From Diplosphaera chodatii (lineage: Eukaryota; Chlorophyta; Trebouxiophyceae; Prasiolales; Stichococcaceae): DNA of 64,000 nt. Location: the NCBI GenBank assembly GCA_032358165.1, contig JAALGY010000021.1, forward strand, positions 1,302,001 through 1,366,000. Reading direction: 5' to 3'. Shown in pieces: positions 1 to 64,000 of this stretch. Every line of letters starts with the position of its first letter. The stretch's first letter is position 1. Below the pieces are notes generated by a model. The model was not told where the DNA came from, did no database searches, and saw only the letters and a list, made by a program, of their open reading frames with translations. The position numbers and the translations under genes were made by a program.

Positions 1-765
1 TGCTGTCTGGGACAATGAAGACATGGGCGCAGAACTGACCAGGTCGACCTGGGCCGAACAAGGCTTTGCAGCAATACACATGGCCAACGTCCGAGTGTCA
101 CTAGAATTAAAAGTCCTCGTGAACATGCAGAACTGGTTGGACATGGTGGTTGGCTCGCCAATGCACCGCTTACACCCTTTTGTACAGTCCAACCAGGATT
201 CTGGTTGCACAAGGCGGCAAGGATGGGACCCCCTTACTGATCAGTCCAAGAATGCTTACGTAGTCAGCACAGCATGCAGGCGCATGTGCCACTTGAAGTT
301 GGGTAACGACGAAGAATGAAGGGTCGATGATGTCATCAGCCTGTGAATGGTGCAATCACGGTTTGCACCGTGCCGAAGTTACCAAGCAAGTCAGGCCAGC
401 CATCGCACACACTATGTAAGAATTGCATCTGCACTTTGCGTGCACGTGTCACTCGTGCTCTGGACAATGGGCGTGCTCGCCTAAAAGTTTTCGGCTTATT
501 TCGTCGATGTGACGCGCCATGGAGCACAGTAGTGATCGTGCTACACCATGACGGCATCACACGACCCAGCGGTGCCAGCGTGGTCTGCTTCCCAAGCTGC
601 CGATCTCGGTAGCTTCGTCGCGGACGATCATACATGTATACATTGAGTTGCACGAAATCAACGTGTTTAACGTTCAACGTGGTGGCCACTTGCATAGGCA
701 GGGTGGCTTTGTTTATACACTTGCACGCATGATCAACCATATCAGCAGCGCCAATCTTTGTGGTA
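1..765. other. No gene recognised (3' flank of M20 gene)
   Basis: This stretch lies downstream of the stop codon of the minus-strand M20 peptidase. The open frames on either strand show no recognisable domain and no splice-linked conserved blocks. It probably holds the M20 3' UTR and intergenic DNA, and may touch the end of a gene outside the window. Nothing further is supported. Confidence 0.5.
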
Positions 766-3700
766 CTACAGGTCTTCATGAATTTGTTGGTCGGCTGAGG
801 TGCCGAGTTCCCCTAACAACATGATGTATGCCCGAATACCTGCATATATAGACAGGACTGCTTTGCAATCAAGGCCCCAAATACGCACGGTACCAAATAT
901 ATAATCAAATCTTGTGGTACCAACAGGTGTTCTGATACCTTTCTCGTACGAGGCGATGGGAAACCTGCTGACAGACGGGAGCAAAGACTATCTGTCACGG
1001 GAGGCCAGTCAGCGCAGCATGCAGGTGATCCAAGTCCGATCGTGCTGCACAGACAATCAGCTTGGCACAGCATTGCACCAACACGTAGTTGCTCACCGTT
1101 CGTTGGGGCTGTGCAAATTGTCATCTGGTAGCCCAAATCTGCACCAAGCAGCAACTTCAAATTGGTGGGGTATTGGTGGGGTACCAACTACGGTTTTGTA
1201 ACGAAGTAAATTGATTTTTGGTAATTTTCTTATGTGTTGAAATGAATGGGTTACAGAAAAGTTTTAACCCGAACATCGTGAAGTCGATGCCAAGGATCTT
1301 CTGCATCAATGTGGCCGCTGGGATTGTCCTGCACGGAGCGGAGGTGGGGCCTGATGCAGGTGGAGGTCACAGAGAAGAACAAGGCTGTGCATAGCACCTA
1401 CAGGAACACCCACCCGCCATTGCGCACAAAGTAGGGCTTCTTCCCAAGGACCTCCTCCAACACCTGCGCGCCAACGGTCGATTGCGCTGGCGCTGCCCTC
1501 ACTACTCAAGCCTGAGTTCAGCACGTGAGTTTGGCGCTATTGCATGGTCACTTACACCAGCTGCACTGACCTTTGCAGCCGCCTTATTAACCAGCGTGTC
1601 CCGCTCCATGTGGAACGGCCAGGCATAGAAGCCGAGCTGTTTCACTGTCACATTGGCCAGCGGCGAGGAGTGCTGCTCCACATGCCTGCTGTTCACTAAT
1701 GAGGTGTCAAACATTTTCGGTAAATCAAAAGCTTTCACAAAGGAGTCATACACATGGCACAGGCATGCCTCTTGATGGCGTCCAGCAGAGCATCTGGCGA
1801 CTGATCTGGCACCAGCCGTGCGGCCAGCTTGACGGTTGCACGCGCCGGCACGATTGTCTTTATGCCCTCACCTGTTAATGTCAGCCATATTGGACACAAC
1901 CATATTGCTGGTGCAGCGGCCTGCTGCATGCGAAACTTCCCTTTGGAGGCATAGTCAAGCAGGTGTGCAGTATTGCCTCCATCGACTGACCCGAGAAGCC
2001 TCCCCAGAAGCCTACGGCTTCCAGCGTCGGCCGCAGCCAGGTGCGTGCAGTTGTGGAGTACCCCTGCAGCGACATATGTTGTGAGGGCATGCTGCAGACC
2101 AGCTCAACGTGACAACCCACAAGTTTGGCCTTGAACTACAACTCATCAGACAGCCGTGCCTTCTCTCCGAACGGCCCCTTGGCGCCCACTGACTTAAGAT
2201 CAGCCTCCTCATTGATTGGGAAAGCCGCCATGTCTGCCTTGTCCTCAGGGGTCACATCCCGCACACCACTGCAGAGCAACCATGCATGGGCTTCTACCAC
2301 ACATCAATCCACTCGTCGATTGCACAAGACTTGGGTTGAAGACGGTTCGCCAATAACGCCAGCAGAGGTCATCCCTCACTCGTAGAAGCCATCGATGGTG
2401 ATGTGGCCGTCCACATCGTGCATGCCCGCGACCAGCTCTGTAAGCGTGTGTATTGGGTTCTGCATGATCCACAGACTGCATGACGGATGCTATCACTGGC
2501 TTGTTTTTACTTGTCAGGCTTTCAAACTGCATCGTACAACAAAAATCTCACCGCTACCGACCCACCCTTCATCCTGAAATGCACAGCAACAAGACACAGA
2601 TGTCAAATGGCTTTTGATGATCAGATCGTATGAGCACATCGCAATACCAGAAGCTTGTGTGCGCCAATGATTCACACATGGTGCATGATGGCGCAGGGCT
2701 TACCCTGAATGCAGGTCAACATGGACGGTTTGGTGTGATATCTCCACGCCCAGTGCGCCCCTCAGGCCAATGGTGATCGATCCATCCACCGCACTGCTGG
2801 CACGTACATGGTGTAAGGAGTGACCTCCTCAGCAGCATTACCACAGGTCACGGTTATCAACATACTGTTCAACTTTCACCACCAGTCTGGTGACCATGCA
2901 GACAGCAGACCTGATCTGGCCACCGTCTGCTGATATGGCATAGTCCGACTTCAGCAGGTCCGCATGCTGCTGTAGGAACGTAGGCAGATTCGGGCTGCCC
3001 ACCTGTTGAAGTTGAAAAATGGTGCAAAAATGGTCCTACCATGCTTCAAAGCAGGACTAAGCTATCAAACCCCTCCCATATGCTGCAATCCTTGCCCAGG
3101 CACGATAACATCCTCCACTACAACGGTCTCATACCTCCTCTTGGCCCTCAAATAGCAGTTTGACGTTCAACGGCAATGACCCAGCACCCTTGAGCCAGGC
3201 CTCCAGACCCTGCACAACACAACACGTAAGTTGTCTGCAGTCCTCTGAATGCAGCACCAAGGCTGCAGACGTTCGTGGAAAATCCAACCGTCTGTCACAG
3301 TGACACTTGGTGACATCAGACTGACCGCCAGCGCTGTCATGAGGCCGCCCTTATCATCATCAGCCCCTCTGCCTTTGAAGTACCCCTCGTCAATGATGCG
3401 TCCAAAAGGTTCCGTCTTCCACAGCTCGATTGGGTCCACCTGCACAGCAGGCATGTTTCCTCCATCATGCCTCCAGAGCGGCATGCAAGATGATCCCAGA
3501 AGCAGTTCAGTTCAGTTCTGCCATCTGGAGGCTCACCGGCTGCACGTCGTAGTGCGCGTAGATCAAGATAGTGGGCTTGCCCATGGCGCCAAGCCATTCG
3601 GCATACACTACTGGGTGCGGGCCCTCTGTGGGGAGTATCCTTGCGCCCTGCATGCCATTGTGGCTGATGGTTCTCTCAGTTTAGCTGTCTGTCAGGTTTT

Positions 3701-4162
3701 CATTCGCCCCACGGTGAGGAATAGTTCAATTACGGAAAGGATCCTTCCGGATGCGGCATTGGTTGCTCACCTTCATGCCTATGGCCGTCACTCGCTTTGC
3801 CAACCAGTCTGCTGCTCGATGTATGTCCTGCCGGTGATCTACATGAGCAGCGTTTATGCTTTATTTGTATAGACACCGTACACAATCGGGGCTGTCCTGT
3901 TACCTGATGCCCCGAACAAGGAGCGAACTTGGCTGGATGCATGGCAAGACGCAAAGTAGGTGCGGTTTGCACCTGGCAAAGCACTTATGCTTGGTATGGC
4001 GATCAGGTCCATCAGCTGTTCATTGAAGGTGTGCTGGTGTTCTTCTGCATATGTCAAAGCCTGTTGTAGAGGCGCTGACGCAGCATATGCTGACAAGCCG
4101 CACAGTGGTATTGCCGCAACCAGCAGCAGAACGTGCACCGTCGCACAGGCAACGGCAGCCAT
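766..4162 (-). CDS. Secreted or vacuolar M20 family metallodipeptidase (CNDP/DUG1-like)
   Basis: A multi-exon zinc peptidase of family M20, which hydrolyses dipeptides. The first exon starts at 4162 with a hydrophobic signal peptide ([19 protein letters not shown]), so secretory or vacuolar targeting is likely. The catalytic blocks appear in order: AHYDVQP near 3545-3580 (metal-binding His and catalytic Asp), [10 protein letters not shown] near 3350-3380 (metal-binding Asp), LLFEGQEE near 3150 (catalytic Glu), [10 protein letters not shown] near 2930, [13 protein letters not shown] near 1410-1440, [12 protein letters not shown] near 1290-1320, [14 protein letters not shown] near 1095-1140 (metal-binding His), then SYEKG and [13 protein letters not shown] to a TAG stop at 766. 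Every metal and catalytic residue I looked for is present, so the enzyme looks intact. The middle (about 1500-2900) was not fully spliced by eye. It starts 434 bp from the divergent AP endonuclease gene. Family assignment is firm; the exact substrate (Cys-Gly, carnosine-like or other) is not. Confidence 0.88.
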
Positions 4163-4596
4163 TTTGAATGTGATTCCTGCTTGTCATCAACGGTATTGGT
4201 AGTAAGCAAGCTGTGAATAAGCTGCACCCGCGATGATGCATGCATTTGAACATTGAGGAGCAGTCCATTGATGACGACGCAGCAGTTGATCAGAACCTTG
4301 AGTGATCAGAAAGCATTTGCACCATGCACATATCTTACCGAGCCCAATGTTCTGCAAGTTGTTTAGAAACAGCGTGCTGTCACTGACACGCTGCTGCATT
4401 ACATCCACGCAAACAAACTTGAGTCCTGTGGCATCGATCATGAGGTGCCTGGCATGCACTTGAAGCATTGCACCCTTCTGTAGACACCATGATGCACGAC
4501 CTGGCGTTTCGCCAGCCCGAACACTCACTACGAGATGCTTACCGCTGCAGGACACCCCGCAGAAGCCCCAGGGCCAAGGGCGCTGCGACGGTGGTT
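4163..4596. promoter_or_regulatory. Divergent promoter region, M20 peptidase / AP endonuclease
   Basis: A 434-bp interval between two start codons facing away from each other. It must carry the 5' UTRs and promoters of both genes. I could not identify a convincing TATA box or named element. Confidence 0.4.
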
Positions 4597-7520
4597 ATGG
4601 CAGTGCATGAAGAGACTGTGGTTGTTGCTCAGGCCATCAAGCGGTGAGGACGGCACGCTTACATGTGCAAGCTGGTGACTGAATTAAAACGATTGTTCTG
4701 CAATCTCACCCTACAACATCGCAGCCTCCTCGCAGCACACCACGCAAAGCCGTGCGGGCTACTGTCGCGGCTGCGGACGTCACTGCAGATGCCACATTGG
4801 CGGCAAACGAGCCTGATGGCACAACCGCAGAGGCGGCACAGACCCCGTGAGCACATTCGACAAAACAAAAGTGCTGTTGCGCAATATTAGAGAGTGAACG
4901 TGTTGCCCAGCCAACGCCCATGAGCAAAATGCAACAACTGCTGGCGCAGGAAGCCGCGCGGCAAGCGGAAACCCGCAGCCAAGAACAGTCCGGCGGCAGC
5001 GAGCTCTGGGAAGAAGCTGGCCAGGACGCCCAGCAAGCGCATTGGCGTCCTCACAGATGACGAGCTGGCGGCCAGGTCAGCTCGTCGGACTGCACAAGGC
5101 TACAGTACATACGCACTTCCACAGAGACCAACAGTCGCGACAAAGGAAGCTGCCAACGGCGAGTCGCAGTCCCTGACGCAGGGACAGTGCAGCAGCCGCA
5201 GACAAGGCAGCGGCAGAGGCAGAAGCCGTCATACAGGCGGCGGCGGCGGTGCTGGAGGGCGAGGGAGAGGAGCCCGCACCGCCCAAAAAAAAGCGTCAGA
5301 AGAAGGCGCCTTGGCCACCAGGTGGGCAGTGGCACTAGAGTGGCAGCAGCAGCATGTTGCTGAGGCCTTAGGTTGACTGTGGATATTCCACAGGCATGTG
5401 TGGGTGGAACACAGAGTTGAAGGCACGCATGTGGACCCTGTGATTCTCACGTAAAGGATGATTCATGCAGGTCCCTTGTATGATCAGTCCATGAGGCCGC
5501 CAGCATACGATGGACCTGCAACACGCATCCTAAGCTGGAACGTTGCAGGCTTGCGCAGCCTCCTGAAAAAGGTGTGGCTTCCTGGCAAGTGTGCATCGTC
5601 TCATGAATGGAGTGGCCAGCTTACTGGGCCGCAATACGCTCTGAGAGGACTTTCCGTTCAGCGCTCACATGGTTGCTGCTTGCGCACAGGAGCCAGAGGC
5701 AGTGAAGGCGCTTGTGCAGGGAGAGCGTGCTGCCGTCCTCTGCCTGCAGGTCAGCTGGGGTATGCGTCCATGCACTCGTGTCTCAGGGTGTCGGCTGTCA
5801 CGACTGACTGCTCACATATGCATGGTGCAGTCCTGCTCAACTTCTGCTGGACATGATATCTTCCTGAGATGCAGCACCAAGCTGCAGGAGCAGCAGGCTC
5901 ATGCACGAAACAGCTGGGGTCACGGTGATCCTTGCAAAAGCACAAATCGTGAACCGTGATGCTTTGCCATGTGGCACAGGAGACGAAGCTGCAGGAGCAG
6001 CACGTGGCCGACGCGCAGCAGGAGCTGGGGCTGGAGGGGTGGAGCCACCACTGGAACTGCAGCACCATCATGAAGGGCTACTCCGGGACAGCCATCATCA
6101 GCAGGTGGGCGCCGAGGCCAGCAGCATGGAACCTGTCAACAGCCATCGTCCCCATGGCATCGGCATGCGAACCACCCTGCTCGGAGAACACGGAGTGTAC
6201 AGACCTCGTGGTGAAGTAGGTCACATCGACTCCATGAACGCGAATGACCATCTGCCAATGCCAAGACACAGGGAGGAGCCGCTGAGCGTGCAGCACGGGC
6301 TGTCGATAGAGGACCACGATCAGGAGGGCCGCGTCATCACCGCCGAGTTCCCCCACTTCTACCTCACCAACGTGTACACACCCAACAGCGGTGCGTGGGC
6401 TTGCAGCGGGACCAGCTGGCTGCTAACTTCCAGCAGGAAGAGAGGAGTACAGGCTTACTGCTTCATGTACGTCCCACCATCTGGCCAGCCTTTGCTGCAC
6501 TTGATGCAGGGGATGGGCTGAGGCGGCTGGTGTACAGGACGCAGCGCTGGGATGCGGATTTCGCGGCTTTTGTGCGGCGGCTGCGGCAGCGGAAGCCGGT
6601 CATCGTCACCGGCGACCTGAACTGTGCACACAAGGTTCGCAGGGCGTGCATGTGTTTTAGTGGTGCTGCGCCCAGCTGCGGTGCGCAGCTGAGGTCGATG
6701 CTGTGGGTCCTGCCCAGTACAGGAGATTGACATCCATGAGCCGAAGCGCAACCTGCGGTCAGCTGGCTTCACAGAGGTGCCTCTTAAACTCACCATCAGC
6801 AGACCTTACTTTCCTGCCAGTCATCTCATGAGCCTCAAGGGTTTTCATGTGTTCATCTGACCTTACAAGAGGCAGCACGGACATCAGCAGAATTTGCTGC
6901 TGATTGCGCAGGAAGAACGGCAGAGCTTCACAGAGCAGTACACAGATGCGGGGTTCCGTGATGCATTCCGGGAACAGCACCCGGGGGTGGTGGCATACAC
7001 CTACTTCTCGCACCGATTTGGCATGCGCGCGAAGGGCAAAGGCTGGCGATTAGACTATTATCTGGTGAGGCGGAACAAGCTCAACATGAGTCTGCGTTGT
7101 ACCCTTGCCGGTTGTAAACATTAGAGGCATCAAGGGTTTGGCCTCACGGCCACCATAACCTGGCATGTGCTGGCCGCAACTTGCTTGGAATCTGCTCAAA
7201 GTTGGCAGCTGTGGTAGAGGTCCAGCTGGACCAGACCTCTGACCAACATACTGCGGTGCAATATTGTTGCTGTCGGTGTACAGGTGTCAGATGACCTGCA
7301 TCCTTCAGTGCACGACTGCTACCATTTGCCACACGTCATGGGCAGGTGAGTGAAAATGCCTGCATCCGCTACAGCTACGCCACATGCGCCATCCAACCAT
7401 TCCAGATCATGCATTTACGCTCGAGTCAATGCTGCTTCTGCATGCAGTGACCATGTGCCGCTTGGTCTGGTTCTGAAGCATGATGGCAGCCAGAATGGCT
7501 CGTCCGCAAATGACACGTGA
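4597..7520 (+). CDS. Class II AP endonuclease (exonuclease III / APE1 family), nuclear
   Basis: A base-excision repair enzyme that cuts DNA 5' to abasic sites. The catalytic fold is spread over several exons with all family residues visible: [12 protein letters not shown] near 5535 (Asn), QETKLQEQ near 5980 (metal-binding Glu), TNVYTPNSG near 6370 (Tyr), TGDLNCAH near 6610 (Asp and Asn), [11 protein letters not shown] near 7040 (Asp) and [11 protein letters not shown] near 7450 (Asp-His). The TGA stop is at 7518-7520. The ATG at 4597 opens [16 protein letters not shown], followed through introns by a basic, Ala-rich N-terminal extension ([11 protein letters not shown] near 4950 and PPKKKRQKK near 5290). 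Both basic runs look like nuclear localisation signals. No SAP domain, as found in plant ARP, is apparent. The N-terminal exon structure is the least certain part, and a start further upstream is possible. Confidence 0.88.
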
Positions 7521-8292
7521 GATGCAAGGAAGTCCTTGATCAGGTTGGCAGTAGGTGATTTGCATTCTGTGCACACTAATCTGGCCGGTTAATTATTACT
7601 GGGTACGCTGAACTAAAGAACGAAAGCACAGCAGACGGTCCACACTGCAACACTCAGGGTCGTGCTGTCATGAAGCATCTACAAGGCGAATATGCCCAAT
7701 CAAAACTGCAACAAAGGCAGCGCCTGCACACTGTCACACCAGCAAGCTCAGTGGGTACTATGCCTGCAACAATACAAGGCCTTGAGCGCAACTTGAAATA
7801 CTTGAGCCGATCGTCCGGCTGCAGTGCATTGGCCTTCTTGCTATTGCCAGCACACCAGATGCTCAGAAGCCCTACATCACCCATTGCAGCCACAACGAGG
7901 CCCAACTGCAATGCCAAGTGGATGCCACAGCGGCGCTGCGTGGCCTGTTGCCTAACCGGTCGCAATGCTAGGCAAACTGCGTCTGCCAAGTGCAGGCACT
8001 TCTGATCCCGGTCGGTGCTGGTGTCAGGGCAATGCACCCTCACGACTACCATGTCATTGGCGCTGGTGCCCCCGGTTCACGGGCCCCGCCACCGACTTTT
8101 GGGTGCAACCGCCCACAGAGTCTGCAGGCGGGCGTCCCCATCCCAGTGAGTACATGTCAATGCTGCAGACGCCTCACTAGCAGGTCATGCTGCAACCAAC
8201 TGCCTGATCAGGTACTGAGTCACACGCAACGTCGTGCTGAGTGCCAACTGCTCTGTTCCACCGTCATGTGTACCTCATCCCACTACATTTGA
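7521..8292. other. Convergent intergenic region, no gene seen
   Basis: This lies between the AP endonuclease stop and the stop of the minus-strand AP2 gene. It should hold both 3' UTRs. The open frames here (up to about 130 codons) have no family resemblance. Confidence 0.45.
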
Positions 8293-11200
8293 TCAGTCCA
8301 GGAAGCTGCTGCCAGGAAAGTTCAGGAATGTGCCAGTCGCATCCAGGCGATCTTCCGCGCCTGGGATGACATTGGCGGCGGTGCTGGCCGCAGCGGCTGC
8401 CAGTGCCGAGGCGTCAGAGGCGTCCTTCATTGCGCGGTCCACCACGCGCTGCTGTGCGTGCTGCAGGGCCTGTGGTGGTGCCGCTGTCGGCGTGTCCTGG
8501 AGCCCGCGCCGTGCTGTCTCCGCCACAGGGGGGTCGTGGTAGCCAGACGGGTGCTGGCCAGACTGCAGGTCGTACACTGCACCCTGTGCAGGTACAGAAG
8601 AGCGGACGTTGTTCATGCCCTCATGTGCGGGCGATACCATGCAACAGACGGCAAGAGTATGCATTGCCTGGCGACCTGCTGCAGCGCTCATGTGGCAGCA
8701 CAACATCAGCAGCTTGCTGAGGTGATTGAAAGTGGCTGGTCACCTGCAGCAGGCGGGGCGAGGTGTCCGGGGAGACCGGCAGGGCAGAGTAGCCCGGCGT
8801 TGCAGCGCCACGGCTCATGGGCAGGTCGATGTCGGGGCCGCCGCCGCCCGCCCTCCGGGCCCCCGCGCCTCCAGATGGCGGTCCGCGCCAGTCCCTCTCG
8901 TCCTCTGAGCAGATTTTGAACCGTGTGACATACCGCAAGGATGCCAACACTGGACAACCGCCGACGTGTCAGTCTGTGCAACACACATACGCTTGCAAGC
9001 TGAGCACACTGTCCATTCCGCATGCAATGCAAAGGCGTGGTCTGGGCACAGGCGCAATATGTCACCAATGAGCAGGGCACTTGGACCCCAGCCCGGGGGA
9101 CCGTCCCAACCAGAGTTGCCGTGGTGAAGGCCCTGCAGCCGCTGCACAGGATTCGCTCAGGCCGATCGCTTGTCGTTGGGACACAGTGGAAGAAACATGG
9201 CGACCACCGAGCCACACACTGCATAGACACAGCAATGGCGCCTGCCGCTAGCTGAGCTCCCGAGGGTTACCTCGGGCTCAACGGCACGGTTCAGCAGGGT
9301 GTGGCCGCTGTGCCGCCCGCCAGCTGACGCCGCGCGCGTCAGCTCCTCCACATCACTCATGCGCCCTGTCCGCATCAAAATGCTGAATGAGATTTGCTCC
9401 ACTTCACCAAAATCAGCGGCACAGGCTGGAGCCAGAGAGGGATGTTATCAGTGGAGTTTAGCAGCGGTTTGCATTTCGAGTCTTACGTGCTGAAGCTGAC
9501 ATATGCCAGCCGCCAGACACGGGCGGGGTGCCACCATAGCGGCGTGCCGCCTGGTGCTGAGCAGCCTCGTCCATTGCCTGACGCAGGAGGACATGTCACG
9601 ATCTACCACATTCGTGAGCAGACATCTTTGCAGCCAGGAGCTCATGCAGTTTGTATGACATACAGGTGCGTTCAAGAGCTGAGCTGCCCAAAGTGCACAG
9701 CATGCAGTCTGCCTGAACTTTCATAGCACACACATGGGCGCGTTCCAGCTCAGCAGCCAGGTACGCCTGCATCTGGGACGGCGTCGGGCCACCAGCCTCC
9801 AGCGGCGCGAAGTGCGGGCGGCCGCTTGCATGCCAGTAGCTCGCGGGGTCCTGCGCCTGTATGTGGGCAGGCCACATGACAAGTCGTATACTTCTATAAG
9901 TCCTTGCTCCACACCATATAGAGCTGACAAACGCACCTCTATGGGGTGGCAACGAAGGTTGTCGTTGCTGGCAATCCTCACCACTGCGCTGTGCAGCCCT
10001 GTAGGTTGTGTGCATCCATGTGAGTTTGGCCTCAGGAGGCACTTGCCTTGGGGGACCCTCCGTAGTCGCCAGAGTCGTGGCGCTCATTGTAGTGCCTGCT
10101 GCCAGCCATCAGCGGCGGCGGGGGCTCAAGATGCGAGTGTGGGTGTGGCCGCCCATACATGCCTGCAGATATGCCACGGCCACTCCAGGCCGACATCAGA
10201 CCGAGCAGTAGCATCACAACAGGCCATGTCCTCATGCCTGGCTGGGGATCCAAGTATTGTGGCGGTCCGGCATTGGAGGCAATTCTGCCAGGTAATGCTT
10301 GTGGCAAGGGTGGACCACAGTAACTCGCTGCCATCCTGAGCAGTGCGACCAGTGCAACAGTCACCAGATATTGGCCTGGACGAGTAGCTGTAGTGGCCGT
10401 GGTGTGCTGCGGGGTGGCCATGCAGCGCCTCAGGGTCTGACTGGCGCATCCGTGGCAGCAGGCGGTGCGCATGGGCTGACTCCTCCTTGGGCGTCAGCTG
10501 CAACCAAGGCTTGCTCGACTAGCGGGGGCCAGCACGTGTACGAAGTCAAGGCTGGCTTGCGGGACAACTAAGCTACCAACACTGACTCGCTGCTGACATG
10601 GATATACTGCTTGCACCTGTGCCCATTTGCGCAAGCGCAGCACGAAGTCGTCCAGTGGCAGCTGCTCGTTCTCCTGGAGGTCGATCACAGTACATGATCA
10701 ATATTTGAACAGCATTGATATGTAAATTTACAAGTGGGAATGCAGGTCAGGTCCGCATGGCCGTAGACACCCACCACCATGAAGGGCTCGTGGTGATACT
10801 GGCTCTTTGGAAAGTTGGTGTTTGCACGATCATAGCCCTTCAGCTTGATGGCCGCCATGTCATATGCCCTGCAGAATGCAGCAACAGGTTTCTGGCATCG
10901 TTGCGGTGCTGACCAGTGCAAGAAACAACGCTTCCTTCAGCCGACTGGGTATAAAGTAGTGCATTTGATACTGCAACCTGTGCCGATTGGCCCCAAGCGC
11001 AGGGGAGCCACCAGACGCCTCACCTCGCTGCACGCTCGCCATCCTGAAAGGACCCCAGATGCAGCTGGCGGCCCTTCTTGCCGGACGCGGATGGCGCTGT
11101 GGTGTTGCTGTTCCACACATGCGCTGCACGCACAGCATCAAGCACTTACACTTGCTGACTCAACATAAACACAGATGGCACGTCCGGCTTACAGCAGGCC

Positions 11201-11736
11201 CGAGCAACGGCACCGCTGCGTGGGCCTACCTTCAAAGCGCCCGGTTCGCTTGTACTGCAAGCAACAGCAAAGAAAACGATGAGTGCAAGACAATCCATCA
11301 GCCACTGCAGCACCAGTGTCTTCACCATGACCATTCTTCATCATGAGAGATCGAGACCTTGGTGACGCCGATATAGGGAGATGACTGCTGCTTCGGCGGC
11401 GGAGGCTGAAAGTCCTGGTCGTCAGATGACGATGCCCTGCGCTTTGCAGCAGGCCTGCGCCTTGATGTCAACCCGGTTGCCGCACTGCTGGTTCCTGCTG
11501 CTGCTGTTGCATCAGCCTGCAAGTGATTTGCAGACGGCATCACACAGTAAGTTGGCGGACGGAGGTGCAGTGCGCGACTGCATGGCAGCACACTACAGCA
11601 AAGTAAGGCTAGCTGCTCGAAAGCAGGTTCAGGTAAGCTAATAAGTTCAGGCACATTAGCAAACAGCATCACGCACCTTCTGCATGGGAGGCGGCGGAGA
11701 GCGGCTGTCAATTGTCAGCTGCTCCTCATCAGCCAT
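8293..11736 (-). CDS. AP2-domain transcription factor with long low-complexity C-terminus
   Basis: A DNA-binding regulator with one AP2/ERF domain assembled across four exons. Exon 1 starts at 11736 (MADEEQLTIDSRSPPPP). The next exon has a basic stretch (SRRRPAAKRRASSSDD) and then SPYIGVTK near 11360. A tiny exon gives YKRTGRFE near 11240. The following exon gives AHVWN plus a Ser/Gly loop and GRQLHLGSF near 11050, and the next gives AYDMAAIKLKG and NTNFPKSQY near 10800-10865. These are the YRG-like and RAYD elements of the AP2 fold. A conserved-looking LPLDDFVLRLRKWAQ follows near 10625-10670. The rest of the protein is rich in Ser, Pro, Ala and His, with no second AP2 domain seen, and ends NFPGSSFLD at 8293. 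Exons between about 8700 and 10400 are approximate, so the C-terminal extent is moderately certain. Targets are unknown. Confidence 0.8.
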
Positions 11737-13308
11737 CGCAACGGTTCGCCAGTCGACCCTGCAGACCGGCACTTGCTGTGCTCAGCTTGTATCATTCGCA
11801 GGTAGCAAGGGCAGCAGACTGCACGTGCCCAAGGCTGCCCGCCCAGAAAGCGTCCGACAAGACTTGCAGATAGGCGTGCACACAGCGCTGGCGTCTGCGA
11901 CGACGAGCTGTTAAGTTGCTTCAATGATGAACGCTGTCCCAGAGTGCTCTTTCGAAGCGAGGCAAGTGCAGCAAGCTGCAAGCCTGCGCGACCTATGTCG
12001 GTAGTCCGCCAAAGATTTATCTGGCACCCTGCTGTTTGGGTGGTGCCAGGTGTTTGTTGCTGTACAAACATCATGGCGCGGCCTTCATCCACTCCCAAGA
12101 GCCTCAGCAGCACACAGCGCGTTGTGAATCGGCGTCTCCCAAGGACAGGGGATGCCACCGACAGTGGGGCAGCAGTCGGGCAGTTGCAATTAGGCCCCAC
12201 CGCTCCCGCTGGTACCACACAGTGGCCGGGTGGAACTGCCTTATCAGAACTCGATGTCCGTGCGACTGGCCAGCGAGCGCTGCAAGTGCGACGTGATGTG
12301 CTGGCGGAAGGGACCGAAGCAGCTTGCTGGCAGTTGTGCGTCCCCGATACCGCAGGTTCCTTTGCTGGACGCCAGCGGCGGATAACCTGGCGGGTGGTAT
12401 GCAAAAGGCCGCTGGACCGCCTGATCACGGCGCAGCACGGGCATGGCGCTGCCGAGATGGTTACATGCTTATGACACGGCTAAAAGTTGCGGCTGCAAGC
12501 AGAGCTTGTCTACATGATACCGTGCCCTAAACTCTAACCTGAGCGTTTCCTCGAATGTTTCCTTCCTTGCCGTGCCTATCTGCTGCAATTGGCCTTAGTA
12601 TGGGACCACCGATGCACAAAGTGCGCTACGCGGCGCTCTAGCCGGGAGAGGGGCTGCCGACGATCACCTGGAAGCCGCAGGGTTACCGCTGCTAGAGTTC
12701 TCCGCCAGCACCAGCCCTACGTGCTGGCCGGCCGCCGGTAGATCCGCCGGACCGGTGGTGCAGGTGCAGCCGGCCGCTTCTGGGCACACGGGCCTGGGAA
12801 CAGAGGTGCAAAACCAGCTTGTGGATGAGGTGACCCTCCCAGGAACGGGGGAAGCCAGTCCGAGGGAAGCAGCCAAGACGAGGGCAGAGCGCCACCTTGC
12901 ACACGTAATCACAGGGTCTTGCAAACTGCTTCCTATACTCCTGCCACCCAGTACTAAGGAATGCCAGACGCAGCCCAGCCTGGGCCTTCGTGCTTGCTAG
13001 CAATTGTTGATATCTCTGAGGCACCCGGCATCACCTCAGTGAGCGCATTCGGGTTTGCCAGCGTTGCGGAGCACGGTCCGAAACGGTCGTCGTCTTAAGT
13101 CGAGGTGCAAGGCGTTTCTCGAAGCGCTTGCAGCGTTGCAGCGTTGCGAACAAGTTTGTCACCGATTAATCGTAGTTCTTATAGCCCTACATCCCAGTGA
13201 GAAGCTGTCCCAAGCACGTCACAGGATTCCAACCCTTCCTGATTGTGAGGGCAGTCAAGCTGCGGCATGGACTGGCAAACGTAGTTCACCCTCAGGGCCT
13301 GAGACAGC
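11737..13308. promoter_or_regulatory. Divergent intergenic region, AP2 factor / USP
   Basis: About 1.6 kb between two start codons facing away from each other. Overlapping open frames on both strands (for example 11944-12474 plus and 11715-12428 minus) encode Ala/Arg/Ser-rich sequence with no domain and overlap each other, so neither is called. A short GCGTTGCA iteration occurs near 13130-13150. The region presumably holds 5' UTRs and promoters. Confidence 0.4.
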
Positions 13309-21788
<8,480 letters not shown>

Positions 21789-22419
21789 CCAGGATGTTTG
21801 CAGAGCAGCTGGGCGCTGACAGGTGTACGCATGCCAACAGATACCATGGCTCAGCGAGCCTTGCAGCCAGTCAGCCACTGATTCGACGGCAACATTCTTT
21901 TGGGGATCGGTGTTCCTGTATGATAGAGCATCAAATATAAGTCATCATGTAGGTCAAGTGGGGATGAGTGAGATGAATTGAAAGGAGTCCGGTGCAACAG
22001 GAGCAAGATTTTCCTACTGGCTGCCTCGCAGGACCACTCTCACACTTCAACATGCAACAGACTGCAAGCCCCTTCTCCTCTGACGCCTGTCAATACCCTG
22101 TTGCGGTCCCTAGCCACTCTCCCCTCCCTGCTGCCCCCCGATATTCGAATCTGGGAATCGCCTGGGGGCCCACCTACCTGCGCACTACCACAATCAATTG
22201 CCACGTGGCAATCTGCATGCATGCACATGCAAGGTGCCAGGTGCAGCCCAGGTTCTTGCATGCGAGCACACCATGCAACACTTGGTGACAATCGACATGC
22301 TCTGATGTGCACAGACAACGCTCGAAACGTGCAAGAGGTCAGGCATCTCTGCGATGACATGTTGAACCTGCGCCGCGTGCCATTGCGTATCACCTTCATT
22401 GCGTGATTCAATCAGCATC
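21789..22419. other. Intergenic, USP 3' end / flavoprotein promoter
   Basis: 631 bp between a stop and the next start on the same strand. It should contain the USP 3' UTR and the promoter of the downstream gene. No gene or repeat was recognised. Confidence 0.4.
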
Positions 22420-25400
22420 ATGTCAGCAGCGTTGAATGGAGGCCATGTTGTGCAACTGCAAGGCTGCTCGTGCACCAGCAAGCGTATCGCACCACATGGC
22501 CATCACAAACATCAAGCTGCACAGACCCGCTGCGTGCATTCTGCGTTCACAGCAGCGCGAACAACGGTGATCCTTCAGTGTAGCTGGCGGCATCAATCCT
22601 TCAACCCTTCATACCTTTCGGTCAACACATCTGATGACCTTATCAGGAAGCTCCTGTGCAGGTACAAGCAGCTGCGCGGCGGAGGCATGGTCATCGGTTG
22701 AAGCAGCCGCTGGCATGCCGCTGCAGTGCCACTGGCACGGCAGTTAACGAGACCAGCCTCACGCGGCAGATGTTTGACAGAATGAAGGCTGCTGCACAGA
22801 CCAAGCAGGGTGAGCAGGCTTGGTAGTGATGCTCCCATGCTGCGTGGCATGCCGCTGTCTGCGCTTGGCACGCCTGACCGGCGGCCGGATGTGCACAGCG
22901 GGAGGCGCCGGCGGCAGCACCACCTTCGAGGCGTTGCAGAAGGCTGACGCGATGTGGCACAAGCTGCGGCATGCCAAGGTTCGTAAACTGAGCAACATGC
23001 CATGGCAGAAGCAGAGCATTGATCACTGCCAGCTGTCTCGCAAGCAGCTGTTGAGGTGACGCTTGTGATCTGCAGACTGGTGAGGCGGCTGGCAAGGCCC
23101 CCGAGTTTGTGAGGGAATATTCGGAGCCCCTGCCCGGGGAACCCCAGTTTGACGTGGTGTGTTCTGCACTGCTGCCATGCGTGTCAGGGTGTCCAGCTCT
23201 GGCGCGCTCAGGTGCACCTGGTGCTGACCGCACGTCCAGCATGAGCCACTGAGTGAAGGGCACTGAGGAGCCTGCCTTGAACCATCGTGTTTTGTCCAGG
23301 TCGTGTGCGGCGGCACGCTGGGCATCTTCCTGGCGACGGCGCTGCAGCTGGCGGGGCTGCGGGTGGCGGTGGTCGAGCGGGGCCCACTCAGCGGCCGCGC
23401 CCAGGAGTGGAACATCTCCCGCAAGGAGATCGCCGAGCTGGTGGGCTGCACAGCGTGGCTTGGCACTGGTTCACCATCAGCAGATAGCTGCATGCGGTCT
23501 ATTGGGCTGCGCAAGCTTTGGACAAAAACCAGTGAACGAAACACGGACATCCAGACTGCCTCGGGGCGTGAGGTGAAGGCGAATGAGGTGAAGGCCAATG
23601 TCCTGTAACTCATTTGAATTTCATTTGCAGGTGGAGACGGGTGTGCTGACGCAGCAGGAGGCACAGCAGTGCATCGCGATCGAGTTCAACCCAATCAGGG
23701 CAGGCTTCGATGGCAGTGACGACATCTGGGTGCGGGATGTCCTGAACCTGGGCTTCAGCCCCGTCAAAGCCATTGACCTGGTGCGCAAATGACAGTACTT
23801 TTGGTGCAGCTACGCATCAAGCTCTGCCCTGCAGTTAGACGGTTGTGCAACAAGTGCTTTGCCCCTGCAGAGGCGAAAGCCTATGCTCTGTCTCCTGCCT
23901 ATCGCCAGTCAGCAGAGGTCTAGCTGTACATGCTGTTGTGCACAAGTATGGCGTGCTTGACAGGAGGACGGATTAATATGTACTCACTTTGTCATTACCC
24001 CATCCACAGTTGTTGATGGAGCCATCCATGACTTCCGCTTTCAAAACCATGCTCCTGTTGCTGCTACAGGTTCGGCAGCGTTTTGAAGCAGCTGGAGGCA
24101 GAGTCTTCCAGTTCACGGCGGCGGAAGCAGCGCATGTGCACCCCAACGGCATTGCTCTGCAGCTGCCGCCCAAGGCAGACAGCAATGGCAGCAGCAATGG
24201 CAGCGGCAACGGCAGCAGTAATGGCAGCAGCAGCAGCACGACACAACCACAGGAGCCCATCACTGGGCGGATGCTTGTGGATTGCATGGTGCGGCCATGC
24301 TGTCGCGCCATGCAAGCGTCACTTTCATGGGTGGTCATGTGCTCAGAGACCGTCTGATGACGCTTGCAAGGGGTCTGACTGGCATATGCAGTTTCCGCAC
24401 TGAACCCAACCAGGTCATGCACTCTTCTCCTTCAGTCAGAAGCTGCACAGCTGCACAGTCGAAGATAACCTCTCTGTCTGCAGGGCCACTTCTCACCTAT
24501 CGTACGGCAGGCACGATGGGGCCACAAGCCAGAAGGGGTCTGCCTTGTGGTGGGCGCCTGCAACCGAGGCCATGATGCAGAAGCAAACACCACAGGTGCA
24601 CACTGGGCACAGGCAACATAATTGCATGCATAGACCCACTTTACCGAAGCCATGTTGTGTCACTGTAGCTGGTGCGCAAATAAAGCTTTGTTGTCGCCAG
24701 CAAGATGACTGCACCACATGTGCTGCAGGTGATCTGATCTACACAAACAGCCCGGCACTGGTGGACGGGAGCAGCGGGGATGCTTCGCCGGTGGGCAGCT
24801 GCCAGTTCTTTTGGGAGGCATTTCCCAGCGGGAGCGGCCCCACCGACCGCACCACATACCTATTCAGGTGGTGCAGGTTGTCCATCGCACGTGCTCCACA
24901 TGATGTGTTGCAGCGCTTGTACATCACCTTGTACCACTAGTCGTGTCACCTTTCTCTGTCTGGTTTTGAAGCATGGCTGTCTTTCCCATGGGGTGGTTGC
25001 TGGTGCCTGCGTTTCGTCCTGCAGCTACTTGGATGCGGATGAACGGCGGCCATCCCTGGAGGACATGATGGAGGAGTACTGGCAGCGCATGCCCTCCTAT
25101 CAAGTACGGTCCTGCCGGCCTGCCAGGAGATCGACCACAGCAGCCCTCTGCTCGCCGGGCAGTGGCGACATTGGTACTGCAGGCTACCTGGTCTTTTTAA
25201 TGAGCATTCCCGCCTGCCTGCAGAATGTCAGCCTGGACGACGTCGTGCCGCAGCGCATCCTGTTTGGCTTCTTTCCAACATACCGGAAGAGTCCGCTCAC
25301 GCCGCAGTGGGACCGCGTCATGCAGGTGGTCCAAGTGACTGTGCGAGGCATACCCATTAGCACTGGCTCAAGAGCATCTGTCTCGAGCCAGCTGTCTCCA

Positions 25401-26822
25401 GGGGCTGTCTGCCTGTTGAGCTCTGAGGTCATTCAACACTGATTTGATGGCTTGCACAGATGGCTGCCAGGCTGGTTGCTGCAGGTCGGCGATGCCAGTG
25501 GGATCCAGAGCCCGCTGTCGTTTGGCGGGTTTGGCGCGCTCACACGCCACCTGGGCCGCCTCACCTCCGCCATCACCGATGCAGTGCAGGTGCGTGGCCG
25601 CGGCGTGGCTTGCATGCATCAGTACCAGCAGGCCTCGATCAGAGGGGCAGCAGGCCCAGCATTCTTGCAGGGAGAGGTGGACGGCAGCACAAGCTGCTGG
25701 CAGAAAGATCAGACTGGCCTGCCGTCCACCTCTCCCTGTTAGATTGCTGCTGTTGATGGTGCCACCTCGAAAGCAAGGTCCTGCGCGCAGCCCGGCCGTA
25801 TGTGCTGTCAGAGGGCAGTGTGTCAACCTTGCACGGGGGATGATGACACCCACCCTCGTGGTCACCGCACAGGCGGACTCGCTTGACAAGCAGGCTCTCG
25901 CCGCAATAAATGCATACAACCCGGGGCTTAGTGGCGCCTGGATGCTGCAGCGGGCCATGAGCCTGCGGGTTGGCCAAAAGCAGGTGCTCGGCTTACCAAC
26001 CGCGGCGATGCTCACCGGCGACGAGCAGGACTGTATAGCCTGCACTCCAGTCAACTGCAAAGGGGTCAACAAATGGTGATGGGCATGCACTGCAGGACCC
26101 TCAGTTCGTCAACAAGCTGCTCGGGAAGAACTTCCAAGTCATGCAGGTGGAATGGATGGCCTGCTGCGTGACGTGCTGCATGATGCCCCTTGCAGCATCG
26201 TGGTGCGGTCGGCAGTCGTGATCTTTCGTACTCATGCTGTGCTGTTTCATGCCTGCAGCGGATTGGGAAGCCTGTGCTGATGCCATTCCTGCAGGCGAGC
26301 TGCCAACATTCTTGTCTTACGCCCATCTTTGCTGTGTGTAAGCAGTCTCAGCATACTGCAAGGTTTGGTTCTAATGCGCTTGTTCTGCAGGATGTGCCGC
26401 AATTCGCGCCCCTGGCCCTGACTATGGGTGGCCAAATGGTCACTGACCCGCTGTTCGTGCCGGAGATCCTGAAGCATGTTGGTCCAGTAGCCTTTGCGGA
26501 CTGGTTCGTCCACTTCGTCGGCCTCGGCAGCTACACAGCCCTGAATGCACTTGGTGAGCATACGGTCAAACTCCAGCTGGCTTGATCCTGACGAGCACCT
26601 AGGTTGATGCTTTCAGGGACATGAAGCGGTGCACACTGCATGCTGTACTGCACTCTACCAGGATTACCTGGCTGGCTGTGCTCCCCGGTGAGCTTGGTGT
26701 GCGTTTGCACAGCGCCTCCCCTGAGGGCCGTTGCAAAACGGCTGCCAAAGCGGCAGCGTTACTTGCTCAACCGGCGACTGGAGACATGGCGCTATGGCAG
26801 CGGGCAGGACTACCAGCTGTGA
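22420..26822 (+). CDS. Lycopene-cyclase-like FAD-dependent oxidoreductase, probably plastid
   Basis: A flavoprotein resembling plant proteins annotated as lycopene beta/epsilon cyclase family, distinct from the true cyclases. The proposed start at 22420 (MSAALNGG) gives a first exon ending near 22567, joined in phase to 22661. Together they form a basic, Ser/Thr/Ala-rich leader that looks like a chloroplast transit peptide. The dinucleotide-binding motif FDVVVCGGTLGIFLATAL followed by GLRVAVVERG lies at 23150-23390. Further blocks are NISRKEIAEL, GVLTQQEAQQC near 23640, VRDVLNLGFSP near 23745, a Ser/Asn/Gly linker near 24180-24240, CLVVGACNRGHD near 24545, MMEEYWQRMPSYQ near 25070, RILFGFFPTYRKSPL near 25260, SFGGFGALTRHLGRL near 25520, ALTMGGQMVTDPLF near 26420 and a C-terminal RYLLNRRLETWRYGSG. 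The TGA is at 26820. The substrate is unknown. Alternative starts downstream of 22420 cannot be excluded. Confidence 0.8.
24180..24240 (+). repeat. In-frame Ser/Asn/Gly-coding microsatellite-like tract
   Basis: Imperfect repeats of GGCAGC, AAT and AAC codons encode an SNGSS-type linker inside the flavoprotein, between the PNGIALQLPPKA block and the TTQPQEPITGRML block. It is likely a flexible, length-variable loop in the protein. Confidence 0.7.
25668..25738. repeat. Perfect 20-bp inverted repeat with 31-nt loop, intronic
   Basis: Arm one is at 25668-25687 and arm two at 25719-25738. The arms are exact reverse complements (CAGGGAGAGGTGGACGGCAG and its complement). The element lies between the flavoprotein exon ending near 25588 and the exon beginning near 25873, so it is intronic. 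It could fold as an RNA hairpin or mark a remnant of an inverted insertion. Confidence 0.85.
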
Positions 26823-27156
26823 GAGGCGATTGATGCATGCTGGCATGACGAACGGGGCAGCCGTACTGTGTGTCAGCAGATTGCTGAGGCAGAGTGAAGA
26901 CACATGGCGATTGTGAGTGTGGAGGTGAGGACTCTGGCACAAAGACGATGCTGCTTTGACCATGTCTATTCAGCTCAAACCGGCAGCATGATGAGCTGTG
27001 TGCTTGTTGGGCGACAAGTTTGTCGGTTACTTAGTGATGCAGCAACCTGAACATGTCGTACCAATCAATCATCGTCTTGATTGTCATATGTATCTGTGCC
27101 ATCCGCATGCTGCCCCATGCCTGCTGGCGTTACCGCAGGCCCGCCCTCGTGCCTAG
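26823..27156. other. Short convergent intergenic region
   Basis: 334 bp between the stop codons of the plus-strand flavoprotein and minus-strand LSm7. It holds both 3' UTRs. Nothing else was seen. Confidence 0.5.
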
Positions 27157-27807
27157 TTACCCTTGCTCCATGAAGGGGTTTGCTATCTCCTCCATGCCGT
27201 TACTAGGCGCCACCAGCATGACTGCTGTCCCCCTGCACACCTGCGGCAAGGGCAAGACATGCATGTGCGCACGCTGCTTGAGATGCAGCCTGCTTGCCGT
27301 GCCAGCATTGAAATATACAAGCCACCAGTTTATGTATGACAGACTCACAATGAGCCCTAGAAATCTGGTGTCGTCGGTCACGCGCAGTGGATCGTCTGGA
27401 TCTGCGTGCTCAGTGTGCACCAAGCAGGTCAGCACACAATGCACACTTCATGGTGGCGAGACGCCATGTGCATCATGATCGTTTGTCATTGGACAGCCTG
27501 AGCATGTGCAGCACCTCTGAGGAACTCCTTTGTCTCGTCGAGCACCAGATTCAGCAGCGGATCGTAGCCTTTGAGCACGCCCTCCACTGCATGGCGGCGG
27601 ATGCAGGTCGACATGCTGTCTTGATGTGGGAAATGCAGGGAGAGCAAAGCAGGCGTTGACAGCGCGAACTGCTCTCCTTCGTGTGCATACATGTCGGATA
27701 GGCAGGTCGATATGTTACGGCGCACCCTCACGGCCGCCTGACAGCTTGACGCGCACAGATTTGTCTACAAATTTCGCCAGATCCAGCGCGTTCTCCTTGC
27801 GCGACAT
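27157..27807 (-). CDS. LSM7: LSm7, U6 snRNA-associated Sm-like protein
   Basis: A core subunit of the LSm rings: LSm2-8 binds the U6 snRNA 3' end in the nucleus, and LSm1-7 promotes mRNA decapping. Four exons splice cleanly. MSRKENALDLAKFVDK and VRVKLSGGRE come from 27807 down to about 27733. EGVLKGYDPLLNLVLDETKE and FLR lie near 27510-27590. DPDDPLRVTDDTRFLGLIV lies near 27370-27420. RGTAVMLVAPSNGMEEIANP then FMEQG ends at 27157. The Sm1 and Sm2 motifs are complete. The length, just under 100 residues, matches the family, and no residues are unusual. It is in tandem with the upstream KH-WW gene. Confidence 0.95.
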
Positions 27808-28894
27808 CCCCTATGCCAAGCTCCAGTCTGCAGCTGACGTAGCTTGTCCTCGCGCTGTAGGTTTGCGAAACTGTCGCCAAAATTACTGTGCAGTGAACAC
27901 TGCTGATGTTTTGTATTGCAAGTTCGTCGATAATGCACAATGAGTCTATACAAGGCAGCAGCCAGCATGCACCGAGTGTTGTATCACTCACAACTCGCTC
28001 GCAAGTCACATATGCAAGGCCAGCAGCGGACAATGCGCCATGGTTGCAACAACCGCCCTGCAGCAGCCAGCTGTCAGGCACCCTCAGGCAGTCTTCCTGA
28101 CTTGTTCGGCGGGGCAGCGCTCGGCTTCGAGGGGTCTACAACTCTACCACATTCATAACTTGCATACAGGTCAGGCAACCTGCTACGTACGACGGAGTCC
28201 TCCTGCTGCTGCTGCTGCTGCTGCGCAATGCTGCCGAAACTGCACCTAACAGTTCAACAGCCAAAAAGAGGCCCAACCAATTCACGAGGAGGCGCCTGGC
28301 GGCGCCCCCGCGGCAATACACACCACTACAGCTGCTGCAAACAACAATGATCCGCACCCATCACCCACGACGTAAACCACATTCGCTGCGACGTGCACAG
28401 GGCAACCTAAACCATCTGAAACCAGGCCGGGTCGACTTCACACACCGATTGCGTGTTGAGCACACGTTCCCAAATAAATGCACTGTGCCGCATGGGCAGT
28501 ATGCGTCGTTTCCACACCGCTGAGGGGTTCCCGTCGTTTCGTCTTGCGATGTGCGCACCCGCCAGCATGTGGGGGCCGCTGCACGTGCCTGAATGGCAAA
28601 ATTTCAGCTCCCGGACAGACGCCTGCCCCCGGCAGCCGCTGGTCCTGTCCCGCTGGGCTCAGCAGCCGCTGCTGTGTGCGGCGGCCGCGGCCGACAGCGT
28701 GCTGACGGTTGACAGACAGCATTAGAACATACGATATGCATTACTCTGGGTTCGCAGAGGCTGGCGAGGTGCTTCAGCCTGCACATGCACACACTCCGAG
28801 GTGAGCTGCTCGCCTGGCTGAAACTGTCAGCATGCGACACTGGCGTGAAATGGTAAGGGTCCATCCACTGCAGGCTGCAGACCTGCAGTTGTGA
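27808..28894. other. Intergenic, LSm7 promoter / KH-WW 3' end
   Basis: About 1.1 kb between tandem minus-strand genes. It contains a short CTG run near 28203-28228. Minus-strand frames at 28438-28722 and 28604-28864 are Pro/Ala/Arg-rich and do not join the WW exon in phase in any way I could see, so they are left out. Confidence 0.4.
28203..28228. repeat. CTG/CAG trinucleotide run
   Basis: About seven consecutive CTG units upstream of LSm7, outside any called exon. It may be length-polymorphic. Confidence 0.8.
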
Positions 28895-31800
28895 TCAGTC
28901 GGGCTTGTCCCACTGTGAGCGGCCCTGCATGCAAACATATGCCGGTCTGCACACATACAACCGTGACGGCGTTCACTTCTGAATGATCACGAGGCAGCAG
29001 CGTGGCTGACCGTGAGCGTGTTGAAGTAGAAGGTGCGCCCCTCAGGGTCTGGGATCTGCTTCCAGCCAGGCGGCAGTCCAGGCTGCCGTGGCGGCGAGGT
29101 AGGCTCCTGGAGATGAAGACGAGGTGTCAGCATCCTCTGATCAGCATCTTCTCAAGGCAATGTTGTTGTCTCGAGTTGTGCAACCAAGGTAAGAGCCAGT
29201 ATTGAACATGGGCCAAACAGGTTGGCAGCAGGCGACGAGGTGCAAGACTCTCACCAGCGAGGAGGCCAGCGGCGAGGGAGGGAGGCCAGCACTGGCGCGG
29301 CCGCTGCTGCTGCTGTCCCGCTTCAGTGGCGGCCGCCCCATCACGCTCTGCAGCACGCCGGGCAGAAGTGTGAGGGGAGACCACGGCACCCACAGACTGA
29401 GTCCAAGCAACTGCTCATACTACTGAGCGACATCGATGCACTCACACACACATGTCACGCTGCACCTCAGTGGCAGAGGCAGCCGCCAAGCTGGCAATGC
29501 CTTCGGTGCCCAGGCCCGATAGGCCTGCCAGGCCGGAGCCCGGCTCGACACCGCGTGGGGTGCCCCCGCCTCCGCTGCTGCCGAGCCCCGCCAGAGTGGC
29601 AAGCGCCTCGCCGCGTGTGGCAGCGGCCAGCCTGCATACGAATTGCACGGACTTGCACTCTCCAGACAGGCAGATGTCGGTCGCATCTGCAGGCAGGCTG
29701 TGCGACTGCTGTATTGTGACGTCGCAAGCTACGGTGTGCCAGTGACCACCGCATATGATGAGCCAATCTGAATCGTACGCCATGTTTTCATGGTGTGAAC
29801 TAGCTGGCAGATCATCATGCGTGCCCGGCCGCTCACCCAGCAAGCGTCTCAGCAGCGATGCTGGCGCCGCCAGAGCGGAAGCTGCCGACTGGGGAGCCGG
29901 TGTCGGGGCCCGGCAGGCGGCCCTCCGCACCACCCAGCCCAGCGCTGCACTTAATAACCGTCATCATATATGAGACAGGCAACACCCGCCAACATACTCA
30001 TTTTGACACCATGCACTATCCAGCGGAGCAGGAGCCCGCTGGTGCGTTATTGCGCCCAAGTGCCCTTGCATGCCAGCAGCACCTGGCACTGCCGACGCGG
30101 CGCAGCGCGGCGCCGCTGCTGATCTTGTGCAGCGCGCTGCCGGAGGCTGCGCCGCTGATGTGCAGGCCGCCGCTGCCGCCGGCGCCCTGCAGGCTGCCCG
30201 GCACGCCGGACAGTGTGCCTGCGCCGAGGGAGCCTGCACCGCCGCCCCCGCCGCCGCCACCGCCCAGGCCCGAAGCACCTTCGCCCAGACCCATAGTGCC
30301 GCCCAGGCCCCGCGGGCCGGACAGGCTGTGCTCGAAGCCGCGTTCCAGGCCCAGGCCATGCTCGGGCACCGGCTCAGACGCGGCCCAGTACTCCAGGGGC
30401 GTGGAAGCGCCGACGGCACTGCCCATGCCACCTGCAGGGGTTCCGAGAAGCATGAGCAGCAGGTTCAGCACACGAGGTTGCAGCAACCCTCGTGAAAGGC
30501 AGCAACCCTCGTGAAAGGCAGGCATGTGTGGAGGAATTACCCAGGGCGCCAGGGTCGCTGAGGCGCAGCGTGGACATGATCTGCGAGAAGTCAGGGCTGC
30601 CCGCCAAAACTGACTCATATCCCGGTGGCGTCCCCGACAGCCCGCCCTGCCCCAGCACGCCCTGCAGTGGAGCACACAACCGTGACGCTGCAGACATGAG
30701 GCCATATCAATGAGTCCACTGTCAGGACGCCGAGGCTGCGAGGCGGGCAGCCTGAGCTGCGCTTGGCCATAAGGGGGCCTTGAGCACCACAGGATGGCAC
30801 CACACGCATCACAGCATGCCACCCACAAGCACTGAGCAGGAGCTGCGTCACGGCACTGCGCAGGGACCGCACCATGCCGGGGATGGGCACGCCGCGCTGG
30901 GCGGCGGAGCGGGAGGGCGGGGTCCGGGGCACCGCTGCTGCCGCCGCCGTGTACCCCGCCAGGCCCTGCAGCTTGGCCGAGGCCAGCTCCTCAGGGCTGT
31001 AAAACTGCGCAACAGGCGCACACAAACACAGGTGGTCCGCTGGTGAGGTGAATCGCCACCATGTGCGTGTGTGGATGGTTGCACACGACGGTAACAGGGC
31101 AGGTCAGCTGCGGGGCGCACCTGCGTCGGCGGCACGAAACCATACCTGCACGTGCAAGATGTGCGTCATATCACCACTTTGAATGCTGTCTCGAAAGTTG
31201 ATCTGCGTGCCTTCGGCAGCCTGCAACCCCCTAAACGGCGGCGTGCGGCCAGATTGAGGCGCGCACCCCTCGATGTACACAGGCAGCGGGCCTGCTGCCT
31301 CGAGGCCGGCCTCGCCCGCCTGGGCGGCATGCAAAACCATCTGGCGCAGCATAGCAAAGCCCTTGAAGCTGCCGTTGACGATATCCTGCGAGCAAGCACA
31401 TGCACGTGAAGGTGATGCCAGCTGTGGCAGCAACGTCAAAACGTCCAAACTGCCCGCCAAGCTGCTCAAACGATCGCGGAGACAACATGCAGCGAAGCTG
31501 CGAGCGGGTGGACACGCTTGCACGGTGCAACGTCAGTGCTGTACACGTCCGATTCAGCGTGGAAGACAACTTGCAGCTGGCCATCGGGCTCCTTCTCACC
31601 TGGACCATGGCCTGCGCGAAACATAGCCACTCCGTTGAGGAACACATATAGTTTGCATCTCCTGTGTGTTGCATACGGAGCGGCGTGGTCAGGCACAGGG
31701 TGCATGTGTGGTCTCCCACCTGAGCAAGGTTGACCGCGGACGGCTGCCCCGAGATTGTCACAGCCGTCGGCTCGAAGCTCTGATCAATCTGGATACTCGC

Positions 31801-32263
31801 GCCTGTGTACTGCTGCAGCGCCTTTATCGTCTCGCCTACGCTTCACTCCCAACGCTCAGTCCTTCCGAGACTCATCAGCGTCAGCACCATAACCTCGACC
31901 GGCCAGTGGTGCTTTGTCCTCTATCAGCACCACACACAACAATAGCAGCTGTGAGTGCAGATAGCAGGCTGCATTGGCGTTGCATGCGTGCCAAAAGTAA
32001 GCAAAATTCGCTCACCGCCCTTGCCAATAACTCGGCCGACCATAGCCCTTGCATTGGGGGGGACACACGCGGTTGCACGAAAGCCTCGCAAACTCTTGCA
32101 GCTACCATCAGAAGCTGACAGCGCAATGTGACGTCCCTCAAGACAAGCAACGGAAACATCAGCCCACAAGCAAACATCAGCCAACGCTGCCAGAGAGTCC
32201 AGCGTACCTCGGGCAGTTCACCACGGTCGTTTGACCCTGGCCTCCAAATGCCGCAATATCCAT
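28895..32263 (-). CDS. KH-domain plus WW-domain RNA-binding protein
   Basis: A putative RNA-processing factor with one N-terminal KH domain and a C-terminal WW domain. The start at 32263 gives MDIAAFGGQGQTTVVNCPR. The KH core is built from spliced exons: AMVGRVIGKGG near 32010-32045 (the invariant GxxG loop is GKGG), ETIKALQQYTGASIQIDQSF near 31790-31850, EPTAVTISGQPSAVNLAQ, then AMVQ from a 12-nt exon at 31600-31611, then DIVNGSFKGFAMLRQMV near 31350. Downstream exons are Gly/Ala/Ser-rich (SPEELASAKLQGLAGY near 30970; a poly-Gly tract near 30240). The final exons give a WW domain, LPPGWKQIPDPEGRTFYFNT near 29030-29090 then GRSQWDKPD near 28900-28925, with two Trp 22 residues apart and the closing Pro. 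The stop is at 28895. KH binds single-stranded RNA, and WW binds Pro-rich partners such as splicing or Pol II factors. Middle exons are incomplete. Confidence 0.8.
30480..30517. repeat. 19-bp perfect tandem duplication
   Basis: Two adjacent copies of GCAGCAACCCTCGTGAAAG lie within the KH-WW gene, probably in an intron. The identity suggests a recent slippage event. Confidence 0.85.
31600..31611 (-). other. 12-nt microexon of the KH domain (AMVQ)
   Basis: The minus-strand sequence GCCATGGTCCAG is flanked by a GTTTCGCGCAG acceptor and a GTGAGAAGG donor. Both its borders are phase 0. Joined between NLAQ and DIVNG, it completes the last helix of the KH fold. Confidence 0.75.
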
Positions 32264-33509
32264 GATTTCTGCAGCTCTGTGCGGCACGCTCGTGATGTTC
32301 GCCCGCTGCCTCAACTGCTGATGGCAGGTCACCCTCACACTCCGCTGCCGACCTGTTCTTGTAAAGCAAAGCCGTGCACGCCAACCCCTGGTACAGTCAT
32401 CGTTGCGCGGCCACGGCTTACCGCCCGGGCCGCGCCGGCATTGTGTGCATGCTTGATGCATCCCGCCGGATGCAACTCGTGTCCATTGAAAGGCGTCCTT
32501 TTATGTGACGGCCCAATCAGCCAATCAGCCAGGTTGCCGTTTAACGCCGCCCAACTTTGGGTTACGTAAGAAGCTAGCGCCGCAGCGGAACCGGAGTATC
32601 TATGCGGTGCCCTGGACTTCTGTCATCTGAGAAGTACAGCCACAAGATCGCGTGTATGCGTGCATGTGCGAGTGCGGCGTCGTGCACAGAGCGGGGTCGC
32701 TGCACGGCATGTCTGGCAAGGGGAGGAACATATGCTGGCACCCCGCTGCGTTGACTGCATGCGAACGCTTCCTGACCAGACATGCGAAGCCGCTCACGCG
32801 CGCGACTGATGCATCATGTGCATTACAACGGCTCAGCCTTGATGGCAACGGGACAGATGAGGACCAGCTTCGTTGCCCAATAGTGGACCGCAGACAGTAG
32901 TCCATCCGCCGGCTCGCGACCAGCTGACAGCGGTATAGCCTGCCATCTGGGTGAGGTTTCATACATGTAAAAATATCATTAGCTGTGCACCGTCCGCAAA
33001 CCTTGCATTACCCGCGAGCCATTACACGGTAGGTGGTCGCCTCGCCCAAGGGCGTGCCCACCACCGAGCGTCGTGCTCTGTGCAAGCATTCACGCCGGTA
33101 TGGCTAAGGAGATCGCCGTTGACCATTTTTCGGCTGCAATTCGAACAGGCAAAGTTGGGCACACGTGTGTCAGCGAGGTCGACGGGGCGCTGTGGTCAGT
33201 GCTTGGTCCGTAACTCTGTAGCCTCGAGAACTCTGACCGTGGCGACGGTGTCCACTGCTCATCTTTGACAATAAGGTCCGCTATTTTCCGTCCACACGTT
33301 ATTGTGGGAGGCGCTACCGAGCGTGCCGATATGGGCTTCAGCACCAGAAGGGTCCGTGACAAGCAGCGCCACGACCTTGGACCCCCAATCCCTCTCAGGT
33401 TGTCGCACTCGCAGAAAAGACTCGCATGTCTTACCTGTAGGACATCGCCAAAGCCGTCTGATCGGCGCGACTGGCACTTCGGCTGGGCGGCTACCCTCAG
33501 TGAACAGCC
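32264..33509. promoter_or_regulatory. Divergent promoter region, KH-WW / GT2-GH9
   Basis: 1.25 kb between start codons facing away from each other. No open frame here carries a recognisable domain. A short repeat of CCAATCAG occurs near 32511-32528 and could include CCAAT-type sites. Otherwise nothing firm. Confidence 0.4.
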
Positions 33510-36500
33510 ATGGCGGCGGAGGCCCCAGGCAGCCCCACAACCAATGGCGATTACAAGCGAGGCCAGCCGACGTCCAGCGTCCCTGAGTCACCGCAGTATG
33601 GCAGCAGCAGCCCCACTGCCGGAGACCGCGGCCGCCCGCACGGCTTCACGGCGCGCCTCACGGGTCGCCTGACCGGGCGCCTGAACCGCATGATGTCTGG
33701 GCTCCCACCTGCCCAGCCAGCGAACGAGTATACCGCCATGCAGGCAAGATTACATACTACTAGTACCTTGACACCTTGCAGTGTCCTGGCGATGGACGCA
33801 TGTGATGTATTCTGGAGCATCACAGTGGTGCACTGCAGCCACAACTGTATTTACAGGATGAAGGCACTTCAGGGTTACTTGCAAACCATGATGCAGGGGC
33901 GGCTGCAGCAAGAGTATGCAGACATCCAGCTCCGTGCGCAGCAGCTCATGTCGACCATGGACATCCCAGGTCGGTCAACGCTGTGCTGCACCTGCTGATC
34001 ACTCGACGCCATTCATGGTGCTCACCTGCAGTGTTGCCAGTAGCAGTTAGCAACCGACCAACACCGACTGCCACCAGCATATGGCTTTGCACCTTGCAGA
34101 TGGTCCCATGGCCGACTACGACGATGTGCGCAGCCCTGGCCACTCCAGTGCTGCCAGCAAGCAGCTGAATGGCTCGCGGCCCCAGTCAGCGAACTTCACC
34201 ATTGGCGCTGGTGTGCCGGCAGACGTGGCATCCAGATACCACGACAGTGAGCTGCTGCTGCTCTCACAGATGGGATTCATCGGATGGCCTCCAAGAGCCT
34301 TGTTTTGGTTTAAGAATTGCAGCAGCGATTGGTGCCATGGATGCAACATGAAACTGAATTGCCCTGACAACACTACATCGCTGAATATGCCCGTCCATGG
34401 CACCCACAGGCATGTCACAGCTTGGGGATGGTGTGGGGCCCACAGACAAACCGCCAAGGAACTACATGGCCAACGCCTTTGATCAACGTGACCCGGAGAC
34501 ACCAACGAATGCAAAGGATCCGGGTGCAGGAATCATGTTTGAGGAGGAGCGGTGAGCATTGGCTCTTGCTGAGCTTCCAGTCCGACATGTGCCGGTGCCG
34601 GCGAAATGCGCTCACCACAGCCTGGGCGTGGCAGCATGCCTGCAGCATGCTGGAGGGTGGCGCAGCAGCTATCAGTCAAGCTCTGCAGACTTGGCTCTCT
34701 GCTGAAGGTGCACACAAACGTCATGGAGCTTTCCACCGCAGGGTGCCGAAGAAGTACAAGCGGCGGACGGAGGTCAACTGGGTGGGCACCCTTGCATACA
34801 TCTTCTTCTTCTGCGCCTTTGGCTTCTACCTGTGGATCCGCATCACAAAGACACTCGACCTGGGTCTATATGTCGGTAAGCAACTCATCCACTCGAATCA
34901 GGGTTGCTCACAATCATGGAATCTGTTCACTGACATCATGCAAATATCAGTCTGTATCCAGTGTACCTGGAGCAGACGCTGACTCATTATCAGGGTAACG
35001 ACCCTCAAGGGGCTTGCCTTGTCTTGCAGGGTACGGTGTGTTCGTGTTGATCGTTGAGATCATTGGTGCAACGACCGTCATGCTGTATGGCGTCAACCTG
35101 CTGTGGAACCCCGTCATTGAGAAGTTTGAGGAGGACCCGATGCTGCCAGGCCGGCCCAAGGTCTGACATGTCGAATACCCTCAACAGCATGTCAACAGAA
35201 CTCAGTGTGCGATACGCGGTTTGACATCCCGTGTTTGCTGTTCTCTCCATGCAATCCAGCTGCACCGACACTAGGATTGGGAAGTTGATACCCACACCAG
35301 CGTTTGCCACAGAGGAGGTTACCCCATGGTTATCCCAAAGGTTTAGACCATTCTGGCGCGTGCAGGTCGAGCTGCCGTACCATGTGCGGGTGCTGGTGCC
35401 GTGTTACAAGGAGGACCTCGCAATTGTGCGGCGCACAGTCATGGCGGCGTACGATGCGCTGCTGCCGGCGGGCTGCGCACGCACCATCTACCTGTGCGAC
35501 GACGGCAAGGATCCCAAGAAACGCGCCTTCTGTGAGGCGCTGGGGCCTGAGGTGCACGGGACACCACCCACCCAGCCTGGATACCTGCGTGCACTTTGAC
35601 ACATAGCCAACCTGATTGCACGGTAGCAAGCAATCACATGTGCATGCAGCAAACTCAATGCATCCTGGTGGTGATAGTGTCCAGAATGACTGAGCAAACG
35701 CATAGTCCTGTTAAGATCCCAGGCAAGCAAACAGCCCGACATGATGTGAGCTGTCTGCAGGTGGTGTATGTGTCGGGACGCAAGCGGCCAGCTGGCGAGA
35801 TGAACGGCAAGTCTGGCAACATCAACAACTGCTGCTCCCAGATCTACCCCAAGGGCACCATGATCCCGACCAACGAAGTGGTTTGCATCTTCGATGCCGA
35901 TCAGGTACCTGCTGATGACACAGGCACTGTCCATCTGTGACTGAACGGGCTCTCAACAATGATGCGATGCTGGGCCAAGATCAAGGCGCCCGCTGTTGAT
36001 ATGTCGTGCATGATGTGAATGGATGTGCTGCGAACCCATACTGTTGGCTGAGCAGGTGTGCTCAACGTCCTTCTACCTGAAGACACTGCCGCTCTTTGAC
36101 GGTGGCGACGATGTGGGCATGGTGCTTTCGCCGCAGTGCTTCCACAACCTGAACATGCACGCCGACATCTTCAACCACTCCAACGTCCACTTTTGGGAGT
36201 GAGTGCATATCCACCACGAAGTGCTGTGTGATGCCAGGTAACTTGTGAGAGGCACTACACGGGGGATGGGACAGCAGTTTTCGGCTCAAGTGTCCGGCTG
36301 CTCATTAACCCCATGGCCAGCACCACTTGTGCAGCCACAAGTCTGCACCTGCAGGTACATGCAGCCTGGATACGATGCGCTGGGCTTCATCAGCTGCACT
36401 GGCACCAACTTTGTGGTACGGGCAGCAGCGCTCAAGGAGGTCGGCGGGTCGCCCACCTACACACTGACTGAGGACTTCGCACTGGGCATGGCGCTGAAGA

Positions 36501-39500
36501 TGTATGGCTGGCACTGCCGCTACGTGCAGGTGGGTCTGCATGCTGCCACCGCTTGCTGTCCCATCCAGGAATGCATGCTGCAATTGGTCCACAGGGTACC
36601 TTGAGCAGAGCTGTTGCGCTTGTTTTGCAGGAATACCTTGCCATCGGGGAGGCACCTGACCAGATCCGCAACTGCTACCAACAGCGGTCCCGTTGGTGCA
36701 AGGTGCGCTTCATCTTCCAGGATCTAAACGCTCTGATATGTTGAATGTGAATGGCTTTATCAGTCATGACCTATTGGCTCTTCTGGGCGACCGTGGTGTG
36801 CGCTGTGTGCCGGTTATGCTGGCTACACAAAGTATCTGCTGCAGGGTAGCCCTGATGCTGCCACTGCTGCAGACCAACACCGCACTTCTTCTGCAGGGCC
36901 ACTTCCAGATCATGTTCGACAGCAAGCACTGCCCGCTGCTGCAGCGGCGCCTCAACTTGGGCATGAAGCTCATGTACGCATCCGGCGTCTGGTCCTATGT
37001 GGTGTGTGCACTGTGTGCCTGACGCTTGTAGCTGGTCCTGCTGGGGGTGATGAGCATCCGGTGCAAAAGTACATCGTCACATTAGATGCAGCCGAACAAA
37101 GACTCAGCATACAGGTTGACATTGCTCCGCAAAGCGTCATGCAATAGCAAGAGGACACTTGTTGCTATGCATGTAGGTGGGTGCGATCAGCACGCCCACC
37201 TTTATCATCATCCCTATCATCACAATCTTTGGAGGGTTGTTCCCTATCATCATCAACTGGTGGGCAGCGCTCGGCGTCACTGTGTACGGCATCTCAACCC
37301 AGCTGGTGCGGTCATCTGGCGCATCGATGTCTGGAGTGTCTCGCTCACAATAGTATCCATCTACTGCCTTGCATGGTTGACTCATTGGCCGCAGGTGCTG
37401 TACTATGTCCGCAGCCCAAAGCATCTCGAGGCTCTGTGGTTTGCCAATGTTGGCAATCAGGTCCTGTGGTGGACGTACGTGAAGGCTTGCTGGCGTGCAG
37501 TGGGCTCAGTCATTGCCAAGAAGGGCATCACCTTCAAGACAACTGTGAAGGTGGGCGCATGCACTGCTACCTGTCGCAAAGTGCCCATGCAATGGGCAGC
37601 GTCAATATACCCCGAGTGCACATCATAGGCGAGCTGCATGTGCAGACTCACTCCTGCAAAAAGCAGTGTCGATCAATTTGTCGATGCAGGGCGGTGGCAC
37701 CATGGCAGCAGGCAACATTCGTGATCTCTGGATGCCACTGCTCTGCCTCATTTTGCTGTTCGCATCCGTGATATATGGTGCGTTCGCAGGCTGCTGCAAA
37801 CAGTGATGACGGGCAACGGTTGCATGGCCTGGCAGCATACATGATTGCAGCCTGTATGTAACCGCTCCATTGATGCTCCCAGGCCTGGTGGACTTGGCCT
37901 CCGGCGCATCGCTCAGGTCGCCGCTGATCATATCCATCCTATGGGCTTTCTACAACATGATCCCGCCGCTGCTGGTGGTGTGGTATGCATGGATGTCAAC
38001 GGGCACATCCCTCCAGTGGCTCTGCAGGTCCGTTACGTGCATGCTGCAGACACCATCGTAGCCTGGAAGTCCTGCCACTGGCGCCACTCCCTGCAATGGC
38101 TGCCTGTGCTGCCGTCGAATGAGAATGCATAGCACAGGTTGCATTACCGCTGTCATGTTGTGTCGCTTTTGCATACAGGATTGCACTGCCGCTGTCCTTC
38201 CTGACCATGTCGCTGGCGCTCGCCTTCATGTGGTTCCTGTGAGCTGCTTGCCCTTGTGCATCACCACCGTCATGCCTGATTGGCCACTGGCTTGAAGTGT
38301 AGCACTTTAATGTCTGTGTTCGGCGAACAGCAGATGATTTGAACGTTGTCTTGGCATCATTGGCCAGGTATCCGGAGAAGTTTGACTACACGAACACACT
38401 GGGCAAATCCATGTTCTATTACGAGGCCAACATGCTCGGGACCCTGCCGTCGGGGTGGGTGCTGCCTTATGCAATCCTGAAGCTTGAAGCTTGCCCATGT
38501 GTTTTCCAGTACTGTGCCCTGCTGACATGCTCCCGGTCAGCGGAGCCAGTTGGCCGTTCTTGACTGAGAGTGCCGGCCGCTTTCAGGTATGACATATCAT
38601 GGCGGGGCGACGCGTTTACGAACGACACGACTGTTGATGGCGGTGACCTCACTGGCGGCTGGATCGGTGGTGGAACCACTGGTGAGTGACATTGCCACCT
38701 GAGTCTTCAGATGATGGTACTGAAAGTGTCCTGCCATGGTCCTCGACTGCAACATGATTGATTGACAGTGGGCATTGCCTCGAACATATTGCAATCGAGG
38801 GTGCGCACGGTGTGTGCCAACAGTTCACTATCCAAATGGTTGCAGGCATTGTGAAGATGACCATCCCCACTGCTTTCACCACGACAATGCTAGCGTGGAG
38901 CATGCTGTCGTTTCCAAAGGCATACGTCGCGGCCGGTGCGGTTGCTAGCACAACGTCCCAGGTCGGCTGGGGCGCTGACTATTTGTTGAAAACCTTTGCA
39001 ACCAGCACGGCAGCGACTAACACCACCAATGGCACCACAGGCTCGATCGTCTACCAGGTATCCCAGCTGTCCCCATGTGACTTTTTGCCCAAGTACGAGG
39101 CTGGGATACTCAACGCTCGAACCAGCTTCCTGCTTTGTTGAAAAGCGTGAAAGCCATTCTAGCAGATCGCCGCTTAGAATTTGGCTCCAAGCAGAGGTGC
39201 TACATGGAGCCGACATGGCTAGACAGCGTTTGCCAATGTGCAGGTCGGCAATTACACCCTGCTGAAATCCTACTGGGGGCACGTAGAGGACTTGACAGGT
39301 GTAAACCCGACTTACAGCACCGCCATCCCAGATGGCGCCTCTGACTTGGGCGGCCAGGTGCGCCACTGCAGGCCAGAAGCTGTCACATCAGTTGTGGTTT
39401 GCATCTCATATTGGGCATGCCGCCAAGTGACACGCGGATTGACCAATGCGTCATACCAGATGTTTAAGGCTGACCACTCGGGCTGCATGGCTTTGCAGGT

Positions 39501-41760
39501 CGTGGCAGCGCTGGCGGCAGCCTCGCTGGTGTTCCGAGGCAGTGACCCTGCCTATGCCGGCCGGCTGCTGGGATCTGCGTTGGGGCTGTATGGCGAGATC
39601 AGCGACACCGCCAACCATGGCTCCTACTCCAACATCGTGCAGGAGGACTGCCGCAACCCTGGCGACCCTGATGTGGTAATAATTGCAATGTGCTCTGCTG
39701 TCAGCGCCACAGCTGGAAGTGCTCACACTGCCAGGGCTGGGCTGCGCATGGCCTGTGGCATGCGGCGTGTCACCTTTGACCTGGTTGCATGTATGTATCA
39801 GCAGCACACGCATGCAGTCGAGGCATCTGAGCTGCTGGGCTAGACCTTGAGTATGGTTTGAGCACAATGCTCCACTCCATGTGCAGGTCATAGGCGGCAG
39901 TCGTTTGCCGCTGTGTGGGTCATACGAGAAGGTGCTTGCTGCGGATGATGGCGGCATTGGCGGCTCCGCCATCGACCAGTACCATTCGCACTCCTACTAC
40001 GACGATCTGGCATGGGCTGCCGCCTGGCTGTACCGTGCATCAAGTGCGCATCTGTAGCGCTGCAGCAAGCTGTGCACATTGGTGTATAACCATGTCTCAT
40101 CTGTCTATGGTGTGCTCTTCTGCTGCTCTACCTGCATTGACGGTTCAAAAGTCCTGCAGCCCTTGCAATGTTGCAAAGATGTCCAGTTGCCAGCTGTCAG
40201 CTGCAGCTGATTGCTGGCCATGCTGAGTATGCAGCGGACAACGATGTTTCGTACCTGATTGACGCGCAAGCGTTCTACGTCCGCCATGTCAACAGTGAGC
40301 CAGGCTCTGAGAAGCTGGTGTGGGACTACGACAACATGTACTGGGCCATCAATGTCTTCCTGGCGCAGATCACAAATGACGGTGCGCTATACGCTACAGA
40401 CAGTACACATCTGCATTGCTGAAGCCAATCATGGCACTTGTAGCTGCTACCTCTGTAGGGCACACTCAATGAGCACATGTACAACATGTGCCCCTGCTTG
40501 GGCCTCTGCACGTGCATCGTGGCACATGAGGTCTACATGACGCTTGATAGTCTGACCTGTCAGACTTGATTGATGCAGACGCGGCACATGAGCGCTCGCG
40601 CTACTTCATGAAGCAGTGGATCTGCGGCGCAAACCCACAGCTCAAGTTCACAGACAAGGGCATGGCCTACAACCTCAACGCACAAACCTACCTGGCAACG
40701 CAAACCTCCGTGTTTTTGGCGTCCATCTACGGTACTTGCCTCTAGCTTGCAAAGCACATGCAGGTGTTGTTGACCATGAGACAGCAATGTGTGCGCATGT
40801 CGCAGTCAGTGATGTCACACAGCCAGCGTGAAGCAGGTCAGCGGATGCTTGCAGGCAATGTGGTGCACCGGAGCGAGAAGGCGAGCGCCAAACGGTACCT
40901 TTGCTGGGCACGCGCCCAGATGCGGTGCGTCACACCCCACTGAGACCTTTGCCACACTCTGGCCAAGTCATGTGCTGCTGCATGGATGTGCTGTATGAAC
41001 TCGACGCTTGCACGTGCCCCCGGAGGATTCGGGAGCAGAGGCACCCACCGCTAGTACATCCTCGCTCACATGGCTTCACAACCGATGCAGACTCCCGCTT
41101 GCAGGTATGTGATGGGCGACAACAAGGAGAGCCTGGTGGTGGGGTACGGCACCGACCCGCCGACACACGCCGCCAGCATGCCAGCCTCCTGCCCCGCCCG
41201 CCCGCTGCCCTGCAGCGTCTTCTCCGCCTACCTGACGCCCAACCCTAATCCGAACGTGCTTACCGGCGCCCTTGTCCAGGTGGGAGCTGTCAGGCATACA
41301 ATGGTGCATTTGCCATTGCCATGGTCACACGGTCAACATGTCGTGAGCTGTGCTGGCTTCCGAGCAGAACAGCACCGACGCAGCTGGCCTCATGGTGTTT
41401 GCTGCGTGCTCGCAGGGACGGTATGGCTCGGACATTTTCAACGACGTCCGCAATCTCAATGACACCATCACCAGCATTGAGCTGAATGCTGCCTTCACTG
41501 GCGCACTTGCAGGTAGGTGGCTCCAGATCATGCTAGCCCAGGGTCACCAGAGAAAATACTTCGGTCCTGCATAAACAGCGCGTCCCATTCGGGCCTTGCA
41601 AGGATGCTCTGTCCTATCTGCAGGCCTGGCAAAGGCGCCGGGCACCTGGGAGCAGTGCTTGCAGGGCTATGGGCCCTTCATTGTCGACCGCTCAGGTGAG
41701 CTCGTCTCAGTGTTGTCCCTGCATACTCGAGGCTGCTTGGCTATATGCGGTGGCTGGTGA
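33510..41760 (+). CDS. Cellulose-synthase-like GT2 fused to a GH9 cellulase-like domain
   Basis: One gene encodes a membrane beta-glucan synthase joined to a cellulase-like domain. The start at 33510 (MAAEAPGSPTTNGDYKRG) leads into a cytosolic, Gln-rich N-terminus. Two transmembrane helices (near 34780-34850 and 35030-35110) precede the GT2 core: VRVLVPCYKED, YLCDDGKDPKK (DD), VVCIFDADQ (DxD), TLTEDFALG (TED) and QQRSRWCKG (QxxRW). Five more helices follow to FMWFL at 38238. A GT-AG intron (38239-38367) then joins CT to G, giving L, and continues YPEKFDYTNTLGKSMFYYEA, the start of GH9. GH9 blocks run to GALAGLAKAPGTWEQC near 41660. The stop is at 41758-41760 if read through, or about 41795 if a last intron is removed. 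There is no RING finger or plant-specific CesA insertion. Seven helices place GH9 outside the membrane. A glucan product is inferred; cellulose itself is not proven. Confidence 0.82.
34741..38238 (+). other. GT2 synthase portion of the fusion
   Basis: The region from VPKKYKRRTEVNW to FMWFL covers two N-terminal helices, the cytosolic processive glycosyltransferase domain with all four catalytic signatures, and five C-terminal helices (near 36955-37000, 37185-37300, 37705-37780, 37910-37995, 38180-38238). The motif GEMNGKSGNINN near 35795-35830 is the donor-loop block of synthases that use nucleotide sugars. All residues needed for activity appear intact. Confidence 0.82.
38368..41760 (+). other. 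GH9-like domain of the fusion, catalytic residues replaced
   Basis: The GH9 fold is recognisable from end to end: WRGDAF, GGDLTGGW, IPTAFTTTMLAWSML near 38870, VGWGADYLLKTF near 38970, VGNYTLLKSYWGHVEDLTG near 39245, AALAAASLVFRGSDPAYA near 39520, SYYDDLAWAAAWLYRAS near 40000, VMGDNKESLVVGYGTDPP near 41110, NPNVLTGALV near 41250 and NAAFTGALA near 41485. The family YDAGD stretch, which holds the catalytic base Asp residues, is replaced by IGGGTTG at 38661-38681. The position of the catalytic Glu (family NE-VALDYNAGF) is Ile in TITSIELNAAF near 41465-41490. The family HHR segment reads PPTHAASMP. The domain is therefore predicted to be inactive. Confidence 0.75.
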
Positions 41761-42627
41761 CCCTGTCCCTTGCTGCATACGCAGTGTGCCATTGACGAAG
41801 CAGGGGTACCCCAATACTGGTACAGTACGGCTGTGGCCTAGTGCACTGAGTACAGATAATCAGCTTGTGTGTCGGGGCATCAGGGATGCACTATGCCCGC
41901 AGGCCCAGATAGAGGGGCATCAGGTAGGGTGGGGATATTGAACTAGACCAATCGTTCATAGAGACATTTGACCACTTTGCATCATTGGCGTCGCTCATGA
42001 AACCTCCTCCAAGCTCACATTCCACAGTGGATCCTATGCATACAGCTGTGTCACGGTTGGGCTGCTGATGCCTACACGGCCCTATCTGCAAGCTGAGGTG
42101 CACTCTAGGGCTTAATCTGCTGCCGGACAATCAGACCTACGTGGCCCCTGCAAATCTTCGTTGCAAGTTGTAGCTAAACCACATACATACATGCCTGCAT
42201 AGGTGATGACAAATGGCATCGGCTCCTACATGCACTTAAACCTGCTGAAGATATTGATCAGAAGTACTCGACAACCACCACTTCCAAAACCAGTTGTGCA
42301 CCTGCTCTATTCTAAGCCTATAGTAGTGCCAACATGCACCAGAGCCTGCCACAGATAATCCCGCCATCATACTTCAAGGACCCAGCACTCCCATTCTGCG
42401 TCATCATGCAACCAACAGGCACCTCAGCCGCAGATCTGCAAGCCGCATGCGCGGCACCAGCAGCGGTCCCTGCCGTCACAATTGGACTGTGACAGCAGGC
42501 TTAGGTGTGTCATATCTGGCCCACTGCCCCCGCCACTTTCACCAATTGTGCAGTACCACAGAGGGGCTGTCGCGAGGCTGCCATATTGATGTCTGCTGTT
42601 GTTACCCTACTGCTGCACACCAAAGAG
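41761..42627. other. Convergent intergenic region, no gene seen
   Basis: This holds the 3' ends of the GT2-GH9 fusion and of the minus-strand coiled-coil gene. No domain-bearing frame was seen. Confidence 0.45.
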
Positions 42628-45261
42628 TCAGCAGGCCAGCAGTGGAGGCCTGGAGGGGCTCAGCAGGTGCAGCGACTCCGCAGATCGTGTTGCCAGCGCC
42701 TGGGTGGCTGATGCCATGTGCGTGCGGGCATGTGTGAGCGCCACACACGCTGCTGTCGATTCCTCCAGCCCTGGGGCAGCACAGCCAGCACTGCAAGTGG
42801 CACCCTGCGCGGCCGAGTGCTGGCTGCCCGCTGCTGCTGCTGCTGCTGTAGACCGCATGCCTGCAGGGACCTGCGCCACAGCACGCACGCGGCGAGCAAT
42901 CATGCTCATCTGCTTTACGGCTTCCTGCATTGCGGCGAGCGGGCTGCCTGGGGACTGCTCCGAGGGGGCATGGCTGCTGATGCAGGGGCCAGGGTCACCA
43001 GCTCCTGCCACTGACGGAGCTGCATCAGGTGCGCGCGCATGCGAGTCTGCAGCCTGCAGTGGCAGCTCCCGTGAGGTGGTGCTGAGGCGGCTGCAGCGGC
43101 CACGTTCCAGCGCACCATGCTGTTGCTGGTGTGTGCTCAGCCTACTGCTGCTGCCGCTGCATGCCTGAGCAACGCCATCAGCGGCGGAGCGGCTGACGTC
43201 TGCCGCTTCCATAGCCAGGGATTGCAGCCTCTGCAGCAGGCCATCTGTGTCCGCTGCTGCAGCTGTTGGCCACTCAGCTGTGCTGTGCTGGCGGCGAGAC
43301 ATGCCAGCAGGACTTGCTGCAGTGCCCAGTCCGCTGCCTTGTGGCAACAGCAGCTGCGCGATGAAGCTGCCTGCACTGCTCAGCTTCTGCTCCAGGGCAT
43401 CCACACGGGCCTCCGCCGCAGCAAGCTCAGCGCTGTGCGTCTGCTGGCCAGCCTCGAAAATAGGTGAGGATGTGCAAGCTGCTGCAGATGGGGTGCCATA
43501 CGACGGGGTCTGCAGCAGCCAGGGGGCCGCAGTGTCATCCACTGCTCCAGCCCTGCCAAGTGACCAGCTGCTGTCCATCAGCTGCCGTCGCACAGACGAG
43601 CGCCGCTTGGCATTGGAGCTGCGGCGCTCCTGCAGCAGCGTGGTGCTGTGCTGTGCCGGCAAAAGCTGCTGTGAAAGCGTGAAGTACGCCTCGGATGCCG
43701 TCTCTGCTGCATCTGCTGCGTCTGCTGCATGGCGGCGCCGCTGGCGCTGCGCTGGCGAGGCGACGCTGCTGCGCGGTGTGAGAAAGGCATCGCCTGATGC
43801 TGCAAGGTCCCGCCTGGCAGTCTGCACTCAACCACGTCCCCGCTTTACATCACATGTCCCTGGCACATGAAGTGACTGTCAAGACAGTGCGTTGTCGACC
43901 CACAGTCACAGGTAGCACACAGAAGCTCAGGCGGGCACCAACCTGCCAGTCGGCGTCAAAGCGATCGGAGGAGTCGGCGTCGGGGATGCGCGATGAGCGC
44001 AACCCGCAGCTGCGCCTCCCGCAGCTGGACGCCGCATGCGCCTGCGGGTGGTCCGGCGTCGCTGCAACGCAGCAAGCCAGAATGTTAGCTGGATGACGAA
44101 CAAGAGGGCTTGCTTGCCAGTATGCGAGGTGTTGCCAGATGATCGGCTGGTCTGTGCCTGCTTCCACGCATCTGAGTGTAGGGCATGATACGCTCGCCAG
44201 CAGATCGTCGTGGTGCAAGCATGCGAATCAGCCCGACCAATCTAAGGTATGGAAACTTGTCTGTTGCTGCAGCACACCAGCAAGCTCCTGGCGCAGGAGC
44301 TCAGCAAGACGCCACTCGCGTTGCGCCGCCGCCAAGGCCTCATCGCGTTCCTCCGTCGCATCTGTCAGCCGCTGCAGCATGAACCAAGGGTTGACCACAC
44401 CGCGCACGTTACAATCTGCAGCTGGTCAGCTGGCAAAGCTGCCAAGATGCATCTCATTCATACATCATGCAAGCAGGTGGACACCTGACACTAAAATCAC
44501 TTGTACACCAGCAGCTGCAAGCCCAACAACCTGCATGAGGTCCACAACAGCGTCCCGCGCCGCCGCCAGCTTGGCCTCGCTGTCGGGGCACAGCGGGCAC
44601 GACGCTGCTGCCGTGGAGCAGGTCGAACGGCACGCACTACGAGGCGAGTGCTGCGGCGTCGTCACGCGCAACTGGGCGCAGTGAGAACTGCTACCCTACG
44701 AGACAGGGCGACACGAGTACGTGGATGACCAAGAGGAGTCGTAATAGAAATCTACAATTGGGGAGACATTGTTCAGGCTGGACCAACATGCAGGCAGTGC
44801 TGCATGCAGGGGATGCAGGCTTCGCAGGCAACAGCGTGCACGTGGTGTGAGAACAATCCCGGGAGCCCGTGCAGACGCCACACCTGTGCCTTCTGGGCGT
44901 CGCAGGCAGCGGGCTGCAGGTGTCCAGGGTCCTCAGCGGGCGCTGAGTGCCAGTGTGTCAGCTGCTGCGCTGCTGCCTGTCTGCCGATCGGCGCTGACAT
45001 GGCGCCATGGCCCAAGGGTGTGCGGTCCAGGGACACCTCGCTGCTGGAGGAGGTGTAGTTGCCGCGCAGCATGGCTCCTTCGCCGCGTGCCGGCGGCGTG
45101 CAGACCCGCACTGGCGGCAGGCGCTGCGCTGACTCTGAGATGAAGTGGCAGTCTGCCGTGGACCGCGGCGAGGCGGCGGCCCAGCCCTTGCCCATGTTGG
45201 CACCCGCCCACTGACCTCCAGCTGTCTGCGGACGACCAATAAGCCAGTCTGCGGAGGGCAT
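42628..45261 (-). CDS. Coiled-coil, low-complexity protein of unknown function
   Basis: I do not recognise a family. The start is proposed at 45261 (MPSADWLIGRPQTAGGQ), with MALSCRAAG at 45357 as the alternative. The first exon contains MLRGNYTSSSSEVSLDRTP. A short exon near 44520-44580 gives SEAKLAAARDAVVDLMQVVG. A heptad-like exon near 44270-44380 gives MLQRLTDATEERDEALAAA and WRLAELLRQELAGVLQQQ, which should form a coiled coil. The last long exon (about 43827 down to 42628) is Ala/Ser/Gln-rich, with another helical stretch (LAAAEARVDALEQKL near 43400) and MQEAVKQMSMIARRVRAVA near 42900. The stop is at 42628. The 399-codon open exon plus upstream helical exons in phase-compatible positions support a real gene. 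The role may be scaffold- or centrosome-like, but that is only a guess from composition. Confidence 0.55.
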
Positions 45262-46157
45262 GTAGGGCACGGCAGTAGATGTACGGCTGCTGCACACAGC
45301 CATCAGAGGACACTTTGAACCAAGCAACCAACCAGCTGCGCGGCATGACAGCGCCACACACGTTTTGATGTTTATCGGAACGCAACCAAGAGTGCTTCAT
45401 TGTCGGCCCGCTCACGCATCGCCGTCAGAGGAAGACGGACCGCTTCGGATACTTTGCAGTGCGACGAAGCGTCATGCGTGCTTCAGAGCCGTACTGGGCT
45501 AGTCAGGCTCTTCAGACAATCACCGACGGTTGAGACACGCTCAGCAAAGTCTGCCTCGGGCCCAAGCGTCCGTACCTGCGGTATGACTCCGGGCCCACGA
45601 CGTGCAGCTGAGCCGAGCGTTACCACCTGCTGTGCGCACGCTGTTACTTAGCCGCCCTGCAAACTCAGCCCGACGGTGCTAGGACTATGGCTTGCCAATT
45701 GCTGCTCGCAGCAAGCGATGCGCTCGTCGACACAATCGACGATTTCAGTGTCTGACTTGCAGACATGCAACGTGCAAACTTCAGCCTGATGGGTGTTGCA
45801 CCCTGCGCGGTAGCTTGCCACAGACACAGCAACAATCTGTCGGTTGCAAACGATGCACAGCAACCACTTCTGATACAGTGAGCGCAACCTGCAAATCAGG
45901 CATTTACCGCGAAAAAAGGGGATGAAACATTGTCGAAGCGGGGTGGCCTTGAAACTTCGGACGAGGTGCAGCTAGCGCAAAGCACCAAGTAGTTGCTTCC
46001 TGAGCTCGTACCGGATGCTCTCGCCCGCTGCTTTCCTTTGCTAGTCAGCGGCCCTTGCTCGACAAGTCTCGTCCGCGAAGTGCACAGCATAGCGCCTGCA
46101 GGCACGATTGTCATATCTGCGGCAGCAGTCAGCGCACACAGTCACCACGGCGAGTAC
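45262..46157. promoter_or_regulatory. Divergent intergenic region, coiled-coil gene / CIA30
   Basis: About 0.9 kb between start codons facing away from each other. No open frame with a recognisable domain was found on either strand. It presumably holds both promoters. Confidence 0.4.
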
Positions 46158-47424
46158 ATGATCTGGCGCAGGCTTGCTAAGAGCGCGCAGGACTACATCA
46201 AGCGAGGTACGCTGGACGCTGCCATCGTGTTTCTTTTCTGCGCAGCACAGCACTAACAATCATGCAGCATTCGTTCGTTAAGCAGATGATAACAGAACTT
46301 GCTGTTGTCAACACGTTGAACAGTCAAGGACCCCTTCAACCTGCCATCGGAGCTGCCGCTTTACCGCTTCGCCAGCGCCGAGGACCTAAAACAGTGGAGC
46401 GTGTACTCTGACGCTGCGCTTGGCGGCAGCACCTCTGCAGCATTGGTGCCATGCGAGGCCCAGCAGGTGCGACATGCAACTTCACCATCCCTCATGGAAT
46501 GGTCTGGAAGCCTGGAATGCAGGCTGCATTGCTGTGTCGCAGTGGTGCGCCAGAAGCGCCTTGTGCACACTTCCTACTGCAGGGTACAGCATCATTCCGC
46601 GGCAACATCTCCAGCCAGGTGGACGACCCCGGCAGCCGCCTGCAGCGCAGCGGCTTCTGCGGCATGAACACAGATGTGAGGCTGTGCAGACTCTGCTGCA
46701 GGTGCAGGTCTGCGCAATGTGCAAGTGTCTTTGAGAGTTGATGCATGCCCATGTCAGATGTGAAGGCTTACCATGGTCCTAGGTGGCAGAGGGGGTGTTG
46801 GACCTGGATGACTACGACACACTGGCCTTCCGAGTGCGGGGCGATGGCCGCAAGTACATTGCCAGTCTGCGCACAGAAAACTGGATGGTGGACGCAAAAT
46901 CGCAGGATGTGTGGCAGGCCTTCCTGTTCGCCAGGTGGGCTTAAAGCTTCGGTGCAGTCGGTGCAACTAGTTGACAAATGGGTCACAGTAGTGCCTGGAA
47001 GATCAGGCTATAGGATGCCCGTTCACTGTGGCACCGCTGCCTAGTACCAGCACACACACACGACTGCACGAAATGCAACAAGACGTACAGGACATGGTTA
47101 TTGCAGTGGCAAGCCTGCTGTGCTGCAGCTGGTGCTCTTCACCTTCATATGCGGGCATAAGGCAATTTGTATACTGTCGCCTCATGTAATTGAGCTCACG
47201 CACTATGCTGCAGGAAAGGGGAATGGGCAGAAGTGGAAGTTCCGATAGAGCGATTCTTACAAACATGGAAAGGTCGTCTTGTCGACACCGAGGAGGCCAT
47301 GAATCCTGGGCGCATCGTCGGCATGGGCGTCTCGGTTGCCGGCGCTGGCGAAAGGGAAGATGACGGCCACTTCCAGCTGGATCTGGACTGGATACGTGCG
47401 CGGCGGCTTCATGCCACCTTTTGA
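46158..47424 (+). CDS. Complex I intermediate-associated protein 30 (CIA30 / NDUFAF1 family)
   Basis: A mitochondrial assembly factor for respiratory complex I. The ATG at 46158 opens a short basic leader (MIWRRLAKSAQDYIKR) ending in a GT donor. It splices in phase to VKDPFNLPSELPLYRFA near 46325 and ASAEDLKQWSVYSDAALGG near 46380. The CIA30 fold continues with GTASFRGNISSQ near 46585, RLQRSGFCGMNT near 46640, VLDLDDYDTLAFRVRGDG near 46800, YIASLRTENWM near 46855, VWQAFLFAR near 46910, EVPIERFLQTWKGRL near 47235, NPGRIVGMGVSV near 47300 and a final HFQLDLDWIRA. The TGA is at 47422-47424. The beta-sandwich blocks are complete. The family also contains plastid members, but this protein has no long transit peptide, so mitochondria are preferred. 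Confidence 0.88.
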
Positions 47425-47851
47425 CATGGGGAGTAAAGGAGCAGTCCACTCACACAACTCGGACGGCGTCTAGAAGTGTTTCAAGCCTATAGACGCCACG
47501 CATCTGGTCGTTTGTCTGATGTTATTAGCCACAGTGACACTGCAGGTCATGGTGTTTGCTGCAGTTGCAGCAGATTCGACGGTGGCTACCATGTCGTGCT
47601 CCGGCATTGTTACAGCGTCAATCGCTTGAGCAGCCTACCGTGTCATATACAACAGCCTGAGGCGTAAACATGGGGCATTGGACACAGGCAGGCACAAACC
47701 AAAATTGTGATCTTGATCTGTAGCTTCGCCAGGCACGTTCGCGCCATTTCTGGGACGGGACGACAGCCGCCTGCGCGGGCGCACGAATGCAGGAAAGTGT
47801 TGCAAGCACATGCACTTACTACTTGATATGATTATCTAGGGCAGGATTGTG
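47425..47851. other. Intergenic between two plus-strand genes
   Basis: 427 bp holding the CIA30 3' UTR and the promoter of the next gene. No gene was recognised. Confidence 0.45.
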
Positions 47852-49129
47852 ATGGCTGAAGAAAGCCGCAGCCTCGTCTCACAGTGTGCGCAGACAGCAG
47901 ATCCCATGGGCGATGGCACCCTCATGTCGCTTGGGCCTGAGGACGCAGGCAAAGTCCAGAACCTCATCTTGAAGGTGACATGCGATCCCTTGATATTTGA
48001 ACAGCCGCGGGTCCAGCGCACCGCGATGCCGACGTGCTTCACCTGGTGCTGCATACGTCTGCAGGTGCTAGCGCTGCAGCAGGAGGTGGACACGCTGAAG
48101 CAGCAGCGAAAAGAGGTACAAATGTGTTCAACCTCGGTGAATAGGTACCGATGTATAGAAAATGCTCCCTCACACTAAACAGCGAACGCTCAACACAGGA
48201 GGCAGAGGCTCGCGGCGATGTGGAGCAGACGGCAACAAAGCTGCGGGTCGACAACACGAAGCTTGTCAAGGAGAACGTCACGTAAGCTGGATACCGCTGC
48301 ACTAGTTGTGTTGGTGGCACCAGATAATGACAAACGGCATTAGACCTGGTGAGCACGTCGTCAATCTTGCCCGTGCAGCTCAAAGAGCAAGGTGGCAAAG
48401 GCACACGAGATGCTGCAGCGCTTGCAGCAGCAGGTGATGTGAGCTCGATCACAACGTGTGCTGTACCTGAATACATTATATCAAATGCCCTGGTTCTCAT
48501 TGGGTTATGTCTTGTCATCCAGTAGCTAGAGGACATCAGCAGAGCCAGGCGGCTCAGCAAGGACTGTGCATGCCAAACGACTGTAGTGCAATCATTACAG
48601 CAGTCTGCAGCACCTCAGCATGCAACAACGGGCGCTGGACCTCAGCTTGTGCAGTCTCCTGTGGATCTGGCAGCTGATGCTACCAAGTCAGAAGAGGTGA
48701 GGGTGCGGTGCCAGCTGGTCCTGTACTGCAGCAATATAACATACACAACATGGCGCGGCCACTCAAACCCCAAACTCAGCCCAACACACATAAGCTGTGC
48801 CCGTGTTGCTGCAGGAACAGGGGGAGTCCACATTTACACCTCGCACGCTGCGCTTTGACTGTGCTGCTGGCGCATTTGTTGATGCAGACAGTGGCCAGCA
48901 ACCTTCTGCTTGCACTGGCTGCAGTGCACCGTTGCAAGCCAGCAGTGTTGCCCCCTGTAATGGCGGCAGCGCGGCATGCTCTGCACCGTTGTCCTCTGTC
49001 AGATTGCGCAAGCTAGATGCTGCCGGCTGCCATGCATATGACAGCCCAGTGCAGCCTGGGCTGCTGGGTGCGGGCGAAAGTTTATGGCGGCTTGTGCAGG
49101 ACATTGAACGTCTGCCAGTCTGTGTATGA
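47852..49129 (+). CDS. Small coiled-coil protein, function unknown
   Basis: The start at 47852 gives MAEESRSLVSQCAQTADPMG, followed by LGPEDAGKVQNLILK. Spliced exons then form a continuous heptad-rich coil: VLALQQEVDTLKQQRKE near 48065, EAEARGDVEQTATKLRVDN near 48200, TKLVKENV near 48260, KSKVAKAHEMLQRLQQQ near 48380 and LEDISRARRLSKD near 48530. A Ser/Ala/Cys-rich tail (from near 48830) ends RLPVCV at a TGA at 49127. The coil loosely resembles short vesicle-trafficking coiled-coil proteins, but the likeness is generic and I make no functional claim. Exon borders are supported by phase and by standard GT-AG ends. The tail is the least certain part. Confidence 0.6.
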
Positions 49130-49785
49130 CTTGGCACGGTTCGATGCACCTCAATCAGCATACGAGGAAGCACTACTCCTGACTTTCAATACTCACGTTC
49201 GTTCCATCCCCTTGCGTCAAAGGCTTCCAGGACACTCAGAATCTTCAACTGGCATGTGACTGCATGCCGTCTCATGCCGATAGAGCAAACACAGAGGCAT
49301 ACCCTTCGGCACGGTGGGCACACAGCAGACGCCCACAAAAATTGACTGCATAGAAGCCATGCAGACTGTACATGATAAATGACCAGGGGGCCGACAGCTT
49401 GTGGCGCAGGCCCTATAGGGTGCATGGCAGCCGGCCGCTGGGTCTTGCGGGCTGCAATGGAACTGACATGCCCCCGGCCTACCAGTGCTGAGAAGCCCCC
49501 TGCCCCGCATTGGAAAACGAACATCACCCAGCGGCAGCACGTGCTGGATCTCATATTCACCCTCATAGGTGGTCTGGGGTCAGCTGGCGGCTGCGGTGGC
49601 GCCCAGCTATTGCATCTGCCTGTGACGCCTCATCCACTATGACGACTGACATGCACCCGGGCTGCAGGACTGCTGATGCACACAAGCGGTTCTGTATGCC
49701 GCTGCCCTGCAGTCAGGCTTTTGCAGCCGCAAGCGCAGGAGCTGGGGAACGCCAACATCTGCTGCCGACTTTGAATGACCTAGCC
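49130..49785. other. Convergent intergenic region, no gene seen
   Basis: 656 bp between stop codons of genes on opposite strands. Open frames here have no domain resemblance and overlap antisense to each other. Confidence 0.45.
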
Positions 49786-52645
49786 TCATTGCGCGGCAAT
49801 GGGCGCGCTTGTGCTGGTGGCTGCCGGCTGCTGCCGCTGGAGGTCGCTGTAGGCGCGCATCGCACCCTTGATCGAGGCCAGCTCGGTGTCCAGCACATCA
49901 AACGCCGACTGCCAGCGCTGGCAGCGCCCCTGCCGCTTGTGCCACAGGTGCTTCGCCTGCAGTTCACCACCAGAAGGGTCAGGTGCAGCGGCAAACAGAC
50001 CAGCAGACATTGTTGCCATGATGCAACCAGGCGTGTACAGCAGCAGGCCGAAATCATGCTTTCATGCCTATTGTTGTGGAAGCAGTTTCACTTGAAAACT
50101 ATATCAATTGGATGGGCACCTGGTCCTCCCAGCGCTTGGCCTCAGGGGGCGAGGCGGCCAGCTGCGCAGCGCGCCTCAGGCCGGACAGGTCACGCTGGTG
50201 GGCCTGGATCTCCTGATGCAGCCGGAAGTACACCTCGTGCTTGGCGTTGTACTCCGCCTTTGCCGCCGCAAACTGCAGCAAGCAGCAGCAGCACACCAGT
50301 GATGTAAGTTGGGACGCTGATCGAAACCTGCAGTCTGTAGGCACTGGAGGCGATGCAGGAGAGCACACAGGTGAATGCATCACTGGAACTCAGCATGTAG
50401 GCGGATTGAAGCTCTGCAACTCTGCTAGCCTGCAGTCCGCACCTGAGCAAGTGAACCGATGGGCGATGCAAGGGCGGGGACCCGACCAATGTCAGACGCG
50501 AACCAGGACTCGTCGTATGCTGGAGATGACCGGCTGGTGGTGCTGCTGCCGCGCAGGCCGCCACTGCGTGGACAGAAACAAGTAACAGTTGTTGGATGCC
50601 AAGCACTTGCAGGAAACACAAGAGCACGCATTGCAGCATGTAGCAGAGGTTGATGGTGGTCAGGTCCACTGTCAAGCAGCCGCCAGGGACCCTTGCTGAC
50701 CTGCCTCTGCCGCCGCTGCTGTCCAGCCGTCCGCTGCTGCCCAGGCGGCCGCTGCCAACACGCAGTGATGGGCTTGGCGTTGGCGTTGGGGATGGAGAAG
50801 ACGGCCGGAGTGCCCCCGCTGGCTTGGCTGGGACACCACTGCTTGGCTGCTGTGGCACTGCGGTGACCGGCAGCGTCTCGCTGTGCAGCCTGTCAGAGCG
50901 CTGCCCCGCGGGCTGCGGGTGTACAGGCGCCACCGAAGGGCTTGCCGCCGGGCTGGGTGTGTTCTGCATTTGTGCTGTCTGCGCCAGCTGCGGGTCCACA
51001 GCAGGACCGGCTGCTGGCGTGACAGTATCAGCGGCCGGTACCACCCTGTGGCGCTTGGTAGGCTGTGCTGGGGTGGCGCCATGCTGATCACGCCGCTTGC
51101 CGTTGCTTGCAGGCTCTGCACCCTGCTGCTGCTGTGCTGCATTCGGCTGTTTGGCGCCTTTGCCAGCAGAGCTGCCAGCCCTGACGCCCGCCGAGTCATC
51201 GGCTGGCACCTCATCAGCTGACAAGCCCTCCAGCTCCTTGAGCAGGTGCTTGTGCAGCAGGTAGCGCCCAGGTGACTGGTAGGTCGCCACATGTCGCAGT
51301 GCTGTCTGTATGTCGCCGGTCGTCTTAAACCCTGACACCCGCCGTGCCACCTCCGCGAGCGCCTGCTCCACACCCTGCAGCAACAGTGCATCTGATGAAG
51401 CACTGCCAACGAGGTGTACAGCGTGTCGCATCTGACTTACGGAAAGCAGACAGACACACATGCTGACAAGCTCCGTTGAAAGCTTGACCGGTTGTGAGTA
51501 TGCAGCACCTGGCGGTTCAGGGCTTTGGCTGCCAGGATTGCGATCAGGCACAAGCGTGTGCCACCCTTCCGCGCTGCAGCCAGCACTTGGGGGGTCACCA
51601 GGCCGGCACCCAGGGGTGTGGCGGTGCCGCTGGCGGGTCGCGCGGAGGCACGCGGCAGCCCTGAGGCACACCAACAACAGTCCGCCTCATGCGGCCACTC
51701 ACTTCGTCAACATTTGCACTGTCTACATGTGATATGAAGGCATTGCACGCGGACACGTGGAGCCAGCCGAACATGGCCTCACCGAGCTTGGACTTGGCCG
51801 CATGCTTCTTGGGCGCCGCGCTGGGCTGCGCTGGGACTGCGGGCGACTGGGAGCGGTGCGGGCCGTCCTGCGGCAGCGCCGGCGACTGCGCCCTCGGCGC
51901 CGGCGACCCGCCCCGCTGCTTGGCGCCGCCCTGCAGACCCTTGTGCGACGCTGCCGGCGGCCCGCCAGCGGCCCCCAGCAGCACTGACCGTGGCCTCTGT
52001 GCGGCGGCCTTCCTACCGCTGCTCTCCAGCAGCACCGTGGTGCGCAGGTGCTGCTGCTCATCCGCCTGCTGGCTGCGCTGCCGCATGCGCTGCCGCTCCT
52101 CCTCAATGTTGCGCTGCAGAGAACGGTATGTATGCGGCGATGTACAGCAGTCTGCAGCTCGGCTTGCATGCCAACTTGCAAAGAGCAGGGGCAAGAAAAA
52201 GCAATGATGCAAATGCAGCGCCGGGTGACCACCTTGACGAGCAGAGTCTGCTGCACGCTGCCGATCTCCGTTGCGGCAGCCCCATCCACACCAGGCAACT
52301 GCAGCAGGTCGCACACGCGATCCTCCTTACGCACAGAGAACTCGAAGGTGTGCCTCCCGATCTGGATGACCTGCGACATGCACAAATGCGCTGGATGCTG
52401 CGGGTGTGCGCCATGGTGCCAAATTCTTCTCGATCATCAATTGTAGCCATCAAGATATCGGTGCCACAAGTGCTCACGCTTGGCGTGCCATCGTTTGAGA
52501 ACCGCACAGCCGCAGGCATGCCCGAAGCCTGCGCATCCTGCAGCGCGGTTCGCATCTGCGGCGTCAGCCGTATCAGTGAGGCACAGCGCGGCTGCGGATC
52601 AAAGCGCAGCGGGCACTGCAGCTGAGCATTCTGAGGTGTCGCCAT
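49786..52645 (-). CDS. ELL-type RNA polymerase II elongation factor
   Basis: A nuclear factor expected to suppress Pol II pausing. The start at 52645 gives MATPQNAQLQCPLRFDPQPR. The N-terminal ELL-like domain contains LIRLTPQMRTALQDAQASG, VRFSNDGTPSVS near 52490, and VIQIGRHTFEFSVRKED near 52340-52370. A charged helix (RNIEEERQRMRQRSQQADEQ near 52080) leads into a Pro/Ala/Ser-rich linker. A winged-helix-like block (ALAEVARRVSGFKTTGDIQ near 51330, YLLHKHLLKELEGLS near 51240) and a second Pro-rich stretch follow. The C-terminal occludin/ELL homology domain is AEYNAKHEVYFRLHQEIQAH near 50230, then KHLWHKRQGRCQRWQSAFDV near 49930 and LASIKGAMRAYSDLQRQ. The stop is at 49786. Domain order matches ELL. 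Sequence similarity in the middle is weak, and the identification rests mainly on the two ends. Confidence 0.72.
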
Positions 52646-53283
52646 GCTACAGGCTGTCCTCCTTCACGTTGCTGTCACTGTGTCAGTCATTCAACAAGCT
52701 GCGGGTGGTGCAGTGCCTGAAGCTGGCCGTGACCGAGCTTGCCAGGCCCGGTTGACACTGATTACATACTGACGAAGACTTCGTTCCACAACATCAATGA
52801 TGGATCCCACGGAAACGCATGCTTCCGCTGCAGCATGCAGCAGTCTGGTAGCCAGCAGGAGTGCTGTTCCGAAGGATTCCTACATGTGGCCGCCGTATCT
52901 GGTGCCTCAGGATTCAGCAGTCCGGAAACAAAGTGCTGGAAAGACAAGCAACAACATGGTGGCAGCGGCTCGATTTGCCAGGTTCACCCTAGCCACCCAG
53001 TGGTGCCATTTCCGAAACCCAACATGATCGAGCATCACCTGCTGGCATTGCCAGCACAATGGGTCATCGGGCATTCGCAGATGGTAGTAAAGAGCAAACG
53101 CAAGTGGTGGCACTGTGCATACTCGGCCAGACAGCACATATGTCACACCAGCGGCTGCGGATGTGCTTGCCCTGGATGCACTCGAAGTTGCAGAGGGACC
53201 AAGCGCTGATGTTACACATGCAGCAGGCGGTCTGAATGCGTCTGTATAACGCGTAACAACCGCGATCATGGTGTCGATGAGCC
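52646..53283. promoter_or_regulatory. Divergent promoter region, ELL / VPS13
   Basis: 638 bp between start codons facing away from each other. The open frame at 52739-53209 has no domain and is taken as chance. Confidence 0.45.
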
Positions 53284-56200
53284 ATGTTTGGTGAGTAGGC
53301 TGCGTGAATTCGATACCAGATGCGGTGCCGCTCCTCATCTCAAAGCTTTACATGCTGAGCTTTACAAATGTGCATGTTGTTCGCACAGAGAGCTGGGTCA
53401 GCGAGCTGCTGGCAAGCTATCTTGGGCACTTTGTGGACATCCAAAAGGAACAGCTGCGAGTCAGCCTATGGAGCGGTAAGCTGCATGCGGTGGGACATGA
53501 ATGTGGCCTGCCAACAATCAAGTCTTTGGCTGCACATGCTCGTGCGATTGACAGAGCTTGCTGTGCTTGCAGCATGGAAGAGTGGCGTCACACTGCAGAA
53601 TGTCAGGCTCAAAGCTGAGGCATTTGACTACCTGCAACTGCCAGTCGATGTAAAGGAGGGCGTTGTGGGCCGGCTGCAAGTGCAGGTGCAACGCTGTGCA
53701 CAGCACTGCGAACATCCTGTGCATGTCAGACCGCTGCACTGCCCAGCATCTCTATGCTCAGCAGCTTGTGCTTGACCGGGTGCGTGCAAAAGAGCCTGTG
53801 CTGGCATGCAGGTGCCATGGCATCCGTTCACTGGGCGCCTGCTGCAAATCGCGCTGTCTGATGTCTTCCTGCGGGTCGGACCCCGTGAGGAGGCCGACTG
53901 GGAGGAAGGGCCGGCCAGGAAGCGTGCAGAGGTGTGAGTGAATGCATGCAGGTCCAGACAATACTGCCGCACCATGCGCCCATGCTGTGGCATGCAGGGC
54001 AACTGCTTGGCCACACTGCCACACGGCCTGCATGCCGAATGACTTGAGATCAGCTTGAAGTGGAATCTGCAGGCAGCAGAGCGCGCCGAGCTATCAGCCC
54101 TGGAGGTGCAGCAGCAATCGGAATCAGACAGCACAGCAGGTGGCAATGGTGCGACTCCACCAGCTGCTGCCAAGCCCAACAGTAGCACGAACAGCAGCAG
54201 CTCAGCAAACCGATGGGGCCTGTGGACGCTGTGCTGGCAGCTTGGTCGCATCGTGCTCAATCGCCTGCAGTTGACCGTCAGCAATGTGCACCTGAGTTTT
54301 CAGGTATGGTTTACATTCGCTTGTCTTGCATAACCAGCAGCTCATGGCGTCTCCGCTATCTGTGTGGGCAATTCGTGACGGTGGCTGCGGTCCTCCCGTG
54401 CAGGAGCCTCATGGTGCTGCTGATCAGCATGGCACACAGTTTGGGGTACGGTTGCAGGAAATGCGGACTGGCAAAGCTGACTCAGACTCTGCATTGGTGG
54501 CTGCTGCGCCATCAGGGCATCCTCCGCAGGTGGCGTGCATGTACCTTTGCGAACTGCATGCGTGGGAGCATATGTGTGCTGCTGACAGTGGATTGCTCGA
54601 TGCTTTTCACCACCGTTGCTGACTGGCATCTCCCTGGTTGCAGACTGCTAGCATCTCCTCGTTCCTTGTGGTCAGCCAGCTGTCGTGCTACTGGCGTCCT
54701 GCTGTCAGCAAAGTTCCCGAGGAGGTGCTGCCAACAACTGCGGATGCTCGTGGGCCCAACGCGGTGCTGCAGCCAATCGACTGCAGCCTCAGCATCAAGA
54801 TGCACACCCTGCCGGGTGGCGCGTCTGTCGTGGAAGCGGCATCTGTGGTTGACGGTGTGGATGTGCAGCTGCACCAGCAACAGGTGACTGGGTATCCCAG
54901 CAGACATGCAGGGTTATGAGTCGTTGCAAGTGCTCATGAGCAAATGCTGTTGCAAAGGCTGCATGCCAGAGCTAATTTCATGTAATGGAGAAGGAACACA
55001 TCGCATTTTGCTGCAGGTGGCCGACATGGCACGGATTGCTGACGCTGTCAGCATTTGGAAGCTGCGTGCAAAGTATGCTGCCATTCGTCCAAGCGGCTGG
55101 CGCTCCACACCTGATCATAGGGTGCCCTGGCGGTGAGCAGTCCATTGCACTGCCTGATGCGTCGAGTTCAATGTCGTACTGACACCACCCGGCATCGGCG
55201 TAGGCCAAACGGCAGTGTGTAGGCTATGCTTGACCTGAACAGGCGGATATGGCAGTATGCTGCCAGGGCAGTGCTGGTAGATGTCGACCTCGAGGGGTGG
55301 CCAGGCAGCTTGCGGAACAAAGAGAGGTTGGCGCAGCGGCGGCAATACATCAGTTTGTATCAGCGCAAGCTCCAGATGGCACATCAGCAGAAGGCCAGCG
55401 GCCAACAACTTCACCCGAACGAGAAGGTGCAGTCAATGCCTCGACCTCCATCTTGGCTGTCCCACCGTATCCAGCATGAGTGGGAGATAGAACCCTCTGC
55501 AATGCAACTTTGCAATGCAACCTGTAGGCACGGATGAAAGTAGAGTCTGATGCCCTTGCGGAGTTGGAGTCGCGCTTCACTGCGGAAGACGCCGAGCTTT
55601 TCCGTATGTTTGCTGAACGCACGCTGCCTGAGCTGTCTGGCAATGCTGCTGATGCTACAGACGGTGCCAGGTCAGCCTGCTGTGCCATGTCACTTTGGCA
55701 TGTTGACGTGCTGGCGGTTGGAAGCCATCTGGAGAGCGCATCATGTGATGTGTCATCTTGCATCATGTCATGAAGTCATGCACTATCCACCCGCAGTCAG
55801 CGTGGCTGGATGCAATGGGGCATGTCGACTGCAGCAGGCTATCTTGGCTACCTGCCACGCCAAGCTCCACTCAGCCAGGTGCACCTGGCAGTAAACCAGC
55901 ATGCCAGCACTACGAACCTGCTGGGTTGGGGTGGCAGCGTGAGCTGCCCGCCGAAGATTGACGGAGGTTAGTTGCCTGGTTGACTTTATGTGCACCTTGC
56001 CACTTGTGCAGGCTCTGCCAAAGCCGCCCACAGAGGCGGAGATGCAGGAGCTGCTGCGAGCGATGGAGCTTGATGGTCCAGCGCCTGGAAGCGCTTGTGC
56101 TGACCACAGCCAGGATATGCGCTTCAGCTTCCACCTGACGGTCAGCCGCTTAAGCTCCTCCCACCCGCTCGTACTTCATTACCTCATACAGAAGTGCTTC

Positions 56201-59200
56201 GTAACAGTTTGCTCGTGTGGCTTGTCTCGTAGGTGCACTCTACATCTCTGCTGCTGAGCGAGACCATCACTCCCACAAAGCGGCTGCCGTTTGTGCGCAT
56301 GGAGACTCAGGGCTGCAAGACAGTCCTGCATATGCAGCCCGACAGGCTAGAGCTGAACTTCGAAATGGCCAGCGTCGCAATTCTGGATCTCTGTGCCCAT
56401 GGGCCTGGCATTGCTGAGGTCATCCTGAGCCGCGTCCCTGCCGAAGCAGGTGCGGGTGCATTCGTAAGGTTTGGCTTGCCTACTATGACATGTGCTATCA
56501 GCCATGCAGTCATTTGACCTCGCCATGTAACATTTTCGCCTGCTTGCATGCAGAACTGCGAATGGGGGCAGAGTCTGAGAAGGCTGCAGACATAAAACAC
56601 GATGAGGAGCAGCCTCCGGTCCTCCACCTTGGATATGCTGTTCGTTTAGGGCAAGGGACCGACGCAGGTGCACCTTGCATGCTGTCACCCATTGCATGTG
56701 GTCGATGTCTACTCTTTGCTGCATTGCGTGCTGATGCATGAGCAGCTGTGCAGGTGCAAACATCAGCATCGAGGTGCAGCCTATGCAGCTAATATACCAG
56801 CCTCAAGCACTGTCGGCGCTGTCGGCTTTCGTGGGTGGCATGCCGTCAGATACCCACAGTAGCGCTGTGCTGGCAGCCATCAATGCACTGGACAACCCTG
56901 TGGCTCGCACACTGGCAAAGGCACGCAAGGCTTGGAGCCCTGGGCCAGGCAACAGCCTCACCATTCAGGTGAGCAAAAGGGCTATCAGTTGGGTCACTCA
57001 GAGCTTTCGTGGGGAGCACTTTACGGCCTTGCCGCCAAGCTGACACCAGGAGTTTTGGGCGCAGGTTGAGAATGTGATAGTGCTGGCGGCTGGTCTGTCG
57101 GCGTCTGACGAGGACCCGTGTGCAGTGCTGCACACTGGGCAGCTGAAAGTGTCTACTGTTGCCGCACCTGACACTGCTGCCCGCTCCAAGGCGCTGCAGT
57201 GGCTGTTGGTGAGCTGCAGGTTCTGTGGTCCAGTTCCTGTATTCATGTCAGTGGTCAATGAGGTTCCGTCTGGTGCCATCTGCTGTGGACGTGCATAAGC
57301 TTTGCAATGCATTTGACCAGCACCGCCTTCTCTGCCTTTTGCAGGATGAGCGCACACAAGTGCAAGGTTGCATTGGCAAAGATGCGGCCCGGCAGCTTGA
57401 GCGCGTGATAGACACCCTGCTGACAGACTGCTACAGGTGCTCTCACCCCAAATCGAGAGGATGACTACACATGCATGAGTTCCTGCCATGCAGCTCAAGG
57501 CAAACTCACTGTCACACAGGCTGCACATGGGTGCGCTGTCAGCAGGCATTGCCCCGAGTCGAAGAGCGGCAGCGGGCATGTGCAACTGGGCACTGCAGCC
57601 TGTGGAAGTTGCTGTGGGCCTGCGAGTTAGTCGGATGGGGGTGCGCAGCAATTTCAAACCTTCTGGCAAACCTTCTGCAGGCTTGCCCATCAACCGAGGA
57701 GGGTTGTGCATTCCGCAGCCTCTGCAGGTGTTATCAACATCGTGCCTGATTGCAGGGTGACTCTCGACTCACTGGCATGACGGCAGAGGTCCAGATGGGC
57801 CGTATTGCCGTGGGACTCAGCAAGCGGACGCTTGCCATGCTGCGCACATCGCTCACATATGCTCCGCATCATACTGCAAAGCCACAGCAGCCCCAGCAGA
57901 GGAGCGCAGGCAGCGCAGACGATAATGACACGGTGAAGTTGCCGCCTGCATCGTCAGCGGAGCAGGTGCCGTCAGCTGTGTTGGGTGTTGCAGCAAAGGG
58001 GCTGGACATTCGGTATGACGACGATCAGCCCAGCTTCCCAGATGCGACGAACACGCACCTGCGGTTCAGCAGCGGAGCTGCAGTGCTACATGCCCAGCAA
58101 CTGCATGGCTGCAAGCGTGCCAAGGTGGGTTCGGCGGCAACGTCGAGCCTGGGGTGCGGCCTAACAGCTGCTCTGCATTACTTACTGTCGGACACAGTGT
58201 TGTCAGGCTGTTTCCGTGCACCGCAGGTCACAGTGAAGAACGCAGCATATTCTGATGCCAGCATCCATGAGTTGTCACCTCCCCAAATACGCGGCGTGAT
58301 CCCTCGTTTGGGCGCCCGCATATCTGCCCAGCAGCTGGACATCCGTATTGATGACAGCTCAGTTACAGGGCAAGTGCTGTCTTTTGGGATGCACGCCCTG
58401 AAAGGGCAGGGTTTTGCGGGCGAGAGCGGCAATTTCGTCAAGCCGTGAGACCACTTGCTCCTCACTGCTGTGATTGGCATGACCTCAAGCCTCAGAAGGG
58501 CTGAACATATGAGAGCACATGTGCACAGGAGCACTTAACAGTGTGTCTCATGATTGGCGACAGTTGAACCTGCAGGTGTCAGGCAACCAAACCTGCAGTG
58601 CTTTTGGTGACGATGCACAAGTTCCCTGGTGGCGTACACACAGCTGTGGATATTCGTGATGGCTGCTTTGGCACCACCACTGTCATGCGCATCGCGTCCA
58701 TGTTCGTACCCAGCAACATCTTTCAGGTATTGCTCCATGCTGAGCACACAGCCTGCAACAACAGAGATCTGCCGCTGACACTCTGTACCAGCAGCGTGCA
58801 GATTGCACATGAGTCTCATATCTGTGGTACATATTGCAGGAGAAGGGCCCAGACGGGGCACGGATCAGTCGTGAGCATCCCCTTGAGGTTGTCACCGTTG
58901 CAAGGCCTACAGCCCCAGAGTCCCCTGTGCAGCCTGCGGAGCCACGCTTGCCAGAGCAGCCATCAAGACTGCAGCTGTCGCGGCCATACAGCGCACCCAC
59001 CCTCGCGCAAGGTGATGGTGGGGTTGATGTTGTTAGTGCACCTGCGGCAATCCCCAACAGCGGGTTGTCAAACTCGCAGCACTCAGGCACAGCATCAGCA
59101 GCAGAGGCAGCCAGTGCCGACTTGAAAGCTGGCGCCGACCCTAGCGGTGACGGGGAAGCTAGCAAAGGCAGCGTGTGCAGCAGTCCACCTAGCAGCAGCA

Positions 59201-62200
59201 GTGGCCATCAAACCACAAATGCCGTCAGCGCTGGGTTGGCAGCACAGCCAGCAGAGCTGCGGGTGCACACGTCGGCGGCGGCAGCTGGTGTGTCTCCATT
59301 TGCAGCGGCAGCAGTGGACGATGAACAGCTCGAGGCCGCCAGCAGTGGACCGCCGCCGCCCCAGACGCCGCCGCACTCCCCGCCCAGGGTGTCACACAGC
59401 CTGGAGCGGGTGCAGCAGCATTCTGCGCATGGCGACAGCCTCCACAGCCTGCCTGCTGTCCGTATTGCTGCATCACAGCAGACGGAACAGCCACCAGAGT
59501 TGGTGCCAGCCTCTCCCGAGGCGCATCAGGCAGCAGTGTCTGCAGCAGCGGACGAAGCAGATGAGCGCATGGCAGCAGCAGAGGCGGGCATCCCGCAACA
59601 GGACGCAGATCAGTCCGGCTCCAAGCACCCACCAGGCGGTCACGATCAGTTTTCTATCACGATCCAGAACTGCCGCATGCTAGGCCCGGGGTTGTCTCAC
59701 TCACTTGCAAGTGGTGGAATAGGCGTCGAGCAGGTCATCCGGGAGCTGCTGCCGCAGGTGAGCAGTCTTCTTTGATCGTGCAGCTGCGCGTCAATGCTTG
59801 CACAAATGGGCTTGCGGGCAAACAGACTTGATCACCTGTTTGCAACTTGAAGTCAGCTTCGCCCTTGTGTGCTTGTCACCACAGGACAACCAGGATGCAG
59901 CCATCCGTTTGGACATGCCACAGCTTCTGCTTCGCTTACCGGTTGCGGCGCCGCCGGAGCACCCAGAGCGCCACCCAGCCCAGGAACCCCTCGGCACCTG
60001 GTCCGACTATGCACGCCGCCCCGGCGGCGCCACTGCTTCGCTGAATGCAGCGCAGGGGTCGCCTCAGCTTCCCATGACACTGTGCAGCGCCAGTAGCGTG
60101 GCGCTCTACCTAGCAGCCGACGCAGGCGACCCCAACAACATCGCCCGCAAGCTGCCCGTGCTGATGCTACCCAGCCTGCGCCTGGCGACCACTGAACTGC
60201 GTGAGCGGCGACCCGGTCCCAATGCCGCAGCTAATGCACCTCAGCACCAGCCTGCTGCATTCCGTGTGGATGTGGCTGCGGTCGAGATGGCGCTGCAGCC
60301 TGGACAGCTGCAGGGTCTGACGGCGCAGGCGGCAGCTTCGCAGGACTGGGAACGCATCTGCGGCGGGTACGCCAGCCACAAGCAGCAGGACACCACATCA
60401 TCGCATCTGGGCGGTGCCGATCTGCTGTCAGCTGCATCTGTAGACGGCAGCGCGGCATCAGCCCCTGCAGCCGCCACCGCTTCTGTCGGTCCGACTCCTG
60501 GCAGAAGATCAGAGGTGTCGGACCCAGGATCCATGGGCAGCGACATACAGAGTGTACAGCATGTGCCATCAGCCGCAAGCAGCAGCACCGATGGGTCAAC
60601 GACAGCAGTGCAGCAGCTGGCAGAGGAAGCGGTCGGGTTCTCCGAGGCAGACCGCTGGTCTGTATCTGCTGCAATGCCCAGGTATGCTTTCCTGGGGGCG
60701 TCTTGAGGTCGCCACAGATGTCAGCTGTGTAAATGAGACGATATGTTACTGGCAGATATCAACCAGGTGCACGCTACCCGCAGCTTTGTGGCGCACATGT
60801 ACTCGCCATCGCATCAGACGCAGCCAAGCGTTACATTGGAGCTGGCGCGCGTTGCTGTTCAGTACGAGCACATTGGCGGCTCCGCTGCGGTCAGAAGCGG
60901 CAACGTCCGCTTTGCACAGCTCCTTCTACAACTGCACGACAGCCTCCAGGCAAGCTTCCTTTACACTTATTTCCAGATGTGCTACTCTGCTACCAATGGA
61001 TTGACTTGTTCGTCTCAGCTAGCACCCCACAATATGAGCTTGGCACAAGACAAAGCACAAGCGTTTGACCTTGTGCTTAAAAGTAGTCCGTATGGCTGCA
61101 GCAATCAGCCCTGCAGGCGTCGCTTGCAGCAGCCACTGCGATGCAGGCGCCCGCCTCGCCTTCCAAAGCTAACCTGGCAACGAGCAAGTCTGCAGCGCCA
61201 GAGGACCACGCCGCGTCACTGCAAGGCGCCTCGTCTTCAGCGCTCGGCCGCCGCCGCAGTGGCAGCATGGCCGCCGCTCGCAGGACAGCCAGCGGCCGCC
61301 GCAGTGGCCGTCTGGCCCATCGCAGCAGCACCCGTACAACAGACATCAGCACTGCCACGTCCTCAGGGCTGCATGCCGCGCTTCTGCCGCTGCACAGAGG
61401 CCCCACATCCTCCGAGGATAGTGACGAGCTGGGGCCGCTGCATGGTCTCGGCAGCATGGGCATGAGCGGGCTGGGCTACGGCGGGTCTGGCAGCGGTCTT
61501 TTGCACGCGCAAAGCAGCACCATCAATCTGTCGGTCGGGCAGCAGGCGAACAGCGATGACTACTTTGACATAGAGGATGATGCGGCGTCATTCTTCTCTG
61601 CCACCAGCCACCTGCTCAGCAACAGCGGCGGCCAGAGCGAGCTGCCGCGCTTCGCAGACCTGCCCAACAGCACAGAAACCAGCACAATGGATCTGCTTCT
61701 GGTTGCCTGCCGCAGCGACGGCGGCTGCGCAGCTGATGACAATCCTGCACCTGGCCCTGGCCAAGCCTCGCCATCTCCTGCGGACTCCTTGGCAAGCAGC
61801 ATGCCGCCAACATCCGCATTTCCAGCCAGCACGGCCAGCAAAGGGCATGCGCAGCAGCTGGCAATCGGCTTTGACGGCGGATACGCACTGCCAGGCACTG
61901 GGCTGCAGCTGCGCCGCAGCCGTGTGGTTTGTGCCGGCCTGCTGTTGCGCGCTTACACCGAGGGCTGGGGGATTGCAGTTGCCTGCATGCAGCAATATGT
62001 GGCAGTGTCGCACAGCGCCATTCTCAAGCAGCAGCAGCAGGCAGATGCTGCAGATGCGGACGGCAAGAAAGCAGTGCTTGACGCTGCGGGGCCAACTCTG
62101 CAGCTCGACATGAGCGGCTGGCTGCTGGAAGTCGTGGCCACTGGTGGCACAGGTGCTTGCGGAACGACTCTGTGGCTGCTTCGTGCAAAGTAAGTCCTCT

Positions 62201-64000
62201 CGCATTGGCTGACAAAGCTGCACGACCTCTAAGCTTCATCTGCTCACATGGCTGCAGGCCCTGATTTGGCAGCGCCAGCTGTTATGCTTGAGCTGGCAGC
62301 AGCCATTTCGCTGAGGAGCGGGCAGCTTGTCAGCGTACATGTGCCGGCCATCGTGCTGCGCATAGCCTTGGCCGAGCCGGACTATGACATCAGCCGCTGT
62401 GCAACGAATGCCCAGCCACTGGGTTCGCTGGCTGGCCTGGCAGGAGTATCTGTGGAACTTGCAGGTATTGCACTGATCACAGCATTCAATGCAAAGTCCT
62501 GGACTTGTGCAACAACCACATTGCAAGCAGGTTCCAGCAATTGCGGTTGTACTGGTTGCTGTCCATGCAGATCCAACAGGAGTGTCAACGTTCAGCGCAT
62601 CAGCAGATCGGCTCTCTGTCTGGGCACACTCGCGCAAGCTGTACACAGCTGCCGCATTTGCACATACGCTGCAGTCTGCGCTGAACCCACAGAGTGGCAC
62701 AGAAGCCAGCACAGCTACTCCTCCAGCCCAGCCAAAGTCCCTGTCTGCCAAGGTCTGCAGGACAACATGCAATAGCTGTTGTCGCATTGAGGTACCAGCT
62801 GATGACTTCCTATGGTACTTGCATGATGCAGTGGCTGGTGAATCTGCTGTAGGTCGCTGAGGTGCTGAGATGGCTGCCGCCACCCGCACGGCTGCAGCTG
62901 AGGCGTGCGGCTGTTTATCTGGCCGACGATGTTCCAGATGCCGAGACCATACTGTTTGAGGCGGCTCTGGACGATCTGACCGTAATTGTCGAGGGGACCC
63001 TTGCCCAGGAGCTGCACACGCTGTCACTGCAGGTAAGCTGTAACCCACCTACACGGTGCAGGTAAGCAGCAACCCAGACACATGCCAGCAGTTGGCAGAC
63101 GCTCCAGTGATGATGCACCTATATACAGCACAAATGGACCACAAATGCACCTATATATAGCACAAATGGAAGCACCACAGGAGCTGTCAGCGGTAATGTG
63201 ACCCTGGATACTGTAACAGGTCACCCTGCTGATGAACGTGTTCAACCACGGCTGCATGGGGTGGGAGCCCGTGCTGGAGCCATGGACGGCGTCGGCACGG
63301 CTCGAGTCTGTGCTCCCTGCACAGCAGTTGAGCAGCGGCTCACAGGCGGCACGCTATGAACTCGTCGTGACGGCAGAGAAGGTGCTGGACATCACAGCAT
63401 CGCTGACGAGCGCTGACGCAATGGCCTTGGCCCTCGACATTTTCTCAGGTACGGTGTTAAGAAGTGCAAGGCCTCCTTGCCTGCTGCAGCTGCTGCTGCA
63501 GCAGCTGCATGGTTGCGGATGATAGAGGGGAGCATGTCATTCGGCCTCCCTGACAGGTCATTCCCGCCTCTGCAGGGGTGCAGCAGCTGGCAGCTGGCGA
63601 TATGCACCTGGACGATGCTCTGGCGCGTGCAAGTCGGCCTGAGCTGGTGCAGCAGTCGCCCTACTGGGTGAAGAACGAGACAGGCACAACAGTCACCCTG
63701 TGGCTGGGTTCTGGTCTTCAGGCTGCCCCTACATCAGCACCAGGTGACTGATGCATGGGGCTGCTATGGGAGCACACATGGTTCACCCATGTCATCGTTA
63801 TGGTCGCTGGCTGATGTTGGATGTGACTTGATGTATGTCACCGCTGCAACTGCAGCGGACGCTTTCCGTGTGGCACCAGGCCAAGGCCTGGCACTGCCAT
63901 TGGCATCTCACAGCCATGAGCAGCCGGGCCCTCAGATGGCTGGGGACCCCGCCACGTTTTCCGCCACAGCCTCAAGGCGCACCAGCACAGACAGCCCAGC
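53284..64000 (+). CDS. VPS13-family bridge-like lipid transfer protein, 3' end outside window
   Basis: A giant lipid-transfer protein acting at membrane contact sites; the window holds about 10.7 kb of it. The proposed start is a 7-nt coding exon (ATGTTTG at 53284) spliced to give MFESWVSELLASYLGHFVDI. This is the chorein domain, which continues QKEQLRVSLWSG, VTLQNVRLKAEAFDYLQLP near 53590 and IALSDVFLRVGPREEADWEE near 53855. Typical repeating-groove blocks follow, including WGLWTLCWQLGRIVLNRLQL near 54215, LSIKMHTLPGGASVVEAASV near 54790, RLAQRRQYISLYQRKLQMA near 55325 and ALAELESRFTAEDAELFRMF near 55555. A large Ser/Pro/Ala/Gln-rich insert lies at about 58850-59680 and another at 60400-61850. 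SPYWVKNETGTTVTLWLGSG near 63655 marks the start of the VAB/SHR-type region. ATG2 shares the chorein domain, but overall size and the VAB-like block favour VPS13. The 3' part is missing. Confidence 0.85.
63028..63076 (+). repeat. Duplicated 5' splice site, intronic, VPS13
   Basis: Two 20-nt copies (63028-63047 and 63057-63076, two mismatches) each contain TGCAGGTAAGC, so the exon ending LHTLSLQ has two equally strong donors 29 nt apart. Using the second would shift the frame. Confidence 0.8.
63113..63170. repeat. 26-nt direct repeat, intronic, VPS13
   Basis: Copies at 63113-63138 and 63145-63170 differ at one base and are separated by 6 nt (period 32). They lie in the same intron as the duplicated donor. 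Confidence 0.85.

Follow-up and report, generated by a model that had tools for sequence, protein, structure and literature searches.

Why a cellulase should be required to make cellulose, KORRIGAN in plants and BcsZ in bacteria, is an old question. KORRIGAN is a plant GH9 enzyme with intact catalytic residues that works with cellulose synthase as a distinct protein carrying an N-terminal anchor of its own, and bacterial BcsA carries a PilZ domain. In tunicates, CesA was described as a seven-helix synthase followed by a GH6 domain, in which the catalytic Asp is not conserved and which may lack activity (PMC6523144, PMC7464555). Four GT2-GH9 proteins were reported in Coccomyxa, together with the tunicate parallel, by Blanc et al. 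2012 (PMC3446292). An earlier note on the DNA analyzed here had put forward a GT2-GH9 protein as a third solution; that this solution would be unreported is not supported, because Blanc et al. 2012 already described the fusion; the accessible text of that paper is silent on catalytic residues, and the gene presented here is a further fusion in another alga. The architecture is therefore already known. What has not turned up in an earlier report is the loss of catalytic residues in fused algal GH9 domains, of which we found no mention in the open-licence literature, the accessible text of Blanc et al. 2012 (PMC3446292) included.

The window, that is the whole stretch of DNA that was analyzed, comprises 64,000 nt of Diplosphaera chodatii (GCA_032358165.1, contig JAALGY010000021.1, 1,302,001-1,366,000, forward strand). 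The structure of the gene was predicted from genomic DNA and protein alignment and comprises the following features.

33510..41795, + strand: complete gene model with 30 exons encoding 1284 aa and a stop codon at 41793-41795
34742..38238, + strand: exons coding for the membrane-bound GT2 synthase, in which two helices precede the transferase domain and five follow it (as counted in the AF2 model of orthologue P0001)
35495..36696, + strand: GT2 motifs, CDDGKD 35495-35512, FDADQ 35890-35904, TED 36467-36475 and QQRSRW up to 36696
38239..38367, + strand: junction intron, 129 nt, phase 2, from three spliced alignments; 8 of the 9 sister loci lack it
38368..41792, + strand: exons coding for the GH9-fold domain and a C-terminal tail, from Pfam and spliced alignment
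38666..38847, + strand: site corresponding to DAGD of GH9 cellulases and reading GGGTTG in this gene, with Gly819 and Gly824 at the two Asp positions; split by intron 38682-38845
41467..41469, + strand: Ile1243 codon, which aligns with the catalytic Glu of GH9 cellulases

Three different public proteins (P0001, P0005 and P0010), used as queries for a purpose-written spliced aligner, all yielded identical exons from 35030 to 39357. The model is least certain in its first four exons (before ~34742) and in a small exon at 40855, which the aligner placed at 40837 with two of the three queries. A first-guess exon at 40187 was dropped in favor of an exon at 40235-40381 obtained from alignment to relatives, and the gene model does not end at 41760 as previously proposed but at its stop codon further downstream. 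It is to be noted that Pfam coordinates refer to a first model of 1300 aa and motif positions to the 1284-aa model.

As the earlier note had claimed, the window protein contains all the motifs (D, DxD, TED, QxxRW) of a complete processive GT2 synthase, with CDDGKD at aa 339, FDADQ at aa 401, TED at aa 491 and QQRSRW at aa 528, and a PF13641/PF13632 match at aa 302-587. The gating-loop motif of processive synthases is FxVTxK; at the candidate site the window reads FKTTVK (aa 660) and the C13/C44 copies read FKVTPK. The synthase part resembles BcsA in sequence and predicted fold, which suggests that its product would be cellulose or another beta-1,4-glucan. BcsA differs from the window protein in having no GH9 domain, and PilZ, which Pfam lists for the bacterial rows P0192, P0194 and P0195, was not found by Pfam in the window protein.

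The junction intron splits the codon CT/G and was picked every time by the aligner, confirming the phase-matched intron proposed before. When it is retained, the window reads TGA immediately past the last helix. The partner copy on contig C25 has an intron of 127 nt in the same position and phase, 69% identical to that of the window, both flanking exons being 93% identical; this copy reads TGC where the window has TGA, which is thus not a conserved stop. The strongest evidence for the fusion comes from the same genome, where in the 8 of 9 sister loci without junction intron the last membrane helix and the GH9 start lie in a single unbroken exon. The same fusion is present in public proteins, including those of Coccomyxa, in which the same two domains lie in one protein (P0010 aligns end to end with the window protein); the junction of public fusions is alike, the two domain matches being separated by at most 15 residues in 52 of 59. 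Together with the spliced alignments, these observations strongly support the single polypeptide that had been proposed and, as judged from the sequences, the GT2-GH9 fusion in one gene is real.

The GH9 domain is predicted to have kept its fold, and it has lost its catalytic residues. The PF00759 profile is covered whole (1-444 of 444) at aa 770-1272, above cut-off (E 7e-69), and a six-hairpin GH9 fold is predicted with high confidence for orthologue P0001, the protein with which, in place of the window protein, the structure match was made. The description of the domain as full-length GH9 is therefore correct as far as the fold goes, yet fails at the active site: alignment showed that all three catalytic acids (Asp, Asp, Glu) are replaced, by Gly819, Gly824 and Ile1243, as are the active-site His residues. 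Because of the replacement of the three acids, hydrolysis by the GH9 mechanism is unlikely in the window protein, contradicting for this gene the idea of an active cellulase next to the glucan as it emerges. Sugar-cleft positions H125, W313, R317, H376 and H377 are also mostly lost in fused GH9 domains, W256 is absent from the three commonest letters of the fused rows, which have no residue at W209, and the window domain carries Tyr at W260 and Met at R378. These lost sugar-binding positions count against simple chain binding.

We scored the same triad in fused and unfused GH9 domains. All three sites could be scored in 73 fused domains, of which 9 retain the full triad and 55 have no triad residue, and the full triad is present in 81 of 89 unfused domains. 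Of the 55 changed fused domains, 54 have Gly at the position of the base and 32 have Arg at that of the Glu; W128, Y206 and W260 are largely retained in these 55. The named fusions come from Trebouxiophyceae, Chlorophyceae and Bryopsis, and the triad is broken in every trebouxiophyte and chlorophycean one that could be scored; some relatives have a synthase without GH9. The assumption that all fused GH9 domains are dead was rejected: since nine fusions (Bryopsis P0116, P0078 and seven metagenome proteins) keep the full triad, this architecture does not always come with a dead domain. These nine share the domain order of the window gene, with a small junction gap wherever the length of both domains allows a measurement, but differ from it in retaining D, D and E and in grouping as a separate clade in the GH9 tree. 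In this tree three unfused algal rows, P0096, P0129 and P0150, fall between the two fused clades (SH-aLRT 87), and a single fused clade is not rejected by the AU test (p 0.348). The fusion may have arisen once or twice.

Sister copies also allowed selection to be estimated. In five pairs of partner copies, dN/dS for the GH9 domain was 0.040-0.102, about equal to that of the synthase part. The GH9 domain is thus under strong selection, and the low ratios between pair partners indicate that it has a use. The C26 copy carries a 2-nt deletion shortly past the junction. Four GH9 loci initially considered as unfused (C44:607k, C10:2939k, C32 and C21) were rejected as such, spliced alignment having found synthase parts upstream in all four. 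Among the 18 scored sets, 4 depend on poorly modelled ends; in the aligner models of sister loci the terminal exons are often spurious, and the C-terminus of the GH9 model of C44:1266k is unreliable.

In the AF2 model of orthologue P0001 the transferase is preceded by two helices and followed by five, in agreement with the count given previously. A plain hydropathy profile of the window protein shows 2 + 4 hydrophobic blocks, one of them ~44 residues long. From the count in the orthologue model the GH9 domain is predicted to lie on the outer side, which supports its earlier placement outside the membrane. The comparison drawn by the earlier note with KORRIGAN and the tunicate GT2-GH6 fusion is apt. 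Like KORRIGAN, the window domain would be a GH9-fold protein serving cellulose synthesis at the membrane, but it is fused to the synthase and devoid of catalytic residues, KORRIGAN being separate. Tunicate CesA, as described, likewise combines a seven-helix synthase with a cellulase-family domain, which after the last helix is GH6 instead of the GH9 identified here by Pfam. As these are different hydrolase families, the tunicate and algal fusions arose independently.

On balance, we lean towards a non-cutting pseudo-cellulase domain carried by a processive GT2 beta-glucan synthase and acting as a built-in partner of the emerging chain outside the membrane, much like a role suggested for the unrelated tunicate fusion. 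GT2 and GH9 form one reading frame, as the sister genes without junction intron show at the DNA level; the replaced residues make GH9-type hydrolysis unlikely, and the domain is maintained by selection and so has a use. With the helices predicted on either side of the transferase putting it outside, the domain, a pseudo-enzyme derived from a working cellulase, may guide, hold or align the new chain at the channel exit, the glucan being presumably cellulose or another beta-1,4-glucan.

Possible, though we rather doubt it, is a structural or assembly part involved in folding, packing or travel of the synthase or in binding a wall partner, with no glucan contact. Several lost cleft positions in addition to the catalytic residues, a new conserved Cys in the GH9 part and strong selection across the whole domain are all consistent with such a role, against which stand the retention of W128, Y206 and W260 in most changed domains and the almost complete lack of a linker after the last membrane helix, which would place the domain near the exit. 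It is improbable that the domain has kept a glucan-cutting activity based on other residues, editing the chain as KORRIGAN is thought to: the fold is retained and nine other fusions have the full triad, but the window has lost the acids and His residues, and nearly all changed domains carry Gly at the base and many Arg for Glu. A decaying passenger without use, as the missing catalytic residues, the C26 deletion and the absence of GH9 from some relatives might suggest, is very improbable in view of the low dN/dS, the confidently predicted fold and the new Cys. Scarcely credible is a pair of genes, a synthase ending at TGA 38239 and a separate GH9 gene: the synthase frame does meet this TGA upon intron retention, but the two-gene reading is contradicted by the intron-free sister loci, by TGC in C25 and by public proteins sharing the junction, among which P0044, P0045 and P0074 have transcript-style names.

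A wider proposal, which we regard as evenly poised, would be that eukaryotes twice independently fused a cellulase to cellulose synthase and then inactivated it, with GH6 in tunicates and GH9 in green algae. The algal fusion would be old, in view of its named cases in Trebouxiophyceae, Chlorophyceae and Bryopsis, and, its triad being broken in all scored named trebouxiophyte and chlorophycean members, the dead domain would have become a permanent chain-handling module, an active fused form surviving in another lineage. This survival would make the change from cutter to helper testable inside one gene family, where active and dead GH9 domains covalently tied to the synthase offer a test of cutting versus mere chain contact. 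Should selection be preserving a dead cellulase in this alga, and another in tunicates, contact with no cutting may suffice.

The window gene was modeled from the DNA. A custom-written spliced aligner, run with three public proteins as queries (P0001, P0005 and P0010, the first and last from Coccomyxa), produced identical exons between 35030 and 39357 with all of them.

Features of the window gene
33510-41795: GT2-GH9 gene, 30 exons, 1284 aa, model built from DNA
38239-38367: junction intron, chosen by the aligner with each of the three protein queries

In the predicted protein, the GT2 Pfam domain is followed by a GH9 domain covering the whole GH9 profile, and the top PDB matches by sequence were GH9 cellulases (1ks8, 8ihx) and bacterial cellulose synthase (5ej1, 4hg6). 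A GH9 search of the 85.6-Mb genome (55 contigs) returned 38 exon matches grouped into 14 loci, ten of them GT2-GH9 loci forming five pairs of near-copies: C19/C25 (C19 being the contig of the window), C27/C26, C13:138k/C44:607k, C3/C10:2939k and C32/C21. Near-copies in pairs were observed for every GH9 locus of the assembly, the C25 region lying at G000:C25:2107500-2125143. For the C19/C25 pair only, a 2-kb piece located 6 kb downstream of the window gene found a 78% match on C25 at the expected distance. The paired loci may be homeologues in a hybrid genome, or else haplotypes that have diverged strongly. Compared with C27, the C26 locus (L020) lacks 2 nt about 20 codons past the junction, which puts it out of frame; either this copy is broken or the assembly is wrong at this point.

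The proposal of the earlier note that GT2 and GH9 form one polypeptide is upheld by the sister loci, since in eight of nine the last membrane helix and the GH9 start share a single intron-free exon, and by the recovery of the same junction intron with three protein queries. The only sister locus with a junction intron is the window's partner C25, where its place and phase are as in the window and its identity is 69%, versus 93% in both flanking exons; after the last helix the window sequence reads TGA, and C25 has TGC there. For the 59 public fusions that match both domains over long stretches, the gap between the two matches is at most 15 residues in 52 and 65 to 661 residues in the remaining seven. 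Public fusions P0044, P0045 and P0074 have TRINITY- or GHUV-type names in EukProt and are read as assembled transcripts.

Catalytic residues were scored in an alignment of 171 GH9 stretches, each longer than 330 residues, at columns D55, D58 and E424 (T. fusca E4 numbering), the last of which we take to be the catalytic acid. PMC6032398 assigns the role of base to the second Asp of the DAGD motif and a supporting role to the first. The window carries Gly819, Gly824 and Ile1243 at these columns. Of 80 fused rows, 73 had letters at all three sites, with D, D and E all kept in 9 and none kept in 55, whereas 89 of 91 unfused rows had such letters, with all three kept in 81 and none in one; with near-copies among the rows and two queries, one of changed type, these fractions cannot be taken as an unbiased census. 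With public rows only, the full triad was found in 9/63 fused versus 81/85 unfused rows. The nine intact fusions are P0071, P0073, P0076, P0078, P0095, P0114, P0115, P0116 (Bryopsis) and P0117. Among the 55 domains that keep none of the three, Gly replaces D58 in 54, and E424 has become Arg in 32 cases and Trp in 8. Two partly changed fusions, P0069 and P0075, retain both Asp with Glu replaced by Arg. C32/C21 read DFGD, one residue longer, and may for this reason retain both Asp, with Arg in place of Glu. In the alignment, the full triad is missing from all 14 GH9 loci of this genome, the C44:1266k model being poor at its end.

The four unfused genes (C13:820k/C44:1266k and C7:36k/C18:52k; L029, L031, L032, L034) read YYEAGG where cellulases read YDAGD, and the Glu is retained in three of these four models. 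A YYEAGG-type string also occurs in P0171, P0198, P0200-P0205 and P0218, Elliptochloris and Coccomyxa among them; judged by this motif, such proteins are a putative second GH9 group with an altered base. P0119, an unfused GH9 of the tunicate Clavelina lepadiformis, has the base replaced by Gly and the Glu by Ser.

Other residues of the GH9 cleft also have assigned roles. The most frequent letters of the 55 changed domains are non-canonical at H125, W313, R317, H376 and H377, and W256 is absent from their three most frequent letters. At W209, fused rows lack a residue, intact fusions included, and Y318 also differs in the nine intact fusions. Changed domains retain W128 (53/55), Y206 (51/55), W260 (45/55), R378 (38/55) and D261 (35/55), where the window has Trp, Tyr, Tyr, Met and Asp respectively. 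The changed group has five Cys columns, 95-100% conserved, at which Cys is not the consensus of canonical rows. Two of these columns belong to the C-terminal tail, a region that few canonical rows cover. A CLQGxG-type tail was found in 31/55 changed domains, 2/9 intact fusions, 0/16 partly changed and 0/81 canonical rows.

Nei-Gojobori dN/dS was computed between pair partners for each part separately, with codons in poorly aligned regions masked (29/1280, 86/1132, 25/1016, 21/1096 and 6/979), which lowers dN somewhat. By the same method, a value of 0.172 was obtained for the first 200 residues encoded by the window gene.

dN/dS between pair partners after masking (pair, GT2 part, GH9 part)
C19/C25, 0.029, 0.040
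C27/C26, 0.055, 0.053
C13/C44, 0.063, 0.049
C3/C10, 0.078, 0.102
C32/C21, 0.051, 0.050

Judged from its sequence, the GH9 part of the window gene is a predicted pseudo-enzyme under strong selection.

Trees of GH9 (88 rows, catalytic columns taken out) and GT2 (80 rows) came from quick searches and contain some long branches. In the GH9 tree, one branch (SH-aLRT 87) separates the 51 changed fused rows from all others, and another (SH-aLRT 100) the nine intact fused rows; a single fused clade gave p 0.348 in the AU test, which neither rejects nor demonstrates a one-time fusion. In the GT2 tree, GT2-only rows are nested within fused groups at several places, which fits their having arisen by later loss of GH9. 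The GH9-less synthases seen among fused ones are P0040, P0041 (Coccomyxa), P0049, P0052, P0053 and P0056; the P0040/P0041 group joins the window (branch 95).

Fusions named among the matches come from Coccomyxa, Elliptochloris, Trebouxia, Myrmecia, Symbiochloris, Apatococcus, Auxenochlorella, Chlorella, Micractinium, Botryococcus, Monoraphidium, Chlamydomonas sp. UWO 241, Haematococcus and Bryopsis, a lower bound because each of the two protein searches (113 and 90 proteins passing) scored only the best 7994 candidates by shared words. Coccomyxa belongs to the Trebouxiophyceae and Haematococcus to the Chlorophyceae; Bryopsis is a member of the Ulvophyceae. One distant protein, P0191 (1540 aa), combines Pfam domains of GT2 and GH9, and its NEVALDYNAG site looks intact.

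The GT2-GH9 fusion, which the earlier note had suggested might be novel, is already on record in Blanc et al. 2012 (PMC3446292), and the architecture is therefore known. In the literature searched, which also took in PMC6523144, PMC7570368, PMC3797821 and PMC11096116, we found, as far as its accessible portions go, no mention of catalytic loss in algal GH9 fusions. For the tunicate CesA-GH6 protein, PMC7464555 describes the catalytic Asp as not conserved and activity as possibly absent, whereas Blanc et al. 2012 (PMC3446292) credit the domain with cellulase activity. The hydrolase family there differs from the GH9 of the window, whose pseudo-cellulase is likely a parallel to tunicates with another hydrolase family. 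A cellulase part that is predicted to be dead and yet selected goes beyond what the earlier note had seen, and is of more interest than the fusion itself.
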